This document shows, in pieces, positions 1 through 64,000 of a stretch of 64,000 nt of DNA. Below the pieces are notes generated by a model. That model ran no database searches. It was not told the origin of the DNA and saw nothing but the letters and a program-made list of their open reading frames with translations. Numbering within the stretch: position 1 is the stretch's first letter; the number at the start of each line of letters is the position of its first letter. The DNA lies in the NCBI RefSeq assembly GCF_009905725.1, contig NZ_JAAAKV010000002.1:434001-498000 (forward strand), read 5' to 3'. The stretch is from Emticicia sp. CRIBPO (GTDB lineage Bacteria > Bacteroidota > Bacteroidia > Cytophagales > Spirosomataceae). Both the position numbers and the translations under genes were made by a program.

Positions 1-1
1 A

Positions 2-154
2 GTGGCGAGGTTCTTCGTAGAAGAAAAATTCGCATCCCTTTTAGGCACCGACCTGCACCACTACCGCCACCTGGATGCCCTGAAAACCCTCATGAAGAAT
101 AAAAAAATCATGAAACTCCTGCAGAATCATAACTGGCTGAACCCTGGTTTGTAG
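2..154 (+). CDS. C-terminal end of a CpsB/YwqE-like tyrosine-protein phosphatase (partial)
   Basis: Only the last 50 codons are in the window; the reading frame is open from base 2 to a TAG at 152-154. The peptide contains FASLLGTDLHHYRHLDAL, which resembles the C-terminal signature of PHP-fold, metal-dependent tyrosine phosphatases of the CpsB/YwqE type (a TD-hH-RHL pattern). In capsule systems these dephosphorylate the BY-kinase, here plausibly the Wzc encoded at 29.6-32.0 kb. The neighbouring sugar transferase fits that context. The catalytic N-terminal metal ligands lie outside the window, so the family call rests on this short tail. Confidence 0.55.
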   Translation: MARFFVEEKFASLLGTDLHHYRHLDALKTLMKNKKIMKLLQNHNWLNPGL

Positions 155-175
155 TATTTAATTCTGAATCATTAA

Positions 176-225
176 CTATTAAGGCATTAAGAAAAGAGCA
201 TTAAGGTCTTACGTATCCTTAATAG
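176..225. repeat. ATTAAGG-type palindromic dispersed repeat
   Basis: CTATTAAGG at 176-184 is matched by its reverse complement CCTTAATAG at 217-225, with further ATTAAG words between. The same word pattern recurs at 8462-8526, 10931-11008 and, more weakly, near 36888-36938. The 726-bp stretch 155-880 has no credible gene and holds only this and the two repeats listed next. Confidence 0.6.
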
Positions 226-345
226 TAAAAAATCAAGTCCAGGAAAAACGAGTTTAGAGAAAGAGAGCAACGAACACCCGACCCTTTAGCGGGGAGTTTG
301 ACCAGTATTTGTGGCTAAATAACAAATAATCCGGAAAGAAAATAT

Positions 346-420
346 GTCGCCCCTACAGGGCTTTTTCTTTTCTGACATCTTCCCTATCCGCCACCTATCT
401 GTCGCCCCGATGGGGGCTTT
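346..420. repeat. Pair of GTCGCCCC...GGGCTTT hairpin repeats
   Basis: Two related short hairpins lie 55 bp apart: GTCGCCCC-tac-agGGGCTTT-like sequences at 346-365 and 401-420. Each can fold GCCCC against GGGC or GGGGC. They sit in non-coding DNA between the phosphatase tail and the sugar transferase. A decayed stretch with 'gtgacttcgtgccattgtggc' words follows near 466-488. Function is unknown. Confidence 0.45.
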
Positions 421-595
421 AATGATTACTATTTTTTTTGAATAACATTGCGAAGAGAAAGAACCGTGACTTCGTGCCATTGTGGCCAAAAAACAGCGAG
501 TCCCGAGAAAAAAACCACGAAGACCCGCCCGACCTATTATCAAAAAATTAATCCAATCGATTATAAAAGAATAAAAAAACAATTAAATATCTGCT

Positions 596-776
596 GAAAA
601 AATTCTCTGTTTGAGTAAAGCTGGGAATTCCCGATGTTACTATTTCGGCATTTAATTCTCAGATTTACGAGTTAGAATTTGCGGATCGCCGCACCGTAGT
701 TTTTTTGCGGATCGCCGCCCGGTCACTTTTTTTCGAAAAAAAAAGTAAGTCAAAGAATAAGAGAAGCGAAGAAAAC
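596..776. repeat. Dispersed repeat of about 180 bp, copy 1 (inverted relative to 8222-8386)
   Basis: Shared landmarks with the reverse complement of 8222-8386, in order, are: ATTCTCTGTTTGAGTAAAGC, then CAGATTTACGAGTTAGAATT, then an A/T palindrome around TTTTTTCGAAAAAAAA, then AGCGAAGAA. This copy also carries TTTGCGGATCGCCGC twice near 685-720, which the other copy lacks. The two copies are inverted and about 7.6 kb apart. Confidence 0.65.
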
Positions 777-880
777 GATGTTCGAATAAAAGTAAGACCG
801 AAGACAAAATGCCTTTACTGCAAATATGCTTCGCGACTTTGTAAGTAGTCAAAAGTAAACAAGTCTTGAAAAGCTAACAG

Positions 881-2269
881 CTAGTACGCATTCTCCTCCC
901 CCTTCAAAGCATTATATATCGTCATGAAGATGATCCTGATATCCAGCCAGAACGTGTAGTTTTCAATATACCAGATATCAAACTCCACCCTTTTCTGCAT
1001 TTCATCGATCGTCTTGGTTTCACCTCTGAAGCCATTCACCTGGGCCCAGCCTGTGATGCCCGGTTTAACCCAGTGTCTTACCAGGTAGCTCTCCACTTTG
1101 TCCTGGGTTCTGAGGTTATGCTCATGAGCATGAGGACGCGGCCCTACCACAGACATTTCGCCCAACAGTACATTGATAAACTGCGGGAGTTCATCAATAC
1201 TTGATTTCCGTAAAAACGCCCCCACCCTCGTAATCCGGGGGTCATTTTTCTTGGCCTGCTGAAACTCGTCTTTATCATTGACATCCTTGCTCTCCGGCCG
1301 CATCGACCTGAACTTGAAACACTTAAACTTCTGCCCGTTACGACCCCAGCGGTCCTGCTTAAAGAACACCGGGCCTTTAGATTCCAGTTTGATGATCAGG
1401 GCAATGATCGGGAACAGCCACGAAAACAAAAAGATAAATACGAGTATGGAGAAAATAATATCAAAAACACGTTTCACTACCTTCCAGTGATATTCCTGCA
1501 GGGGCTCACTCCGGAGCGTGATCATCGGGTAGTTGCCAAACATCTGGAACTGCAGCCTGCTTTGGTAATAATCTACATAATTGGGCACGATCTTCGTCCT
1601 GATGGCCTTGCTCTCTGAATACAGGAAGATCCGCTTCAGCATATCCCTGTCCAGGCGGTCCGTCGTAATGATCAGCTCATCTACCTTTATCCCGTTATTA
1701 TTTTTGAAAAACTTATCCAGGTCACCCAGGTAACTGTACCCTTGTACCTCCACTTCTTCTTTGGCAATAACCCCCAGTACTTTGAAACCATAATGGGGAC
1801 TTTGTATGATCTGCCTGATCAGGCTTTCGGTAATTTCGTTGAATCCCACAAAAACCACATTGCGGGTATTTCCGCCTTTGCTGCGGTAATAAACCAGTAT
1901 TTTCTTAACCAGGTAACTTTTCAGGGTCAGGAAAACGAGCAGCAACACAATGTAATAAGCCACAAAAGTCCTGGAATACATGTGCTGGTTCAACAGGAAA
2001 TACAACTGCCCTGCCACGATGGCCTGCACGATGATATTCTGAAACAACAGCAGTAACTCCCCTACATATTTTTCTGTCCTGAAGTCGTCATAAAGATTAG
2101 ACATCTTGGCAGAGAAATACCAGGCTACCACCAGGGTAATGATGATGATACGGTCTACTTTTTCTATGCCCCGCTGACTTAAGTAAGAACCCACGTAAAA
2201 AGAAAACAGTATGATGAGGATGTCCGCAAACAGCCTCATGTAACTTATCTTATTGATCTTATCTTCCAT
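881..2269 (-). CDS. Undecaprenyl-phosphate sugar phosphotransferase (WcaJ/PglC-like, exopolysaccharide initiation)
   Basis: A 462-residue inner-membrane enzyme of the polyprenyl glycosylphosphotransferase family, which loads the first sugar-1-phosphate onto undecaprenyl phosphate to begin a repeat unit. The N-terminal third has about four hydrophobic helices, followed by a CoA-binding-like Rossmann region ([13 protein letters not shown]) and, from about residue 270, the bacterial sugar transferase domain. That domain shows KRVFDI plus a membrane segment, [44 protein letters not shown] and [10 protein letters not shown]. The ATG at 2267-2269 is preferred over an in-frame TTG five codons upstream. 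The gene stands alone and probably serves the 13.7-33.6 kb polysaccharide operon, which carries no initiating transferase of this type. Confidence 0.9.
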
Positions 2270-2841
2270 GTATACAATCCGCAAAAATTTAAAATTTCAT
2301 CTGTTTCAGGGGTGGTCAGTTCCAGATTTTCATTCGGAAGGAATTCAATGTCAACTGAATAGAACTTCCGGTAGGCGGAGATAGTTTTCGTCGCTGTTTA
2401 ACGAGGCCTAAATGTAACAGAATTTAGACAATAATACTAACATTGGTCATCGATTTTTAAAGCATATTATCTTAGAATAATGAAAGTCGGTATTTTCCCT
2501 CCCGTATTTATACTTGCCGGATGTACCCCTGACGCTTATCCTGAAAAAAAAATAATTACCCAAAAAACGCCATAATCATATGCCATTTTACGAAATTATA
2601 AAATTTTCTACGGAATGCAGCTCAGAATACATTCTGGCGTGGATTTTGCACCCAACGTATAGAATGATAATAATTAAAAATAACCTAGAAAAAATACAAC
2701 AGAATGGGCCGTTTTGATACCGTTGGATAAATACTTTAAATTTATCTTTTTTTTAGAAAAAAGAAGGATTAAATTTAGCTTAAATAACGCCAAAGAAAAC
2801 AATTTAACATTTACAATTGCACCTCTAAAACACTTAAAAAA
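2270..2841. other. Intergenic region, no gene recognised
   Basis: This is 572 bp of AT-rich DNA between the divergently oriented sugar transferase and a small plus-strand frame. An imperfect inverted repeat (GGAAGGAATTCA against TGAATAGAACTTCC) lies near 2336-2370. I saw no convincing promoter, RNA gene or long reading frame, though promoters for both neighbours should lie here. Confidence 0.5.
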
Positions 2842-2934
2842 ATGGAAAACGAATCAAGATACAATGTGACCATTTGGAAAAGGATAATCGTATTGGCAGT
2901 ACTTATCGTCATCGCTTATTTAACTTATCTTTGA
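2842..2934 (+). CDS. Candidate 30-residue single-pass membrane miniprotein
   Basis: An ATG frame of 30 codons encodes a polar N-terminus (MENESRYNVTIWKR) followed by one hydrophobic helix (IIVLAVLIVIAYLTYL) that ends the protein. The charge pattern suits an inner-membrane miniprotein with a cytoplasmic N-terminus. A clear Rho-independent terminator starts about 56 bp after the stop, which supports a short transcription unit. No strong Shine-Dalgarno is visible, which is usual in Bacteroidota. Family and function are unknown, and a chance frame cannot be excluded. Confidence 0.45.
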   Translation: MENESRYNVTIWKRIIVLAVLIVIAYLTYL

Positions 2935-2990
2935 GGTAAATCTCAACTAGTTGGCCAGGAAACTTTATTTATCAAATGAAAAGACTTTAA

Positions 2991-3017
2991 GCAGATCCGC
3001 AAGGGTCTGCTTTTTTT
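2991..3017 (+). terminator. Rho-independent terminator after the miniprotein frame
   Basis: An 8-bp stem, GCAGATCC (2991-2998) with GGGTCTGC (3003-3010) including one G-T pair, has a GCAA tetraloop and is followed by seven T residues. It ends just before the first 115-bp-family repeat. Confidence 0.8.
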
Positions 3018-3019
3018 AT

Positions 3020-3219
3020 TGTCAGTTCGAGCATAACCTGTCCCGACCCTTCGGGAAATAAGAACGCAAGTTCGAAGTTTGCCAGCGTAGCTGCCGAGAA
3101 CCGTTAATTTACATGCACAACGTTCGTGCAAATAATTTCGATGAAAAAGTAAGATCGTGCTTCAGCCTCTCGACTATCGCCTGTCCGACCTGATTTTATC
3201 GGGCGGGCTCGAGGTGACA
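3020..3219. repeat. 115-bp-family inverted-repeat element, expanded copy (200 bp)
   Basis: Begins TGTCAGTTCGAGC and ends CTCGAGGTGACA. The central TGCACAACGTTCGTGCA hairpin is present. The left arm is enlarged by TCCCGACCCTTCGGGA-type palindromes, and the right arm by a GC-rich insert reading GCCTGTCCGACCTG...CGGGCGGG. It lies upstream of the first GIY-YIG gene. Confidence 0.8.
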
Positions 3220-3226
3220 GTGTTGT

Positions 3227-3344
3227 TGTCAGTTCGAGCAACCTGTCCCGACACCTCGGGATAACCTGTCCCGACCCTTCGGGAAATGAGAACGCGAGTT
3301 CGAAGTTTGCCAGCATAGCTGTCGGGAACCGCTCGAGCCCACAT
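3227..3344. repeat. Truncated left arm of the 115-bp-family element
   Basis: Starts TGTCAGTTCGAGC and contains two TCCCGA...TCGGGA palindromes, then breaks off at GGAACCGCTCGAGCCCACA. It has no central hairpin and no right arm, and directly abuts the complete copy that follows. Confidence 0.7.
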
Positions 3345-3459
3345 TGTCAGTTCGAGCGTAGTCGAGAACCGTTAATTTACATGCACAACGTTCGTGCAAA
3401 TAATCCTGGTGAAAAATTAACATCTGTGCTTCAACTTCTCGACTACGCTCGAAGTGACA
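3345..3459. repeat. Complete 115-bp inverted-repeat element
   Basis: Exactly 115 bp. The first 23 bases and the last 23 are reverse complements apart from one mismatch at position 6. The middle holds the imperfect hairpin TGCACAACGTTCGTGCA at unit positions 37-53. A partial extra right arm (CCTCCCGACTACGCC...) follows to about 3495. It aligns without gaps to 9854-9968 and 36498-36612. Confidence 0.9.
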
Positions 3460-3537
3460 AAACCTCAGCCTCCCGACTACGCCCATGACGACAGGTTTCT
3501 TAAGCTGAAAAAAGATTTTCATTTTAGAAAAAAACTA

Positions 3538-3545
3538 TACATTTG
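3538..3545 (+). promoter_or_regulatory. Possible -7 box (TACATTTG) for the first GIY-YIG gene
   Basis: Matches the Bacteroidota -7 consensus TAnnTTTG, 31 bp before the ATG. A T-rich run near 3515-3520 sits at the expected -33 distance but is not an exact TTTG. A chance match is possible in AT-rich DNA. Confidence 0.4.
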
Positions 3546-3576
3546 AGTCCTAAGTCTTACACTATAAATTCAGACC

Positions 3577-3903
3577 ATGTACATTAAATCCTATTGTGTT
3601 TATATCCTCCACTGTAGTGACGATACTTACTATGTTGGCCTATCCAGTTTTCTGGAACAAAGACTTATCCAACATCGGGAAGGCTTATTCCCCGATTCCT
3701 ATACCTTCAAAAGAAGGCCTGTAGAACTCCAGTTTTATGCAGAATTTACAATGGTTCACGATGCTATTGCTTTTGAGAAGAAGATAAAAAAGTGGTCCCG
3801 CTCCAAGAAAAAAGCTCTGATCGAAAGTGATTGGAACAAATTAAGACAATTGGCCGCTTGCAAAAATGAGACCAACTACAAAAACTACAACAAAGACAAA
3901 TGA
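3577..3903 (+). CDS. Single-domain GIY-YIG nuclease, copy 1
   Basis: A 108-residue protein consisting of one GIY-YIG domain of the YhbQ/UPF0213 type. The variant motif is VYI (residues 8-10) ... YYVG (18-21), with the usual Arg in LEQRL and the catalytic Glu in AFEKKIKKW near residue 67. The C-terminus is rich in Lys and Asn. There is no partner restriction or homing domain. Complete repeat copies lie upstream, and TGTCAG of the next repeat begins about 5 bp after the stop codon, so the gene is embedded in the repeat cluster. It is about 79% identical to the product at 9303. The ATG follows a plausible -7 box. A role in moving or processing the repeats is only a hypothesis. Confidence 0.9.
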   Translation: MYIKSYCVYILHCSDDTYYVGLSSFLEQRLIQHREGLFPDSYTFKRRPVELQFYAEFTMVHDAIAFEKKIKKWSRSKKKALIESDWNKLRQLAACKNETNYKNYNKDK

Positions 3904-3927
3904 CCCTCTGTCAGTCCGAGCCCGCAT

Positions 3928-4045
3928 TGTCAGTTCGAGCAACCTGTCCCGACACCTCGGGGATAACCTGTCCCGACCTTCGGGAAATGAGAACGCACGT
4001 TCGAAGTTTGCCAGCTTAGCTGTCGGGAACCGCTCGAGCCCACAT
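3928..4045. repeat. Truncated left arm of the 115-bp-family element after nuclease copy 1
   Basis: Carries TGTCAGTTCGAGC followed by two TCCCGA...TCGGGA palindromes and stops before the central hairpin. A shorter degenerate arm (TGTCAGTCCGAGCCCGCA) precedes it at 3909-3926, immediately downstream of the nuclease stop codon. Confidence 0.7.
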
Positions 4046-4300
4046 TGTCAGTTCGAGCATAACCTGTCCCGACCCTTCGGGAAATAAGAACGCAAGTTCG
4101 AAGTTTGCCAGCGTAGCTGCCGAGAACCGTTAATTTACATGCATAACGTTCGTGTAGATAATTTCGCTAAAAAAGTAACATCTGTGCTTCAACTTCTCGA
4201 CTATGCCTGTCCGACCTGATTCATCGGGCGGGCTCGAAGTGACAAAACTTCAGGCTATCGACTGTCCGACCTGATTTTATCGGGCGGGCTCGAGGTGACA
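4046..4300. repeat. Expanded 115-bp-family element (4046-4244) plus an extra right arm
   Basis: A complete element with both arms enlarged: the left by TCCCGACCCTTCGGGA modules, the right by CTGTCCGACCTGATTC...CGGGCGGG. It ends GAAGTGACA at 4244. A second, partial right arm with the same GC-rich insert runs to GAGGTGACA at 4300. Together with 3928-4045 it fills the gap between nuclease copy 1 and the YjbH genes. Confidence 0.8.
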
Positions 4301-4307
4301 GCGGGCA

Positions 4308-4335
4308 AATAAAAAACCCGGCTGTTAACCGGGTT
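4308..4335 (-). terminator. Terminator of the yjbH operon
   Basis: On the minus strand AACCCGG (plus 4335-4329) pairs with CCGGGTT (4321-4315), followed by a T-run. It lies 36 bp past the stop of the last gene in the operon. Confidence 0.8.
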
Positions 4336-4370
4336 ATATCAATATTATCAATTTAAAAAAGCAACTTCAT

Positions 4371-5591
4371 TTAAAACCGCTTAGCCTGGTTCTGCCAGTA
4401 ACTCTGATGATACTGACGCAGTTTCTCATCCAGCTGATAATTCAGTCTGAATTTCTCTCCGATTTTATTTCCCCGGGTATAAATATATTCCCATCTGAAT
4501 TCATCCGTTGTTCTCAGCCTCGCCCTTTTGCCCTGTATGATATTTCCGGGAGGGATCGGAATCGCAAAGTTGAAACCTATGGTCGTACCGTTGGTCGTCA
4601 TCAGCCCGAAGAAAGCAATCTCCACCCTCGTAAACTGGCGGATCATGTCGATCCTCGCCCCACGGTCATTGTGCATATATTGCCCGCCGGACAACTTAAA
4701 AGAAATATCATGTTTATTCATCCGATAGGCAATGTCGGCCAGCAAAACCAGGTGTGAAGGCTTCGCATATTCCAGGTAGCCCGGCACAAACCGGTAATAG
4801 CCTGAGTAAGCCCACTCAAAACCATACGACCAGGGTTTGTTGAGGTTGCTGTGCCGGTACTGCACATTCACCCCATACTGGTCCGAATAAAAGAACCCCG
4901 CCGATGCACTGATGAAGTTATGGGTGCTCAGCACCGCAAACTTATTCAGATACGTAGGAGCCAGTCTGACTTTCAATGGCTGGGAATCAATGTCATTGAT
5001 GAGCGGAAAAACCACCCCGGTATTCAGCACCAGACCACGGCTCAGGTTCAGTTGCGTATTGAGCAGGATATTGGTCTTGCTCTCCACCGGGTTATTGAAA
5101 TTACCAAAGTTAGCAATAAACTGCGGCTGCAGCCAGAAATCAAACTTGTAGTCTTTAAACGGAAACCATTGCTTCACCCCCATTTTCCTTTGGTAGGCTT
5201 CCTCCAGAGAGGTCAAAGTCACGGTTCTGTTCTTTTGCAGATACATCGCAAACGGCACCCCCTGTATCATCGGCACATAAGCCTGCCGTCCGGCCGTATC
5301 CCCCAAAGCATACCGCAGCCCCATAAACCCATCATAAGGATTCCGGAACAACCTCTGCTCATACGACACGACCTTCGCCGAGGTGTCCTGATGCACATTC
5401 TCAAACCCCAGCAATACTTTCTCCCTACCCTTCTGAGCTATAGCTCCTAAAGTCATCATCGTCAAAGCCAGTCCCCAAAAACCACTTTTCAATAAGTAAG
5501 AATAAACATCCTTTTTCCGGACGCTACTGCGTCTTCCTTTCTCCCCTTCCGATCTTTGATCAGGCCGGGCAGGCTTTCTCCTTCTACTCAT
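4371..5591 (-). CDS. YjbH-like outer-membrane protein, C-terminal half (split gene)
   Basis: About 406 residues, read as the C-terminal half of YjbH (DUF940), the outer-membrane beta-barrel protein of the yjbEFGH exopolysaccharide operon. After a basic N-terminus there is a hydrophobic, signal-like stretch (GFWGLALTMMTLGAIAQ). Alternating beta-type sequence follows, ending in DRGARIDMIRQF and IGFNFAIPIPPG, which resemble the YjbH C-terminus. The chosen ATG (5591) overlaps the upstream gene's stop by 8 bp (ATGAGTAG), so translation is probably coupled. An upstream in-frame non-ATG start would overlap further. With the upstream half it sums to about 686 residues, near the length of a one-piece YjbH. 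Confidence 0.7.
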   Translation of the reverse strand: MSRRRKPARPDQRSEGEKGRRSSVRKKDVYSYLLKSGFWGLALTMMTLGAIAQKGREKVLLGFENVHQDTSAKVVSYEQRLFRNPYDGFMGLRYALGDTAGRQAYVPMIQGVPFAMYLQKNRTVTLTSLEEAYQRKMGVKQWFPFKDYKFDFWLQPQFIANFGNFNNPVESKTNILLNTQLNLSRGLVLNTGVVFPLINDIDSQPLKVRLAPTYLNKFAVLSTHNFISASAGFFYSDQYGVNVQYRHSNLNKPWSYGFEWAYSGYYRFVPGYLEYAKPSHLVLLADIAYRMNKHDISFKLSGGQYMHNDRGARIDMIRQFTRVEIAFFGLMTTNGTTIGFNFAIPIPPGNIIQGKRARLRTTDEFRWEYIYTRGNKIGEKFRLNYQLDEKLRQYHQSYWQNQAKRF

Positions 5592-6426
5592 AAAGTTTTT
5601 CAATTTTCCTAGTCGGCTTAAACAAATCCACAGCAAAAGAAGACCCGAACATCACCTGGTCAAAGTTCAGTAAACCCGCCTGCACGGTCCATCGCTTCCC
5701 GATGATCCCATAAGCACCCAGATTCAGTTTCTGAGAATCCCACTCAGCCATGAGACCTGCTTTCTTTTGATAGTCCAGTTTCACACCACCAAATGGCCCG
5801 GTCAAATACCCATTATTAAACTTGTACTCACTTTTTTTCTGCCATTTCATGTTGGAAAAGATATTAGAATTGGTAAGATTATCTTCTGACCTGTATAAAA
5901 AATACGGACTTCCATAACCTGCAGTAGCCTCCAAACCTACATTTTCACTAAGTTTGAATTGCTTGGTAGCTACAATCACCTGAGTAAGCATCGCCGCATC
6001 AATGGTAAAAGGCGTAGACAAAGCAATAGCGATAGAAGGCCATTTTTCTTTTTCTTTCATCAATAAGTATCTGATATCTAATTGTCTATCCCCGAGAGCT
6101 TCTTTTACCTTATTTTCGTTGGTAGAAATTATTTGCAATAGACTGAAGCTTATGTCTAACCTAGGAACTACAGTTAAGTTGGCAAACAATGTTCTTTCAG
6201 GATTGCTTCCTTTAGACCTTAAACCGTAATTAACAGGGTTGTAATTGTAACCTAAGCTAAACATTCCATCAGACACCTCAAGAGCGTCAGGGATATACAT
6301 TAAACCGGACTTTCCTGACAAATTCATTTGCCCAAAACTTATATGGCTTAATAGAATAAAAAGAAAGGGTAACCATCTGGCACCCTTTCTTTTCTCAATA
6401 AATATAGAATATAATCTTTTCAACAT
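5584..6426 (-). CDS. YjbH-like outer-membrane protein, N-terminal half (split gene)
   Basis: A 280-residue exported protein. A hydrophobic leader (LPFLFILLSHISFGQ) precedes MNLSGKSGLMYIPDALEVSD, which matches the N-terminal YjbH pattern of a Gly-rich start, a 'pDA' turn and DG-F-L-Y. The remainder has beta-barrel-like alternation. It lies 11 bp after the Ala-rich lipoprotein gene and overlaps the downstream half by 8 bp, so the three genes form one operon. In enterobacteria YjbH takes part in extracellular polysaccharide production; a comparable role here is inference supported by the surrounding polysaccharide genes. Confidence 0.72.
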   Translation of the reverse strand: MLKRLYSIFIEKRKGARWLPFLFILLSHISFGQMNLSGKSGLMYIPDALEVSDGMFSLGYNYNPVNYGLRSKGSNPERTLFANLTVVPRLDISFSLLQIISTNENKVKEALGDRQLDIRYLLMKEKEKWPSIAIALSTPFTIDAAMLTQVIVATKQFKLSENVGLEATAGYGSPYFLYRSEDNLTNSNIFSNMKWQKKSEYKFNNGYLTGPFGGVKLDYQKKAGLMAEWDSQKLNLGAYGIIGKRWTVQAGLLNFDQVMFGSSFAVDLFKPTRKIEKLYE

Positions 6427-6437
6427 TGAAGCTAAGA

Positions 6438-7499
6438 TTAGTTTCCTCCTTGACCTTGGTCATGACACAACTTAAAGTTAGCTTCAAGTATTACCTTAAG
6501 TGGGGCCAAAGCAGCATCATAGGAGGTTTTAATTTTACCCAAATCAGTTGTTTGAACCGCCTTCAAAGCAGCAATTCTGGCAGCAGCCTCAGTATCACAA
6601 GCTTTAGTTGAAGCAGTGGCTGTAGTTACCAGAGCTCCAATTTTTACAGAATAATCAAAATAAGCAAACAAAGTCAAAAGACTACCTTGAGTTGCAGTAA
6701 TGGTCTTATCAGTGACCAATTTTTGGATACCAGATAAAGAAGCATCTAAAGCAGCTTTAGCGGCAGTGGCTCCCGCCGTAAAGTTAGCAGTCACAGAGGT
6801 CTTACAAGTTGCACTACTAATTGCAGCTGAAGCGGAATTATAAGTATCATTTACAGTTTTTTCCAAGGCTGTTTTTGAATCATCCAAAATTTTCTTAGCG
6901 GACTCATAAGCCGCAGATGCCTGATCTGTACATTCAGAAGCAGTTCCTGCTACTGAGAATGACGGGTATGATAACGGAAGGGACTCCGAGTTTTCCTTAG
7001 ATTCTTTTTCGATCAAAAGAGAGACCGGTGCTCCATTAACAGTTGGCAAGGTGACACTTGGTAAGTAAGCGGCCAAAGCAGCATTACCTTTTAAAGCATC
7101 AATCTCAGCTTTCAATGAAGCTGGTAATGCACCACCACTTTGAAGAGTAGAAACCACATTTGGGGTAAATGCACTGGCAATAGTTTCAGCCTTTTCTGCT
7201 GAAACAACTTTAGCCACATCTGCGGCAGTTGAAGTCACCGCAGCAGTTAAGCTACCAGATGCTAAACCAGAACTGGCAGCAGAGGCAGCAGCAGAAGCTG
7301 TAACAGAAGCAGGAGTAGTCGTTACTGCGGCAGGGGTTGAAGGAGTGATGGCAGGAAGAGGTTTAACGTCTTTGTATCCTTCTTCAAAATCAGGAATCTC
7401 CGGTTCAGTTTCTTTGGGTTTACAATTGTACAGACCTACGACCAGGCACATAGCCAAACCCAGGCTCAAAGCCTTCATAAAAGAATTACTTGTTTTCAT
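6438..7499 (-). CDS. Ala/Ser/Thr-rich lipoprotein, first gene of the yjbH operon
   Basis: 353 residues. A type II signal peptide ends in GLYNC, so Cys26 is the likely lipidation site. An acidic and proline-rich linker follows (EPEIPDFEEGY..., ITPSTPAAV), then long Ala/Ser/Thr-rich helical stretches with scattered Lys, Asp and Glu. Three Cys residues lie in the second half and one in the C-terminal HDQGQGGN region. I recognise no domain. It starts the unit that continues into the two YjbH halves 11 bp downstream. Enterobacterial yjbEFGH also begins with a small Ala/Ser/Thr-rich secreted protein, but that parallel is composition only. Confidence 0.75.
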   Translation of the reverse strand: MKTSNSFMKALSLGLAMCLVVGLYNCKPKETEPEIPDFEEGYKDVKPLPAITPSTPAAVTTTPASVTASAAASAASSGLASGSLTAAVTSTAADVAKVVSAEKAETIASAFTPNVVSTLQSGGALPASLKAEIDALKGNAALAAYLPSVTLPTVNGAPVSLLIEKESKENSESLPLSYPSFSVAGTASECTDQASAAYESAKKILDDSKTALEKTVNDTYNSASAAISSATCKTSVTANFTAGATAAKAALDASLSGIQKLVTDKTITATQGSLLTLFAYFDYSVKIGALVTTATASTKACDTEAAARIAALKAVQTTDLGKIKTSYDAALAPLKVILEANFKLCHDQGQGGN

Positions 7500-7943
7500 C
7501 GTTTTTTTTAAATTTAAGTTCTTGTAAGAAATGTATTAAGTGAGTATATTTTAAAAGGTATTAAAATAAGAATTTTATGGCTATAAATCCGTCAACAAAA
7601 ATAGTGTTTTCATGCTAAGGAATTAAGACTGTGATATTAAAAAATTGAAACTTTTCGAATATCTATTCTGACCTTAATTTTGCTCTAAACTATCGCTTAA
7701 TGTGAAGATAACCAAATTTAATTTCAAAAATTTATTAATCGGTAGCAAGAAAATTTAAGATTCTTCTAAAATAACAAAAAAATATAAATGAAATACAATC
7801 AAGGGTTTATCCATCTTTTTGTCCTGAAACCACCCCGCTCCCTATACTTTCTGCCACTACCCTCACCATCTTCCGCAAATCCAATGCCATCCTCCTGACA
7901 TCCAGATGAAAAGCTAGATTTTTTTGTATTTTTCTTATGTGCT

Positions 7944-8085
7944 TGTCAGTTCGAGCCCGCCCGGCTTGTTACACCAGGTCGGGCAGGCCCGTCGGGAACC
8001 GCTACAAAACATGCACTAATGTTTGTGCAAATAATTCTGCTGAAAAAGTAACATCAGTGTATCATCCTGTCGCCTGTCAGACCTG
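7944..8085. repeat. Decayed copy of the 115-bp-family element
   Basis: Begins TGTCAGTTCGAGC. The left arm carries a GC-rich insert (CCCGCCCGGC...GTCGGGCAGG). The central TGCACTAATGTTTGTGCA hairpin and the AATAATTCTGCTGAAAAAGT core remain, but the right arm is degraded (CATCCTGTCGCCTGTCAGACCTG...). It lies in the 1,075-bp gene-free stretch 7500-8574, which otherwise holds AT-rich DNA and the two repeats listed next. Confidence 0.75.
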
Positions 8086-8221
8086 ATTCATCGAGATGGT
8101 TCAATACGATAGAGGTTCAAGCCAGTTGATACATCTATTTTTTATTTTTACTGATTTTTTGAAGTTGATCAATATAATTGGGTTAAATAATATTCTTCGA
8201 GTGAGTTTATTGACGATATTC

Positions 8222-8386
8222 CATTTCTTAGCCTTACTTTTTCTTCGCTTTTACTTTTTTTGAAAAAAGTAACAAAAAACATTAAAAATTCTAACTCGTA
8301 AATCTGAAAATCTCTTGATTTGAAAGAAGAATTCGTTGATTTTCAGCTTTACTCAAACAGAGAATTTTTGGCTTGGATATTTTATT
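8222..8386. repeat. Dispersed repeat of about 170 bp, copy 2 (inverted relative to 596-776)
   Basis: Contains, on the plus strand, TTCTTCGCTTTTACTTTTTT with a GAAAAAAGTAAC partner, then AATTCTAACTCGTAAATCTG, then CAGCTTTACTCAAACAGAGA. Each is the reverse complement of the corresponding landmark in copy 1. Confidence 0.65.
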
Positions 8387-8461
8387 ACTTAGGACGTTAT
8401 TTATTCGCCCGCACTTTTTCTTAACTGTTCTTGAAAAAAGTGACTACTCCTCTAACGTCGA

Positions 8462-8558
8462 GCAGGCATTAAGGTAGTAGTATGTCTTAATGTTCTTCTT
8501 AATGCTCTTAACTCCTTAATGCCTGCCCGACGTGACCGCCAGAAGGGCCGGGCGGGGT
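8462..8558. repeat. ATTAAGG palindrome joined to a GC-rich palindrome
   Basis: GCAGGCATTAAGG (8462-8474) and CCTTAATGCCTGC (8514-8526) form a perfect 13-bp inverted repeat with 39 bp between, containing more TTAATG words. It runs directly into GCCTGCCCGACGTGACCGCC...CCGGGCGGGG, the GC-rich module also found at 10905-10936 in the opposite orientation. Confidence 0.65.
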
Positions 8559-8574
8559 GAAAAGCGGTGCAAAA

Positions 8575-8976
8575 TCATTCCCCTTCAGGCGTGAATAAGA
8601 AATTAAGAAAACCACCAATCAACATCCCCGCAGTGGTGCCGGCTACGCCCCAGAAAATATCCGTGTAGGAAAAATGCCGGTGCGGCAACCGCAGCTGCCC
8701 GACTTCGACGACGACGACCAGGACAAACAGCAAAAACCAGAACCCCAGCCGCCTCATCCAGTTATTGCTTTTCTTCATCAACAGCTCAAACACAATCCCC
8801 AATAGGAAAAACGGCACTGCCGTCCGCAGGTCTCCGTTCCGGGACTCATTCGCCCAGTCCATCACCCACCCCGGCAAAAACCACGCCTCCCGCAAGTCCG
8901 GATAAGCAATCCAGCTGAAGTAAAACACACTCAAGACCAATAAAAAAGCAAGGAATATCAGGAAGATTCTTAACAT
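8575..8976 (-). CDS. VanZ-like family membrane protein
   Basis: 133 residues with about four hydrophobic helices (residues 3-23, 53-66, 76-92 and 107-127). The segment VVEVGQLRLPHRHFSYTDIF followed by a Gly-rich last helix is the VanZ signature: an E-x-x-Q near a helix end and a D in the 'TDI' turn. VanZ-like proteins are membrane proteins of uncertain function, some linked to glycopeptide tolerance or cell-envelope lipids. The gene is flanked on both sides by repeats and has no operon partner. Confidence 0.8.
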   Translation of the reverse strand: MLRIFLIFLAFLLVLSVFYFSWIAYPDLREAWFLPGWVMDWANESRNGDLRTAVPFFLLGIVFELLMKKSNNWMRRLGFWFLLFVLVVVVEVGQLRLPHRHFSYTDIFWGVAGTTAGMLIGGFLNFLFTPEGE

Positions 8977-8991
8977 CGAAAAATTATTAAC

Positions 8992-9241
8992 TTCTCGACT
9001 ACGCTCGAAGTGACAATCCTCATGTCAGTTCGAATTGCTCTGTCCTGTCAGTTCGAGCGTAGACGAGAACCGTTAATTTACATGTAAAACATTGGGTAAA
9101 AAGATATGCTAAAAAAGCAACATCCGTGCTTCAACTTCTCGAATACGCCTGTCCGACCTGATTCATCGGGCGGGCTCGAAGTGACAAAACTTCAGCCTCT
9201 CGACTCTCCCGAAGTGTCGGGACAGGCAGCTCGAAGTGACA
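8992..9241. repeat. 115-bp-family cluster upstream of nuclease copy 2
   Basis: A right arm (TCTCGACTACGCTCGAAGTGACA) is followed by a truncated left arm. A full element runs from TGTCAG at 9046 to GTGACA at 9186, with a degraded central hairpin (ACATGTAAAACATTGGGTAA) and a GC-rich insert in its right arm. An additional right arm with CTCCCGAAGTGTCGGGACAGG ends at 9241. This fills the gap between the VanZ gene and the second GIY-YIG gene. Confidence 0.8.
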
Positions 9242-9302
9242 TAAATGTTCAAAAAAAATCAATTAACTTTAACCGAAAATCTCACATCAAAACACTCAGC
9301 TT

Positions 9303-9629
9303 ATGTTTACTAAATCCTATTCCGTCTATATTCTGCTTTGCAGCGATAATACTTACTATGTTGGTCTGTCGAGTTTCCTTGAGCAAAGGCTTATTCAGCA
9401 TCAGGAAGGTCACTTCCCCAATTCATATACCTTCAAAAGGAGGCCTGTAGAGCTGCAATTTTGTGCAGAATTTACGATGGTTTATGATGCCATTGCTTTT
9501 GAGAGAAAACTAAAGAAATGGTCCGCTAAAAAGAAAAAAGCTCTCATCGATAGTGCCTGGAATAAGTTAAAACAATTATCAGAATGTAAAAATGATACCC
9601 ACTACAAAAATTACTACAAAGACACATGA
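9303..9629 (+). CDS. Single-domain GIY-YIG nuclease, copy 2
   Basis: 108 residues, the same length as the product at 3577 and about 79% identical (23 differences counted by eye). All expected GIY-YIG positions are kept: VYI, YYVG, the Arg in LEQRL, and the Glu in AFERKLKKW. Many codon differences are silent: in GLSSFLEQRLIQH, nine of 13 codons differ without changing a residue. TGTCAG of the next repeat starts 5 bp after the stop codon, as in copy 1. The 50-60 bp before the ATG are also recognisably similar between copies (a TCTtACA/TCTcACA core). This points to duplication of a gene-plus-repeat unit. Confidence 0.9.
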   Translation: MFTKSYSVYILLCSDNTYYVGLSSFLEQRLIQHQEGHFPNSYTFKRRPVELQFCAEFTMVYDAIAFERKLKKWSAKKKKALIDSAWNKLKQLSECKNDTHYKNYYKDT

Positions 9630-9633
9630 ACCC

Positions 9634-9826
9634 TGTCAGTTCGAGCAGCTTACCTTGTCAATTCGAGCGTAGACGAGAACAGTTCGAGCACAAATGAGAA
9701 CGCAAGTTCGAAGTTTGCCAGCGTAGCTGACGAGAACCGTTACAATACATGCACAATGTTTGTGCAAATAATTCTGCTGAAAGAGTAACATTGAGCATCA
9801 GCCTCTCGACTACGCTCGAGGTGACA
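9634..9826. repeat. 115-bp-family element, expanded copy after nuclease copy 2
   Basis: TGTCAGTTCGAGC begins 5 bp after the nuclease stop codon. The left arm is enlarged by further TTCGAGC words. The central hairpin TGCACAATGTTTGTGCA is a perfect 7-bp stem with a 3-nt loop. It ends GCTCGAGGTGACA. Confidence 0.8.
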
Positions 9827-9853
9827 GATTACATGTCAGTTCGAGCCCGCAAC

Positions 9854-9968
9854 TGTCAGTTCGAGCGTAGACGAGAACCGCTACAAAACATGCACAATAT
9901 TTGTGCAAATAATTCTGCTAAAAAAGTAACATCTATGCTTTAACTTCTCGACTACGCTCGAAGTGACA
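9854..9968. repeat. Complete 115-bp inverted-repeat element
   Basis: Exactly 115 bp, aligned without gaps to 3345-3459 and 36498-36612. The central hairpin is TGCACAATATTTGTGCA. A truncated left arm (TGTCAGTTCGAGCCCGCAAC) precedes it, and a second right arm with a GC-rich insert follows to 10029, three bases before the rfbD stop codon at 10033-10035. Confidence 0.9.
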
Positions 9969-10032
9969 AAACTTCAGCCTCCCGACTACGCCTGTCCGGC
10001 CTGATTCATCGGGCGGGCTCGAAGTGACAAAA

Positions 10033-10884
10033 TTAGTTGAGCCTTCCGATACAAACCTCCAGGCTCTCCCTCCAATACGGCACATGAATCCCGAAAGTTG
10101 ATTTAATCTTTGATTTATCCATCACTGAATACGCCGGACGTACCGCTTTGGTCACATACTCAGACGTCTTCACCGGTTTAAGTTTCACTTCTGTGCTGCT
10201 GATATCAAATACCGCCCTCGCAAAGTCAAACCACGAGGCCACCCCCTCATTGCTGTAGTGATACACGCCATAGTGAGCCTCCCCCGACTGTATAATATCC
10301 AGGATAGCACCGGCCAGGTCGATGGCGTAGGTAGGCGTACCCACCTGGTCCACAATCACCCCCAGCTCATCCCTTTCCTTGCCCAGTCGCAGCATCGTCT
10401 TCACGAAGTTGTTACCGTATTCAGAATACAACCAGCTCGTACGCAGAATAAAATGCTTGTCTAAAGCCCCTATCACGGCCGCCTCGCCTTCCAGCTTGGT
10501 CAGTCCATATATATTGACCGGCTCTGCCGGATCATCCTCCGACAACACGCCTGTCACATCTCCCTTAAAAATAAAATCTGTAGACACATGCACCAAAGCC
10601 GCTCCGTGGGCTGCACAGGCCTTAGCCACGTTCTCAGCCCCTTCGGCATTGACCCTGCGGCAAAGATCCACCTCATCTTCTGCCTTATCCACGGCCGTAT
10701 AAGCAGCACAATTGATCACAAAATCAGGTTGCTCCCTGGCAAACAATTTCTCCAGCAGCTCCTTATCCAGGATATTGGCTTCTTTCTCGTCCGGGTAAAT
10801 CATCCCTTCAAAATTCCTTTCTTCAGCGACTTTCTTCAGACAATGCCCCAACTGCCCCGAGGCTCCCAATACCAATATCTTCAT
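10033..10884 (-). CDS. rfbD: dTDP-4-dehydrorhamnose reductase
   Basis: 283 residues, the normal length for RfbD/RmlD, a cytoplasmic SDR that makes dTDP-L-rhamnose with NAD(P)H. The nucleotide-binding motif GASGQLG is at residues 7-13, followed by NCAAYTAVDKAE. The catalytic YxxxK is in YGLTKLEGE near residue 125, and LRTSWLY follows. All are typical. The rmlA, rmlB and rmlC partners are not in the window. Its 3' end abuts a repeat arm. The rhamnose donor would serve the polysaccharide pathway encoded nearby. Confidence 0.93.
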   Translation of the reverse strand: MKILVLGASGQLGHCLKKVAEERNFEGMIYPDEKEANILDKELLEKLFAREQPDFVINCAAYTAVDKAEDEVDLCRRVNAEGAENVAKACAAHGAALVHVSTDFIFKGDVTGVLSEDDPAEPVNIYGLTKLEGEAAVIGALDKHFILRTSWLYSEYGNNFVKTMLRLGKERDELGVIVDQVGTPTYAIDLAGAILDIIQSGEAHYGVYHYSNEGVASWFDFARAVFDISSTEVKLKPVKTSEYVTKAVRPAYSVMDKSKIKSTFGIHVPYWRESLEVCIGRLN

Positions 10885-10904
10885 ATTTTGCTTTTTTTTC
10901 TAAC

Positions 10905-11008
10905 CCCGCCCGACCTGTCGGTCACGTCGGGCAGGCATTAAGGCATTGAGGACATTAAGAGATCATTAAGTCTTAATGGTCCGTCCTTAATGCTCTTAAT
11001 CCCTTAAT
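10905..11008. repeat. GC-rich palindrome joined to an ATTAAGG palindrome
   Basis: CCGCCCGACCTGTCGGTCAC followed by GTCGGGCAGG folds on itself. It is joined to GCAGGCATTAAGG (10931-10943) and then to CCTTAATGG near 11002-11010. The composite is the inverted counterpart of 8462-8558. Confidence 0.6.
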
Positions 11009-11024
11009 GGTATTATATATAGAA

Positions 11025-12416
11025 CTATTTTCCAATCTGATGTACCCTGAATCCTATCTCTGTTAAGGCCGCTGCATTCAATAAATTCCTGCCATCAAAG
11101 ACGTGAGCCGGTTTAAGCATCTGATCATAGATCCGCTGCCAGTCATAGGTCTTAAATTCATCCCATTCCGTTAACACAGCTATCGCATGAGCCCCCTTGG
11201 TTACTTCATAAGGATCAGTGCCCACGGTCAGTAATTTCTCATTCTCCTCACTGCTACGCGTGTTCAGGTAATCCAGGTCTGCATACACCTGCTGTGCCCC
11301 TACTTTAGGATCATAAACCGCCACAGCCGCCTGCTCAAACAAGAGATGATCAGCCACATATATCGCTGCCGATTCACGGGTATCGTTGGTGTCTTTTTTA
11401 AACGCCCAACCCAGGAAAGCAATCTTTTTATCGTTTACGGTATTGTATAAAGCCTTGATGATTTTCTTGGCAAAACGCCTTTTCTGGTGGTCATTCATGA
11501 TGATGACCTGCTCCCAGTAATCCGCCACATCCTCCAGTCCGTAAGTGCGGGCAATGTACACGAGGTTCAGGATGTCTTTTTGAAAACATGAGCCCCCAAA
11601 ACCTACCGAAGCCTTTAAGAACTTAGGCCCGATACGGCTGTCTGCCCCGATGGCCCTTGACACCTCGTCAATGTCCGCCTCTGTATGCTCACATAACTCC
11701 GACAAGGCATTGATAGAAGATACCCTTTGTGCAAGGAAAGCATTAGCCGTCAGTTTTGATAATTCAGAAGACCAGATATTGGTGGTCAGGATGCGTTCAC
11801 GCGGCACCCAGGCCCCGTAAACATTCACCAGAGCCTCTATCGCCTTTTTACCTTCCGGCGTATCATCACCCCCGATCAGCACACGGTCAGGAGCCATCAG
11901 GTCTTCCACCGCCGTGCCCTCTGCCAGGAACTCCGGGTTCGATAAAATCTGGAAATTAACCCCGTTACCGGTATTCGATAAAATATCTTTCAAGGTACTG
12001 GCCGTACGCACCGGCAGCGTCGATTTTTCTACAATGATCTTATCTGTTTGAGAAACCCTGGCGATCTGCCTGGCACACAACTCAATCCACTTCAGGTCTG
12101 CTGCCTGCCCTTTGCCTTCCCCATAGGTTTTGGTCGGCGTATTCACCGAAATAAAGATCATATCAGCATCCGCAATGGCCTGATCTACTTCTGTAGAAAA
12201 AAACAGGTTACGTCCACGGGCCTCGCCCACTACTTCACCCAGTCCGGGCTCATAGACAGGTATTTTATCCGTATCCGGATCATTCCAGGCATTGATACGG
12301 GCCTGGTTCAGGTCCACTACCGTCACCTTGATTCCCGGGTTTTTTAAAGCGATCACAGACATGGTCGGGCCACCCACATAACCGGCCCCTATACAACAGA
12401 TTGATTTTACAGACAT
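11025..12416 (-). CDS. ugd: UDP-glucose 6-dehydrogenase
   Basis: 463 residues. It oxidises UDP-glucose to UDP-glucuronate with two NAD+. The N-terminal Rossmann motif is GAGYVGGPT (residues 10-18), followed by [11 protein letters not shown]. Later come [28 protein letters not shown], and the catalytic Cys in [10 protein letters not shown] around residue 275. The C-terminal domain contains [14 protein letters not shown]. The long form with GGPT resembles the UGDH type also found in animals. It supplies uronic acid for polysaccharide and is transcribed in the same direction as rfbD, with a 140-bp repeat-containing gap between them. Confidence 0.95.
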
Positions 12417-12531
12417 ATTTTTAATACTTATAAGAGGTACTTTAATTTCATGTTACTTTTACCACAACTTTCCTACCAAAAGCCCAAGATAATACATTTT
12501 ATTTAATTCACCTGTGTCAGGTCGAGTCCAT

Positions 12532-12623
12532 TGTCAGTTCGAGCAGCCTGTCCAGCACCTCGGGATAACCTGTCCCGATCCTTCGGGAGACGAGAACCTG
12601 TTACTCAACATGCAAAACTTCCT
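12532..12623. repeat. Left half of a 115-bp-family element fused to a tandem array
   Basis: TGTCAGTTCGAGC with two TCCCGA/TCGGGA-like palindromes continues to ACGAGAACCTGTTACTCAACATGC, where the central hairpin should begin. The right half is missing and the 43-bp tandem array starts directly. A degenerate arm (TGTCAGGTCGAGTCCA) precedes it near 12515. Confidence 0.7.
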
Positions 12624-12999
12624 GAACCTATAATTATACCCTCTAGAACCTATAAGAAGACCTTCCGAACCTATAATTATACCCCATAGAACCTATAAGA
12701 AGACCTTCCGAACCTATAATTATACCCCATAGAACCTATAAGAAGACCTTCCGAACCTATATTTATACCCCCTAGAACCTATAAGAAGACCTTCCGAACC
12801 TATAATTATACCCTCTAGAACCTATAAGAAGACCTTTCGAACCTGTAATTATACCCCCTAGAACCTATAAGAAGACCTTCCGAACCTATAATTATACCCT
12901 CTAGAACCTATAAGAAGACCTTCCGAACCTATAATTATACCCTCTGGAACCTATAAGAAGACCTTCCGAACCTATAATTATACCCTCTAGAACCTATAT
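12624..12999. repeat. 43-bp tandem repeat array, eight full units plus a partial one
   Basis: Unit starts are spaced exactly 43 bp from 12624 to 12968. Each unit is two related sub-units: GAACCTATAATTATACC plus about 5 bp, then GAACCTATAAGAAGACC plus about 4 bp. The first sub-unit contains the palindrome TATAATTATA. Units differ by only a few substitutions (CCCTCTA, CCCCATA or CCCCCTA). No gene, spacers or leader are present, so it is not a CRISPR. The rest of the ugd-to-13172 gap holds the truncated repeat and a terminator. Confidence 0.95.
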
Positions 13000-13113
13000 T
13001 TACAGGTTTTCAAACTTATACATATAGCTTCATATGATAAATTGCAATGGTCAGAAATGATCCGTTTATTTCTTAATGTCCTGAAAACCTTAATGGTACA
13101 TTGGAGAATTAGA

Positions 13114-13150
13114 ATAAAAATACTCCACTCATTGAGATAAGTGGAGTATT
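13114..13150 (-). terminator. Terminator downstream of the 13172-13630 gene
   Basis: An 11-bp perfect stem, AATACTCCACT (13119-13129) with AGTGGAGTATT (13140-13150), has a 10-nt loop. On the minus strand it is followed by TTTTTATTC. It lies 22 bp beyond the stop codon. Confidence 0.85.
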
Positions 13151-13171
13151 AAAATTTTCTGCTTGTGTTGA

Positions 13172-13630
13172 TTATTCCGAGACCTTCTTCCGCTCCTTCT
13201 TATGATGCAGAGCCATTTGTTCCATCTGCACTTTAAGACCCGCATCCTTCCTGACTCCCTGCTTCAGATACCCATAAATCGAGTCGGATTCTACCATTGC
13301 GTTAGATCCGGCCATCATCCGGGTATCCTCAAGCCTGTCTGCCAGCCCTTTGACGATCACCATAATATCGTTAATTGTGTTCATTAACTGAAAATCCCTT
13401 TCCAGCTTTGCCACTTCCACGGTCGGAGGTAAGATATTGGGAAACGATTTGGCGATTCTCAGGCAATCTCCCACATAACCTTCTTTATGCCCGATTTTTC
13501 TCACTTTTTGTCTTTCAGAGCGGGTCAGCTCAACAAGGAAAGGAAGTTTAGCGGTGATTTCACCCAGTTTGGTGAGGATTTCATTTTTGTCAGCTTCGGA
13601 TAGGGAAGCGTTGACTAACGTTTTACTCAT
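13172..13630 (-). CDS. Hypothetical cytoplasmic protein, 152 residues
   Basis: No family recognised. The protein is helical and highly charged, with no signal peptide or membrane helix. Visible blocks are LTKLGEITAKLPFLVELT, SERQKVRKIGHKEGYVGD, and a basic C-terminal tail (ALHHKKERKKVSE). The ATG at 13630 is preferred over an in-frame TTG eleven codons upstream because MSKTLVNASLSEADK follows it cleanly. It has its own strong terminator and a base composition like the chromosome rather than the AT-rich operon that starts 90 bp away. It probably marks the edge of the polysaccharide cassette. Confidence 0.75.
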   Translation of the reverse strand: MSKTLVNASLSEADKNEILTKLGEITAKLPFLVELTRSERQKVRKIGHKEGYVGDCLRIAKSFPNILPPTVEVAKLERDFQLMNTINDIMVIVKGLADRLEDTRMMAGSNAMVESDSIYGYLKQGVRKDAGLKVQMEQMALHHKKERKKVSE

Positions 13631-13718
13631 GTTGATTTGGTTTAGTATTAAAAATAAATTCAATATTAAGACGACACCAACACGTTTTAGTCACATATTT
13701 TCCCCAAGAAATTATAAT

Positions 13719-14477
13719 TCAATCTCTAGCTGGTCTGAATCCCTGCCTTGCCCATTGTTTAAATAAAAGATAAATAAAAATAGAGTTGGTAACAGCATAC
13801 CTTTTAAATAATCTTTTCGGTTCCTGCATCAGACGGTATAGCCACTCCAAACTCGCCTTCTGCATCCATAAAGGAGCTCTTTTTTGCATACCAATCATAA
13901 CTGGTAAAGCTCCGCCTATACCAATCATACAAGCATTAATTCGGCCCTGCATTGACGCCATCCATTTTTCTTGTTTCGGGCACCCTAATGCAACAAAGAC
14001 AAACTTAGCTTTACTATCATTTATTTTATCAATAATTTCTTGTTCTTCATCTATTGTCAGTGCCCTAAACGGCGGACTCCAAAGTCCGGAAATGATCAAA
14101 TCAGGATAAGAAGATTCACAATAGATTTTGGTCTTATCTAACATTTCCTGAGTACCACCGTAAAAATAAACAGGTATATTTTTTGATTCTGATTTTGCCA
14201 ATAAATCAGGTAACAAATCCATTCCTGCAACTCTTTCTTGATTCAAATTGTAAAGAAATTTCAAGCCTTTTACTAATGGCATACCATCTGTTGTACAAAT
14301 CTCAGAGTTATTAACAACGTCTAAAAACTCACTATTAAGATGAGTTTCGACAAGCATATGAACATTGGCCACACAGACATAAGAGGATGTTTTAAATTTA
14401 GCTAAACTTATGATCTCATTTAAAATATCATCATAAGAACCTAAAGATATCTGTAAATTAAGAAAATTCTTTCTCAT
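13719..14477 (-). CDS. WecG/TagA/CpsF family glycosyltransferase
   Basis: 252 residues. Family members transfer N-acetylmannosamine (uronate) or glucose to an undecaprenyl-linked sugar on the cytoplasmic face of the membrane. Characteristic motifs are ANVHMLVE, the TTDGMPLV block with its catalytic-region Asp, GRxxG-like VAGMDLL, YFYGGTQEML, FVALGCPKQEKWM and IGIGGALPVMIG, and an amphipathic C-terminus (ASLEWLYRLMQEPKRLFKRY) that fits membrane-surface binding. It is the last gene of the minus-strand polysaccharide operon, 44 bp after the beta-helix gene. Confidence 0.9.
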   Translation of the reverse strand: MRKNFLNLQISLGSYDDILNEIISLAKFKTSSYVCVANVHMLVETHLNSEFLDVVNNSEICTTDGMPLVKGLKFLYNLNQERVAGMDLLPDLLAKSESKNIPVYFYGGTQEMLDKTKIYCESSYPDLIISGLWSPPFRALTIDEEQEIIDKINDSKAKFVFVALGCPKQEKWMASMQGRINACMIGIGGALPVMIGMQKRAPLWMQKASLEWLYRLMQEPKRLFKRYAVTNSIFIYLLFKQWARQGFRPARD

Positions 14478-14521
14478 ACAACTAACCTAAAACAATTATA
14501 CATACAATAAAACTATTACTC

Positions 14522-16336
14522 TTATTTTCTATTCTTGACTTTTAAAAAGTCCTTATTATCTCCTTTTTTTTGAAAATAATTGAGGCCAAATTTAATTTTA
14601 GTAGAATCTGTGTTATTGTATCTTATATCCTGATTCTGAATATTTAAAACAACATTCTTATCTACTAAGAACCCAGAAGAACCTTCGTCAAAAAAGAACC
14701 CATTATTATTTGAGCCTATGGCATTCTTCGACTTATATATATTTTCAATATAATTACCCCTATAGATGCTACCTGTTTGCTTACCCAACGTGTAAATTCC
14801 TCCACCATCAGCTAGTGTCCTCATTACGCTATAAATGTGATTATCTTCAATTAAATTATAATTTGTATAGTTTTCTTCAAAATTATAAGTCCAACCTACA
14901 CTAATTCCAGTATATGGAAGATTGAAAATTTTATTTTCTTTGATCAAACAATGATTAGCCTGCATAATACCAATCCCAACACCGGAAGGGAAAATCACAC
15001 CGCAATTAGAAATTTGACAATTGATGATTTTGTTATAAGATGGGGATTTTTCTTCTGGAAAGTCTGTTCGTTTTCCTCCTGGTATATCAAATCCAATTAT
15101 AATGCCACCTCCTCCAATATCATTAAATCTGCAATTAACGATAGCGTTGTCAGATGAGAAAGATGCTATCCAGATTGCGTAGTTTCCTAAATGTTCAAAT
15201 GAACAATTTACAAAAGAACAATTCTTTGCCCAACGAAGTAATATTGCTGGTCCACAATCTAAAGATGCCTGAACAGACGAAAAACCTTGCTTCAAATCTA
15301 AGTGTGGAAACTTTCGAAAAATTTCACTTCCATGATCAAGTTCAACTTTATTAATTCCCCATGCTGATGATGAATAACTAAAGTTTATGTTTGTAAACTT
15401 AATATTAGTTACAAATTGTTTTTTTTCTGAATTCCCATTAAGCGTAATCAATGATTCTAAAACAGGGATCGTAAAAGTCAAATTATTTGGATTTAGTTTA
15501 GAAGGGGCATAGTACAAAAGTTCCCCAGTATTATAATCCAACACCCATTCATCAGGCTTATCCAAATAATCTAAAGAATTTTCAATTCTATATCTAACTC
15601 TAGGATGGAAGAAACCAACGGGATAAGTTAATGGGTTTTTAAAATACAAAATATGTTTATCTCTGTCAATATTCCAAAGCTTGTGCCAAGATGCTTCCCA
15701 GCTATTATACACGATAACCTCCGCAGAACTTATATTCTTTAGCTTGTCTAATGTTCCCCTCTCATAAGCAAATCCGCAAAAAACATCTATTGAATCTTTT
15801 GCCAATTTCTTTATTGCCTTAAAATCCCACACTTTATAAAGTCCTGCATATTCAGGTATTGGCCCCTCACTAAACAAAGTGTCAGATGTTGCTCTCTGCA
15901 AACGTTTATGATCCAGGAATAAGGATCTAAAAATATCCTTTTCCTTAGAGAATTTATGGATTTTCAGTTTCCAAACATTTTCTTTTTCTGTTCTTTCCCA
16001 TACTCCTGATAATTTTTTTCCTCCACTAATGGTTACTCTTTCATTTCTATATGCTATGTACTCAACCCCATACAAAGAATCTCCACCATCATTAGGAGCA
16101 AAAATCAATGGTTTTGTCAGCTCATATATACCTCTTCTTAAAACAACCTTTATATTATAATCTTTACTTTTCCGACTGTTAACGGCTTTTTGAGCATCTA
16201 CCAAATTATTAAATGGCTTCTTAAATGTTCCATTTCCCCCATCAGGTGAATTAACAGATACATAAAACACCGCATTATTCTGACCGTACAAATCAAAAAA
16301 AAACAAAGACAGTATATATATTTTGAGATGCCTCAC
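14522..16336 (-). CDS. Secreted right-handed parallel beta-helix protein
   Basis: 604 residues with a signal peptide (IYILSLFFFDLYGQ). The N-terminal part has the layout usual for such proteins: FYVSVNSPDGGNGTFKKPF, DAQKAVNS and LRRGIYELTKPLIF. The central and C-terminal parts show repeating N-x-I/F-x-N rungs (NCSFEHLGNYAIWIAS, NCRFNDIGGGGIIIG, NKIFNLPYTGISVG), which indicate a pectate-lyase-like solenoid. The start is GTG and overlaps the upstream stop (GTGA, 4 bp), so translation is coupled. The fold suggests a periplasmic polysaccharide lyase, epimerase or glycosidase acting on the polymer made by this operon. Catalytic residues were not identified. Confidence 0.85.
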   Translation of the reverse strand: MRHLKIYILSLFFFDLYGQNNAVFYVSVNSPDGGNGTFKKPFNNLVDAQKAVNSRKSKDYNIKVVLRRGIYELTKPLIFAPNDGGDSLYGVEYIAYRNERVTISGGKKLSGVWERTEKENVWKLKIHKFSKEKDIFRSLFLDHKRLQRATSDTLFSEGPIPEYAGLYKVWDFKAIKKLAKDSIDVFCGFAYERGTLDKLKNISSAEVIVYNSWEASWHKLWNIDRDKHILYFKNPLTYPVGFFHPRVRYRIENSLDYLDKPDEWVLDYNTGELLYYAPSKLNPNNLTFTIPVLESLITLNGNSEKKQFVTNIKFTNINFSYSSSAWGINKVELDHGSEIFRKFPHLDLKQGFSSVQASLDCGPAILLRWAKNCSFVNCSFEHLGNYAIWIASFSSDNAIVNCRFNDIGGGGIIIGFDIPGGKRTDFPEEKSPSYNKIINCQISNCGVIFPSGVGIGIMQANHCLIKENKIFNLPYTGISVGWTYNFEENYTNYNLIEDNHIYSVMRTLADGGGIYTLGKQTGSIYRGNYIENIYKSKNAIGSNNNGFFFDEGSSGFLVDKNVVLNIQNQDIRYNNTDSTKIKFGLNYFQKKGDNKDFLKVKNRK

Positions 16337-17331
16337 TTATTCTTCCAATATTCGAAATAGCCTTTCCCCTCTCCTTTCAGCCACAAAATAGTCTCTTTAA
16401 CATTATTCCTCAAATTAGAGTCGGCCTGACCAAACAACCCTATGGTAACATCTGTAGGAGCAGGGTAGTCTTCAATCATGTTATTAAATCTCTTTGAATA
16501 TAAAGGAAAAGGTATTTTAAGTAATCTCAAAAAATCACCACAAAGAGCTGCAGTCTTAAAAATAAACTTAGGTAACCTTTTAATCTTTTTATCAGTTAAC
16601 CCCAAGGACAACTCGTTCAACCACAAATAAGAATCTATCGGGGCGTCTCCTAGATAAAATACTTTTTTATTAGTTAATTCCGAAGGAGATTCTAGAATTT
16701 TTAAAATTTGGTAAACCGTATTTCCAACATAACCATATGTCCTAATTACTTCATGCTTAACAGGATGGAAATAAATACCTTTATCAATGACTTTCCATAG
16801 TTCAATTGGATATCTCATATGCCAAGGCCCCCAAATATTGGTTGGTCTTACAATAGTAAAGTCACACTCCAGATTAGCTTCTCTGGTATATGTTTCTGTT
16901 AATACCTTACTTTGTCCGTAAATAGTGTGCGGTGAAAAATCAACTTCGTTGGAAGGGAAAACATTTTCGTCTGATTTGTAAACATACTGAGTTGAAGTAA
17001 TAATTGCCTGTTTTACAGATTTAGTTTCTTTTATTACTTCTAATAGATTTTTCGTACCAATATGATTTTCTACATAATCTTCCAGTTTATCACTTAAGGT
17101 ATCTGTTCTAGCAGCTAAATGAATAACCACATCTGGATTATATTCCCGAAAAGCACTCTTAAGACCACTTATTTCCATTATATTACCTTCGTACCAAAAT
17201 TTAGCATGATCTGGTTTGACTGGGGAAGCCTTATCAAAATTGATTATCTCTTTGTATCCGCTAGTAATCAATAAATCTATTAAGTTAGTACCTATAAAAC
17301 CTGAACCTCCGGTTATCAAAAATGATTTCAT
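16333..17331 (-). CDS. NAD-dependent sugar epimerase/dehydratase (extended SDR)
   Basis: 332 residues. The N-terminal GGSGFIGTNL motif (residues 8-17), the LAARTD segment and the catalytic YGQSK tetrad motif near residue 150 mark an extended SDR acting on a nucleotide sugar. The substrate cannot be read from the sequence. It overlaps the downstream beta-helix gene by 4 bp and the upstream glycosyltransferase by 4 bp (ATGA), so all three are translationally linked. The low GC of the DNA matches the rest of the operon. Confidence 0.85.
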   Translation of the reverse strand: MKSFLITGGSGFIGTNLIDLLITSGYKEIINFDKASPVKPDHAKFWYEGNIMEISGLKSAFREYNPDVVIHLAARTDTLSDKLEDYVENHIGTKNLLEVIKETKSVKQAIITSTQYVYKSDENVFPSNEVDFSPHTIYGQSKVLTETYTREANLECDFTIVRPTNIWGPWHMRYPIELWKVIDKGIYFHPVKHEVIRTYGYVGNTVYQILKILESPSELTNKKVFYLGDAPIDSYLWLNELSLGLTDKKIKRLPKFIFKTAALCGDFLRLLKIPFPLYSKRFNNMIEDYPAPTDVTIGLFGQADSNLRNNVKETILWLKGEGKGYFEYWKNK

Positions 17332-18410
17332 TTCAAAGAGTTAAAAAAGTTTAAGATATTTTTTTTAAAAGTTTCATCAGAATAGTATGCCTCATAATCC
17401 TGCCTTGCATTTCTAGATAGCTCAGCATACAACTCTTCATCATTTAAGAGTTTCAGTATTGCATCACTCATTCCTTGAATATCATGAACATCATATCGAT
17501 ATCCATTTCTTCCGTTTGATATTTGATTCAAAACCCCTCGCCAATTTGTAGAAACAACAGGCAAACCAGCCGAAAATGCTTCTAAATTAACTGTCGGGAA
17601 GTTCTCGTGTTCGAAGAATGTAGGAAATAAAAACACATCTGATTCACAAAATATTTTCCGTTTCTCATCACCGATCTTTACGCCATCATAAATAACAATT
17701 CCCAAATTAACAGCTTCTTTAATCGCGGTCTCTTCTTTCATAGAAAAAGCCTTCCCAACAATTCTACCAATAACTCTTTTATCAACAGAATTTGCAACTT
17801 TAATTATTTCGATAAAATCTAAAATACCCTTTGATTCTCGGCATACACCAACAAAAAGAACTTGAAAAATCTTACTTCTTGTCTTTTTTGCTTGCTTGCT
17901 AATATCTTCTACACCATAGGGTATTATTGTATTCTGTTTACTTTCTAGGAAAATTGGATCTTTCAACCCAGTCTGACTCATACATATTGAGTGTTCCGGA
18001 TTGAAGAAGGCATATTTGAATGCCTTTTTTATAACCGGATTTAAAGAATCATACAACTCTGAAATGCCCCCTGCATGAAAATGAAAAATAGTTTTTATTT
18101 TGAAAAGTCTGATAAAAAACAACATTAAGATATCACGATAAACCGGAACTTTCTCACATCCTGATGGGGGGTAGTAGACAAAGTCTGGTCTATAGAAAAT
18201 AACATTCTTAAGTATTACGAATTGTAGAACTATTAGCTTCCATACTTTCTTTAAACTAAATTTCCCAGTTTCATCCATTTCTTCGCTGAAATTCATTCTT
18301 ACCAGTTTGAAATCCAGCTTTTCCTCATTCAATAAAGAAACTATTTTTCCTATATGAATAATTTGTCCTCCATAAGGTGGAGGAGTCTGACCTATTATCA
18401 ATAAACGCAT
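17328..18410 (-). CDS. GT4-type glycosyltransferase
   Basis: 360 residues with a GT-B fold. The N-terminus MRLLIIGQTPPPYGGQIIH has the Gly-rich acceptor loop. The C-terminal half has LFVGVCRESKG and the nucleotide-sugar-binding EHENFPTVNLEAFSAGLPVV, with the E-x7-E arrangement typical of retaining family 4 enzymes. It adds a sugar from a nucleotide donor to the growing lipid-linked unit at the inner face of the membrane. It overlaps the downstream SDR gene by 4 bp. Confidence 0.9.
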   Translation of the reverse strand: MRLLIIGQTPPPYGGQIIHIGKIVSLLNEEKLDFKLVRMNFSEEMDETGKFSLKKVWKLIVLQFVILKNVIFYRPDFVYYPPSGCEKVPVYRDILMLFFIRLFKIKTIFHFHAGGISELYDSLNPVIKKAFKYAFFNPEHSICMSQTGLKDPIFLESKQNTIIPYGVEDISKQAKKTRSKIFQVLFVGVCRESKGILDFIEIIKVANSVDKRVIGRIVGKAFSMKEETAIKEAVNLGIVIYDGVKIGDEKRKIFCESDVFLFPTFFEHENFPTVNLEAFSAGLPVVSTNWRGVLNQISNGRNGYRYDVHDIQGMSDAILKLLNDEELYAELSRNARQDYEAYYSDETFKKNILNFFNSLK

Positions 18411-18423
18411 TTGATGTATTTTT

Positions 18424-18915
18424 CTATGAAATAGTTTTTATAACTCTTGCAGGATTTCCAACCACAACAGAATTTGGCGGAATATCTTTAGTGACAACAG
18501 ATCCAGCTCCTATTTTGACATTATTTCCTACCTTTATTGGCCCAATAATGCATACATTAGAGCCAACATCTACATTGTTACCAATTTCAGGGCTTTTTGT
18601 AAACTTATCGTCATCCAGCTGCTTATTACCTATGGTAGTACTATGTCGTAAGGTGCAATTATCTCCGATTCTTGTTGAGTCATTTACTACTAAAGCGTGA
18701 CCATGATGAATTATGAGCCCCTTACCGACTTTAGTTTTATAAGGTAGTTCAACTCCCAATACCCACTCAACCAAAATTCTATACAAAACCAGATATGGGA
18801 TAAAAAGGATAAAAATAAATCTATTTTTTGTTGCAATTGTTGCTAAACGAAAAGAAAATAAGACTAGACGTCCCTTGATATTACTCCGGTTTCTTTCCCA
18901 ATCTTGAAAAATCAT
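18424..18915 (-). CDS. Serine-acetyltransferase-like hexapeptide acetyltransferase (first of two)
   Basis: 163 residues with a left-handed beta-helix C-terminus. The catalytic-type His lies in GLIIHHGHALVVN. Hexapeptide turns follow (RIGDNC, EIGNNV, KVGNNV, KIGAGSVVTKDI), then the closing NSVVVGNPARVI. The N-terminal hydrophobic region (FILFIPYLVLYRIL) suits membrane association. Members of this group in capsule loci O-acetylate sugars using acetyl-CoA. It is related to the product at 22096, and the two probably act on different positions or sugars. Confidence 0.88.
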   Translation of the reverse strand: MIFQDWERNRSNIKGRLVLFSFRLATIATKNRFIFILFIPYLVLYRILVEWVLGVELPYKTKVGKGLIIHHGHALVVNDSTRIGDNCTLRHSTTIGNKQLDDDKFTKSPEIGNNVDVGSNVCIIGPIKVGNNVKIGAGSVVTKDIPPNSVVVGNPARVIKTIS

Positions 18916-18922
18916 TATAAAC

Positions 18923-20083
18923 TTAAATTTTATTCTTAATAGGTATATATTTCACATTTAACTTATAAATAATGATTAACATAATAATTAATTGCAATGC
19001 TCCATATGTGTAAAACCCATTTAGCATAGCAGTAATCAAAATGAACCAAAAGATACTTCTTGATTTGGAAACTTTAGAAAAGAAATACAAGGCGTGTAAA
19101 TATAAGGCCATCCCTACCAACCCGTAGCAAAAGTAAACCTGCATAAAATCATTATGCATCCAGTAGTATTGTCCATACAATTTATTTGCCAATATTTCTA
19201 CAGAGTCTGGCCCTTGTCCTAAAATAAACTTAAAACTAAGTACCGGATTTTTATTAATCTCACTCAATCCATTATACCAGAACAAGCTCCTTCCTGATGT
19301 AAAGTTTCTATAATCTTGATCCATTAAAACATTGGAAACATTGTTCCAATTAAAAATGGGTTCCAAAAAAGTATAATAGAAAATCATAGAAAGAAGCAAG
19401 AAAAAAACAAAAAGAGATGCTCTTTTAATAGAAGCTCTTATTACTATGTTATTATTTCCCTCCAAGTAAATGATAAATGATGCCGCTAATGCTAAGTATG
19501 AAATTCGATTCCCGACAATAAGTGACATGGTAATTAAAAGAATCACCCATAAATATTTTTTGAATTTCAGAAAAATGAAAGCTAATAAAATGGTAAAATA
19601 ACTGAATTGATGAGATATCACAAATCCATTATAATAGAATCTATCAGTTCCTTCAAAACTTGAATAAACAGCCTTACCTTCAATAGCAGCAGTTACTATA
19701 AAACAACCTACAAAAAGAACAGTAAAGTATTTAAAAAAAATAAACAGGTCATTCTGAGAAACTTTAGAAAGATTTCTAATTAAATCTTTAGAACAATACA
19801 AAGTAGCTAAATACAAGATAAAGGGGGTAATTTCCCGTGCACTCGAAGTTAGTTTTTCATTAAAGAAAACTAGATTAAACGCTAAATAAGCAAAAAGGAA
19901 AAAAAATAAATAGAGAGACCATTTTGAAGTATTAGTATACAAAATATATAAAATTGATACTAGGAAGAAATAAGAGCTTATACTTGAAGCACCTAATTTC
20001 CCAAGAATATAACTGACCAGATATCCTAAAGGAATGATAGTAAATAAGAAAAGTACATGGTTTTTTTTAAAGAAATCTATCAT
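18923..20083 (-). CDS. O-antigen polymerase/ligase-like membrane protein (Wzy candidate)
   Basis: 386 residues, almost all hydrophobic, with about ten predicted membrane helices. A large loop contains FTSGRSLFWYNGLSEI and, further on, LGQGPDS and YWMHNDFMQVYFCYGLVGM. This is the Wzy_C/O-antigen-ligase pattern of R near a periplasmic loop, G-x-G and a conserved HN. In a Wzx/Wzy pathway it polymerises undecaprenyl-linked repeat units in the periplasm. It is the only such candidate in the operon, next to the flippase and Wza/Wzc genes that such a pathway needs. Confidence 0.8.
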   Translation of the reverse strand: MIDFFKKNHVLFLFTIIPLGYLVSYILGKLGASSISSYFFLVSILYILYTNTSKWSLYLFFFLFAYLAFNLVFFNEKLTSSAREITPFILYLATLYCSKDLIRNLSKVSQNDLFIFFKYFTVLFVGCFIVTAAIEGKAVYSSFEGTDRFYYNGFVISHQFSYFTILLAFIFLKFKKYLWVILLITMSLIVGNRISYLALAASFIIYLEGNNNIVIRASIKRASLFVFFLLLSMIFYYTFLEPIFNWNNVSNVLMDQDYRNFTSGRSLFWYNGLSEINKNPVLSFKFILGQGPDSVEILANKLYGQYYWMHNDFMQVYFCYGLVGMALYLHALYFFSKVSKSRSIFWFILITAMLNGFYTYGALQLIIMLIIIYKLNVKYIPIKNKI

Positions 20084-20084
20084 A

Positions 20085-21077
20085 TTATCGTTTTCCTAGA
20101 ATAGCATATTTTAGTAAAAAAAATTTATCGTATTTATACTTTAAAAGAAAATTCATTAATTCCTTTATCTTTCTTAATTGAAAAAAATATTGAATACATC
20201 TGTCACAATATATATTTTTAAAGTATTCCAGATCAAATTCTTTTGGAATTTTCTTTAGTATTAGTTCTAAATCAGCTAATAATTCAGATGCGGTAAACGA
20301 ATCCTTTAGCTTAAACCTTTCTTTATAGGAAATTATCCCCAGGGTATTTAGTTGTTTCTCTTGAAGTCTAATATCCCATTTTTCACAAAATCTATTTAAT
20401 AATTCCTGGTTTACCTGAAAATCCTTAGCAATATTATCTTTATATGTGTTCGTAACATTGGAGTCATGCCTTCTATATTTTAAAAGAACTTTATTAATAT
20501 TTGCAAATGTCGTCTTCCTTGTCAACTCTATCCAAAATGCATGATCCTCATTCTTAGGAAAGTTTAACGGGTAAATATCTTTCTCCCCTAAGATACTCGA
20601 CTTAATAATTACAGTAGGATGAAACAGTGGATTGTAAAACATAAATGTCGAAAGAATCTGCTTATTTTGAGAAGGTCTGAAAACAATTCTCTCTTTTTTG
20701 TCATCATCTGAAAAATATTTCATTGCAGAACCTACAACACCAACTGAAGGATTCTTTTTCAAAAAATCGATTTGTTCCTGAAACCTATCTGGCATTGAGA
20801 TATCGTCAGCATCCATCCTTGCGATATAATCAGCTCCTTTAGAAAGCGTAATACCTCGATTAAGCGAGTATATTAAGCCCATATTTTTTTCATTTGAAAC
20901 AACTTGTAATCTTTCATCATATATGTCTGACAATTCGTTCAGTGTACTATCCTGCGATCCGTCATTAATAACAAATAATTCAAAATCTGTAAATGTTTGA
21001 TTTAAAATACTAATTACAGATTCCTTAATATACTTTTCCCCGTTATATACCGGAAGAATTACACTTAAAAAAGCCAT
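20085..21077 (-). CDS. GT2 family glycosyltransferase, tandem copy A
   Basis: 330 residues with a GT-A domain: SVILPVYNGEKYI at the N-terminus, NDGSQDST, the metal-binding DxD-type motif in ARMDADDIS near residue 90, then HPTVI and NEDHAFWIEL. It is clearly related along its length to the adjacent product at 21079 (shared NEKNMGLIYSLN and YIARMDADDIS blocks), so the pair is a tandem duplication. One base separates it from each neighbour, which indicates tight operon packing. Confidence 0.9.
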   Translation of the reverse strand: MAFLSVILPVYNGEKYIKESVISILNQTFTDFELFVINDGSQDSTLNELSDIYDERLQVVSNEKNMGLIYSLNRGITLSKGADYIARMDADDISMPDRFQEQIDFLKKNPSVGVVGSAMKYFSDDDKKERIVFRPSQNKQILSTFMFYNPLFHPTVIIKSSILGEKDIYPLNFPKNEDHAFWIELTRKTTFANINKVLLKYRRHDSNVTNTYKDNIAKDFQVNQELLNRFCEKWDIRLQEKQLNTLGIISYKERFKLKDSFTASELLADLELILKKIPKEFDLEYFKNIYCDRCIQYFFQLRKIKELMNFLLKYKYDKFFLLKYAILGKR

Positions 21078-21078
21078 G

Positions 21079-22077
21079 TTAAAACCAATTATTATGTATA
21101 TTAAAAATTCTAATATAGCTTACATCTAAATTCTTTGTGGAAATGAGTTTCAAAATATCCATTTTTCTCCCACATTTAAATAAATATACCAAACCCCTCT
21201 CCCATAATAAATGCCTTAAATAATCTATATCTACATTATTTTTTGGGTGTTTATCTACAACAGAGTTTATACTTTCGTACAAAATTTCCAGAGGAATAAA
21301 TTTATTAATCTGCCACCTATAAACACTTGTAATTATTGACAAGACCTCTAATTCTTCTTTTGAAAATTCAATATTCATTTTCTCAGCATATGAAATAATG
21401 ATTTTTTCTATCATTATTAAATCAGATTCTAACTGATAATTTTCCTGATTTGAAACATTGGCATTATGCCTTCTGTAAGATAAAAGTATATTTTGAATAT
21501 TGTAAAAATCACATTCATTGACTAAGTCCAGCCAAAGTTTATAATCCTCATACTTAGGATAATCGTAATCGTATTTAAGTCCCAAATCCTGGATTAAACT
21601 ATTCCTTAACATTACAGTTGGATGAACAATTGGATTCTTACATAAAAAAGCCGGAGTTATTTTGCCAGTAGTTTCCGGCAAGAAAACATCCATTGGTTTA
21701 TACCCGCCGCCAAAATAGTTTATTGAAGTCCCCACAATTCCAACATTCTTATTATTATCCAAACATTCGACCTGAATACGGAAGCGATCAGATAGGGAGA
21801 TGTCATCAGCATCCATTCTTGCAATATACTCAAAATCTTTCGACAAGTTAAGTCCAAGATTTAAAGAGTAAATTAACCCCATATTCTTTTCGTTTGAGAT
21901 TACATTTAATCTTTTGTCCTTTATTTTCGACAATATCTCGTGAGATTTATCTGTGGACCCATCGTTTATGGCGAATAAAATAAAATCTTTATAAGTTTGA
22001 TCAAGAATACTCGTAACAGCCTCCTGAATAAATTCTTCGCTGTTATATACTGGCAGTACTACGCTTATTTTAGGCAT
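21079..22077 (-). CDS. GT2 family glycosyltransferase, tandem copy B
   Basis: 332 residues. SVVLPVYNSEEFI, INDGSTDKS, ARMDADDIS and HPTVMLRN give a standard inverting GT-A enzyme. The closest relative visible in the window is copy A immediately downstream. The C-terminal third diverges more than the catalytic domain, as expected if acceptor specificity has changed since duplication. Confidence 0.9.
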   Translation of the reverse strand: MPKISVVLPVYNSEEFIQEAVTSILDQTYKDFILFAINDGSTDKSHEILSKIKDKRLNVISNEKNMGLIYSLNLGLNLSKDFEYIARMDADDISLSDRFRIQVECLDNNKNVGIVGTSINYFGGGYKPMDVFLPETTGKITPAFLCKNPIVHPTVMLRNSLIQDLGLKYDYDYPKYEDYKLWLDLVNECDFYNIQNILLSYRRHNANVSNQENYQLESDLIMIEKIIISYAEKMNIEFSKEELEVLSIITSVYRWQINKFIPLEILYESINSVVDKHPKNNVDIDYLRHLLWERGLVYLFKCGRKMDILKLISTKNLDVSYIRIFNIHNNWF

Positions 22078-22095
22078 ATCAAAACATGAGTTGAG

Positions 22096-22608
22096 TTAGA
22101 TATCTAGTCTCTTGGGTATTATTTTTATTGGGTTGCCATAAGCAATATGATCAGGCGGGATAGATTTCGTAACAACACTTCCAGCTCCAATAGTTACATT
22201 ATCTCCAATAATGATATCTCCAATAATTATCGTATGTGCCCCAATATCAACATTATTACCAATAATCGGGCATCTTGATCCATCAAATTTATTCCCTATT
22301 GTAGTACAGTGTCTTAGTAACAAATTATCCCCGGCTTGAACATCTGAATTGATAACAATCCCAAATCCATGCCAAATCTGAAGGCCTGTACCTATTTTTA
22401 CTCTATCAGGTATTTCTATCCCCCACCACCAATAAAAAAGACTTCTATAAAGTTTAATATATGGATATCCTATTATTCTCAAGAACAAATTATTTCTTTT
22501 ATTAGTCGTGTAATAGTTAGCAATTCTATACATAGAAGAAATGATTTTTCCTTTAGGATTTCCTCTATTTGCTTTCATATCCAGTTTTATCTCAGAAATC
22601 AGTTTCAT
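22096..22608 (-). CDS. Serine-acetyltransferase-like hexapeptide acetyltransferase (second of two)
   Basis: 170 residues from the ATG at 22608; an in-frame TTG eight codons upstream is less likely. It has the same architecture as the product at 18424. A hydrophobic N-terminal stretch (YPYIKLYRSLFYWWWGIEI) precedes the acetyltransferase His in QIWHGFGIVIN, hexapeptide turns (IIGNNV, IIGDNV, TIGAGSVVTKSI) and closing HIAYGNPIKII. It probably acetylates a sugar of the repeat unit. Confidence 0.88.
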   Translation of the reverse strand: MKLISEIKLDMKANRGNPKGKIISSMYRIANYYTTNKRNNLFLRIIGYPYIKLYRSLFYWWWGIEIPDRVKIGTGLQIWHGFGIVINSDVQAGDNLLLRHCTTIGNKFDGSRCPIIGNNVDIGAHTIIIGDIIIGDNVTIGAGSVVTKSIPPDHIAYGNPIKIIPKRLDI

Positions 22609-22675
22609 TAGGTAATAAGGGTTTCTCGCCAAAATATATTAATCGCTTTCATAAATTAAATACTAGTTAACAATT

Positions 22676-23689
22676 TCATTTTTGAAATCTTACGATAATA
22701 TTTCCCAACAAACAATATAAATAAAATGCTCTATACTTTAGTAAGATTTTACTCACCTTGCCTTTCAATTCTAATGGTTTATAGTATTTTGCAAGCAAAT
22801 CATAATCATCCTTTGAGATTTGACTAAGCTGACTTACTTGCTTTGCTATTGTTAGATTTGATTTACTTTTATACACACTTTGCACGCATCTGATAAATGG
22901 ATCCTCTACATTTTCCCACAGTATTTTCTTACTTAAGCTGTCAGATATATGTTCATATTTTTTTTGCAATCTACAAAAACTTTCTTTCCATAGATTAAAG
23001 CCTAAAAACTCAGAATCAAAATCATTGAAAGTTTGCATTAGAGAATCCTCTCTTCTAAAAATCAAGTAATTACATTTATCAGCAGTAATTAAATTATTAA
23101 CAAAATCTAAATACCTCATTAGAAAAATAGCATCCTCTCCCATATGTACACCTAATGGAAATTCTATTTTATTATCCCTAATAATTTTAGCATTGAATAG
23201 TTTGGAATAAGGAGCTGAAAATCTGGTTAGTTTTTCCTTAATGATTAACTTAAAGAAATCATCACCACTCACTTTAGAGTTAATAAGAACTCTATTATTA
23301 AAATCCAAAGTCAAATTTTCAACTACGTATTTATGCATAACTAGGCAAGGCTGAGCAGCTATCAAATTATCCTGATATAACTCTTTAAGATAATTCGGCA
23401 ATATGGAATCATCAGAGTCAACAAAACATATATATTCGCCTTTTGAACTAATAATTCCTAAATTCCTTGCAGAGCTTACTCCCCCATTAACTTTATTAAT
23501 TACACGTATTCTATTGTCCCTCTTTGCATATGCTTCACATTTCTCTCTAGAGCTATCGGGACTACCGTCATTCACAAGCAAAAGTTCAAAATTCCCATAA
23601 GTCTGCAAAAGGATACTATCGATACATTTTGATATGTAGTTCTCAACTTTATAAACCGGTACAATTATTGAAATAAGTGGAGAGTCCAT
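22676..23689 (-). CDS. GT2 family glycosyltransferase (EpsJ-like)
   Basis: 337 residues. ISIIVPVYKVENYISKCIDS, VNDGSPDSS, GGVSSARNLGI and the metal-binding FVDSDDSI near residue 90 define a GT2 enzyme of the EpsJ/CpsJ style. It differs clearly from the tandem pair at 20085-22077. Its ATG overlaps the upstream pyruvyltransferase stop by one base (TAATG), so translation is coupled. Confidence 0.9.
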   Translation of the reverse strand: MDSPLISIIVPVYKVENYISKCIDSILLQTYGNFELLLVNDGSPDSSREKCEAYAKRDNRIRVINKVNGGVSSARNLGIISSKGEYICFVDSDDSILPNYLKELYQDNLIAAQPCLVMHKYVVENLTLDFNNRVLINSKVSGDDFFKLIIKEKLTRFSAPYSKLFNAKIIRDNKIEFPLGVHMGEDAIFLMRYLDFVNNLITADKCNYLIFRREDSLMQTFNDFDSEFLGFNLWKESFCRLQKKYEHISDSLSKKILWENVEDPFIRCVQSVYKSKSNLTIAKQVSQLSQISKDDYDLLAKYYKPLELKGKVSKILLKYRAFYLYCLLGNIIVRFQK

Positions 23690-24825
23690 TAGGTTAAACT
23701 ATCATTTAAAAATTTGTTTGATAACATTCGCTTTTCTTTTAATATAACTTCTACATTCTTCCAATTAATATTTTCCATGACTCTCTCATAATCGAGAGGA
23801 TTTGAAGATGAAATCAATCTATTCTCCAAACCAAACATTTTAAGTAGTGAATGAAACCTTACCATTCCTCTCCCCTCATTACCATAAACGAAAAAAGGCT
23901 TATTAAATAATATCGAGAAGACACAAGCATGGAATGAATCTGTAATAACAAAATCTGCGTCCCTAAAACCTGCAAGCCAACCATCCATAGGTGGTGCAAT
24001 TCTATCTTTCAATTCAACGTTAAGGCTTTCAACCTTAGAGTTTGTATGAAAAACATCTAATTTCAACGTGTTCGAAAGAAAATCAATAGCCTTGGTTTTA
24101 TCTAAAGATTGATCTAATACGTAAACTAATATTCCTTTTTTTATATGAGTTTTATCCGGGTCAATCACTGTTATATAATCTTCAGGCCCTAGGAGCATAG
24201 TTGGATCTAATACGTGTGATGGTGTAATACTAAAATACTTTTTACACATATCCACACCAATATCCTCTCTAACCGAAACTGCATTAAATTTCTTAAGGTA
24301 TTGTTGACAAGTTTCAGTTTCTAATTCTGAAAACTCCCAATTATCTGTTCCAAATGATGCCGCGTAAGAAATTCGTCTTACATTATCAGCATTCCAAAAA
24401 CTTAAAAAATAATCACTAATATTTGGTGTATATGCTGGCCTCCAAACCTGATCGCTTCCAACTATAATTGCATCAAAATTATAACTACCAATTTTATTTT
24501 TTAAACTAGAAGATGAATAAAATGGAGTGGTTTGTGGAGAAATATACTTTTCAATAAAGGGTTGTGTTTTCTCCCTTATGACTTTATCTTCTCTATTTCT
24601 CCTAGCCTCAAGAAATATTTCTGTTTCTTTTTTCCCAAACAGATACTTTAATACAAACCGTTTCAAAAAGAATACCGGCATCTTCCATTTAGGTGGCCTA
24701 TTTAGTTGTCGGTCAATTAGGCAAACTTCATGACCAGCCCGTTTAAGGACAGTCATCAAAGCGTAAGCTTGAATATTTCCCCCATAATTTGTATGCAGAG
24801 GTAATGTCAATATTCCTATTTTCAT
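23689..24825 (-). CDS. Polysaccharide pyruvyltransferase family protein
   Basis: 378 residues. The N-terminus MKIGILTLPLHTNYGGNIQAY has the N-Y-G-N loop of this family. DAIIVGSDQVWRP is near residue 105, and the C-terminal donor-binding region reads DADFVITDSFHACVFSILF, then GNEGRGMVRFHSLL. Family members attach pyruvate ketals to hexoses from phosphoenolpyruvate (CsaB/WcaK type), adding negative charge. A thiamine-diphosphate enzyme gene lies immediately upstream, after a 113-bp gap. Confidence 0.88.
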   Translation of the reverse strand: MKIGILTLPLHTNYGGNIQAYALMTVLKRAGHEVCLIDRQLNRPPKWKMPVFFLKRFVLKYLFGKKETEIFLEARRNREDKVIREKTQPFIEKYISPQTTPFYSSSSLKNKIGSYNFDAIIVGSDQVWRPAYTPNISDYFLSFWNADNVRRISYAASFGTDNWEFSELETETCQQYLKKFNAVSVREDIGVDMCKKYFSITPSHVLDPTMLLGPEDYITVIDPDKTHIKKGILVYVLDQSLDKTKAIDFLSNTLKLDVFHTNSKVESLNVELKDRIAPPMDGWLAGFRDADFVITDSFHACVFSILFNKPFFVYGNEGRGMVRFHSLLKMFGLENRLISSSNPLDYERVMENINWKNVEVILKEKRMLSNKFLNDSLT

Positions 24826-24938
24826 TCGTATGTATTATTTTAACTATTACAGGCAAATTCTTACGATATACTTCTACAATATAAATACGTTCGTAAAAGA
24901 AACTGCATTTTAAGATATGAAAGCATCAAAATTAATAA

Positions 24939-26678
24939 CTACTTTCCCATAACCCTTTTCAATATATTGAGACTGTTTTCTCCAAGAACCTGCTTAGCCA
25001 CCTGCTTTACCTTCCCTTTTATATTTTCCTCAATATTCATTATTTTTTCAAGTGCTTCACTCTCATCTAAACTATTAGTAAAAACTTCTAAAATAATTGG
25101 CTTCTCAGTAACTTCAGAAATTAAAAATCTCTCAAACACTTGATCAAAATCGCCTTTATTAGAAGCACTCAAATATTCAAACCCAAGATCTTGGGCATAG
25201 TGCTTCACAAGCACAGGTGATTTCTTGCCAAAATGCCCTCCGGCAGCTATATATTGATCGGCATCTTCACCGAATTGTGCACCAAGATGCTGATATTGTC
25301 TAAATTCCGTTCCTGTTCCATTATTTACCAATAAAATACGGAGATTATTCCCTACATGTCGATTACCAAGAACATTCATATCATAGAAAAATGCTAAATC
25401 ACCGAGCACTCCAAAATATAATTTATTTTTATTGGAAAAAGAAGCCCCTATCAAAGACGAAATAATTCCATCAATTCCAAATCCTCCTACATTTGATGCC
25501 GATAAAACAGACCCGGGTATTTCGAAGAAATTCCAAGAGCGTAAACTATTAAGAATCCCAAAATGTATTGTTGAGTCTTGTGGGATTCTGTGAGAAATCT
25601 TAGAAGCAATCCAAATGTTTGAGAATGGCAGTTCAGGAATTTTATTATAAAGCTCATTCAAGTGATTTTTGCAAATCTTCAAATAACTGTCTGAATCATT
25701 TCTATCATTATTAGTATAATGTGCAAAAAAATTCTTTTCAGACATTTCAAATACGTAACGTAACTTTCTAGTAGTATCGCGTATTTCTCCGTCCTCACTG
25801 ACCCTCCATACTTGTTTTCCAGTAATTGCCAAACTATAATAATCACCCGTGAGTTCTCCTATATGTATCAATATGTCAGGGTTATTTGAATGATCATACA
25901 TTTGCTGACAAGCTGCAAGAGAGTATACCACCCTATATTTCCCTTTATAGCCGCTTGAATGATCACAAAATACGACTGCATTATTTGAAGCACAAAACCT
26001 GTCAAGTAAATCTGTTTGTTCTGTACTCCAAGTCGAATGTGCTCCAACAAACACGCCCACTTTCCCTTCAGGTAATTCAGGGAACTCATTTCCAAAAGTA
26101 ATACGATTTATCACCCTATACTTGGGAAGTTCCTTTACAGAATATGTTTTATTATAAGTAGTTGGAAGATTAAGATGTACTGGCCCTCCCCCATGCCTCC
26201 GAAGTTCTAAAATAGCACGATTCACTTTTATCTCACAATCCCAAAGATCTTCTTCATCCTTGATAATTGGAAGGGATAAACTTAATTTTGCTACGTCGTT
26301 AGGTATCGAGCTTCTATCAATAATTTGAGCGATGTGGTGCCCCACTTTTGAAACAGCTTGTGTAGAAGTAATCGCTAATATTGGAAGTTTACGATAATAA
26401 GCTTCTGTTAATCCTGGAGAATAGTTTCTTGAAGCAGTTGCTCCAGTACAACTCAACACTACAGGTTCGCCAGATTCCGCGGCTAAACCACAAGCCATAT
26501 AGGCAGCCGAACGCTCATCTACAGATGAATACATTTCAAAATATGGATCATTTTGCATACTTACAACCAATGCCATATTTGTAGTTCCGGGAGAGGCTAT
26601 AACTTTACGAATGCCATGTTCCTTTAATAGTGAAACAATTACTTGTGCATTCCTTTCCTCCGTATAATATTTTTCCAT
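24939..26678 (-). CDS. Thiamine-diphosphate-dependent enzyme (MenD/decarboxylase-like)
   Basis: 579 residues with the three-domain layout of the 2-oxoacid decarboxylase/MenD superfamily. The PYR domain contains IASPGTTNMALV and the cofactor-activating Glu in SSVDERSAAYMA near residue 56, then SCTGATASRNYSPGLTEAYY. The C-terminal PP domain carries the ThDP motif as GVLGDLAFFYDMNVL followed about 12 residues later by LLVNNGTG. It is not a housekeeping MenD: the gene sits inside a polysaccharide operon beside an SDR. It may add a two-carbon branch to a keto-sugar or decarboxylate a precursor. The substrate is unknown. Confidence 0.85.
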   Translation of the reverse strand: MEKYYTEERNAQVIVSLLKEHGIRKVIASPGTTNMALVVSMQNDPYFEMYSSVDERSAAYMACGLAAESGEPVVLSCTGATASRNYSPGLTEAYYRKLPILAITSTQAVSKVGHHIAQIIDRSSIPNDVAKLSLSLPIIKDEEDLWDCEIKVNRAILELRRHGGGPVHLNLPTTYNKTYSVKELPKYRVINRITFGNEFPELPEGKVGVFVGAHSTWSTEQTDLLDRFCASNNAVVFCDHSSGYKGKYRVVYSLAACQQMYDHSNNPDILIHIGELTGDYYSLAITGKQVWRVSEDGEIRDTTRKLRYVFEMSEKNFFAHYTNNDRNDSDSYLKICKNHLNELYNKIPELPFSNIWIASKISHRIPQDSTIHFGILNSLRSWNFFEIPGSVLSASNVGGFGIDGIISSLIGASFSNKNKLYFGVLGDLAFFYDMNVLGNRHVGNNLRILLVNNGTGTEFRQYQHLGAQFGEDADQYIAAGGHFGKKSPVLVKHYAQDLGFEYLSASNKGDFDQVFERFLISEVTEKPIILEVFTNSLDESEALEKIMNIEENIKGKVKQVAKQVLGENSLNILKRVMGK

Positions 26679-26704
26679 AAAAATCTTTTGTTTTAGATTA
26701 TAGA

Positions 26705-27769
26705 CTATTTAAAAAAAAAAGAATATCTGAAAGTCAAATATTTCATTTTTTGTAAGATTCCTTTTATTTCACTTAATGGAGTATTTTCTCCCATTTGCCT
26801 ATCCTTTAAGGCTTCAGATTTCCAATTTATGTCATTAAACTTCGGGTTTTTCAAAAACTCTTCTAAACATTTTTTTAACCCTTCATCTATTCTAGTAAAA
26901 CTATTTGTGTTAACATAATGATCAATTTTAGAACTATCAAATTTCCTGTTAAAAAACCTGTCGTAAATTACCTGATACTTTGCGGGTCTAAATTCTAAAA
27001 ACCTATCTAAATCCTGAAACAGTACTTTTGGTTTATATCCCAAATGATCTTCTAATACTTCCAGATAAATATTTAAAATATAATTCCAAGTATGTGAATC
27101 TTTGGTTGTTATATGGAATGTTTCTCCCAGGGATTTTGAAATACCAATTAAAGAATTAATTCCAGTCGATACATCAAGCCCATAAGTTAAGGTTGTTTCT
27201 TTAGAATTAATGTCCTTTGAAAACACAATTGTCCTACCGTTCAAAGCTCTGTACAGCCACTCCTCTTTCTCCAAAACACCTAGCTGCAGACGACTCTCAC
27301 TATATGTAATATACGGACGAACTATCGTCCAATTTTTTCGTCCGGAGTCTCTTAAAATATCTTCCTGTCGAGCTTTTGTTAATGAATACTCATCAGTTGA
27401 AAGGAATTCTCTATCTTCAGAAACATCAAGTAATCGAGACGACGTCTCAATTATTGGTTGCTGGGATTCCGCATACACTCTAGCTGAACTTAGAAAAACA
27501 TATTGAGATGTAGCATCTAGCAACAAATTAACCCGTTCTTTAAAACCCGGTGTTGAATAAACCATAAAGTCAACAATCGCGTCCCAATTTTCTTCTAAAA
27601 TTGTCCGAAGAAAATCAATATTATTCGCGTCTCCCTTAACATAACGTGTTTTCCCAACAGATTCACGATCCCTACGAGAAGTAACAACTGTGTCAACATC
27701 ATTGCTGGACAAGAGTTGAATCAGATGTACGCCCATAGCCCCTGTACCTCCTAAAACTAAGACTTTCAT
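26705..27769 (-). CDS. NAD-dependent epimerase/reductase of the SDR family, partner of the ThDP enzyme
   Basis: 354 residues. GGTGAMGVHLI at the N-terminus binds NAD(P). VFLSSARVYAE and the catalytic pair in YSLTKARQ follow, and the C-terminal 150 residues are lineage-specific with many aromatics. It is 26 bp upstream of the ThDP-enzyme gene and in the same orientation, so the two products probably act in sequence on one nucleotide sugar. It is only distantly related to the SDR at 16333. Confidence 0.82.
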   Translation of the reverse strand: MKVLVLGGTGAMGVHLIQLLSSNDVDTVVTSRRDRESVGKTRYVKGDANNIDFLRTILEENWDAIVDFMVYSTPGFKERVNLLLDATSQYVFLSSARVYAESQQPIIETSSRLLDVSEDREFLSTDEYSLTKARQEDILRDSGRKNWTIVRPYITYSESRLQLGVLEKEEWLYRALNGRTIVFSKDINSKETTLTYGLDVSTGINSLIGISKSLGETFHITTKDSHTWNYILNIYLEVLEDHLGYKPKVLFQDLDRFLEFRPAKYQVIYDRFFNRKFDSSKIDHYVNTNSFTRIDEGLKKCLEEFLKNPKFNDINWKSEALKDRQMGENTPLSEIKGILQKMKYLTFRYSFFFK

Positions 27770-27788
27770 ATCAATAGTATCTAATGTC

Positions 27789-29312
27789 TCAAAACATTTT
27801 ATAAAATCGTTTCATAATAATACTTCTTACTTTTTCCTGTTCTCCTTTATTCATGCCAATAAAATACATACTTGTACTTGCAAAAATCATACTGGATATT
27901 ACAGACATGAAGACGAAAAACAATCCCTTCGCCATATACCAGTGAATTACGAATGAAGGTATTGTAGATAACAAAATTACCAAAGAAACAGGGAATACTA
28001 CTCCCATGAAGAATGGCTTTAAAGGAAATTCAATCAGTTTTCTGACAATGAATAAGCGAGCAATAAACATTATTAGGTTTGCCACTATAGCGACTAAGAA
28101 AACCGAATATGCTGGAGCTCCTATTTTCAAGACAATCCAAGATAAAATAAGAATTCCAATCTGGATAGACCCAAGCACTATCTCATAAATTTTCATTCTC
28201 CCTGGTGCTCTAGCAGCGGTAACAATAGGTAGGCTTATTGAGTTTATTAACACTTCGACTAAAGCTAATCGGGTAAATAGTACAGATTCCAGAGGTGGGT
28301 TTTTTAGCCACAACTTCAATATTGTATCCATTTCAAGAAACAATGGCAATGCAAAGACCCACATCAGGAAAAAAGTGATTTTAGACCCATTTAATATGAG
28401 GGAAAACATTTCCTTTTTTTCGTCTGCCGCATAAGACTTTATTATTGGTGGATAAAGTCCTAAATTAAAATTATTAGAAAACAAATTAATTTGACTCGTA
28501 ACATTCATCGCTATCGCTCTTGCTGCCACTACGACTGGATTAAAAACCTGGTTCAACAGAATAGTAACCGCCTGATTACGACCGACTGTAGTAATTTGAC
28601 CAAATAATGTCCACCCTGTGAATCCAACGATTTCAAGCAATAAGCCCTTGTCCCAATAAAATTGTCGGAACTGGCATTCTCTATACTTTCTAACACAAAT
28701 AAAAATATAGGTTAAAGCAATAATAACCGACACTATATAAACCAATATTCCATACAATTCCAGTTTATCCCATGGCAAATACACTAACAAAAAAACTAAA
28801 CCCAATTTCAGAATAGTTTCAACTATAGATACATATGCATAAATCTTCATATCCTCGTGTGCAATAATAATTGCCATAAAAGGAGTCGTAAAAATTGTAG
28901 AAATAAACGTCAATACTGAGAAATGGAATATTAGGCGTGCGGATTCAAATCTTTCCGAAGGGACATGTAATTTTTCGTTTACAAACCATAATCCGATAGT
29001 TTCGAGGAGTATTAAAGAAATAATGGCAATTGCGACATAAATAATCAAGTTAACAGTAAATGTCTTTTTTAACTTTTCAAAATTATCTTGCCCTAGAGCA
29101 AAAGAAAAAAAACGCTGAGTTGCAGAAGCCATTGTTCCGCTAAAAAATGAAAAAAAAGTAACAATCCCCCCAACCACATTGTAAATCCCGTAATCTACAA
29201 CACCAAGTGTATTTAAAACTATCCGATAGGTATACAGAGTTACTGCCATTGTCAGAAACATCCGTATATATAAGAATAAAGTATTCTTTATTATGCTTTT
29301 TGAATTGGACAC
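27789..29312 (-). CDS. Polysaccharide repeat-unit flippase (Wzx-like, PST/MATE fold)
   Basis: 507 residues with about 14 hydrophobic helices, the expected size and profile for Wzx. The N-terminus SIIKNTLFLYIRMFLTMAV is typical of Bacteroidota flippases. The start codon is GTG at 29310-29312; the next ATG would remove the first helix. It moves undecaprenyl-diphosphate-linked repeat units across the inner membrane. A 271-bp untranslated stretch with two stem-loops separates it from wzc. Confidence 0.88.
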   Translation of the reverse strand: MSNSKSIIKNTLFLYIRMFLTMAVTLYTYRIVLNTLGVVDYGIYNVVGGIVTFFSFFSGTMASATQRFFSFALGQDNFEKLKKTFTVNLIIYVAIAIISLILLETIGLWFVNEKLHVPSERFESARLIFHFSVLTFISTIFTTPFMAIIIAHEDMKIYAYVSIVETILKLGLVFLLVYLPWDKLELYGILVYIVSVIIALTYIFICVRKYRECQFRQFYWDKGLLLEIVGFTGWTLFGQITTVGRNQAVTILLNQVFNPVVVAARAIAMNVTSQINLFSNNFNLGLYPPIIKSYAADEKKEMFSLILNGSKITFFLMWVFALPLFLEMDTILKLWLKNPPLESVLFTRLALVEVLINSISLPIVTAARAPGRMKIYEIVLGSIQIGILILSWIVLKIGAPAYSVFLVAIVANLIMFIARLFIVRKLIEFPLKPFFMGVVFPVSLVILLSTIPSFVIHWYMAKGLFFVFMSVISSMIFASTSMYFIGMNKGEQEKVRSIIMKRFYKMF

Positions 29313-29363
29313 TACTACTAATTAAAGAATATTATATTCTATTTTGTAAAACAACTAATCTAA

Positions 29364-29398
29364 ATTTATCACAAATTCGAAACCCTTTTGTGATAAAT
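29364..29398. other. Perfect 12-bp inverted repeat upstream of wzx
   Basis: ATTTATCACAAA (29364-29375) and TTTGTGATAAAT (29387-29398) are exact reverse complements separated by 11 bp. It begins 52 bp upstream of the wzx GTG. It could be an RNA stem in the wzc-wzx leader or a dimeric operator. There is no T-run for a terminator. Confidence 0.6.
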
Positions 29399-29508
29399 AT
29401 TTACTCACATATCTTTAAACTAACTCAATAATTTAAATCCTGATTATATTAAATAATAATGAAGCATGCAATTCAAAATTGACGACAAACTATCGTAACA
29501 AACAAATG

Positions 29509-29552
29509 AACATACTGTGCCTCATTCTTGAAGACAGTATGTTTTTATTTTT
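29509..29552 (+). terminator. Stem-loop with T-run in the wzc-wzx gap
   Basis: AACATACTGT (29509-29518) pairs with ACAGTATGTT (29534-29543). A T-run follows only on the plus strand, yet the surrounding genes are all on the minus strand. On the operon transcript it would be a 10-bp hairpin without a good U-tract, so it may be a pause or processing site instead. Confidence 0.45.
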
Positions 29553-29583
29553 CATCGATATATTTTTATAAAAAGAACCTAAG

Positions 29584-31974
29584 TCATTTTTTTTTGAAAC
29601 CAAACCAATTTTTAAACCCTTTCTTTACTTCTTCCTTTCCATATGCTTGACCATAACCGTAACCATAGCCGTAGCCATAACCATAGCCATAGCCATAATC
29701 TTTTAAATTCTTATAATTAACGGCATTAAAAATTACGGATAAGGACTTGAATATATTCTTCTTGTTTAATTCAGACAAATTACGAAGGAATTGTTTAGGT
29801 GTTCTCTCATGGCGTACAAGATAAAAGCAAGCATCTGCAAGTGGGGCTAATAAAATTGCATCAGTAACTAATCCTGTTGGAGGAGTGTCAATAAGAATAT
29901 AATCGAAAGATTGTCTAAGGACGTCTACTAATTCTTTTATTCTACCATTCATTATCAATTCAGATGGATTTGGAGGAATTGGCCCGCTTGGAATTGCATA
30001 CACGTTTACAATATTAGTTTTTTGAATTATAGCCTCTTCAGTGGCCTTTCCAATTAAATAGTTCGATACTCCTTTGCTATTTCCTACTCCAATATACTCA
30101 TGTAATTTAGGTTTTCTTAAATCTAAGCCTATGATAACTACTTTTTTATCTAGTAACCCTAAAGATGCGGCAATGTTAGCTGTCACAAAGCTTTTACCTT
30201 CTCCGCTCGTTGAAGAAGTAAAAAGTATAACCTTCCCCTCTTCTTCTTTCAAATCAGAAAATAGAAAACTCAAATTAGATCTGATCATTCTAACCTGTTC
30301 AGATACAAAACTTCTACTATTCACATCTAGTATTTCCCCTTTCTCTTCTGATGGCTTTTGTCCAATTTCTCCAAAAACCGGAATTCCTGTTTTATCTTCA
30401 ATTTCTTTTCTGGAATTAACCGTATCATTAAGCATATCTTTTATATTAATGCTAGCAATCGGAATGACCAAGCTAAGCAGCATTCCAACTAAAAGCACAA
30501 GATTTTTTTTAGGTTTTACCGGATCTCCTGAATCAAAAGGGACATCCACGATACGACTATCTGTAACAGTTGAAGCGTATGAAAGAGCAGTTTCTTCTCT
30601 TTTTTTGAGGAGAAGGAGATATAAATTCTCTTTGATACCAGCCTGCCTTTTAATTTCTACATATTCTCTTTCCTTACGAGGTATTGTACTTATTGCTCCT
30701 TCTAATCTATTATTTAAAGCTTGAAGACTATTCCGAGTAACCTGTAACCCAGACTTTTGATTACCCAAATTTTCCTTTATAGCCTGCTTAACATTCTTCA
30801 TCTGAGTGTTAATAGTCTGTAAAAAAGGATTATTAGCTTGAGCGGATCTTGACAACTTCTCTCTTTCCAACTCAAGTTGAGATAATTGACTAATATAAGA
30901 TGTCAATACAGGATCACTGACCATTAAAGTAGCTGGGGCAACATTCCCCACCTGGTCAGATTGCAAATAGCGGTCTACACCTTCCAATACCTTTAATTGA
31001 ATGTCGACTTCATTCAATTTAGAGTCATTATCTTTCACTTTTTCCAAAAACAAATTAGCCTCTGTACTTAAATCCGTAATACCTCTAGATGTTCTATACT
31101 GTTCAACATCTTTCTCTACATCTCCCAATTCAGATGTGATCAGTTTCAGCCGGCCTTCTATAAATCTAAGTGTGTTAGTCGCCTCTCTGTTTTTATCTTC
31201 CAATGATGCAAAAGAGTATTCTTCTAGAATCTTGCTCATTATATCTTTCCCCTTGTTTTTCAAAGGCGTTTCAAAACCTAAAGTAATTACAGTACTTTTC
31301 TGATTTAATAGTGCAACATCAAGCCCAGCGATTATACTATTAATCAATTTGTCTTTATCTAAAATTACTACTTTTATTGGATCTTCATTTTTGTAAGTCG
31401 AGTTAGGATTTTTAAAAACTCTAAACTTCCCATAATCTGAAGTAATAGACTCACTAAAATCAAATTTCCCTAATGAGTTCTTATTTTCACTTAACAATTC
31501 ATATTTATTACCTTTCAGAACTTTTATATAAAGAGAATGAGAAAAGGCATAATTTGTAGAACTAATCATAAATATTTTTATAGGGCTTTCTTCTCCATAA
31601 AGCTCTACATCTCTAATACTTCCCTCTTTCCAATAAGAAACTGTTAAATTTAATTGATCAACAACTGACTGAAGTAAAGTTCTAGATTTTAAAACTTCAA
31701 TTTCATTTTCTACTAATTTACTTCCACCAATTATATCTAATTCAGCGAGCATCTCGTTACCTACTGAAGCCCCTTTCTTCTCATCTTTGACTAATAATGT
31801 AGCATTTACTTTATAAATTGGAGTGCTAAATTTTAAATATAAAAAAGCACTTCCAAAACAAACTAATACTGAAATTACAAACCAATACCAATATCTTACA
31901 TACTTAAATAATGCAGATTTTAAATCAAAACTCTGTTGATTCTCTTCTGAGAAAATACTTTCACCTAAAGCCAT
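29584..31974 (-). CDS. wzc: Wzc-like polysaccharide co-polymerase and tyrosine autokinase
   Basis: 796 residues. The N-terminal Wzz chain-length domain is flanked by membrane helices near residues 30-50 and 490-510, with a long coiled coil between. The cytoplasmic BY-kinase domain has Walker A in FTSSTSGEGKSFVTANIA near residue 600, Walker A' in VIIGLDLRKPKL and Walker B in YILIDTPPTGL. The C-terminus is a Tyr cluster of alternating Tyr-Gly (about nine Tyr), the autophosphorylation tail. It drives export and length control together with Wza, encoded 56 bp upstream. The tail is encoded by a hexanucleotide repeat. Confidence 0.93.
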   Translation of the reverse strand: MALGESIFSEENQQSFDLKSALFKYVRYWYWFVISVLVCFGSAFLYLKFSTPIYKVNATLLVKDEKKGASVGNEMLAELDIIGGSKLVENEIEVLKSRTLLQSVVDQLNLTVSYWKEGSIRDVELYGEESPIKIFMISSTNYAFSHSLYIKVLKGNKYELLSENKNSLGKFDFSESITSDYGKFRVFKNPNSTYKNEDPIKVVILDKDKLINSIIAGLDVALLNQKSTVITLGFETPLKNKGKDIMSKILEEYSFASLEDKNREATNTLRFIEGRLKLITSELGDVEKDVEQYRTSRGITDLSTEANLFLEKVKDNDSKLNEVDIQLKVLEGVDRYLQSDQVGNVAPATLMVSDPVLTSYISQLSQLELEREKLSRSAQANNPFLQTINTQMKNVKQAIKENLGNQKSGLQVTRNSLQALNNRLEGAISTIPRKEREYVEIKRQAGIKENLYLLLLKKREETALSYASTVTDSRIVDVPFDSGDPVKPKKNLVLLVGMLLSLVIPIASINIKDMLNDTVNSRKEIEDKTGIPVFGEIGQKPSEEKGEILDVNSRSFVSEQVRMIRSNLSFLFSDLKEEEGKVILFTSSTSGEGKSFVTANIAASLGLLDKKVVIIGLDLRKPKLHEYIGVGNSKGVSNYLIGKATEEAIIQKTNIVNVYAIPSGPIPPNPSELIMNGRIKELVDVLRQSFDYILIDTPPTGLVTDAILLAPLADACFYLVRHERTPKQFLRNLSELNKKNIFKSLSVIFNAVNYKNLKDYGYGYGYGYGYGYGYGQAYGKEEVKKGFKNWFGFKKK

Positions 31975-32030
31975 TTTTTTAAAATTTACTTCAATTATAT
32001 TAGAATCTTATACAATTTTATCTTTACTAT

Positions 32031-32852
32031 TTACTTAATAATAAAGTTTAATAGAACAACAAGTGTAGTAGCTATACCGGTAAAAATAGGGACCAATTGA
32101 ACCCTTTGCTCTGTATTTGTTACCCTTCCCTTTATTGGCTCCACATAGATGACATCTCCATTCTGAATGTAATAATAAGGCGATGTGAATAAATCTCTGT
32201 TTAAGAGACTGACTTTCCCAACTTCTCTCAGCCCTAGTGAATGTCTAATAATGGTTATGCTGTCCCTCTTACCATAAATAGTCAAATCTCCAGCCATTGC
32301 AAGAGCTTCAGGCATAGTTGTACGATCATCTAACAAGTTAAAAGTTCCTACCCGGTTTACTTCTCCTAAGACAGAGAATTTATGATTCAAAAAAGTAATA
32401 TTTACAGCTGGGTCTTTCAAATATTTTTCTATTTCAACTTTAATCTTTTCCCCTGCCTCTTCAAGTGTTAACCCCCTTAAAAATTGTTTTCCAATGAATG
32501 GAACTACTACGTTACCAGATGAATCAACACGATAGCCTAATGGCTGTTCTCTTGGCCCTCCTCCATTTGTTATCCCTGGAAAAGAAGACATGGTCAAAGA
32601 ATTAATATTCTGAAAGTTCAGAATTTCATTAGACTCTTTACTCAGACTACTTACCGTAATCGCAAGGATGTCATCTGTAGAAATCTTAGTAACCTTTGGC
32701 AAATGTGTCTCAATGTAATTCGGATACTGCGGATTGTTACTCTGGAAGTAAACTACCTTTTTGGTATCGACACAGGAAAACAGGGTAAAAGAGGACAAAA
32801 CGATGATGGCAAACAGCCGTATCTTGGCCAGGCGGTCGGTTTTTAGGTTCAT
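32031..32852 (-). CDS. wza: Wza-like outer-membrane polysaccharide export lipoprotein
   Basis: 273 residues. The signal peptide ends in a lipobox (SSFTLFSC). A polysaccharide export domain (ISTDDILAITV ... YRVDSSGNVVVPFIGK) is followed by an SLBB-type domain (FSVLGEVNRVGTFNL) and a hydrophobic C-terminal helix (IATTLVVLLNFII) that would form the outer-membrane pore segment. The first 150 or so bases of the gene look GC-richer than the rest, as if a cassette boundary lies inside it. Confidence 0.92.
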   Translation of the reverse strand: MNLKTDRLAKIRLFAIIVLSSFTLFSCVDTKKVVYFQSNNPQYPNYIETHLPKVTKISTDDILAITVSSLSKESNEILNFQNINSLTMSSFPGITNGGGPREQPLGYRVDSSGNVVVPFIGKQFLRGLTLEEAGEKIKVEIEKYLKDPAVNITFLNHKFSVLGEVNRVGTFNLLDDRTTMPEALAMAGDLTIYGKRDSITIIRHSLGLREVGKVSLLNRDLFTSPYYYIQNGDVIYVEPIKGRVTNTEQRVQLVPIFTGIATTLVVLLNFIIK

Positions 32853-32996
32853 GCTAAATGTTTTCTTTTGTAAGATTGTGTATAAAAGTAGAGATATTAT
32901 CTAAAATTTGCAATAAGTGGCTTTTATTAATCAATAAAAAGCTATTTAAACGGGGTAAATTATAAAATTTGGATTTTACATAGATTGGCTGCAGGT

Positions 32997-33092
32997 GATA
33001 AGCCATAAGCTGTAGGCTTTAGGCTCGATGTCCACAAAATCTAAAATTCATGTTAAATAACGCTTAAAGCTTACTGCCTAAAGCTTACCGCT
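32997..33092. repeat. Inverted pair of TAAGCNR-type heptanucleotide arrays
   Basis: A plus-oriented run of seven-base units (ATAAGCC, ATAAGCT, GTAGGCT, TTAGGCT) at about 32997-33027 faces a minus-oriented run at 33060-33092 (GCTTAAA, GCTTACT, GCCTAAA, GCTTACC). It lies between wza and the UpxY gene, within the leader that the antiterminator would read through. Confidence 0.6.
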
Positions 33093-33094
33093 CC

Positions 33095-33610
33095 TCACAA
33101 CCTACTCACTTCTGTTTGGGTTAAATCTACTGTGACTGTCATTTGTAATGACTCGATGTGTACATAGATCTTTTTGCCTTGTTTGCCGACTATTTCTCCG
33201 TCTGTTTCAGCCAGGGAACCGGATTTTATCTTGATCCTGTCGCTGGTTTCGAGTTGGGTGACCGAGATGGTTTTATGATCGTAGTGATCCAGTAAATCTT
33301 TGATCGCCTGTATCTCCTGGTCTTTGACAACGGCGGCTTGTCTGAGCCAGAAAAGGTATCTTACTACCCCTTGTACTTCAAAAACCTTTGCCCTGTGTTT
33401 TTCTTCCAGCCTCACAAACACATAGGACTTGAAAAGAGGTTCTTCTATCGTCTTTTTCCGGTCCGACCACTGTTTGGTGGTTTTGACGACAGGGCAAAAA
33501 ACTTCTATGCCTATCTGACTGAGCCGCTCTGCGACAATCTTTTCATTCCTCGACTTGGTATATAAAACAAACCACTTCAATTGAGTTTCGATATTGTTCT
33601 GTGTTTCCAT
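33095..33610 (-). CDS. UpxY-family transcription antiterminator (NusG paralogue)
   Basis: 171 residues with the NusG N-terminal domain: KWFVLYTKSRNEKIVAERL, then IEVFCPVVKTTKQW and a conserved PLFKSYVFVRL. GVVRYLFW follows, and a C-terminal KOW-type domain closes the protein (SDRIKIKSGSLAETDGEIVG). UpxY proteins load on RNA polymerase at their own operon's leader and stop early termination of long capsule transcripts. It is the first gene of the unit running to 13719, which fits that role. Confidence 0.92.
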   Translation of the reverse strand: METQNNIETQLKWFVLYTKSRNEKIVAERLSQIGIEVFCPVVKTTKQWSDRKKTIEEPLFKSYVFVRLEEKHRAKVFEVQGVVRYLFWLRQAAVVKDQEIQAIKDLLDHYDHKTISVTQLETSDRIKIKSGSLAETDGEIVGKQGKKIYVHIESLQMTVTVDLTQTEVSRL

Positions 33611-33632
33611 AAGCCAAAATTAATGATTTTTT

Positions 33633-33978
33633 GGCTTTAAGCTGTAAGCCTTAAGCAGTCATCTATCGTCGAATTGTTTTTCAGGCATTTAGGGTATCAA
33701 GAATTCATTTTTGTAATTACGCTCCTTTCTGCCTTTTTCCATTCTACCCAGTCCGCCCCCGTTACCTGGGCAAGCTCTGGCGGCCAGGCCGGGCGGGCTT
33801 TCTCCAACACCCCACGGCTTCGCCCTTTCAGTCCCATTTATTGAACCTATGAAAACAAGAATCTATTTAAAAATGAGCAACCAGCTGCTCCAAAAAACCT
33901 GAAACCCTACAGCTTATAGCCTATCATCGCTTATAGCTTAAACCTTACAGCCTACCACTTAAAACCTTACAGCCTACG
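33633..33978. repeat. Heptanucleotide arrays upstream of the UpxY gene
   Basis: A plus-oriented array (CTTTAAG, CTGTAAG, CCTTAAG, CAGTC) at 33633-33659 is matched by minus-oriented arrays at 33906-33978 (AGCTTAT, AGCCTAT, AGCTTAA, AGCCTAC units). A GC-rich palindromic module lies between, near 33752-33800. The 654-bp gap 33611-34264 holds these and no credible gene. The operon promoter should be here, but I could not place it. Confidence 0.55.
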
Positions 33979-34264
33979 CATCCAAACTCTCCCTTTTTAC
34001 GTATCTATACCGAAATACTCGTCAGTTTGACTTGTTTTCCGTTAGAGGTACAACGGCTAAACCGCACACTTTTTTCCATAGAAGTCCTCCCTGGGCATTG
34101 GTATGCCGGTACACTCCATTTTTTGTGGTAAAATTTATTCTTTATATGTTTCCGGTTTTAAGGCCGGGTCTTTTTGGGCGGGACTTAGTTTTCATGGCTA
34201 AAATTATAAGTTCCCTTGTCTATAAAACACGCGTACTGTATTATCAAATCAATAATTCAGCTGA

Positions 34265-35359
34265 TTAGTCAGCGAAACCACTGTAGGTTTTATTCGTATT
34301 CTTAAAAATGTTCAGATCAGACCAGACCATTTCTTCAGCCAGGGCCTGCAAATCATATTTAGGCTCCCAACCCAGTTTGGTTTTTGATTTGGTAGGATCA
34401 CCGATCAGCAATTCCACTTCTGTAGGTCTGAAATATTTAGGATCAACAGAAACGACTACTTTACCGACAGGCAACAGGTATTCAGGATTGTTACATGCGG
34501 CCACGATCCCTTTCTCGTCAACGCCTTTTCCTTCAAAAGTCAGTTCAATACCCAATACCCCGAAGGCCATTTTCACGAAATCCCTGATGGTGGTGGTCAC
34601 TCCTGTGGCAATCACGAAATCTTCAGCCACCTCCTGCTGCAGGATACGCCACATAGCTTCCACGTAGTCTTTGGCATGTCCCCAGTCTCTCCTGGCATCG
34701 AGGTTACCCAGGTAAAGACAGTTTTCAAACCCTGTCAGGATCTGGGCTACGCCCCTGGTGATCTTACGGGTAACGAAAGTCTCTCCCCTTAACGGAGATT
34801 CGTGGTTAAATAATATCCCGTTACAGGCAAACATTCCGTAAGCTTCACGGTAGTTGACTGTGATCCAGTACGCATACATCTTGGCAGCAGCATACGGCGA
34901 TCTCGGATAGAACGGGGTGGTTTCTTTCTGAGGTACTTCCTGCACAAGGCCGTACAACTCAGAAGTAGAAGCCTGGTATATTCTTGTTTTTTTGGTCAAT
35001 CCCAAAATACGGATGGCTTCGAGCAAACGAAGGGTTCCGATTCCATCCACATTGGCTACATATTCAGGCTGGTCAAAACTTACCTTAACATGCGACATCG
35101 CACCCAGGTTATAAATCTCGTCAGGCTGTACTTCCTGGATGATCCGGATGATGTTGGTAGAGTCACTCAGGTCTCCGTAATGAAGATGAAAGTTGACATT
35201 ATTTTCATGGGGATCTTTATATAAGTGATCTATTCTTTCGGTATTAAAAAGAGAGGCTCTACGTTTTACACCATGTACATCATATCCTTTTTCCAACAAA
35301 AGTTCGGCAAGATATGCACCGTCCTGACCGGTTACACCTGTAATTAATGCAGTTTTCAT
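34265..35359 (-). CDS. gmd: GDP-mannose 4,6-dehydratase
   Basis: 364 residues, the family's normal length. It converts GDP-D-mannose to GDP-4-keto-6-deoxy-D-mannose using bound NADP+. The motifs [29 protein letters not shown], the catalytic STSELYG and [13 protein letters not shown] (YxxxK), and [17 protein letters not shown] are all diagnostic. No GDP-fucose synthase or other downstream reductase lies in the window. Non-coding DNA separates it from its neighbours on both sides. Confidence 0.96.
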
Positions 35360-35685
35360 GTTATTAGAATTTCATTTGGTTACACAATAATGATAAAAAT
35401 AATTCTCAAAAAAAAATAAAAACGGAAAATTTATTAAATGGTATCAGAATAATAATACAAAAACGTATAAATGTAATTTTCCCAATTATTATTTAGATAA
35501 AACCGGAATTTTCCATATAATCTATCATTTATGGGTAAATTTTAAAGGAAAAGTACTATTGATACTTTGAAGAGTCCGATGTTTTGAATCTTGGAAATGT
35601 CACATTTATATACCCCTTTCGAATAGGGTTTCGCAAAAGATTTAAAGATGAAGAAAATTGTAATAAAACAAGATTGGTGGTTTTT

Positions 35686-35801
35686 TAGCTTTAAGCAGTA
35701 AGCTATAAGCTATAAGCCATTAGCTGCCGGGTGCATGAGGTATATTATCCGGCTTAACCGGATCCGCTGTTTTTGGCTTTAAGCAGTAAGCTGTAAGCTT
35801 T
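35686..35801. repeat. Two further TAAGCNR heptanucleotide arrays
   Basis: At 35686-35727 the seven-base units read TTTAAGC, AGTAAGC, TATAAGC, TATAAGC, CATTAGC. At 35774-35801 they read CTTTAAG, CAGTAAG, CTGTAAG. A small palindrome (ATCCGG-cttaa-CCGGAT) lies between. They occupy the 707-bp gene-free stretch 35360-36066, which also has a GC-rich palindromic module near 35967-36000. Confidence 0.55.
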
Positions 35802-36005
35802 ATTGTGCATGAATGTTCTTTTAGGGATTCATCAAGACTCACTGTTTTAAGCCACGAAGGCTCTGAGACACGATGCGTTTAATGCGAATTTACCTCACAC
35901 ATAAATAGGTAAAGAAGAAGATTCAAAACTCAGACACCAATTCATTTCCCTCGAATCTACTTTGTGACCGCCAGGCCAGAGGCATTGGGTCGGGCGGGGT
36001 GGATC

Positions 36006-36040
36006 CAAAACAAAAAAGCCTCATCCGGGGATGAAGCTTT
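36006..36040 (-). terminator. Terminator of rpsJ
   Basis: A 12-bp stem with one mismatch (36015-36026 with 36029-36040, AAAGCCTCATCC against GGATGAAGCTTT) is followed on the minus strand by TTTTTTGTTTT. It lies 27 bp beyond the rpsJ stop, so rpsJ ends its own transcript. Confidence 0.85.
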
Positions 36041-36066
36041 CTTAAAATGTCTGACAGCATTAAGTA

Positions 36067-36372
36067 CTATACTTTGATCTCAACGTCAACCCCTGAAGGC
36101 AATTCTAGTTTCATCAAGGCATCAACAGTTTTCGGGCTGGCCGAGAAAATGTCGATCAGACGCTTGTAAGTACATAACTGGAATTGCTCTCTTGATTTTT
36201 TAGAGACGTGAGGAGAACGAAGTACTGTAAATTTCTCAGTACGGGTCGGAAGTGGAATTGGACCGCTTACGGTAGCACCGGTAGATTTTACAGCTTTAAC
36301 AATCTTCTCAGCTGAGTTGTCAACCAAATTATGGTCGAACGACTTCAATTTAATTCTGATCTTTTGTGACAT
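36067..36372 (-). CDS. rpsJ: 30S ribosomal protein S10
   Basis: 101 residues, the usual size, with [20 protein letters not shown] at the N-terminus and [19 protein letters not shown] in the middle, both diagnostic for uS10. It binds 16S rRNA in the small-subunit head and also NusB/NusG in antitermination. The gene normally lies in the S10 or str operon. Here a terminator follows directly, and repeats rather than fusA or rplC adjoin it, so it is a single-gene unit. Confidence 0.97.
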
Positions 36373-36433
36373 ATTGGTTCAAATGTTTAAATGTGATCCC
36401 CTGAGAAAGAACCATTCACTCCTCACGGGGCCG

Positions 36434-36441
36434 CAAAGATA
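36434..36441 (-). promoter_or_regulatory. Probable -7 box (TATCTTTG) of rpsJ
   Basis: On the minus strand TATCTTTGC matches the Bacteroidota consensus TAnnTTTG. It would give a leader of about 50 nt before the ATG. The leader can fold CCCCgTGAG against CTCAGGGG, a bulged hairpin. A clear -33 TTTG was not found. Confidence 0.5.
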
Positions 36442-36497
36442 AGAAGAAATTTTTAATTTGCCATATTTCAATACTTGTCAGTTCGAGCAGTTTATCT

Positions 36498-36612
36498 TGT
36501 CAGTTCGAGCGTAGTCGAGAACCGCTACAAAACATGCACAATGTTTGTGCAAATAATTCTGCCGAAAAAGTAACATCTGTGCATCAGCCTCTCGACTACG
36601 CTCGAGGTGACA
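36498..36612. repeat. Complete 115-bp inverted-repeat element, far from any nuclease gene
   Basis: Exactly 115 bp with the TGTCAGTTCGAGC start, the TGCACAATGTTTGTGCA central hairpin (7-bp stem) and the GCTCGAGGTGACA end. A truncated left arm precedes it at 36476. It shows that the element occurs about 27 kb away from the gene-bearing clusters. Confidence 0.9.
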
Positions 36613-36638
36613 GTTTTCATGTCAGTTCGTCCCTCAGT

Positions 36639-36851
36639 TGTCAGTTCGAGCAACCTGTCCCGACACCTCGGGATAACCTGTCCCGACCCTTCGGGAAACG
36701 AGAACGCGAGTTCGAAGTTTGCCAGCGTAGCTGTCGAGAACAGTTACAACACATGTACAAATTTAGTGCAGACAATACTACTGAAAAAACAACATCGTGC
36801 TTCAGCCTCTCGACTCTCCCGAGGTGTCGGGACAGGCAGCTCGAGGTGACA
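36639..36851. repeat. Expanded 115-bp-family element (213 bp)
   Basis: The left arm carries two TCCCGA...TCGGGA palindromes. The central hairpin has diverged (ACATGTACAAATTTAGTGCA). The right arm carries CTCCCGAGGTGTCGGGACAGG and ends GAGGTGACA. With 36498-36612 it fills most of the 624-bp gap between rpsJ and ispE. Confidence 0.8.
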
Positions 36852-36950
36852 TAAGTGCAAGTCAGTTTCAGGCAATGTTAAATATCATTGAAGTCTTAAT
36901 GTTCTCTCTTAATTACCTTAACTTCTTAATGGTTTAAAACCGTAGCGTAA

Positions 36951-36958
36951 TATTTTTG
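36951..36958 (+). promoter_or_regulatory. Probable -7 box (TATTTTTG) of ispE
   Basis: Exact TAnnTTTG match 38 bp before the ispE ATG. The same octamer recurs as the candidate box of valS, the 50485 gene and the MazG-like gene. No exact -33 TTTG is seen; GGTTTA lies about 15 bp upstream. Confidence 0.5.
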
Positions 36959-36996
36959 TACTAAGTTTACACCAGAATTAATAAAACCTGACTTTT

Positions 36997-37803
36997 ATGC
37001 TCTCGTTTCCGAACGCAAAGATCAATCTCGGCCTGAATATCATTGAAAAAAGACCCGACGGTTTTCACAACATCGAGTCGGTTTTTTATCCTATCGGATG
37101 GAGCGACGTCCTGGAAATCATCCGATCAGATGCTTTTGCTTTCTCTTCTTCAGGCCTTGAGATCCCCGGCGACCCGGAAAACAACCTGATTGTGAAAGCG
37201 TATGATTTATTAAAACAGGAAAACCTGGTCAGCTCACCCGTCAAAATACACCTCCACAAGGTGATAGCGATGGGAGCGGGCATGGGTGGCGGCTCTGCCG
37301 ACGGAGCTTTTGCCCTGAAAATGCTCAATGATCTGTTTGAGTTGAACTTAAGTACAGAAGCTTTGGAAGCTTATGCCATACAATTAGGGAGTGACTGTCC
37401 GTTTTTTATAGAGAACAAACCGATGCTTTGTTCCGGGAGGGGCAATGAGTTTGAAGCGATTGACCTTGATCTGAAGGGTAAGTATTTGCTGGCGGTGAAC
37501 CCGGGCATCCATATCTCAACGGCAGAAGCCTACGGAGGCGTGAGTCCTGAAAAGCCGGAAATAGGAATCAAAGAAACTATTTCACGCCCGGTAACAGAAT
37601 GGAAAGGAATTTTAAAAAACGATTTCGAGAATAAATTGTTAATAAAGTATCCGGCCATCGATAAGCTGAAAGAGCTCTTGTATAAAGAAGGGGCACTGTA
37701 CGCGTCCATGACCGGTAGCGGCTCAACGGTGTACGGGATATTTGAGCAAGAAACAGAAGTTAAGGTGCCGGAGGGATACATGAGCTGGGAAGGAGTGCTG
37801 TAA
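36997..37803 (+). CDS. ispE: 4-diphosphocytidyl-2-C-methyl-D-erythritol kinase
   Basis: 268 residues of the GHMP kinase superfamily. The enzyme phosphorylates CDP-methylerythritol in the MEP isoprenoid pathway. The N-terminus FPNAKINLGLNIIEKRPDGFHNI carries the substrate-binding Lys and His region. The ATP-binding Gly-rich loop is MGAGMGGGSADGAFAL near residue 95, and the C-terminal motif is ASMTGSGSTVYGIF. It is a single gene preceded by a -7 box. Confidence 0.95.
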   Translation: MLSFPNAKINLGLNIIEKRPDGFHNIESVFYPIGWSDVLEIIRSDAFAFSSSGLEIPGDPENNLIVKAYDLLKQENLVSSPVKIHLHKVIAMGAGMGGGSADGAFALKMLNDLFELNLSTEALEAYAIQLGSDCPFFIENKPMLCSGRGNEFEAIDLDLKGKYLLAVNPGIHISTAEAYGGVSPEKPEIGIKETISRPVTEWKGILKNDFENKLLIKYPAIDKLKELLYKEGALYASMTGSGSTVYGIFEQETEVKVPEGYMSWEGVL

Positions 37804-37869
37804 ACGGCTGTTAGCGATTGCCCTTAGCAGTAATTGGATTTCGTGTTTTTGCTCAGTTTTTTTGCCACA

Positions 37870-37943
37870 AAGACACGATGCAGATTTCACGAAAAAATGA
37901 TCGTTTTCGAATGAGTTTACTCGTAGTAAAAGAATCGTGTCTT
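37870..37943. repeat. Inverted repeat AAGACACGAT...ATCGTGTCTT downstream of ispE
   Basis: A perfect 10-bp inverted repeat with a 54-bp spacer, set in 'gccacaaagacacgatg' words that also occur near 35851-35877 and, decayed, near 466-488. No T-run follows directly, so it is not a clear terminator. Confidence 0.4.
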
Positions 37944-38064
37944 CGTTGCTTTTTTTGCGACGAATAAGTTTGCCATCTTGTGGCTATTAAATATGATTAT
38001 TTTTAAAGAACAAGTTTCGCCACTCACCAAACCCAAAAGCTAATAACTAAACAGCCAAAACAAC

Positions 38065-38652
38065 ATGCCCAATATATTAACAAGACGCCGCGAGCCTTTT
38101 ACTTTTATGCTGTACCTCGGTATGGCCGGCAGCTGCATTTTGTTTTTATTCATCTTCCTGGTATTTGTCCGGAAAGAAATCCTGAATCAGCAAATCCCAC
38201 TGCATTTACCGGTGGTGTTCTGGTGGAGTACTCTATCCATCCTGCTGAGCAGTCTATCCATTGAATTTGCAAAGCATGCTTTTAAAAGGGAAAAATTCTT
38301 CACCTATAGAGTCAGTATTTCTTTGTGTTTTGCCCTGAGTCTGCTTTTTCTTTCATTCCAGTTTTTCGGCTGGCAGCAGTTGACTTCTTCAGGCATCACA
38401 ATGGCCAACAGTACGAGCGGGTCATTTATTTATATATTGTCCGGCCTGCACATCGTCCATACCCTGGTAGGCATCATCGGTCTGACGGTGGTGATCCGGG
38501 ATGCTTTCAGTAACCTGAGTTACGTGGACTCGTTCATTTACAGTGTCAATGCCCCCAACCAGCTGCGGCTGAAACTCTTCAGTATTTACTGGCATTTCCT
38601 GGATGCCCTCTGGCTGATCATCTTTTTGTTCCTCTTATATCATGCTTCGTAA
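38065..38652 (+). CDS. Heme-copper oxidase subunit III-like protein
   Basis: 195 residues with five hydrophobic helices, typical of short bacterial cytochrome-oxidase subunit III. Motifs are FWWSTLSILLSSLSIEFA, SGSFIYILSGLHIVHTLVG (the conserved G-x-H-x-x-H region) and the terminal YWHFLDALWLIIF. It would stabilise the catalytic subunits in the inner membrane. Subunits I and II are not in the window. Its last 11 bp overlap the recO start, so the two are cotranslated. Confidence 0.87.
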   Translation: MPNILTRRREPFTFMLYLGMAGSCILFLFIFLVFVRKEILNQQIPLHLPVVFWWSTLSILLSSLSIEFAKHAFKREKFFTYRVSISLCFALSLLFLSFQFFGWQQLTSSGITMANSTSGSFIYILSGLHIVHTLVGIIGLTVVIRDAFSNLSYVDSFIYSVNAPNQLRLKLFSIYWHFLDALWLIIFLFLLYHAS

Positions 38653-39331
38653 AACCCGCGGAATAGTACTCAGTTTTGTGAAGTATCGTGAAACTTCCAT
38701 CATCGTCCGGATTTTCACCGACCAGTTCGGGGTGCAGTCTTACATAGAAAACGGGGTTCGGAGCAGTAAGGGCAAAAACAAGATTGCCCTTTTTCAACCA
38801 CTCACCCTGCTGGACCTGGTGGTGTATCATGACGATAAAAAAGACCTGCACAGGATTTCAGAGATCAGGTGTTTACATCCTTTTGCATCTTTACCTTATG
38901 AGGTGAGCAAATCCTGTGTAGGGATATTCATGGCAGAGGTATTGCATAAAACCCTGAAGGAGCATACTGAGAATGTGTCTTTGTTTGAATTTATCCATGA
39001 TGCGGTGATTCAGCTGGACCAGCAGAAAGAGGGGTTTGAGAACTTCCACCTGCATTTCCTGATCCAGTACAGTCTTTATCTGGGTTTTACACCGCATTCG
39101 GCCGAAGAAATATTTGAGCAACTGGATGCCTTGTCCGTCCCGTATGTGTTCAATGCCCAAACGGCAGAAATACTGAATGACATGATCGTGAGAGAAAGCG
39201 GCCTCGAAAACCGCCTGTCAAGAAAAACCCGCTCGGAGCTGCTGGACATCCTCCTCCTCTTTTATCGCATCCATATCGAAGACTTCGGAGAGTTAAGGTC
39301 TTTGCCTGTTTTGAAGGAGGTTTTGGCTTGA
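38642..39331 (+). CDS. recO: DNA repair protein RecO
   Basis: 229 residues. The N-terminal OB-fold starts LRKTRGIVLSFVKYRETSII, followed by TDQFGVQSYIENGVR and LTLLDLVVYHD. A helical C-terminal domain follows. RecO loads RecA onto SSB-coated single strands with RecR. The zinc-finger Cys residues seen in some RecO proteins are absent, which is common in Bacteroidota. The ATG overlaps the upstream stop by 11 bp. Confidence 0.92.
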   Translation: MLRKTRGIVLSFVKYRETSIIVRIFTDQFGVQSYIENGVRSSKGKNKIALFQPLTLLDLVVYHDDKKDLHRISEIRCLHPFASLPYEVSKSCVGIFMAEVLHKTLKEHTENVSLFEFIHDAVIQLDQQKEGFENFHLHFLIQYSLYLGFTPHSAEEIFEQLDALSVPYVFNAQTAEILNDMIVRESGLENRLSRKTRSELLDILLLFYRIHIEDFGELRSLPVLKEVLA

Positions 39332-39355
39332 ATGATTACAACTTATCAGGATATC

Positions 39356-40618
39356 TCATCTCTTGGGGATATCTACCGAATATTTCAGAGAAAAATTGAT
39401 AAACATAGCATTTGATAAAATATGGATATAATCCAAATCCTGAAAAAGTATTTTATCGCTTGCCAAAGGAGTAGTGTTTTCAATACTTTTAACCCGCGAA
39501 AAATTAGTTTTATCAAAACGAACCCTTAAATACCTAACAGACAAGTCAAGCTTTATCTTATCAGAAACATTCAAAGCTCCACCAATTCCCCCATGAACCC
39601 CACCTCTGAACCCAATTGACTCCATTCCTCTTGTTTCCCGGTAAAACTTATATTCCTTTTCTCCGACCCCATTGAAATAATTCAGATGCAGCTTCATTTC
39701 ACCTGAAGCTTTTACAAAACTGGGGCCACCAAAAAGATATGGGTTAAACCGACGAGGCAACTTATTAAATACGTAGTACTTAATATTGGGTTCCAAGACA
39801 ACAAAGCTCATCTTGATTTTGTCTAGTACAGGACTTTCATAAAATCCTTTAAAAACTACATAATCAGGTGTAATTATCTTTGCCCAACCAATATGCGTAT
39901 CAGCAACTTTTAAATCCTTATATTCACTTAAATAATAGGCATCAAAGCCGAATCTGAATGTATTATTCAATTTTAAGCCTAAAGAAATCCCTCCGCCCCC
40001 ATTAAGTGTGCGACCCATAGAATTACCTTTAACAATGTTCAATTCATTTGGACCGGCAAGGAATAAAGTCCCTATTTCAATACTGGTTTTTATAGCTGAC
40101 CTTTTATGAGGTTTACTTTGGTAGTTATTTACGTAATCAATAAAACCAACGAGATAATTTGAAGAATAATTAGGCAGTAAATTACTCTTCACAGCATATT
40201 CATCTAAAGCCTTCTCTCCATAAATCAATTTTAATGCGTCCTTAAAATACCGTTTGGAGAGAAAAAGTAGGGTGTCCGGAGATTGAATATAGTATCGATG
40301 AGTCCTGGGTTGATAATATAAACTATGATTCCCTTCTATCATCTGGAACAACAATTCATACCTATCTTTAAAAATCCGGGGAACATACCTTCCGCCATAC
40401 CCTGATTTTAAACTTTCAATATCTTCAAATTTAACAAAGTCTCTTTTCCCGGATTCAGGATTCTTAAATAGTACCTTATTACTTTTGAAATCAAGAAAAG
40501 TAACTGCGATGATTTTTTTGTTATCCCTTAACAGGTTAATAGTGTCTTTAACCAAAGATTGCGAAAAACAAAAAGAAGAAAACAGAAATAGAAAGGTGGT
40601 TATCAGATATTTTCTCAT
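39356..40618 (-). CDS. Secreted, probably outer-membrane beta-barrel protein of unknown family
   Basis: 420 residues with a signal peptide (MRKYLITTFLFLFSSFCFSQ). The first third is soluble-looking and begins with IAVTFLDFKSNKVLFKN, a DUF-like 'what changes in the cell' strand pattern that I cannot name. From about residue 180 the sequence alternates in short strands with aromatic ends (LGLKLNNTFRFGFDAYYL, IKLDLSVRYLRVRF) and finishes near a beta-signal-like INFSLKY. No enzymatic motif is visible. It stands alone on the minus strand between recO and valS. Confidence 0.7.
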   Translation of the reverse strand: MRKYLITTFLFLFSSFCFSQSLVKDTINLLRDNKKIIAVTFLDFKSNKVLFKNPESGKRDFVKFEDIESLKSGYGGRYVPRIFKDRYELLFQMIEGNHSLYYQPRTHRYYIQSPDTLLFLSKRYFKDALKLIYGEKALDEYAVKSNLLPNYSSNYLVGFIDYVNNYQSKPHKRSAIKTSIEIGTLFLAGPNELNIVKGNSMGRTLNGGGGISLGLKLNNTFRFGFDAYYLSEYKDLKVADTHIGWAKIITPDYVVFKGFYESPVLDKIKMSFVVLEPNIKYYVFNKLPRRFNPYLFGGPSFVKASGEMKLHLNYFNGVGEKEYKFYRETRGMESIGFRGGVHGGIGGALNVSDKIKLDLSVRYLRVRFDKTNFSRVKSIENTTPLASDKILFQDLDYIHILSNAMFINFSLKYSVDIPKR

Positions 40619-40741
40619 CCTTATATTAAAAGTTGTTTGGTGCTATTACTTACACCTTCAATTTCGAAAAAAATGCACATTTTAAAAGCATGGAATAGGA
40701 TAAATATTAAACCCTATCCATACTTTAATCTCTTATAAAAA

Positions 40742-43375
40742 TCAACCCAGTTTCCTGATCGCTTCTTCCAGAACCTTTATCTTGGAATCTGCATCGGCCA
40801 GCTTGTCTTTTTCACGTTGGACGATGTCACCTTTGGCATTGGCTACGAAACGTTCGTTGGAGAGTTTAGCCTCCACAGACTTTTTGAAACCTATGATGTA
40901 TTCGAGTTCTTTCTGAAGGCTTTCTTTTTCTGATTCCACGTCCAGGTTACCTCCCAGGTCAAGACCGAATTCGTCCGCCTTGATGACCAGACTCTGACCT
41001 TTTACGGCCTCCGTCACAAAAGTAATTTCAGTGATATTCCCCAGTTTTTTGATCAAAGCCACCAGGTGATCATACCTGGAAGGTGTTTCTGCCTTGATGC
41101 TCAGCGGCAGGGCTTCTTTGGGAGAAATCTGTTTGCTGTTACGGGTATTTCTGATCCAGGAGATCAGTTCAGATAAAATATCAAAATCTGCCAGTATCTC
41201 TTTATCAATATCGCCGCCCATTGGAAATGCTTCCACACAAATACTGGCCTTCTCGCCTCTCGGCTGAATGCTGTGCCAGATTTCTTCAGTGATAAATGGC
41301 ATCCACGGATGTACCAGACGCATCAGCTCGTCAAAGAAAGCAAGTGTGGTATCGTACGTCTGCTGATCAATCGGCAGGCTTTTACCATCCACATAAGCGG
41401 GCTTCACCATTTCCAGGTACTGGGAACAGAAATCGTTCCAGATCAGGTTATAGGTACTCAGCAAAGCATCAGACATACGGTATTTGTCGTAGTGATCGAG
41501 CACCTCCGCTACCGTAGTGTTTAACCTGGCCCTGAACCACCGGATAGCCGAAGCATTGCCCCCTGACTGGGTTTCTTCTGAAGAAATCTCCCAGCCTTTT
41601 ACCAGCCTGAAGGCATTCCATATCTTGTTGCTGAAATTACGGCCTTGTTCTACGAGTTTTTCGTCAAACGGCAGGTCGTTCCCGGCCGGAGAGCTGAACA
41701 ACATGCCGGTTCTTACGCCGTCTGCCCCGTATTTTTCGATCAGATCGAGCGGGTCAGGGGAATTACCCAGGGATTTGGACATTTTCCTTCCCTGCTTGTC
41801 TCTGACGATCCCGGTCAGGTAGATATTTTTAAACGGATAAGTGCCTTTGTACTCATACCCGGCGATGATCATCCTGGCTACCCAGAAAAACAGGATTTCG
41901 GGGGCGGTTACAAGATCATTGGTCGGATAATAATATTTGATGTCTTCGTTTTCAGGGTCTTTGAAGCCGTCAAAAACCGAAATAGGCCACAGCCATGAGC
42001 TGAACCAGGTGTCCAGAACGTCCTCATCCTGGTGCAAATCCTGCTCACTTAAGGCAAAAAGCTGGTATTTCTCCCTGGCGATCTTGAGGGCTTCTTTTTT
42101 AGACTTGGCCACGATACAACGGCCGTCTTCCATATAATAAGCCGGAATGCGGTGTCCCCACCACAACTGGCGGCTGATACACCAGTCACGGACGTTCTCC
42201 ATCCAGTGATTATAAGTATTTTTAAACTTCGGTGGAATCAATCTGATGGTGTCATCCATCACGTTCTGATGGGCAGGCTCGGCCATGCGTTTCATTTTCA
42301 TGAACCATTGCAACGAGATCCGAGGCTCTATGACGGCACCGGTACGCTCAGAAGTACCTACGTTCGATTTATAATCTTCTGATTTCACCAGGTGGCCGGC
42401 TTCGTCCAGGAGTTTGATAATTTTCTTACGGGCAATGAAACGGTCCTCCCCTACCAGTATCCTGGCTTTCTCGTTCAGGGTACCATCTTCATTCAGGATG
42501 TCAATGACTTCCAGGCCGTGTTTTTCACCCAGGGCAAAGTCGTTCTGGTCATGGGCGGGAGTTACTTTCAAACCGCCTGTACCAAATTCTATCTCTACAT
42601 ATTCATCGGCAATGATCGGAATTTCCCTGTCAATCAGCGGAATTCTCACTTTTTTACCGATCAGGTGCTGGTATCTCGGGTCAGCCGGATTCACACAAAT
42701 GGCCGCATCAGCCATGATGGTCTCTGGACGCACCGTAGCGATCGTGACGGAACCTTCGTCTCCATCATAACGGATATATACCAGCTTTTGCTGGATTTCT
42801 TTGGCAATTACTTCTTCGTCAGAAACGGTGGTTTTGGCCTGCGGGTCCCAGTTGACCATCCTGTAACCTCTGTATATTTCACCTTTGTTATGCAGGTCAA
42901 CAAAAACCTCGATCACCGCATCATAAAGACTTTCTTCCATGGTGAAGCGGGTACGGTCCCAGTCGCAGGAAGCTCCGAGTTTACGCAGCTGTGAAAGGAT
43001 GATCCCGCCGTATTTCTCTGTCCATTCCCAGCAGTACTTCAAAAATTCCTCGCGGCTCAGGTCTGCTTTATTAATGCCTTTTTCCTTGAGCATAGCCACT
43101 ACTTTGGCTTCCGTGGCAATAGACGCATGGTCGGTACCCGGAACCCAGCAGGCTTCCTTTCCTTCCATCCTGGCCTTGCGGATCAACACATCCTGTATGG
43201 TATTGTTAAGCATATGTCCCATATGAAGCACCCCTGTGACATTCGGCGGTGGAATGACGATGGTATATGGCTCTTTATCCGGATTCGGTTTAGAACTGAA
43301 AAACTTGTTTTCCGTCCAGTATTGATACCATTTGTCTTCAATTTCTTTGGGAGAGTATGTCTTTGAAATTTCCAT
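40742..43375 (-). CDS. valS: Valyl-tRNA synthetase
   Basis: 877 residues. A class I synthetase that charges tRNA-Val and edits Thr-tRNA-Val. The HIGH-type motif lies in PPNVTGVLHMGHMLNNTIQD near residue 45. The CP1 editing region includes TVRPETIMADAAICVNP. The KMSKS loop is GRKMSKSLGNSPDPL, and WWGHRIPAYY is present. The C-terminal arm is the ValS coiled coil (ESEKESLQKELEYIIGFKKS). The ATG at 43375 (MEISKTYSPKEIEDKW) is chosen over a start 21 codons upstream because family conservation begins there. Confidence 0.97.
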   Translation of the reverse strand: MEISKTYSPKEIEDKWYQYWTENKFFSSKPNPDKEPYTIVIPPPNVTGVLHMGHMLNNTIQDVLIRKARMEGKEACWVPGTDHASIATEAKVVAMLKEKGINKADLSREEFLKYCWEWTEKYGGIILSQLRKLGASCDWDRTRFTMEESLYDAVIEVFVDLHNKGEIYRGYRMVNWDPQAKTTVSDEEVIAKEIQQKLVYIRYDGDEGSVTIATVRPETIMADAAICVNPADPRYQHLIGKKVRIPLIDREIPIIADEYVEIEFGTGGLKVTPAHDQNDFALGEKHGLEVIDILNEDGTLNEKARILVGEDRFIARKKIIKLLDEAGHLVKSEDYKSNVGTSERTGAVIEPRISLQWFMKMKRMAEPAHQNVMDDTIRLIPPKFKNTYNHWMENVRDWCISRQLWWGHRIPAYYMEDGRCIVAKSKKEALKIAREKYQLFALSEQDLHQDEDVLDTWFSSWLWPISVFDGFKDPENEDIKYYYPTNDLVTAPEILFFWVARMIIAGYEYKGTYPFKNIYLTGIVRDKQGRKMSKSLGNSPDPLDLIEKYGADGVRTGMLFSSPAGNDLPFDEKLVEQGRNFSNKIWNAFRLVKGWEISSEETQSGGNASAIRWFRARLNTTVAEVLDHYDKYRMSDALLSTYNLIWNDFCSQYLEMVKPAYVDGKSLPIDQQTYDTTLAFFDELMRLVHPWMPFITEEIWHSIQPRGEKASICVEAFPMGGDIDKEILADFDILSELISWIRNTRNSKQISPKEALPLSIKAETPSRYDHLVALIKKLGNITEITFVTEAVKGQSLVIKADEFGLDLGGNLDVESEKESLQKELEYIIGFKKSVEAKLSNERFVANAKGDIVQREKDKLADADSKIKVLEEAIRKLG

Positions 43376-43435
43376 TATTAAGTGTTGGCTTGCGGCTTTT
43401 GGCAATAAGTTCTTTTTATCAGATGAAACAAGGTG

Positions 43436-43443
43436 CAAAAATA
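43436..43443 (-). promoter_or_regulatory. Probable -7 box (TATTTTTG) of valS
   Basis: On the minus strand the octamer TATTTTTG lies 60 bp upstream of the valS ATG and fits TAnnTTTG. No clear -33 TTTG is present. The leader would be about 55 nt. Confidence 0.45.
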
Positions 43444-43491
43444 GTAAAAATGTAAGGAAGCATTATTATGGCATGGAGAAAATGTGCACAG

Positions 43492-43511
43492 CCCCGGGTT
43501 GAAACCCGGGG
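43492..43511. other. GC-rich hairpin between valS and the DUF1501 gene
   Basis: CCCCGGGTT (43492-43500) pairs perfectly with AACCCGGGG (43503-43511) across a two-base gap, in otherwise AT-rich DNA. It has no T-run on either strand. It could be a dispersed palindrome or part of the 3' end of the DUF1501 transcript. Confidence 0.45.
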
Positions 43512-43672
43512 TAGAATATTAAAAAAGCCGGCACAACAAAATAATGACCGGAAGGATGCCAAGATCGCTCTCTTCAGATCTCAGTTTATAATCCAGGAAA
43601 ATGAAGGTAATTGCGTGTAACCGCAAAATTCGGGATAAACGCTAAGGACTCGATTTATATTTTCCCCAATTT

Positions 43673-44872
43673 TTAAATAAAATCAAGGGCCTCAAAACTT
43701 TTATTCAGAATGTGCTGGTCTTTAACCTTGAGCCATTTCTCCAGAAGGGTGCTGTAAACCTGGCGAAAGTCGACCTGGTATTTCAGATCTCCTGAATCAA
43801 GATTGGCGAGGTCTGGAGCATGATTATAAATACCGCTCTTTTTCAACTTTCCTCCAAAGATATGTACATTATTAGCGGTGCCGTGATCAGTGCCTTTGCT
43901 GGCGTTTTGTTCTACCCGTCGGCCGAATTCAGAAAAAGTAAAGACCAGTGTATCGTCAAGCTTGTCATTAAGTTTGAGATCTTTGAGAAAAGTACTCATG
44001 CCCTCACTGTATTGTTTCAACAGGTTTCCCTGTTGTGCCACCTGGTTGGCGTGGGTATCAAAACCACTCAGGGAAACGTAATAAACCCGGGTCCTGAGTC
44101 CTGAACAGATAAATTTAGCAACCGTTTTCAATTGATTGGCGAAACCTGACTTGGGGTACTCCGTCTGCGAAGTGTAAATTTTGGACGTGTTCTGAATGTA
44201 GTCAGCAGAAGAAGAAGTTTCGATCATCGTCTTATACAGATAGCCCAGGTTATCTTCTCCCATCAAATCTTTCTCCTGGTTCAGGATATTCTTAAAAAAG
44301 GGATCCCTGGTATTGTTGTAAAGCCGGGCAGGGTCTTTAACTGCCAGACCTTTTTTATTCACTCCTTTCAACGCGAGTGACAGTTTGTCATCCACCTCGA
44401 TGGCATGATAAGGGTCACTGCAGGTCTGGCAGTTGCTGTCGAGGTAGCGGCCGATCCATCCGGTAGACAAAAACTGGTTGCTGTCACTCCCGCTTTGCCA
44501 GATGTCCATCGAGCGGAAGTGGGACCGGTCGGGATTGGGATAACCCACATCATTGATGATACCCATCCAGCCCTGGTCATAAATTTCTCTCAAAGCCGAC
44601 ATGTTGGGATTCAGGCCCTGCATGTCATTCAGCTTGATCACCTCTTCAGCTTTTAAGGCTATATTTTTACGTTTCTGATAGTAGATATCATTGCCATAAG
44701 GTACGATGGTATTGAGCCCGTCATTACCCCCGGAAAGCTGGATGATCACCAGGTTTTTAAATGAAGCGATATCCTCCATCCCCATGGCTTCAACGGGTTT
44801 GATAAACGCCGGAATAAGGAAAGTTCCTGCTGCTGCAAAGGCCGAGTTTTTTAAAAAGTCTCTCCGTTTCAT
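43673..44872 (-). CDS. DUF1501 family exported protein
   Basis: 399 residues. The N-terminus MKRRDFLKNSAFAAAGTF is a twin-arginine-type signal. IIQLSGGNDGLNTIVPY, the PNPDRSHFRSMDIWQSG block and FTFSEFGRRVEQNASKGTDH followed by GTANN are DUF1501 hallmarks, with a sulfatase/alkaline-phosphatase-like arrangement of Asp and His residues. The biochemical role is not established. It lies 21 bp downstream of a DUF1800 gene, a pairing common in Bacteroidota and Planctomycetota, so the products probably act together in the periplasm. Confidence 0.92.
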   Translation of the reverse strand: MKRRDFLKNSAFAAAGTFLIPAFIKPVEAMGMEDIASFKNLVIIQLSGGNDGLNTIVPYGNDIYYQKRKNIALKAEEVIKLNDMQGLNPNMSALREIYDQGWMGIINDVGYPNPDRSHFRSMDIWQSGSDSNQFLSTGWIGRYLDSNCQTCSDPYHAIEVDDKLSLALKGVNKKGLAVKDPARLYNNTRDPFFKNILNQEKDLMGEDNLGYLYKTMIETSSSADYIQNTSKIYTSQTEYPKSGFANQLKTVAKFICSGLRTRVYYVSLSGFDTHANQVAQQGNLLKQYSEGMSTFLKDLKLNDKLDDTLVFTFSEFGRRVEQNASKGTDHGTANNVHIFGGKLKKSGIYNHAPDLANLDSGDLKYQVDFRQVYSTLLEKWLKVKDQHILNKSFEALDFI

Positions 44873-44893
44873 TTTAATCTTTGGTTAAGTGTA

Positions 44894-46345
44894 TTAACAA
44901 AGCTGATATTCAGGCATACTGGCAATTTCAATGGCGGTACTCCTCAGGCCCTTATTATCTGAAATCATTTGGGTGATTTTAGGGGTTAGTTGAGGCTGAA
45001 GCAGGAAGGCCGCCATATCCATAGGCTTGAAATTTTGAGGAAAAGTACCGGAAAACTTAGCCCAGTTTACAACCGTTTTGACCTTTGACTTGGGTTTCAC
45101 CATTTGGTTAGCCATATCTGTGCCTGATTTACTCATCGCAATGGCGGCCTCGTCTTCAGGATCGGCCTTTCCACTGAAATCAATGACCCCGTTATTCAGG
45201 ATAGTTGCCGGAAGTTTTAATCTGTACATCAGAGAAGAGCTGTCGATCCAGTTTTTCCCGCCCGGCCAGCCGGCTACGTTGGGAGGATTGAACAGATATT
45301 GTCCCATGCTGCTCTGGAATTGAATAAGGACCAGTGGATCTTCATACTTCACAAAGAATCCCCTGCTGAGGCCCACAAGTAATTCAACCGGCGATTTGAT
45401 TTTGGAGCCCACATAAGCGGGATCATAAAACCAGTCTGACTTAAACAGGGCTTTCATCATGGCCGAGATGTTGTACTTGTTTTTATAAAGCACCTCCGCA
45501 AGTTCTTTGATATGGCCATCATGAGGAGTATCACTGACAAAAAACAGAAAGACTTTGGAAGCAATAAAAAGGGCCGTTTCCTTTTTCTCCAGGAGGATAT
45601 CAATGATGGCCTCTCCATCAAAGTTACCCGTTTTCCCGAAAAAGGTCTTTTCTCCTTCGTCATGGAATTTGGGGTTAAATTCAAATGCCCAGTCTTTGTT
45701 ATAAGTCCAGCCGGTAAAGGCACGAGCCGATTCTTTGATATCTTTTTCAGTGTATTTGCCTTGCCCTAAGGTAAAAAGCTCCATCAGTTCACGGGCAAAG
45801 TTCTCGTTGGGTTTTCCTTTTCGATTTTGCTGATTATTGAGATACTGCAGCATCGCCGGAGATTTGGATACCTCTATCAGAAGAGTCCGGAAATCACCCA
45901 ATGCGTTCCGATGCATCAGGTTATATAATTGTTGTGCAAAATAGGGGTTGTCAGACCGGCAGGCAAAATGGCCTTGCCATAAAAGGGTCATTTTGTCACG
46001 CAGAGAGGATGATGCATTCATCATCTTTTGCATGTAAAATGTATTTAAAAATGTGCTTTGATGGTTTCTTACTTTCACAAAAGATTTCTTCAGTTCTTTT
46101 TCCTCTTCTGTCAGTTCTCTTTTACCATTTAGTAATGCACTGTCTTCATACTGCTTTTTTATCTGCTGATATGAAAACAAGGTTATTTCTTCAACCTTCC
46201 GGGCTTCTTCGAATAAGAAATCAACGGTCCCGGATACTTTCTTCTTACGTAGTTTGATCAGCTGATCGTAAGGAATCCCGAAACCGGCACGACTGAAGAG
46301 GTGTTTTACAGCTATCAAGTTATCCATGGCATTTATATTTAACAT
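44894..46345 (-). CDS. DUF1800 family protein
   Basis: 483 residues from the first ATG, or 477 if the ATG at 46327 is used. LFSRAGFGIPYDQL, LRDKMTLLWQGHFACR, NQQNRKGKPNENFARELMEL, FTLGQGKYTEKDIKESARAF and PPNVAGWPGGKNWID are the standard DUF1800 blocks. The protein is mainly helical and has no obvious signal peptide here, although its partner carries a Tat-type signal. Function is unknown. It is the first gene of a two-gene unit with DUF1501. Confidence 0.92.
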   Translation of the reverse strand: MLNINAMDNLIAVKHLFSRAGFGIPYDQLIKLRKKKVSGTVDFLFEEARKVEEITLFSYQQIKKQYEDSALLNGKRELTEEEKELKKSFVKVRNHQSTFLNTFYMQKMMNASSSLRDKMTLLWQGHFACRSDNPYFAQQLYNLMHRNALGDFRTLLIEVSKSPAMLQYLNNQQNRKGKPNENFARELMELFTLGQGKYTEKDIKESARAFTGWTYNKDWAFEFNPKFHDEGEKTFFGKTGNFDGEAIIDILLEKKETALFIASKVFLFFVSDTPHDGHIKELAEVLYKNKYNISAMMKALFKSDWFYDPAYVGSKIKSPVELLVGLSRGFFVKYEDPLVLIQFQSSMGQYLFNPPNVAGWPGGKNWIDSSSLMYRLKLPATILNNGVIDFSGKADPEDEAAIAMSKSGTDMANQMVKPKSKVKTVVNWAKFSGTFPQNFKPMDMAAFLLQPQLTPKITQMISDNKGLRSTAIEIASMPEYQLC

Positions 46346-46497
46346 TGGACACCATTCTGACGAAATGGTTTAAGAGAGCCATCGTGATTTCAGTAAACAA
46401 TCGGGTTCTGCCCCAATGATCTGAAAGGTTTTTAAACTCAAAGCAGTTATTATGTCAATAAATCCAAAACAGCCATATCCCTATGGCACTTCACAAC

Positions 46498-46528
46498 GAA
46501 GCCGGCACAATCACATTGCACCGGCTTC
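46498..46528. terminator. Strong hairpin downstream of the prolyl oligopeptidase gene
   Basis: GAAGCCGG (46498-46505) pairs with CCGGCTTC (46521-46528). Inside them CAAT pairs with ATTG across a CA/CA internal loop. T-runs are weak on both strands, so termination efficiency is uncertain. It starts 22 bp past the stop codon at 46550. Confidence 0.55.
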
Positions 46529-46549
46529 TTAAAAATCTTATCAGAATCC

Positions 46550-48676
46550 TCAAAACTTAGGTTTCACGCCCATATTCCAGAAAATAAAGGAATAAATATC
46601 TGAGGTCATTTCGATGTTCTTTTTGGTGTTGGAGGCTCCGTGCCCTGAATTGACATCGACCCTGATCAGCAAAGGGTTCTTAGAGGATGCCGCTGCTTTT
46701 TCCTGCAGCTCAGCTGCATATTTAAACGAGTGGGCAGGCACCACACGGTCGTCATGGTCAGCCGTAGTGATCAGTGTAGCCGGATAATTAACACCTGTTT
46801 TGATATTGTGAAGGGGTGAATAAGCCCTTAAGACTTTGAACTCTTCCGCATTATCAGCCGAGCCGTAATCTGCGATCCAGTTCCAGCCGATGGTGAACTT
46901 ATGAAAACGAAGCATGTCCATCACTCCTACCTGTGGAATGGCTACCTTGGCCAGGTCTGGTCTCTGGTTGACTACCGCACCTACTAAAAGGCCACCATTA
47001 GAACCCCCGCGAAGGGCCAGATGCTGATTATCACAATATTTATTGGCCACCAGGTATTCTCCGGCAGCAATGAAGTCATCAAAAACATTCTGCTTTTTAA
47101 GTTTCATGCCTTGTTCGTGCCAGCTTTCGCCATATTCGCTTCCTCCCCTGAGGTTGGCCGAGGCATATACGCCACCCTGCTCCAGGAACGGGATCAGCAA
47201 CGGGCTGAATGACGGGTTAAGGCTGATGTTGAATCCACCGTAGCCATACAGAATGGTCGGATTTTGTCCGTCCAGCTTCAATCCTTTTTTATAGACGATA
47301 AACATCGGCACTTTGGTGCCGTCTTTACTGGTATAAAACACCTGCTTGGTCTCAAAATCTGAAGCCTTGAAATCTACCTCCGGATTTCTGAATACATCAC
47401 TTTTCTTAGTCTTAAATTCATAGGTGAAGATCGTCGGCGGATAAGTGAACGAGGTAAACGTGTAAAATACAAAAGTATCTTCTTTTTCGCCCCCGAAACC
47501 TCCGGCTGTTCCCAGGCCCGGTAACTGGATTTCATTTTCCAGCTTACCTGCCAATGAATAAACATAGGCCCTGGTTGTGACGTCTTTCAGATAGGTCAGA
47601 ATCAGTTTTCCACCCGCACTGCTGACACCCTGAAGCGGTTCTTTTTTCTCAGGAATCAGGTTTTTCCAGGTTTTGGCCGTCAGATCATATGTCTCCACTT
47701 TTTCATTGGGAGCACCCTTGCTGGTCTGGATAATAAAGGTTTGGTCTGTATTCTCCACCACTCCGTAAGAGAAGTCTGTGATTTCTTCTACCACCGGAAC
47801 GAACGTCTTCGAACCTTCCTTACGGTAAAACAGGGCGTTTCCGTCTTTACCCTTACCACGGTCGCTGATGTATAGCAAGGCAAATTTCTCATCTTCTGTA
47901 GTACTTACTGTATGAAAACGCTGCGGATTGGCTTTGTCCTCATAGATCAGTTCATCTTTGTCCTGTGAAGTACCGACCTGGTGATAAAATACCTGGTGGT
48001 TTTCATTTTTGGCAGCCAGGGCCGAGCCTTCAGGTTTCGGATAACGGCTGTAATAAAATCCTCCCTTCTGCCAGGCCAGGCCTGATATTTTTACCCATTC
48101 CAGTTTGTCCGCAAGGGTTTCTTTGGTATCAATATTCATAATAAAAACATCCATCCAGTCGGAGCCACCCTTGGATAAGGCATAGGCTGCGTATTTCCCG
48201 TCTTTGGAAATAGAAAAGTTCATCAGACGCGTAGTGCCGTCGGCAGATAATTTATTAGGATCAATCACCAGCTCCGGTGCGGCTTTCAGGCCTTTCTGAC
48301 GATACAACACCGACTGGTTCTGCAAACCGTCATTTTTCGAGAAGTAAAACCACTCTCCTTTTCTGAAAGGAGCAGAGTATTTGGGATAATTGAAGATTTT
48401 TTCGAGCCTTTCCTGGAACTGCTTGCGGTAAGGAATCTGGGAAAGGTAATCAAAGGTGACTTTATTTTGTTCTTTGACCCATTCAGCAGTTTCCGCAGAA
48501 CGGTCGTCTTCAAGCCAGCGATAAGGGTCTGAGATTTTTGTACCGTTGTAATCGTCTGTATGGTCAATTTTCCTGGTTTGAGGATATTTGTACTGGGCCA
48601 TTATATTGAATGAAATGCTTAAAAAAAGAACAACGGCAGCGAGCCGGCTAAGATTCCTCCTGAGAATAGTTTTCAT
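46550..48676 (-). CDS. Prolyl oligopeptidase (family S9A)
   Basis: 708 residues with a signal peptide ending in LSISFNIMA, so it is probably periplasmic. The N-terminal blade signature YPQTRKIDHTDDYNGTKISDPYRWLEDD starts at the mature end; a seven-bladed propeller and then an alpha/beta-hydrolase domain follow. The catalytic Ser is in RGGSNGGLLVGA near residue 555, the Asp in DHDDRVVPAHSFK and the His in NSGHGASN. It cleaves short proline-containing peptides after Pro. The length is standard for S9A plus a signal peptide. Confidence 0.95.
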   Translation of the reverse strand: MKTILRRNLSRLAAVVLFLSISFNIMAQYKYPQTRKIDHTDDYNGTKISDPYRWLEDDRSAETAEWVKEQNKVTFDYLSQIPYRKQFQERLEKIFNYPKYSAPFRKGEWFYFSKNDGLQNQSVLYRQKGLKAAPELVIDPNKLSADGTTRLMNFSISKDGKYAAYALSKGGSDWMDVFIMNIDTKETLADKLEWVKISGLAWQKGGFYYSRYPKPEGSALAAKNENHQVFYHQVGTSQDKDELIYEDKANPQRFHTVSTTEDEKFALLYISDRGKGKDGNALFYRKEGSKTFVPVVEEITDFSYGVVENTDQTFIIQTSKGAPNEKVETYDLTAKTWKNLIPEKKEPLQGVSSAGGKLILTYLKDVTTRAYVYSLAGKLENEIQLPGLGTAGGFGGEKEDTFVFYTFTSFTYPPTIFTYEFKTKKSDVFRNPEVDFKASDFETKQVFYTSKDGTKVPMFIVYKKGLKLDGQNPTILYGYGGFNISLNPSFSPLLIPFLEQGGVYASANLRGGSEYGESWHEQGMKLKKQNVFDDFIAAGEYLVANKYCDNQHLALRGGSNGGLLVGAVVNQRPDLAKVAIPQVGVMDMLRFHKFTIGWNWIADYGSADNAEEFKVLRAYSPLHNIKTGVNYPATLITTADHDDRVVPAHSFKYAAELQEKAAASSKNPLLIRVDVNSGHGASNTKKNIEMTSDIYSFIFWNMGVKPKF

Positions 48677-48754
48677 AATTTAAATTTATTGATGATTAAG
48701 TTTTTGTAAATCTAAAAGGAAATTATCAAAACTGAAAACAGGATTAACACAACA

Positions 48755-49210
48755 CTAGCTGACAGAAATTATTTTAAAGGTTTTGTCCCTGAAACTGAAG
48801 CTGTCTCCTTCACTTTTGCCCATCAATACCTCCCCGATAGGCGACTGCGGAGAGATGATCATGATCTTTTGCTGATCAATGGTAGCAACGCCGATGCTGA
48901 TGGCAATCATAAACCAACCCATGGAGGTCTCCGTCAGGGCTCCGGGTCTGATGATTTTTGTTTCTTCTTCAAATCTGATTTTCTCAAGCATATTTCGTTC
49001 TCCTTTGGCCTGATGCAGTTGCATGGCATACATATCCCGGTCGTTCTGAGCCATGGCCCTTCCGGTTTCGTACTTGTCGCCTGCCGAACTTTTCGATTCC
49101 CCATTGGCCGAATCCTGTGCGGCCTTTACCGCTTTTTCAGAGGCAAGTATCCTGTTATCAAGGTGTTCGAAGATGAATTCCTTCAGTTTTTCTTTAAAAA
49201 ATAATTCCAT
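48755..49210 (-). CDS. GreA/GreB-family transcription factor
   Basis: 151 residues. The N-terminal half is a coiled coil with acidic residues near its tip (AAQDSANGESKSSAGDKYETG). The C-terminal half ends in SPIGEVLMGKSEGDSFSFRD, the FKBP-like GreA/GreB C-terminal signature. Factors of this kind insert the coiled coil into the RNA polymerase secondary channel and stimulate cleavage of backtracked RNA. Similar Bacteroidota proteins are sometimes mis-annotated as 3-oxoacyl-ACP synthase. It is transcribed away from the 49267 gene, sharing a 56-bp intergenic region. Confidence 0.85.
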   Translation of the reverse strand: MELFFKEKLKEFIFEHLDNRILASEKAVKAAQDSANGESKSSAGDKYETGRAMAQNDRDMYAMQLHQAKGERNMLEKIRFEEETKIIRPGALTETSMGWFMIAISIGVATIDQQKIMIISPQSPIGEVLMGKSEGDSFSFRDKTFKIISVS

Positions 49211-49266
49211 TAGGATTTAAGGGTTTGGCAAAGTTTTTGCACGTATACTGGCTAAATTTATTAATA

Positions 49267-50388
49267 ATGAGTGAAAAAATACAAAAGCAGTTATCCGGTT
49301 ACGGATTACTCATCCTTCTATTTTCTATTGTCCCGCAGCTGTGTCAGGCCCAGATCAAAGCAGAGTTTGTCAGCGGTTATTACATTACCCTCAGCAAAGA
49401 TACGATCAAAGCTGATATCTATTTTGAAGATTGGGTCATTTCGCCCTCGCAGATCAAAGTAAAGACGCCCGGCGAGCAGAAAACCCTGACCACGGATGAT
49501 GTGCTGGGGTTTGGAATCAAAACAAAAACACTGAAAGTCGACTTCACCCCTGTCAGAATGGGGATCAAATACATTCAGTATCCCGATGAAGTGGTTGACT
49601 TCGGCAAATCTCCTTATAGTGAAATCGGAGAAACTTCTTTTTTTGCCAAAAACCTGATCATCGGTGAACATGGGTCTCTTTTCCGCATGGTAGATAAATT
49701 TGAAAAGGAAAGATTTATATTCGGCAAAAACGGATTCAACACTGAGCTTGAGTATTTCACTTACCTAACCCAAAAGAAAGGCTCTGGCGGTCAGACGTTT
49801 CAGTTTGTGTACGACAACTACAAGTCACAGTTAGAATCGCTCTGCAGCGACGCTCCCAAAATGAAAAACAAAACGGCCAAGTATAATGAGCAATCACTGA
49901 AAGACTATATACTGGAATACAACCGCTGCTTTTTAGGAAATGTCGTGGAAGTCCAGAAAACAGAAAAGTCTACTTTGAACTTCATTGCAGGTCTTGGTTA
50001 CGAAAAGACATTTGAATACCTTTCAAATACAGGCTCCGGCATACTTAAGTTTGGCCACACGAACTACCTGCCAAGGATAGAATTCGGAGTCAGGATCAAC
50101 TTCCCTTATAATTTCAGAAACAACTACGTTGAAATTGATTATAATGTGATGGTTTTAGTCATCAAAGAGAAGTCTGCCGTGAGGGGCATCAATCTGACTT
50201 ATGGTGGATTTTTAAAAAGTAAAAACAACATACAGCTGGGCTATGCCACAGGAATCACGGAAGGGAAAAACATATTCATAGGCAGTGGACTCGCCTACAA
50301 AAAGAAAATCATCCTGGACATTAAATATGGTGTGTACCCTATCAAAGGCACTTTGAGCGGGGTGCTCAAATATGCGATCGGTAAGTGA
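49267..50388 (+). CDS. Secreted protein of unknown family, tandem paralogue 1
   Basis: 373 residues from the ATG at 49267; an upstream in-frame TTG would only lengthen the N-terminus. The signal peptide is GLLILLFSIVPQLCQA. The mature protein begins with GYYITLSKDTIKADIYFEDW and IKVKTPGEQKTLTTDDVLGFG. A central block contains ESLCSDAPKMKNKTAKYNEQ, YNRCFLGNVVEVQK, and the C-terminal half alternates in beta strands. Paralogue 2 directly downstream shares all of these blocks. Two conserved Cys (in LCSDAP and NRCF) may form a disulfide. A surface or outer-membrane role is likely; no function is known. Confidence 0.8.
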   Translation: MSEKIQKQLSGYGLLILLFSIVPQLCQAQIKAEFVSGYYITLSKDTIKADIYFEDWVISPSQIKVKTPGEQKTLTTDDVLGFGIKTKTLKVDFTPVRMGIKYIQYPDEVVDFGKSPYSEIGETSFFAKNLIIGEHGSLFRMVDKFEKERFIFGKNGFNTELEYFTYLTQKKGSGGQTFQFVYDNYKSQLESLCSDAPKMKNKTAKYNEQSLKDYILEYNRCFLGNVVEVQKTEKSTLNFIAGLGYEKTFEYLSNTGSGILKFGHTNYLPRIEFGVRINFPYNFRNNYVEIDYNVMVLVIKEKSAVRGINLTYGGFLKSKNNIQLGYATGITEGKNIFIGSGLAYKKKIILDIKYGVYPIKGTLSGVLKYAIGK

Positions 50389-50436
50389 TCAAACTCATTT
50401 TTAAAGGTCGATTAACGAATAAAACTTATTCAAAAA

Positions 50437-50467
50437 TTGCATATGTAAGTAAGAAAACATATTTTTG
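50437..50467 (+). promoter_or_regulatory. Promoter of paralogue 2 (TTG-N20-TATTTTTG)
   Basis: TTG at 50437-50439 and TATTTTTG at 50460-50467 have the 20-bp spacing expected of Bacteroidota sigma-A promoters (TTTG-N19-21-TAnnTTTG). The predicted start site is about 5-8 bp downstream, close to the ATG at 50485. This is the best-spaced promoter in the window. Confidence 0.6.
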
Positions 50468-50484
50468 AACACATATACGTCCCT

Positions 50485-51648
50485 ATGCCTGAAAATAAAC
50501 CTCTCCTAAAAGTCCTAACGGCTTTTATATTCCTATGTGCACTCATTACTTCCGATAATTCTTATGGTCAGAAGGCCTATGAGTACACCCCGGGCTATTA
50601 TCTGACCTTAAACAAAGACACAGTCAAGGCCGATATCTTTTTTAACTACTGGATTATCTCTCCAAATCAGGTCAGGGTAAAAGATCCGAAATCAGGAGAA
50701 GTAAAAGACCTCAGCACCGACATAATAGCAGGTTTTGGTATCAACACAGAAAATATAAAGGTAGACTACCGAAGTCTGAATTATAAGCTCAGGCACATTA
50801 CTGGTACAAAGGGTTTTATATGGTATGGAGAAAGCCCGTTTTCAGAGATAGAAGAAACAGGTTTCTTTGCTAAAGTTTTAATTTTAGGAAAGCAGGCATC
50901 GCTTTTTCAGATGGTTGATAAATATGAAAAAGAGAGATTCTTTTTAGAGAAAGACGGAGTTGTTACTGAACTGGAATCTTACTCCTACCTGATGCAAAAA
51001 AGGAATGATAGCCGGCTTTACATGATCAAATCTGAACAATACAAAGTTCATTTAAGCAGCATTTGTAGTGACGCTCCGCAAATGTCAGACAAAGTACCGG
51101 CTTATTCCGAAAACGAATTAAAAAATTATGTTTTAAAGTATAACCAGTGTTTTACAGGTGAGGTGATCGAAGTAAAGAAAAGCGAAAAGGCTACGGTAAA
51201 CTTTGTAATCGGACTAGGCCTTACTGACCGGAATGTCCATCAGACTCCTTTTTCTTCCTTTGGGTCGGAATATAAATCCATTCCTGTCAATCCCTTTCCA
51301 CTCGCAGAAGTCGGCCTGAGGATAAACTTCCCGGGCACTTTCAAAACCCTTTTTTTTGAAACGGATTTTAATTTAATTCCGAATAATTTTACAAAAAAAG
51401 AAATCGGGGGATTCCTTAACCACTTTAATTTCTATTTCGGCAAAACCTTCAGGAACACAAAAAAAGTACAACAACGTCTTTTGTTCGGAGCATCAGAGGG
51501 TGCCCAGGGCATTATTCTCGGAACGGGCCTGGTTTTTAAAAAGAAAATGAACCTGAATCTGAAATCTAAAATATACAGAGTGCCTGATGAAAACGAAATC
51601 CAGATGCCCATTTTCAGACTTGATCTTACGTTTCATTATGTCCTGTAA
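50485..51648 (+). CDS. Secreted protein of unknown family, tandem paralogue 2
   Basis: 387 residues with a signal peptide (AFIFLCALITSDNSYGQ). Parallel blocks to paralogue 1 are GYYLTLNKDTVKADIFFNYW, VKDLSTDIIAGFGI, SEIEETGFFAKVLILGK, MVDKYEKERFFLEKDG, SICSDAPQMSDKVPAYSEN and YNQCFTGEVIEVKK. Divergence is greatest in the C-terminal, barrel-like part. It has its own promoter and ends exactly where the convergent proA begins. Confidence 0.8.
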   Translation: MPENKPLLKVLTAFIFLCALITSDNSYGQKAYEYTPGYYLTLNKDTVKADIFFNYWIISPNQVRVKDPKSGEVKDLSTDIIAGFGINTENIKVDYRSLNYKLRHITGTKGFIWYGESPFSEIEETGFFAKVLILGKQASLFQMVDKYEKERFFLEKDGVVTELESYSYLMQKRNDSRLYMIKSEQYKVHLSSICSDAPQMSDKVPAYSENELKNYVLKYNQCFTGEVIEVKKSEKATVNFVIGLGLTDRNVHQTPFSSFGSEYKSIPVNPFPLAEVGLRINFPGTFKTLFFETDFNLIPNNFTKKEIGGFLNHFNFYFGKTFRNTKKVQQRLLFGASEGAQGIILGTGLVFKKKMNLNLKSKIYRVPDENEIQMPIFRLDLTFHYVL

Positions 51649-52899
51649 TCACCACCTCGTCTGGCCTTCGCCTCTGACTACCCATTTCTCGGTGACAAGT
51701 TTTTCAAGGGCAAATGGTCCGCGGGCATGGAGTTTCTGTGTAGAAATACCGATTTCAGCACCCAGGCCAAATTGCCCGCCATCCGTAAACCTCGTAGAAA
51801 CGTTATGATAAACAGCAGCAGCATCCACTTCTGAAAGGAACAATTCAGCTAAATCATGATCTGCTGTAATAATAGCTTCTGAGTGCCGTGAAGAGTACTC
51901 CTGGATATGATTAAGGGCATCCTGTGGTCCGGATACTGTTTTAAAGGTAATTTTCTGGTCGAGCCATTCTTTGCCGAAATCTTCCGGTTCGGCTTTATAT
52001 AATTTCGGGTAACTGTTTTGTTCAAAAACCGCAAAAGAAGCTTCGTCTGCGTAAACCTCAACGCCCCATTTTTCAAAATCAGGAATCAGCAGAGGCACCA
52101 GACCTGTCAAAGCGGCCTCATCCACAATGGCACAGTCAAGTGAATTACAAACCGACGGTCTGGAGACCCTGGCATTAACAATGATATCCGCAGCTTGTTT
52201 TAAATCTGCAGATTGTTCCACATAAGTATGGCAAACCCCGGCACCGGTTTCAATGGTAGGGATCAGAGAATTTTTCCTGACAAACTGGATGAGCGAATCA
52301 GAACCCCGCGGAATAATAATGTCTACAAAACGGGTGGCCGTCAGCATTTCGTTGAGATACTTCCTGTCTGCAGGCAAAAGTAAAACCACCTCTTTAGCAA
52401 TCCCGAAATCTGTCAGCACTTCATGGATCAGTCCCACGAGACATTCGTTGGAAAACAAAGCTTCTTTTCCACCTTTAAGCACACAGGCGTTTCCTGACCT
52501 GAGACAAAGCGAGGCCACATCAACCGTTACATTCGGCCGGGACTCATAGATAACACCCACTACCCCTAAAGGCACCGCGATCTTTTGAAGGGCAAGACCA
52601 TTCTGAAGCTTCTTTTCCATCAGGATTTTCCCTGCCGGGTCTTCCAGTTCAGCCACCTGCCTTAAAGAATCTGCCAGTTCCAGGATACGTTTTTTATCCA
52701 AAAGCAAGCGGTCGTATTTGGAGTCTTGCGGATCCATCAGGTCCAGGTCTTTTTTATTCTCGCTGATGATCAGCTCAACATTTGCTTCAATTTTTGCAGC
52801 AAGATTGCTCAGCAAAACCGTCTTTTCTTCTGCACTCAATCGCCTGATTTCTGCTGCTGCCTTGTAAGTTTGTTCCAAAAGAGGAAAAATGCTCTCCAT
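51649..52899 (-). CDS. proA: Gamma-glutamyl phosphate reductase
   Basis: 416 residues, the usual size. It reduces gamma-glutamyl phosphate to glutamate semialdehyde with NADPH in proline synthesis. The ALDH-like fold shows IAVPLGVVGVIYESRPNVTVD, SLCLRSGNACVLKGGKEA, the catalytic Cys in RPSVCNSLD and VSTRFTDGGQFGLGAEIGIS. The ATG at 52899 (MESIFPLLEQ) is preferred over an in-frame TTG seven codons upstream. proB is not in the window. Its stop codon abuts the stop of paralogue 2 with no gap. Confidence 0.96.
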   Translation of the reverse strand: MESIFPLLEQTYKAAAEIRRLSAEEKTVLLSNLAAKIEANVELIISENKKDLDLMDPQDSKYDRLLLDKKRILELADSLRQVAELEDPAGKILMEKKLQNGLALQKIAVPLGVVGVIYESRPNVTVDVASLCLRSGNACVLKGGKEALFSNECLVGLIHEVLTDFGIAKEVVLLLPADRKYLNEMLTATRFVDIIIPRGSDSLIQFVRKNSLIPTIETGAGVCHTYVEQSADLKQAADIIVNARVSRPSVCNSLDCAIVDEAALTGLVPLLIPDFEKWGVEVYADEASFAVFEQNSYPKLYKAEPEDFGKEWLDQKITFKTVSGPQDALNHIQEYSSRHSEAIITADHDLAELFLSEVDAAAVYHNVSTRFTDGGQFGLGAEIGISTQKLHARGPFALEKLVTEKWVVRGEGQTRW

Positions 52900-52980
52900 A
52901 AAATTATTGATAAACCGCAAAATTGGCGATTCATTCCGGATTATGCTACCCGTTTTGTTAAAATAATGTTTAACCGACCA

Positions 52981-53853
52981 TTAAAAACCCTGTACCTTCA
53001 GCCACTCGCCGAATCTTTCGATCCACTGATCGGTCGGCAGATTTTGTTTTCGCATCCCAAAACCGTGTCCGCCTTTCGCATAAATGTGAAGTTCCGCAGG
53101 CTTTTTCGCCGCAATCCAGTCATTATAAAGATTGGAACTATGGGTAGCCAAACCCAACTGGTCATCTGAAGCCGCACAGATGAATATGGGAGGGGCGTCT
53201 TTCTGAATCGTTTTCTCAGTGAGAATACCCATGTAAGCATAAACCGGTGCTGAAAAATCCGGACGGCTGTCTGCAGTATAACCGAAAGTAACACCCATGG
53301 TGATCGTTCCTCCCGCCGAAAAGCCCATAAATCCGATTTTTTTAGGATTGAGTCGAAATTCCCCGGCATGTGACCTGACATACTTCATGGCTTGCAGACC
53401 ATCATTAATGGCCAGTGCAACAACCGGGGCACTTTCCTTGTCAAGACTTCCGCTATTCATTTTGGCAAGAAACTCCTGCACTGGATCATTCGTAAGACAA
53501 TGGACCAGGCGATATTTTAAAACAAATGCCGCAATGCCTCTTTCATTCAGCCATTTGGCGACATCAATGCCTTCACTGTCAATGGAAAGATTATGAAAAC
53601 CACCTCCCGGGGCTATGATGACGGCTGTGCCCGTAGCTTTGGCCGGATCCGGCAAATAGGCCGTGATCGTAGGTCTGGATACATTATAGACTACCCTGGT
53701 ATTGAACAGGTTCTTATTGTTTTCTTTTTCATCCCAGGTCCATGACTCGGAACCGGGGGCTTTGCCCGGATACAAAGCAATAACCTGCTGGGCAGAGAGA
53801 CCCGTGGCATACAAAAGCAACAGGGCAATGATTTTAACAGAACTGTTTTTCAT
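52981..53853 (-). CDS. Secreted alpha/beta-hydrolase (acetyl-esterase/xylan-esterase-like)
   Basis: 290 residues with a signal peptide (IIALLLLYATGLSAQ). TAVIIAPGGGFHNLSIDSEG holds the oxyanion Gly-Gly-Gly-Phe motif. The nucleophile Ser is in GFMGFSAGGTITMG near residue 180, the acid in CAASDDQLGL and the His in AKGGHGFGM. Enzymes of this group remove acetyl or other acyl groups from plant or microbial polysaccharides. It is followed 31 bp upstream by another secreted hydrolase in the same orientation, so the two form a likely operon. Confidence 0.88.
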   Translation of the reverse strand: MKNSSVKIIALLLLYATGLSAQQVIALYPGKAPGSESWTWDEKENNKNLFNTRVVYNVSRPTITAYLPDPAKATGTAVIIAPGGGFHNLSIDSEGIDVAKWLNERGIAAFVLKYRLVHCLTNDPVQEFLAKMNSGSLDKESAPVVALAINDGLQAMKYVRSHAGEFRLNPKKIGFMGFSAGGTITMGVTFGYTADSRPDFSAPVYAYMGILTEKTIQKDAPPIFICAASDDQLGLATHSSNLYNDWIAAKKPAELHIYAKGGHGFGMRKQNLPTDQWIERFGEWLKVQGF

Positions 53854-53884
53854 GGGTAATGATCATTTTAAGGTAACAGGAATA

Positions 53885-55564
53885 TCATTTAAGAATGACC
53901 GCCTCTGTACTTTTAAGCTTTTTCGCATCTTCAGGACTGATTTTCCAGTTTTTGTTAAAACTGGAAGCCGAAAGAGCCTCCGGTTTATCTTTCTCAAAAA
54001 GGACCCAGTCGCCAAAAGCTGCGAGGTTTCCTGCCGGAAGCGGACTGCTCAAAGCCGCAAAAGGATGATTATTCTGAACTTTGTGTTCCCACCAGGGCAG
54101 GCCAGAATTGACCAGTACATACTTTTTACCTATCGGAAAAACATAAGCCAGCCCATTGGTTTCCAGCTTATCTTCCTTGAGTTCCATAGGGAGCTGATCA
54201 CCAAACTTCGCAATTAATGTATTCGTTTTAGCCGTACCAAACAAAACCAGGTGAGATCTTTCAATGTCATTGGGTCTTACTTCGCGATCACTCAAAACCC
54301 TTGGAAACACCATCACCCTGCCTAAAAAATCACCACGTGAGTACGACCATTCAGCGGCTTTCTGAGCCACAGCCTGCCGCCTGGCCAGTTCATCCTTGCC
54401 GGGATTTCCACCAGTGCCATAGACATAAATATGGCGGTCAGAAACTACTTCAAACATGGGTCCTTCTGAGCCACTTGTTTTCCTCAGGCCGGGTGTCTCG
54501 ATTTCAATTACCTGCCACGAGCTTCCCGAACGGCTGATCACATGACCGGCCTTCAATTCGGCAAACGAAAGCACCTGTCCGTCAACATTGATGGTTACTT
54601 TTTGCTTCGGACTGAAAGAAGGGTGATTGGTAAGGTCCAGAGAAAAAGCATCCACATTTTCTGTTTTGATCACCAGGTTATTTTTACCTTCAAAACCTGC
54701 TTCTATTTTAGCGGTATTACCTTTCTTGAAATCTTCTATTTTAAGCCAGAAAGCCGTATTATACTTGTGCATGGCCGTCGAAAGCTTCACTTTCTCAGGA
54801 TACGGATTCCTTTTAAATTTCGAGAACCAGGTAAAAACATTCCCGTTGTCGTAAGCATTTACCCAGCTGTCATGCAACACGCCGGGATATTCCACATACT
54901 CCACCTGCGAGCCGGCACTTTTAAAGTCCTCCACCAGTTTCCGTGTTCCTTCCGGCTTAACCACCGGGTCTGCTCCGCCCTGGAAAAAGTGAACCGGGTA
55001 ATTGAAAGCATTGCCGATATATTTTTCAACCCCTGCAGGTGCGGCAGGACATACCGGGGCGATAGCCGCCCAGAAATCAGGCCTTGTCAGACCCAGCCAC
55101 AAAGTGCCGCCGCCTCCCATTGACAAGCCTGTCAGATAAGTGCGATCGGGGTCAATGCTAAATCTGGATTTCACATCGGCAATCATGTCCCAGACATCTT
55201 TTTCTGCCACGCCCTGGTAGCCCATGGTGCCTCTGGCCAGCGGTGTGGCCACAATATATTCCACGTCTTTCCATTCAGGGAAATACAAACTCGCTTCCAC
55301 ATCATTTTCACCCTCGAAATTACTCTTCCCAAATACCCTTCTCATGGCCAGCCTGTGATTGGAGCCTGCTCCGTGGAGCATCACCACAAAAGGATAAGAC
55401 TTTTTGGGGTTATAGTTTTTAGGAACATAACACGTGTAAGGTTGCTCCGTATCATCCACGTCAGAATGAAAACTCAGCACCTGTGGGCCAGACTTGATCA
55501 TTTGTGCCTGGGCGGCAGAAGCAAAAGAAATAAACAACAAAAATTTAAGCCATTTCATAAACAT
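53885..55564 (-). CDS. Secreted esterase/peptidase-like alpha/beta-hydrolase with C-terminal extension
   Basis: 559 residues with a signal peptide (LKFLLFISFASAAQA). The hydrolase domain occupies about residues 25-270: PYTCYVPKNYNPKKSYPFVV, MLHGAGSN, the nucleophile in GLSMGGGGTLWLGL, the acid in FQGGADPVV and the His in GVLHDSW. This matches the feruloyl-esterase/PHB-depolymerase-like group. The C-terminal 290 residues contain a second, less familiar region with LVLFGTAKTNTLIAKFGDQL. The acyl or glycan substrate is unknown. It starts a two-gene unit with the smaller esterase. Confidence 0.85.
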   Translation of the reverse strand: MFMKWLKFLLFISFASAAQAQMIKSGPQVLSFHSDVDDTEQPYTCYVPKNYNPKKSYPFVVMLHGAGSNHRLAMRRVFGKSNFEGENDVEASLYFPEWKDVEYIVATPLARGTMGYQGVAEKDVWDMIADVKSRFSIDPDRTYLTGLSMGGGGTLWLGLTRPDFWAAIAPVCPAAPAGVEKYIGNAFNYPVHFFQGGADPVVKPEGTRKLVEDFKSAGSQVEYVEYPGVLHDSWVNAYDNGNVFTWFSKFKRNPYPEKVKLSTAMHKYNTAFWLKIEDFKKGNTAKIEAGFEGKNNLVIKTENVDAFSLDLTNHPSFSPKQKVTINVDGQVLSFAELKAGHVISRSGSSWQVIEIETPGLRKTSGSEGPMFEVVSDRHIYVYGTGGNPGKDELARRQAVAQKAAEWSYSRGDFLGRVMVFPRVLSDREVRPNDIERSHLVLFGTAKTNTLIAKFGDQLPMELKEDKLETNGLAYVFPIGKKYVLVNSGLPWWEHKVQNNHPFAALSSPLPAGNLAAFGDWVLFEKDKPEALSASSFNKNWKISPEDAKKLKSTEAVILK

Positions 55565-55784
55565 AATTGACAGATTAAAACCATTACGGGCAAATACAAT
55601 ATTAACTTATTCGCGGACAAAAAGAAAACATCCTTATCAATTTATCCTGACAGGATAATGGTCATCATGCCGTTCCTGCATCCTGCCCTCTGATTTGTAT
55701 AAATTCAAAAAAAATAATACTTTGCAGGTAAATAACCGGCTCTTGTTCTGACGGTTTACAACCAATATTCAACCCTCATAAAAA

Positions 55785-56834
55785 ATGAATTATCTTAACC
55801 GCAGGAATTTCCTCAAAATCACAGGAATTACCACTTCTCTGAGCCTTCTTCCCGATCTGAGCTTCGGGCAAAATGATGAAGTTATCATGGGTCACAACAC
55901 TCATAAATACAGGGTTGTTCCGGGATGGGGCATACTTGACGCCGGTAAAAACCCTGTGAACGACTGCCATGAGATGGTTGAAGATGCCAAAGGACGTTTG
56001 ATACTACTCACCAATGAAATCAAAAACAATGTCCTGATTTACGACAAATCGGGCAAACTGCTGGAATCATGGGGCAATTCATATCCCGGAGGGCATGGCC
56101 TCACCCTTTTCAACGAAGGGGCTGAGCAATTTCTGTTGATTTGCGATACAGACAGGCACCAGGTCATCAAAACCGATTTAAAAGGAAAAGAAATATTCAA
56201 GATAGAGTATCCGAAAGAAACCGGGAAGTATGACTACCCTACCCAGTTTAAACCGACTGAGACCGCTGTTAATCCGTTAAACGGAGATATTTATGTCGTA
56301 GACGGATATGGACTCAACTATGTGGTACAATACGATTCAAAAGGAAAATATATCAGGCACTGGGGAGGCTACGGCGACGAAAACGGCCAGTTCAAGTGCA
56401 ACCATGGTGTAGTAGTGGACCTCAGGAATCCGCAAAAACCGACTTTGATCGTTACCTCAAGAATAGATAACTGCTGGAAGAGGTTCACCCTTGACGGTAA
56501 ATACCTTTCGACCATCCCTTTACCCGGCACTTTCATTTGCCGCCCGGTTATTAAAGGGGATTATCTTTACGGTGCAGCCTACAGATCAACCCAGGGGGAT
56601 TATCCAAACTCAGGATACCTTCAGATCCTGGATAAAAACGACAAAGTGGTTTCCAGCCCGGGAGCCTCAGAACCGACTTTTACAGATGGTAAACTTCTGG
56701 AACAAAGAAAGCTTGATCCTGCTAAAATATTCATGCATCCGCATGACGTTTGTGTGGACTCAGATCAGAATCTTTATGTGGCTCAGTGGGCTTCTAAAAA
56801 GACCTACCCTGTCAAACTGGAAAGAATCGCATAA
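55785..56834 (+). CDS. Exported six-bladed beta-propeller (NHL-repeat-like) protein
   Basis: 349 residues. MNYLNRRNFLKITGITTS looks like a twin-arginine-type signal (RRNFLK). The rest has blade-like repeats: GRLILLTNEIKNNVLIYDKS, GKLLESWGNSYPGGHGL, ICDTDRHQVIKTDLKG, GDIYVVDGYGLNYVVQYDS, KGKYIRHWGGYGDENGQF and HPHDVCVDSDQNLYVAQW. These match NHL-type propellers, some of which are peptidylglycine-lyase-like. No catalytic residues can be assigned. A TTTG-N20-TACTTTGC promoter-like sequence lies near 55694-55724. Confidence 0.85.
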   Translation: MNYLNRRNFLKITGITTSLSLLPDLSFGQNDEVIMGHNTHKYRVVPGWGILDAGKNPVNDCHEMVEDAKGRLILLTNEIKNNVLIYDKSGKLLESWGNSYPGGHGLTLFNEGAEQFLLICDTDRHQVIKTDLKGKEIFKIEYPKETGKYDYPTQFKPTETAVNPLNGDIYVVDGYGLNYVVQYDSKGKYIRHWGGYGDENGQFKCNHGVVVDLRNPQKPTLIVTSRIDNCWKRFTLDGKYLSTIPLPGTFICRPVIKGDYLYGAAYRSTQGDYPNSGYLQILDKNDKVVSSPGASEPTFTDGKLLEQRKLDPAKIFMHPHDVCVDSDQNLYVAQWASKKTYPVKLERIA

Positions 56835-56975
56835 CATATTTTTACAGGTTCAAAAGTTGAGTTCATTATGCCTGCGGCTTAAGGGGTTGTTTTGCATACT
56901 TCCGGACAAGCACTTTAAATCATATTTCCATCAAATTAAATTTGGTTATTTTTACCTATATAAGTTTTTAGTTTC

Positions 56976-56983
56976 TAATTTTG
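56976..56983 (+). promoter_or_regulatory. Possible -7 box (TAATTTTG) of upp
   Basis: Matches TAnnTTTG 17 bp before the upp ATG. The -33 region is T-rich without an exact TTTG at the right distance. Confidence 0.4.
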
Positions 56984-56999
56984 AGAAAAAACCCAAACT

Positions 57000-57644
57000 A
57001 TGTTTGTATTATCGGAATCGAACTCAATTGCCAATCATTTTCTTGCCGAACTAAGAGACAAAGACATTCAGAAGGATGCTTTCAGGTTCAGAAAAAACCT
57101 CGAAAGACTCGGTGAATTATTTGCCTACGAAATTTCAAAGACCCTCACCTACAGAAATAATTCGGTAGAGAGTCCTCTGGGCAAAAAAGATGTTTCTTTA
57201 TTGGGCGATTACCCCGTTCTGGTTACCATCATGAGGGCGGGTTTGCCGCTCCATCAGGGGCTTTTGAATTTTTTCGATAAATCTGAGAACGGGTTCATCG
57301 GAGCCTACAGGGGTTTACATGATACCAAAGACCACTTTGAAATCGAAATGGATTATATCAGCAGCCCGAGTATACAAGGCAAAACCCTGATCATCTGCGA
57401 TCCGATGCTGGCCACCGGCAAATCTATCGAAAAAGCTTATCATGCCATGCTGAGATATGGTATTCCTTCCAGAACACACATTGTTTCTGTCGTAGCCAGT
57501 CAGAGAGGTATCAGGTTTATCAATGCCAGGATGCCTGAATGCAGGATATGGGTAGGAGACATCGACGATGAACTTAATTCAAAATCATATATTGTACCGG
57601 GTCTTGGTGACGCCGGTGATCTTGCTTTTGGCCCTAAAAATTAA
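57000..57644 (+). CDS. upp: Uracil phosphoribosyltransferase
   Basis: 214 residues. It makes UMP from uracil and PRPP in pyrimidine salvage. The PRPP loop is IICDPMLATGKSIEKAYHAM near residue 140. The uracil-binding C-terminal motif YIVPGLGDAGDLAFGP is intact, and TIMRAGLPLHQGLLNFF precedes them. The gene is 18 bp upstream of an MFS transporter gene in the same direction, which makes a two-gene operon. Confidence 0.95.
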   Translation: MFVLSESNSIANHFLAELRDKDIQKDAFRFRKNLERLGELFAYEISKTLTYRNNSVESPLGKKDVSLLGDYPVLVTIMRAGLPLHQGLLNFFDKSENGFIGAYRGLHDTKDHFEIEMDYISSPSIQGKTLIICDPMLATGKSIEKAYHAMLRYGIPSRTHIVSVVASQRGIRFINARMPECRIWVGDIDDELNSKSYIVPGLGDAGDLAFGPKN

Positions 57645-57662
57645 AAAATAAACCCTATTATA

Positions 57663-58922
57663 ATGAATGTGACGACCGAAAAATCGGATCTGCAACACCT
57701 CTTCAGCCTGCCTGTTATTGTAGCAGCCCTGGGATACTTTGTAGATATTTATGACTTACAACTCTTCGGTATTGTAAGAATCCCCAGCCTCGAAAGTCTG
57801 GGCCTGAACAAAGAACAAGTAGATTCCATAGGAACTGCTATCCTCAATTACCAGATGATCGGTCTCCTGCTCGGCGGACTGCTCTGGGGGGTACTGGGAG
57901 ATAAAAAAGGAAGACTTTCCGTTTTATTCGGATCTATCATTACCTACTCGCTTGCCAATGTCGCCTGCGGAATGATCCCGCACATTGAGTTTATGGACAA
58001 AATAGTAGCCTACAAGTGGTTGAGATTTATCGCCGGTGTCGGATTAGCCGGTGAATTGGGTGCTGGAATCACACTGGTTTCGGAAGTCCTCCCCAAAAGA
58101 CTCAGGGCCATAGGTACTTCATTGGTGGCCGGTATCGGGCTTCTGGGGGCTGTGGTGGGCACATTTACAGTAAAGTTGTCAGGTGACTGGACCATCGCTT
58201 ACTATATCGGTGGTGGAATGGGCTTTGCCTTGTTGTTATTGCGTGTAGGGGTTATTGAATCCGGCATGTATAAAAGCATTACCCAAAATCATGAGATATC
58301 AAGGGGTAATTTCTTCGCCTTCTTTACCAACAAAGAGCGTTTCATTAAATACATCAAATGCATAGGCATAGGTCTGCCTACCTGGTATTGTATCGGAATC
58401 CTGGCTTATATGAGTAACCAGTTTGGAGAGGCCCTGGGCATTCCTGAAAAAATAGAGCCCGGACTCACCATCATGTGGGCATACATTGGTATATCTGCGG
58501 GAGACTTTTTAAGTGGTATCATCAGCCATACCCTGCAATCCCGTAAAAAAGCTATTTTCTATATGATGGCTTTCTCTCTGGTCATTGTGGTTATTTACCT
58601 GTTCGGAGGAATCAAAACAGCCAATGGCCTATATGCCCTGGCTTGCTGCTTTGGTTTAGGCACCGGATACTGGGCTATGTTTGTCACTGTGGGAGCGGAA
58701 CAGTTTGGCACCAACCTGAGGGCTACAGCAGCCACCACAGTACCCAATATGGTAAGAGGGGCATTGGTGGGTATGACGACTTTGTTTACTTACCTGAAGC
58801 CCGGTATGGGCGTTATTTATGCCGGTGCTATAGTGGCCGCTGTATCTTACCTTATCGGTTTCTACAGTACGCTCACCATACCGGAAACCCATAACAAAGA
58901 CCTGGATTACCTGGAAGAATAA
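57663..58922 (+). CDS. MFS transporter
   Basis: 419 residues with 12 predicted membrane helices. The loop 2-3 signature appears as GVLGDKKGRLSVLFGS (G-x-x-x-D-x-x-G-R). The N-terminus DIYDLQLFGIVRIP is typical of aromatic-acid/sugar-porter-like MFS proteins. Cotranscription with upp suggests a nucleobase or nucleoside-related substrate, but the sequence itself does not show this. Confidence 0.85.
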   Translation: MNVTTEKSDLQHLFSLPVIVAALGYFVDIYDLQLFGIVRIPSLESLGLNKEQVDSIGTAILNYQMIGLLLGGLLWGVLGDKKGRLSVLFGSIITYSLANVACGMIPHIEFMDKIVAYKWLRFIAGVGLAGELGAGITLVSEVLPKRLRAIGTSLVAGIGLLGAVVGTFTVKLSGDWTIAYYIGGGMGFALLLLRVGVIESGMYKSITQNHEISRGNFFAFFTNKERFIKYIKCIGIGLPTWYCIGILAYMSNQFGEALGIPEKIEPGLTIMWAYIGISAGDFLSGIISHTLQSRKKAIFYMMAFSLVIVVIYLFGGIKTANGLYALACCFGLGTGYWAMFVTVGAEQFGTNLRATAATTVPNMVRGALVGMTTLFTYLKPGMGVIYAGAIVAAVSYLIGFYSTLTIPETHNKDLDYLEE

Positions 58923-58946
58923 ATCTTTAACGTAGATACAAATTGT

Positions 58947-59005
58947 ACCCCGTCCTATGTCATCCGGGCACCAGCCCAGATTTTCACGGACGGGGTTTCT
59001 TTTTC
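58947..59005 (+). terminator. Terminator of the upp operon
   Basis: ACCCCGTCC (58947-58955) pairs with GGACGGGGT (58988-58996), enclosing a second hairpin GGGC-acca-GCCC. TTTCTTTTTC follows. It lies 25 bp past the MFS stop. Confidence 0.8.
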
Positions 59006-59070
59006 TCTGCTTATCTATTTCAAAAATGGCTTGCTTGGTTATATTGTCTCCTTCTTCCTTTCTCCCTCCC

Positions 59071-59113
59071 AAAAAATAAAAAAAGGGCTCGAAAACAAAC
59101 GTCTCCGGCCCTT
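59071..59113 (-). terminator. Terminator of the sterol desaturase-family gene
   Basis: On the minus strand AAGGGC (59113-59108) pairs with GCCCTT (59088-59083), followed by TTTTTATTTTTT. The stem is short but the T-run is good. It converges with the upp operon terminator. Confidence 0.65.
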
Positions 59114-59131
59114 CTGGGTTTTTAGTTTAGG

Positions 59132-60406
59132 TTAATTAATATTGAGCTTTGGCTGTTTGTTTAACTCACTGAGATAGAAAGTCAGAGCAGTTGCCAAAAT
59201 GAAGTATATGATCAATGAAGGTTTTATCAAAGGAGAGCCGGCCACCATTTCCTGCCAGATGCCGGAGAATGAAAACAAGTAAATCCCAAGGCCGTTTCTG
59301 AAGAATTCATACCTCCAGGCATTGGGGTTTTTATCCATAAATTCGGTATAACTGTAAACACTCAGGTATACAAATGCCCCGAAACTGAGCACAGCAGGTA
59401 AGTTGCCGGGAGTTTTAAGCATGCCGATATTCAGATACAACAGCACAACAAGTCCCAATACAAAAAAGAACTGAACCCAGGCCCAGGCTTTTGCACCGTT
59501 TGACAACTCGGGGTTATATTTCTGATAGTTGTACAAATCTGTTATTTTCTTCACAGGATACTGACTTTCGACATCTGCCGGTCTCCATCCGGTAGGCATA
59601 AACCATATCCTGAATTTATCACGGATACTTTCAGTCCGGAAAGCATCCTTAATCAGCAAAAAAAGGTGCTGAAAATTAATTTTGATCGGATTCCATGTGT
59701 CTGAGGGGCGGGTAATGCCATAAACGGGCTTAACGTCATCCAGTTCTTCCTGAAAAGTACCAAACCATTTATCCCAGAAAATGAATATCTGTCCGTGGTT
59801 CTTATCCAGGTACTCCGGGTTAATGGAGTGATGCACCCTGTGATGCGAAGGCGTAACAATAATATGTTCCAGAAAGCCCATCTTCCCGATGTAAACAGTG
59901 TGATACCAAAACTGAGCGAAAAGATGAAGCGGTGCAATGATTGCAATGGTCTGGGCAGGCACTCCGAATAAGGCCGCAGGAATCAGGAAGAAAGTAAAAA
60001 TATTAACGAAAGTAGAAATGCTTTGTCTGAGGGCACAAGCCAGGTTAAACTCTTCACTGCTGTGATGGATGGCATGTTTATTCCAGAAAAAATTGATTTG
60101 ATGGCTGAGTCTGTGAATCCAGTATCCCGCAAAATCAAGGGCAAAGAAAGCAATGATAACTACCCAAACATTGGATTTAATATGAAAAACAGCAATGTGA
60201 TCCACAAGCCAGCCGTAGGTAAGAATGGTAAAACTCAGTCCAAGAACATCCTTAAGAGAATTTGTGACACCGGAACTCAGACTTGAGATCGTGTCCATAG
60301 ATCTGAACGGATCACGCCTGAACCAGTAACCATACAATTTCTCAGCCAACACCAATCCTAAAAAGACCGGCATTGCAACCAACAAGATCCGTGCGTAAGT
60401 CTCCAT
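59132..60406 (-). CDS. Sterol desaturase/fatty acid hydroxylase family membrane protein
   Basis: 424 residues with about seven membrane helices. The di-iron His clusters are all present: HRLSHQ near residue 98, HAIHHS about 10 residues later, and HRVHHSINPEYLDKNHGQ near residue 185. Family members hydroxylate or desaturate lipids using O2 and an electron donor. The C-terminal 150 residues form an extra membrane domain common in Bacteroidota members. The lipid substrate is unknown. Confidence 0.92.
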   Translation of the reverse strand: METYARILLVAMPVFLGLVLAEKLYGYWFRRDPFRSMDTISSLSSGVTNSLKDVLGLSFTILTYGWLVDHIAVFHIKSNVWVVIIAFFALDFAGYWIHRLSHQINFFWNKHAIHHSSEEFNLACALRQSISTFVNIFTFFLIPAALFGVPAQTIAIIAPLHLFAQFWYHTVYIGKMGFLEHIIVTPSHHRVHHSINPEYLDKNHGQIFIFWDKWFGTFQEELDDVKPVYGITRPSDTWNPIKINFQHLFLLIKDAFRTESIRDKFRIWFMPTGWRPADVESQYPVKKITDLYNYQKYNPELSNGAKAWAWVQFFFVLGLVVLLYLNIGMLKTPGNLPAVLSFGAFVYLSVYSYTEFMDKNPNAWRYEFFRNGLGIYLFSFSGIWQEMVAGSPLIKPSLIIYFILATALTFYLSELNKQPKLNIN

Positions 60407-60550
60407 TTATTATGCTTGCATACTATCAACTCCACAAAGATAGCTATTCTTTAAATAATTAAAAAAATTATTAACTAAATCTTATTCCTGAAATTTTTAG
60501 AATATTTTTCCAGACTCTTTATAGAATTCAGGATTTTATCAATACGTAAG

Positions 60551-60592
60551 AAAACAAAAAATAGTCTGGTCTTCTGTAAAAAACCAGACTAT
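60551..60592 (-). terminator. Terminator of the aldose epimerase gene
   Basis: A perfect 10-bp stem, ATAGTCTGGT (60561-60570) with ACCAGACTAT (60583-60592), is followed on the minus strand by TTTTTTGTTTTC. It lies 32 bp past the stop codon. Confidence 0.88.
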
Positions 60593-60624
60593 CACAAAGT
60601 CTTAATAATAAAGCAGCTAACTGC

Positions 60625-61491
60625 TCAGATTTCCACTTCCCACGACTGCCGGAAGGTTTGTCCGGCCGCTAAATGGTTTATTCCCTCCTTTTGTGTCAGT
60701 TCCTGGTTATGATTTGCCGCATCTGCAATGCCGCACCAGGGCTCCAGACATACAAAATCAGCATCTTTTGCCGCCCAGATCCCAAAATAAGGAAACCCTT
60801 TAAAGCTGAACTTCAGCCTTGCATCCGTCTTATCTGATTGAATACTGATAGATTCTGATTTCAATCCCTTAAAAACAAGAGCATCTTCATAAAACAATGA
60901 TTTTGTAAGAGGTAGCTTATCGGATGATTCGTGAAAACTGACAGCACTTTCCAATGTCAACCCTTCTGCGTTCAACGGCCACTTTAAAAACTCCTCCGGC
61001 TTTTCAAATGCCAGGTAATAATCTTCATAAGTGGTTCCTGCAGCAACCGGTACCTTAAAAGCCGGGTGGCCTCCGACAGAAAACCACAGGGCAGAACCCG
61101 AAGGATTGCTGACCTGGTAAGTAACCGTCAGTTTATGACTATTCAATTCATAAATAAGCCTCAGTTCAAATTCGAAAGGATAAACTTCGAGACTGGTCTC
61201 ATCACTTTTCAGTAAAAAAACAACCCTCTCGCCGGTTTGCTCTTCTACCTCAAACACCTTCTCACGGGCAAAACCATGTCTTCCAAGCGAATAAGACTTA
61301 CCTTCATAATGATAAGCATTTCCCTTTAACCCTCCGACTATCGGAAAAAGCACCGGGGAGGTTTTAGCCCAGAAAGCAGGGTCGGCACTCCACATCATTT
61401 CGGTCTGGTTCTCTTTTTTAAATAAAGAAACCAGCTCAGCTCCCAAAGGCTTGATTTTCGCCTCAATTATATCATTCTCAAGTTTTATCAT
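60625..61491 (-). CDS. Aldose 1-epimerase family protein
   Basis: 288 residues from the ATG at 61491 (MIKLENDIIEAKIKPLGAEL); a start 13 codons upstream is possible but adds an unconserved stretch. The galactose-mutarotase-like beta-sandwich shows WSADPAFWAKTSPVLFPIVG, YSLGRHGFAREKVF with the catalytic-type His, FSVGGHPAFKVP with the second His, and a likely base Glu in CLEPWCGIAD. It probably interconverts sugar anomers in the cytoplasm. The substrate is unknown. Confidence 0.9.
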   Translation of the reverse strand: MIKLENDIIEAKIKPLGAELVSLFKKENQTEMMWSADPAFWAKTSPVLFPIVGGLKGNAYHYEGKSYSLGRHGFAREKVFEVEEQTGERVVFLLKSDETSLEVYPFEFELRLIYELNSHKLTVTYQVSNPSGSALWFSVGGHPAFKVPVAAGTTYEDYYLAFEKPEEFLKWPLNAEGLTLESAVSFHESSDKLPLTKSLFYEDALVFKGLKSESISIQSDKTDARLKFSFKGFPYFGIWAAKDADFVCLEPWCGIADAANHNQELTQKEGINHLAAGQTFRQSWEVEI

Positions 61492-61572
61492 TTGCAATTC
61501 TGTTTTAACAAAAATAGCGGATAAGATCATTTTATTTCAACAGATCATCATTTAAAACCTCATAATTTCTTC

Positions 61573-61580
61573 TATTTTTG
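61573..61580 (+). promoter_or_regulatory. Probable -7 box (TATTTTTG) of the MazG-like gene
   Basis: Exact TAnnTTTG match 23 bp before the ATG. TTTA about 18 bp upstream is one base off the -33 consensus. Confidence 0.5.
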
Positions 61581-61602
61581 TAAGAATCTAATATCATAAG
61601 TA

Positions 61603-61929
61603 ATGACGATCGAAGAAGCACAAAAAACAGTGGACGGCTGGGTGAATACCATTGGGGTCAGATATTTCAGTGAACTCACCAACATGGCCATCCTGACAGA
61701 AGAAGTGGGTGAAGTAGCCAGGATCATGTCCAGAAGATACGGAGACCAATCTGAAAAGGAATCTGATAAAAATAAAGACCTGGGAGACGAGATGGCTGAT
61801 GTTCTCTTTGTGCTGATTTGCCTGGCCAATCAGACAGGAATTGATCTCACGGAAGCTTTCAGAAAAAACCTGCAAAAGAAGACTGAAAGAGATTTTGACC
61901 GGCATAAAAACAACGCCAAGTTAGCCTGA
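61603..61929 (+). CDS. MazG-like nucleotide pyrophosphohydrolase
   Basis: 108 residues, one all-alpha NTP pyrophosphatase domain. The metal-binding pattern is complete: LTEEVGEVARIM (E-x2-E) and DLGDEMADVLFVLICLAN (E-x2-D). It hydrolyses non-canonical or damaged NTPs to NMP and pyrophosphate, a house-cleaning role. It begins a plus-strand unit, with a membrane-protein gene 7 bp downstream. Confidence 0.9.
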   Translation: MTIEEAQKTVDGWVNTIGVRYFSELTNMAILTEEVGEVARIMSRRYGDQSEKESDKNKDLGDEMADVLFVLICLANQTGIDLTEAFRKNLQKKTERDFDRHKNNAKLA

Positions 61930-61935
61930 AACCAT

Positions 61936-62826
61936 ATGACCCGGATACTCACCAGTTCGTTCAGACTTGTTAACCTCAAAGCAGTTTTGTTTATCTATTC
62001 AGTGCTATTGATACTGGCCCTGTTGATTGCCGTTCCTTTCTATTTCACGATACTCAGCCAGGCAGGGCATTCCATGGCACCCGACAAGTTGGTACCAGAC
62101 TTTGAGTTCTCTGTTTTTTCAGATTTTATGAGACAAAGCGGCAAGGCCTTCAGGCCTTTTTTCTTTTTCTCTGTGATCCTGAGCTTAGCTTTTATGATGG
62201 TCCAGGTATTTTTTTCGGGAGGTTTGGTCTCAGATCTTCAAAAAGCGGATAAGGTATTCAATCTAAAGGTATTTTCAGGAAATTCGCTGGCCCTATTTCC
62301 AAAATATGCCGGATTATTTTTCCTCCAGTTAACTTACCTGCTTCTTTCAACGCTCGTGTTTGTACTCTTACTTTTTATTTTTCTTAGTTTCAGTACCGAT
62401 GGCAATGAACTCACTTACGTCTATCTGAGTATCATACCACTAGCCTTCATATCTGTTGCGGCCAGTTTTATAATGACGGGCAACGAGTATGCCAAAAACC
62501 TGATCTCCCAACATCAATACTTAAGTCCGCTTTCTGCCCTTCATTCGGCCTTCAGTTATGTATTCCGTCATTTAAAAACCATCTTACTTTTCTGGATAAT
62601 ACTTGGTGGCTTGTTGCTTACAGGAGTGATATATCTTTTTTCTGATGCCATGATAGGTATGAGTTCTACGGTTACCATAGTGATTATGGTTATTCTTCAG
62701 CAATGTTTCATAGTTGCCCGGATATTCTTCAAAACCTGGTCGTTAGCTGCAGCCGCGGAATTCCTCAAGGCCGAACCCGTAACAGTTCCTCAAAAAATTG
62801 AGTTACCTGAAGAAAGCCCTGAGTAA
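61936..62826 (+). CDS. Integral membrane protein of unknown function
   Basis: 296 residues with about six hydrophobic helices (residues 14-36, 72-92, 120-150, 158-178, 212-232 and 240-262) and a short acidic tail (KIELPEESPE). A longer extracytoplasmic segment lies between helices 1 and 2. I recognise no family signature. It is 7 bp after the MazG-like gene and 35 bp before the DUF2480 gene, so it is the middle of a three-gene operon. Confidence 0.78.
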   Translation: MTRILTSSFRLVNLKAVLFIYSVLLILALLIAVPFYFTILSQAGHSMAPDKLVPDFEFSVFSDFMRQSGKAFRPFFFFSVILSLAFMMVQVFFSGGLVSDLQKADKVFNLKVFSGNSLALFPKYAGLFFLQLTYLLLSTLVFVLLLFIFLSFSTDGNELTYVYLSIIPLAFISVAASFIMTGNEYAKNLISQHQYLSPLSALHSAFSYVFRHLKTILLFWIILGGLLLTGVIYLFSDAMIGMSSTVTIVIMVILQQCFIVARIFFKTWSLAAAAEFLKAEPVTVPQKIELPEESPE

Positions 62827-62860
62827 ACTTTCGGCCGCCATTTGATGTTAATCTGATACA

Positions 62861-63367
62861 ATGGAAGAACTAATAGTTAATAAAGTAGCCGCCAGCGGCT
62901 TGATTACCCTTGATCTCGAAGATTTTTATCATCCGGGCGAAAGAGTTGTATATGATCTCAAAGACAACCTGTTTATGGGGATGATATTAAAAGAAAAAGA
63001 CTTCAGGGAGTTCCTTAAGCAGCATGACTGGAGTCAGTATGATGGTAAAAACGTCGCCATTATTTGCTCGGAAGACGCCATTATCCCTACCTGGGCTTAT
63101 ATGCTCATGGCGGTCCATCTTGAAGCCCATGCCCATATTTTTGTTTTCGGCGACCTGAAAGACCTTGAAAATAAATTGTATGAAGAGGCTTTAAAAGGAA
63201 TCAATTTTGAAGATTATACCGATCTCAGAGTGGTCGTAAAAGGCTGCAGCAAAGTAGAAGTACCTGTTTCTGTTTATGTCGAAATATCGAGGAGACTTAA
63301 GCCCTTTGTCAAGAGCTTAATGTTCGGGGAGCCCTGCAGCACCGTACCGCTGTACAAAAGAAAATAA
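62861..63367 (+). CDS. DUF2480 family protein
   Basis: 168 residues, soluble, with the conserved blocks of DUF2480: LITLDLEDFYHPGERVVYDL, MGMILKEKDFREFLKQHDW, ICSEDAIIPTWAYMLM and FVFGDLKDLE. The family occurs mainly in Bacteroidota, and its function is unknown. It ends the MazG-like operon and is followed by a bidirectional terminator. Confidence 0.9.
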   Translation: MEELIVNKVAASGLITLDLEDFYHPGERVVYDLKDNLFMGMILKEKDFREFLKQHDWSQYDGKNVAIICSEDAIIPTWAYMLMAVHLEAHAHIFVFGDLKDLENKLYEEALKGINFEDYTDLRVVVKGCSKVEVPVSVYVEISRRLKPFVKSLMFGEPCSTVPLYKRK

Positions 63368-63387
63368 CATTACCTGTGATAAAAATG

Positions 63388-63422
63388 AAAAAGCCTCAGA
63401 GGAAATTCTTCTGAGGCTTTTT
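63388..63422. terminator. Bidirectional terminator
   Basis: A 13-bp perfect stem, AAAAAGCCTCAGA (63388-63400) with TCTGAGGCTTTTT (63410-63422), has a 9-nt loop. A and T runs on its two sides serve both the DUF2480 operon and the convergent OmpH gene. Confidence 0.93.
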
Positions 63423-63445
63423 CGATATCGATCGCTATTGCTTTC

Positions 63446-64000
63446 TTAGTTCTTTGCAGGCGTAGCCGGAGTTGTTGTACTTGTGCTCTTAGCTGCATCT
63501 GCAGGAGGTGTAACACCCAGTTTCTTAAATACAAGGTTAGTGATGTTATCTGACTCAGGAGCAACCAAAACAACCACTGCTGACTGGTATCCGGCATCAG
63601 AATTAAGTACGTAAGTGTAACCCGCTTCTTTAGCCACATCATCAATAGCTTTCTGGATTTTATCCATTACAGGAGCCAAAAGCTCTTGTTGCTTACGTCC
63701 TAAAGCTACTTCAGAATTCTGTTGAAATTCCTGGATTTCACCTTGCTTGTTTTGAAGAGATTTTTCTTTATCGGCACGAATCACAGCTGACATAGAAGCA
63801 CTGTTCTTCTGATAATCTTCATACGACTTTTGAAATTCAGCTACTTTCTCACCGTAAATTTTGTCATATTGAGCTTTTTCTGTAGCCAGCTTAGTCTGAA
63901 TATCTTTTGCTGCAGGTAGGTTCTGCAAAATATAATCTACATTGGTATATCCTATTTTGATGCCCTGTGCATTAACGTTAAATCCAGCAAAAAAAACGAA
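63446..64000 (-). CDS. OmpH/Skp-family periplasmic chaperone (5' end outside window)
   Basis: The frame stays open to the window end, giving 184 codons without a start. The visible N-terminal residues (VFFAGFNVNAQGIKIGYTN) look like the end of a signal peptide and the first Skp strand. The middle is the long coiled coil (ATEKAQYDKIYGEKVAEFQK and onward). LLAPVMDKIQKAIDDVAKE and YTYVLNSDAG form the trimerisation part. The C-terminus is Thr/Ala/Pro-rich. Skp-like proteins hold unfolded outer-membrane proteins in the periplasm. Confidence 0.9.
   Translation of the reverse strand, partial: FVFFAGFNVNAQGIKIGYTNVDYILQNLPAAKDIQTKLATEKAQYDKIYGEKVAEFQKSYEDYQKNSASMSAVIRADKEKSLQNKQGEIQEFQQNSEVALGRKQQELLAPVMDKIQKAIDDVAKEAGYTYVLNSDAGYQSAVVVLVAPESDNITNLVFKKLGVTPPADAAKSTSTTTPATPAKN

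Follow-up and report, generated by a model that had tools for sequence, protein, structure and literature searches.

Each of the two small GIY-YIG genes in the window (the whole 64,000-nucleotide stretch that was analysed) probably codes for a stand-alone endonuclease that is site-specific for a small tagged hairpin and has its own cognate repeats. As far as sequences and their arrangement can tell, the data suggest a matched pair of enzyme and repeat, comparable to REP/RAYT with a different enzyme.

Two GIY-YIG genes lie within a cluster of repeats

A sequence-only reading of this DNA had pointed to two 108-residue GIY-YIG genes amid a repeat family, and both the genes and the family were confirmed. 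The two proteins share 79% identity and have GIY-YIG (PF01541) as their sole Pfam match, with scores of 55.3 bits for gene 1 and 52.1 bits for gene 2 (cut-off 22.6). Residues Y9, Y19, G21, R29 and E67 are invariant in an alignment of 35 homologues; Pfam and the alignment indicate single-domain GIY-YIG proteins that retain catalytic-type residues. Over the domain, profile searches matched the solved structures 1zg2 (E = 3.8e-19) and 1ywl (E = 4e-17). The genes and repeat units of the window are as follows.

3020..3219, + strand: expanded-loop repeat unit 5' of gene 1; right hairpin at 3166-3214
3227..3344, + strand: partial unit (left half)
3345..3459, + strand: complete 115-bp unit; hairpin GTTC[GAGCGTAGTCGA]GAAC at 3350-3369, central hairpin, inverted hairpin at 3434-3455
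3577..3903, + strand: GIY-YIG nuclease gene 1, 108 aa (ORF, Pfam match, invariant residues)
3909..4045, + strand: left-half units, the first 5 bp past the gene 1 stop codon
4046..4244, + strand: expanded-loop unit; right hairpin at 4192-4240
4255..4300, + strand: right-half unit
7944..8122, + strand: degenerate unit between genes 1 and 2
8990..9015, - strand: single tagged hairpin, equal to the right half of a unit
9046..9186, + strand: unit whose right loop is expanded, 5' of gene 2
9197..9241, + strand: extra right-half unit ending about 60 bp 5' of gene 2
9303..9629, + strand: GIY-YIG nuclease gene 2, 108 aa (ORF, Pfam match)
9634..9826, + strand: unit(s), the first 4 bp past the gene 2 stop codon
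9854..9968, + strand: complete 115-bp unit
9978..10029, + strand: right-half unit
12532..12613, + strand: partial unit (left half), far from the genes; end approximate
36476..36857, + strand: remote cluster of units lacking a GIY-YIG gene, containing a 115-bp unit at 36498-36612

The sequence TGTCAGTTCGAG occurs in 26 exact copies in the 6.06-Mb genome against none for its reversed control. Ten of these copies are packed into 6.8 kb around both genes, the sequence being rare elsewhere; the repeat cluster is thus not due to chance. The motif TGTCAG, previously placed about 5 bp past each stop codon, begins at 3909 behind gene 1, 5 bp from its stop, and at 9634 behind gene 2, 4 bp from its stop. 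The claim that full 115-bp-family elements stand on both sides of each gene held for the family but not for the length. Exactly 115 bp is found in three copies (3345-3459, 9854-9968 and 36498-36612); the first precedes gene 1 and the second follows gene 2. Opposite them, across each gene, stand family members that are partial or lengthened by loop expansions (4046-4244, 9046-9186).

The conserved unit looks like a small tagged hairpin

The inverted repeats at the unit ends and the hairpin at its centre, described earlier, were confirmed. Taken as single strands of DNA, the two 115-mers next to the genes have folding energies of -32.1 kcal/mol (z = -7.86) and -28.1 kcal/mol (z = -7.49), and 0/200 shuffles of each folded as well. 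What did not stand is the long 115-bp stem as the primary unit. The two ends of the unit differ where bases pair within each end (GTTC..GAAC versus CTTC..GAAG), so that each end forms a small hairpin of its own. Moreover, the arms differ in 41/49 inverted (+-) hairpin pairs, and for this reason the recognition unit looks like the small tagged hairpin rather than the 115-bp stem. The conserved sequence comprises a tag TGTCA, a free arm of 4-5 bp, a loop GAG...TCGA and a second arm complementary to the first; arms are usually 4-5 bp and loops 11-12 bases or longer. Such hairpins stand singly, in rows, or as inverted pairs around a central hairpin, which constitute the 115-bp unit; they flank the gene on both sides and are scattered through the genome.

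Within 500 bp of the gene, four perfectly complementary arm pairs enclose 102/143 type I and 68/84 type II loops, against chance expectations of 0.6 and 0.3, respectively. The arms come in 23 (type I) and 13 (type II) different versions, and their positions 3 and 4 show all four Watson-Crick pairs. Counting one paired element per locus, GTCA is the commonest tag at type I (31/39), type II (14/21) and type III (19/24) loci. Because the loop and the tag stay constant and the arms can change provided that they still pair, the enzyme most probably recognises a folded single strand. The heterodimeric 115-bp unit and the rule of free arms around a fixed loop are described here; among the literature matches listed, no title or abstract opening joined GIY-YIG genes with REP-like repeats, and we make no claim of their absence from print.

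Hairpins accompany the closest homologues of the gene

A contig scan yielded at least 583 stretches and at least 552 relatives, of which the best 80 were kept as the closest homologues rather than as a random draw. The GAG..TCGA hairpin rule, which was derived from the initial loci before its use on the whole set, placed a hairpin within 500 bp of 73 of these 80 genes (5 from other phyla) and on both sides of 57; seven loci had none under the strict rule. Controls with scrambled loops (n = 60) gave a mean of 2.07/80 and a maximum of 9. Hairpin density is 6.9 per kb in the 150 bp nearest the gene and drops to 0.08 per kb at 4-10 kb, and 15/17 loci of the host genome and its relatives have a hairpin nearby. 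The expectation that gene copies would be flanked by units was thus borne out for most close homologues.

The median distance from the matched segment to the nearest hairpin is 58.5 bp upstream (76/97 loci) and 44 bp downstream (77/97). Such closeness to start and stop, together with the strong fold of the units, is what one would expect if the hairpins were RNA or operator elements controlling the nuclease gene by autoregulation or termination, other copies being by-products. We consider this very unlikely, as copies are scattered in the genome, Rfam 15 matched no family in the window at 2900-10100, and both hairpin orientations occur on either side of the gene (type I: 46 + and 28 - upstream, 37 + and 33 - downstream), which fits a DNA site better than an RNA site.

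Loop type follows protein clade

Three loop types were distinguished and assigned to 91/97 rows of a protein tree in which near-copies are included and L063 and L035 are the same gene; the 6 unlabelled rows were not counted. Loop type changes 14 times on this tree compared to a mean of 38.4 after shuffling, with no value as low in 200 shuffles, and a single clade, starred on the tree, holds 23/25 type III rows. To a degree, a protein and its loop type are inherited as one. Within genera, proteins with the same loop share 68% identity versus 55% for those with different loops (0/5000 permutations; 37 loci from ten genera with at least 2 labelled loci each, records titled at family level or higher left out). 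Four pairs of same-genome paralogues have different loops (L062/L083, L036/L046, L038/L049 and L032/L047), and in two genomes, the host's own and UBA6183 (L086/L107), the paralogues have the same loop type.

Genomes with the gene tend to hold more copies

Across 158 genomes, the type I or type II core was present in 8 or more copies in 24/32 genomes with a strong homologue, 12/46 with a weak one and 8/80 with none, at cut-offs (E < 1e-28 and 8 copies) picked after the data had been seen and with counts that ignore kinship. Unit number therefore follows gene presence, as the sequence-only reading had anticipated. Type II alone did not separate the groups (P = 0.09). Neither core reaches 8 copies in eight of the 32 strong-homologue genomes, the counts covering types I and II.

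Equal abundance of repeats without the gene was named beforehand as evidence against the proposal, and orphan repeat families do occur. Many copies are present and the gene is absent in G060 (a single contig, 194 copies), G005 (69), G184 (34, type II) and G004 (12), none of which has a small GIY-YIG match above the Pfam cut-off. G188 (68 copies) and G160 (16) have small GIY-YIG genes only of other kinds, and this hairpin is not near them. An apparent strand polarity along the chromosome in G060 and G087 was rejected as an artefact of partial match lists: for G087, the matches listed (100 of 134) comprised 69/69 of the + hits and 31/65 of the - hits.

Other GIY-YIG genes

The hairpin is specific to the subfamily of the two window genes. 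UvrC and other large GIY-YIG genes have the hairpin in 0/9, 0/10 and 1/5 cases. The idea that all small GIY-YIG genes share the same hairpin was also rejected, with 1/11 others and 1/18 further ones positive, the latter including the fragment L171 and L166, which is below the Pfam cut-off. By a repeated-11-mer count that left out L043, L044, L152, L160, L166 and L171, repeats of some kind surround 20/23 other small GIY-YIG genes versus 1/19 large ones; for four of the 20 (L144, L145, L154 and L167) a second GIY-YIG match within 600 bp may have inflated the count. A second set of large genes gave 2/5. At least two GTC-tagged hairpins with stems of 6 bp or more were found at 5/23 other small genes, 1/19 large genes and 1/60 random windows. 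Some of those five look like chance. Next to L149, a different small GIY-YIG gene, a hairpin with tag CGTC, an 8-bp stem and loop CTTGA has the published CGTC-REP shape.

Repeats also occur in 8/60 random windows of these loci, and this, like the orphan families of gene-free genomes, would be expected if the genes merely sat in repeat-rich intergenic hot spots built by another mobile element. We regard that account as highly improbable given that loop type tracks protein clade both across taxa and within genera, that same-genome paralogues have different loops in four cases, and that large GIY-YIG genes are less often among repeats.

The repeats around the other small genes support a wider reading, in which small GIY-YIG nucleases overall would serve the CGTC/TGTC-tagged REP superfamily as its dedicated enzymes across many phyla, each clade with its own loop code and free arms, and REP-type elements would have a second origin on an unrelated fold. 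The scarcity of GTC-tagged stems of 6 bp or more at those genes weakens it, and we hold it as a tentative reading that is quite possible though short of probable.

Proposed action of the nuclease

The predicted cognate site is 5'-TGTCA, a 4-5 bp arm, a loop starting with GAG and ending with TCGA, and the complementary arm. The enzyme would nick at this hairpin in single-stranded DNA, at the replication fork or during uptake, and nicking could lead to units being copied or recombined. The gene and its flanking hairpins would be the equivalent of a REPtron (a RAYT gene with its REPs), and the scattered units passengers or relics of such a gene-hairpin element.

Ssn of Neisseria reportedly belongs to the GIY-YIG enzymes and cleaves single-stranded DNA at the NTS repeat, present in hundreds of copies, and is said to have many homologues, each with its own site. 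The system described here probably works in a similar way; by this analogy with Ssn/NTS, the effect on the host could be tuned import or recombination beside the units. The same example favours a host function without mobility, in which the hairpins would be marks for cutting incoming or lagging-strand single-stranded DNA, tuning transformation or recombination, and the units would spread by ordinary recombination. Consistent with this, the gene is not common cargo of phages or plasmids, a candidate origin that we rejected (0/50,697 phage and 2/72,556 plasmid records at E <= 1e-8). Its patchy presence (17/59 genomes at E <= 1e-5, own genome included) and the in-frame stops in 6/97 matched segments, some of which may be sequencing errors, resemble selfish turnover more than a kept function, and we judge host function without mobility possible but doubtful. 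On viral contigs, a GAG..TCGA hairpin lies within about 700 bp at 3/41 loci. PADLOC returned no defence-system match.

If the matched pair of site-specific nuclease and hairpin is correct, REP-like replicators exist on two unrelated nuclease folds, many unexplained intergenic repeats gain an owner, and a set of hairpin-specific nucleases with predictable specificity becomes available. For many genomes the pairing predicts the nuclease site. It also offers natural specificity swaps, in the three loop types of a single protein tree and in same-genome paralogues that use different loops; together these make the question testable with one protein and a few oligonucleotides.

Comparison with known systems

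The proteins match the profile of the UPF0213/small GIY-YIG fold family, whose entries 1zg2 and 1ywl are named hypothetical. Like Ssn, as reported, they are single-domain GIY-YIG proteins with catalytic-type residues and have a presumed cognate repeat both at the gene and genome-wide, here assigned from proximity and matching. We infer that NTS overlaps the dRS3 repeats; the loop and arm sequences of the window differ from dRS3. In a 2013 survey, the dRS3 repeats of Neisseria are equated with CGTC-1 (Di Nocera et al. 2013, PMC3733652). According to the same survey, CGTC-tagged REPs carry a CGTC or TGTC tag, form dimers, occur in several phyla including Bacteroidetes, have stems of 8-9 bp and loops of 4-5 bases, and apparently lack a dedicated transposase (PMC3733652). 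The hairpins described here share the CGTC/TGTC tag beside the stem, the dimers and the occurrence in several phyla, Bacteroidetes among them, but differ in the window by their 4-5 bp stems and loops of 12 bases or longer. The gene-hairpin pairing names a concrete candidate for these enzyme-less repeats: the nuclease may supply the enzyme that TGTC/CGTC-tagged REPs were missing.

REP/RAYT systems, as described in PMC6006769 and PMC3733652, have a gene flanked by tagged hairpins, inverted dimers genome-wide and a patchy distribution. The window system has all three in common with them, its flanking hairpins also being found elsewhere in the genome, but its enzyme is of the GIY-YIG type instead of an HUH/Y1 tyrosine transposase and its tag is TGTC(A), most commonly GTCA, instead of GTAG. 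The earlier proposal of a REP/RAYT-like arrangement on another nuclease fold finds partial support, in the flanking, the copy tracking and the match of loop to clade, with the small tagged hairpin in place of the 115-bp stem as the likely recognition unit.

Two GIY-YIG genes lie in a cluster of hairpin repeats

The 64-kb window is part of contig C12 of a 6.06-Mb genome (39 contigs). Translation and domain matches identified two stand-alone nuclease genes, whose products share 79% identity, and three exact 115-bp units were located:

3577-3903, + strand: GIY-YIG gene 1, 108 aa
9303-9629, + strand: GIY-YIG gene 2, 108 aa
3345-3459: exact 115-bp unit
9854-9968: exact 115-bp unit
36498-36612: exact 115-bp unit

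The sequence-only reading had placed this gene pair in a 115-bp inverted-repeat family, which was confirmed: TGTCAGTTCGAG has 26 exact copies genome-wide compared to 0 for a reversed control, and 10 of them fall inside the 6.8 kb around both genes, every one on the gene strand. The remaining units of the family have expanded loops or are halves, and the downstream units begin 5 bp (gene 1) and 4 bp (gene 2) past the stop codons. A second repeat family of the same genome, combining an AATTCTC..GAGAATT hairpin with a TTACTTTTTT..AAAAAAGTAA hairpin, adjoins several units (window 8230-8400; loci L006, L009, L010, L011, L027 and L028), and a 43-bp unit forms a tandem array (12571-13086) shortly downstream of a partial repeat unit. 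Exopolysaccharide-type genes surround the cluster (881-2284, 4371-6426 and 10033-14477). One of them is YjbH-like, and from their translations we take others to be a sugar transferase, a dTDP-sugar reductase and a UDP-sugar dehydrogenase.

The units consist of small hairpins with variable arms

As single-stranded DNA, the two 115-mers beside the genes each fold along their full length (z = -7.86 and -7.49). The left end reads GTTC[GAGCGTAGTCGA]GAAC and the right end, on the opposite strand, CTTC[GAGCGTAGTCGA]GAAG; since the ends differ exactly at self-pairing positions, each is a small hairpin of its own. At homologous loci, 41 of the 49 inverted (+-) neighbour pairs have unlike arms, and the other neighbour arrangements are -+ (66), ++ (45) and -- (15).

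Within 500 bp of the gene, four complementary arm pairs enclose 102 of 143 type I loops (GAGCGnAGTCGA) and 68 of 84 type II loops (GAGCYTGTCGA), compared to 0.6 and 0.3 by chance. Type I has 23 distinct arms and type II 13. All four Watson-Crick pairs are represented at arm positions 3 and 4, and the loop-closing pair is T-A or C-G in 132/143 type I hairpins and T-A in 81/84 of type II. Counting one paired element per locus, GTCA precedes the arm at 31/39 type I, 14/21 type II and 19/24 type III loci; the type III loop (GAGTG...TATCGA) contains a nested hairpin.

The hairpin accompanies close homologues of the nuclease

An alignment of 15 homologues was used for a scan with one genome per species, and the best 80 of at least 552 relatives were analyzed with flanks of up to 10 kb. 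Within 150 bp of the gene, the core GAGCGNAGTCGA has a density of 2.9 per kb compared to 0.014 per kb at 4-10 kb, and reversed or scrambled versions of it hardly occur. Loci without this core carry other versions of the hairpin (22 read). A broader search, for any loop starting with GAG and ending with TCGA between arms of at least 4 perfect pairs, found a hairpin no more than 500 bp from the gene at 73 of these best 80 loci, two or more at 63 and hairpins on both sides at 57; for 60 scrambled loops, the mean was 2.07 and the maximum 9 out of 80. Five of the same 80 records carry titles from other phyla, all with the hairpin: the alphaproteobacterium Vineibacter (L100), a methylococcal bin (L129), and Chloroflexi (L118), Nitrospirae (L131) and Nitrospinaceae (L132) bins. 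A copy on a Sphingomonas plasmid (L272) has the same hairpins.

In the host and related genomes, a hairpin lies within 500 bp of 15/17 subfamily genes compared to 1/11 other small GIY-YIG genes and 0/9 UvrC or other large genes; the two subfamily misses are L035, which has a one-base loop variant, and L048. Flanking of the gene copies by units, a check that the sequence-only reading had proposed, thus holds for most close homologues. A second control set gave hairpins at 1/18 other small and 0/10 large genes.

Other small GIY-YIG genes were positive by a repeated-11-mer count in 20/23 cases (in four of these, L144, L145, L154 and L167, a second GIY-YIG match within 600 bp may inflate the count), compared to 1/19 large genes and 8/60 random windows. 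At least two GTC-tagged hairpins with a stem of 6 bp or more were found at 5/23, 1/19 and 1/60, respectively. L041 and L042 are surrounded by CGTCATTGCGAG..CGAAGCAATC copies, as many as 8 in 1.2 kb, suggesting that other GIY-YIG clades may have repeats of their own, and the repeat at L149 is CGTC-ACCCCGGA-CTTGA-TCCGGGGT. In five other-phyla genomes and the Sphingomonas plasmid, the repeat count was positive for 9/11 small genes and 2/5 UvrC genes. Of the eleven small genes, six had already entered the counts above, so that the independent part is 3/5; a minimal GAG..TCGA match was found at 1/5 UvrC genes. Genome G188 has small GIY-YIG genes in two tandem triplets (C1:1733881-1734727 and 1384667-1385513), regularly spaced and of equal score per triplet.

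Loop type follows protein clade

The protein tree has 97 entries, 80 of them from the loci above and 17 from the host and related genomes, with one gene entered twice; 91 have an assignable loop type. Loop type changes 14 times on this tree compared to 38.4 when shuffled (0/200 shuffles as low), and 23/25 type III rows fall in one supported clade. The tree derives from a short alignment and leaves many forks open. A comparison inside genera, covering 37 loci of ten genera, gave 68% identity for same-loop pairs (51 pairs) and 55% for different-loop pairs (71 pairs), a difference as large being reached in 0/5000 within-genus permutations. Paralogues with different loops occur in four genomes (Epilithonimonas, L062/L083; G003, L036/L046; G031, L038/L049; G028, L032/L047), and paralogues sharing a loop type in two (the host; UBA6183, L086/L107). 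The Vineibacter genome has three different repeats beside three small GIY-YIG genes.

Repeat copy number tracks the gene, with exceptions

At E ≤ 1e-5, 17/59 genomes, the host included, have a homologue. In a set of 158 genomes of the host's phylum (Bacteroidota), host included, at least 8 type I or II core copies were found in 24/32 genomes with a strong homologue, 12/46 with a weak one and 8/80 with none, using cut-offs picked post hoc and ignoring phylogeny; on the same terms, Fisher's test for strong versus the rest gave P = 3e-10 (type I alone, 1e-6; type II alone, 0.09). Unit number thus tracks the gene.

Six genomes nevertheless have units without this gene, which shows that units persist without the enzyme. 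G060, a single contig, has 194 type I copies and only large GIY-YIG genes, with 73-74 bp paired units in 6/8 stretches read (L212-L219); G184 has 34 type II copies and only large genes; G005 has 69 copies, large genes and one sub-cut-off match with a stop; and in G004 (12 copies) the sole GIY-YIG gene is UvrC. Several of the units in G060, which has no small GIY-YIG match, are nested within CGTCATTGCGAGG..GAAGCAATC repeats. The small GIY-YIG genes of G188 (68 copies) and G160 (16) belong to other kinds and have no GAG..TCGA hairpin nearby.

A candidate nuclease-hairpin system

Sequence evidence strongly supports a pairing of nuclease and hairpin. The REP-like arrangement first proposed is partly supported, by hairpin proximity, loop-clade matching and copy number, but has to accommodate the gene-free genomes, and its element appears to be a small hairpin rather than a 115-bp stem. 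That the nuclease acts on the hairpins is a well-founded inference: it would read the folded single strand, since loop and tag are conserved and the arms, though variable, keep their pairing. Y9, Y19, G21, R29 and E67 are invariant among 35 homologues, residues of the kind expected for GIY-YIG catalysis. Hairpins stand on both sides of the gene, each side with both orientations, which counts against an RNA element and fits a DNA site better. Nicking of such hairpins, at a replication fork or on an incoming strand, could lead to copying or recombination of units. An in-frame stop interrupts 6/97 matched segments (L062, L064, L080, L110, L047 and L049), possibly decaying copies beside their repeats; these stops and the patchy presence fit selfish-element turnover, although an isolated stop in a draft genome may also be an error.

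Comparison with known systems

RepRanger (PMC12306157) tabulates palindrome counts for Flavobacterium; in its main text, a word-start search returned no word beginning with 'nuclease' or 'transposase'. CGTC-tagged REPs share the hairpin tag, but the stem and loop lengths of the window units fall outside the published definition (Di Nocera et al. 2013, PMC3733652). According to the same study, such REPs apparently have no dedicated transposase and Neisseria dRS3 is CGTC-1; PMC3898611 gives dRS3 as ATTCCC(N8)GGGAAT. The present system would work like REP/RAYT, but the defining HUH enzyme and GTAG tag were looked for here and neither was present; it is therefore no REP/RAYT member. A 2025 paper reportedly describes Ssn, a Neisseria GIY-YIG nuclease with many homologues that cuts single-stranded DNA at NTS repeats. 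If so, the kind of system is already known, and our analysis would add the free-arm, fixed-loop rule, three clade-following loop types, a heterodimeric unit and the comparison of copy number with gene presence, orphan genomes included, some of which the Ssn paper may already contain.
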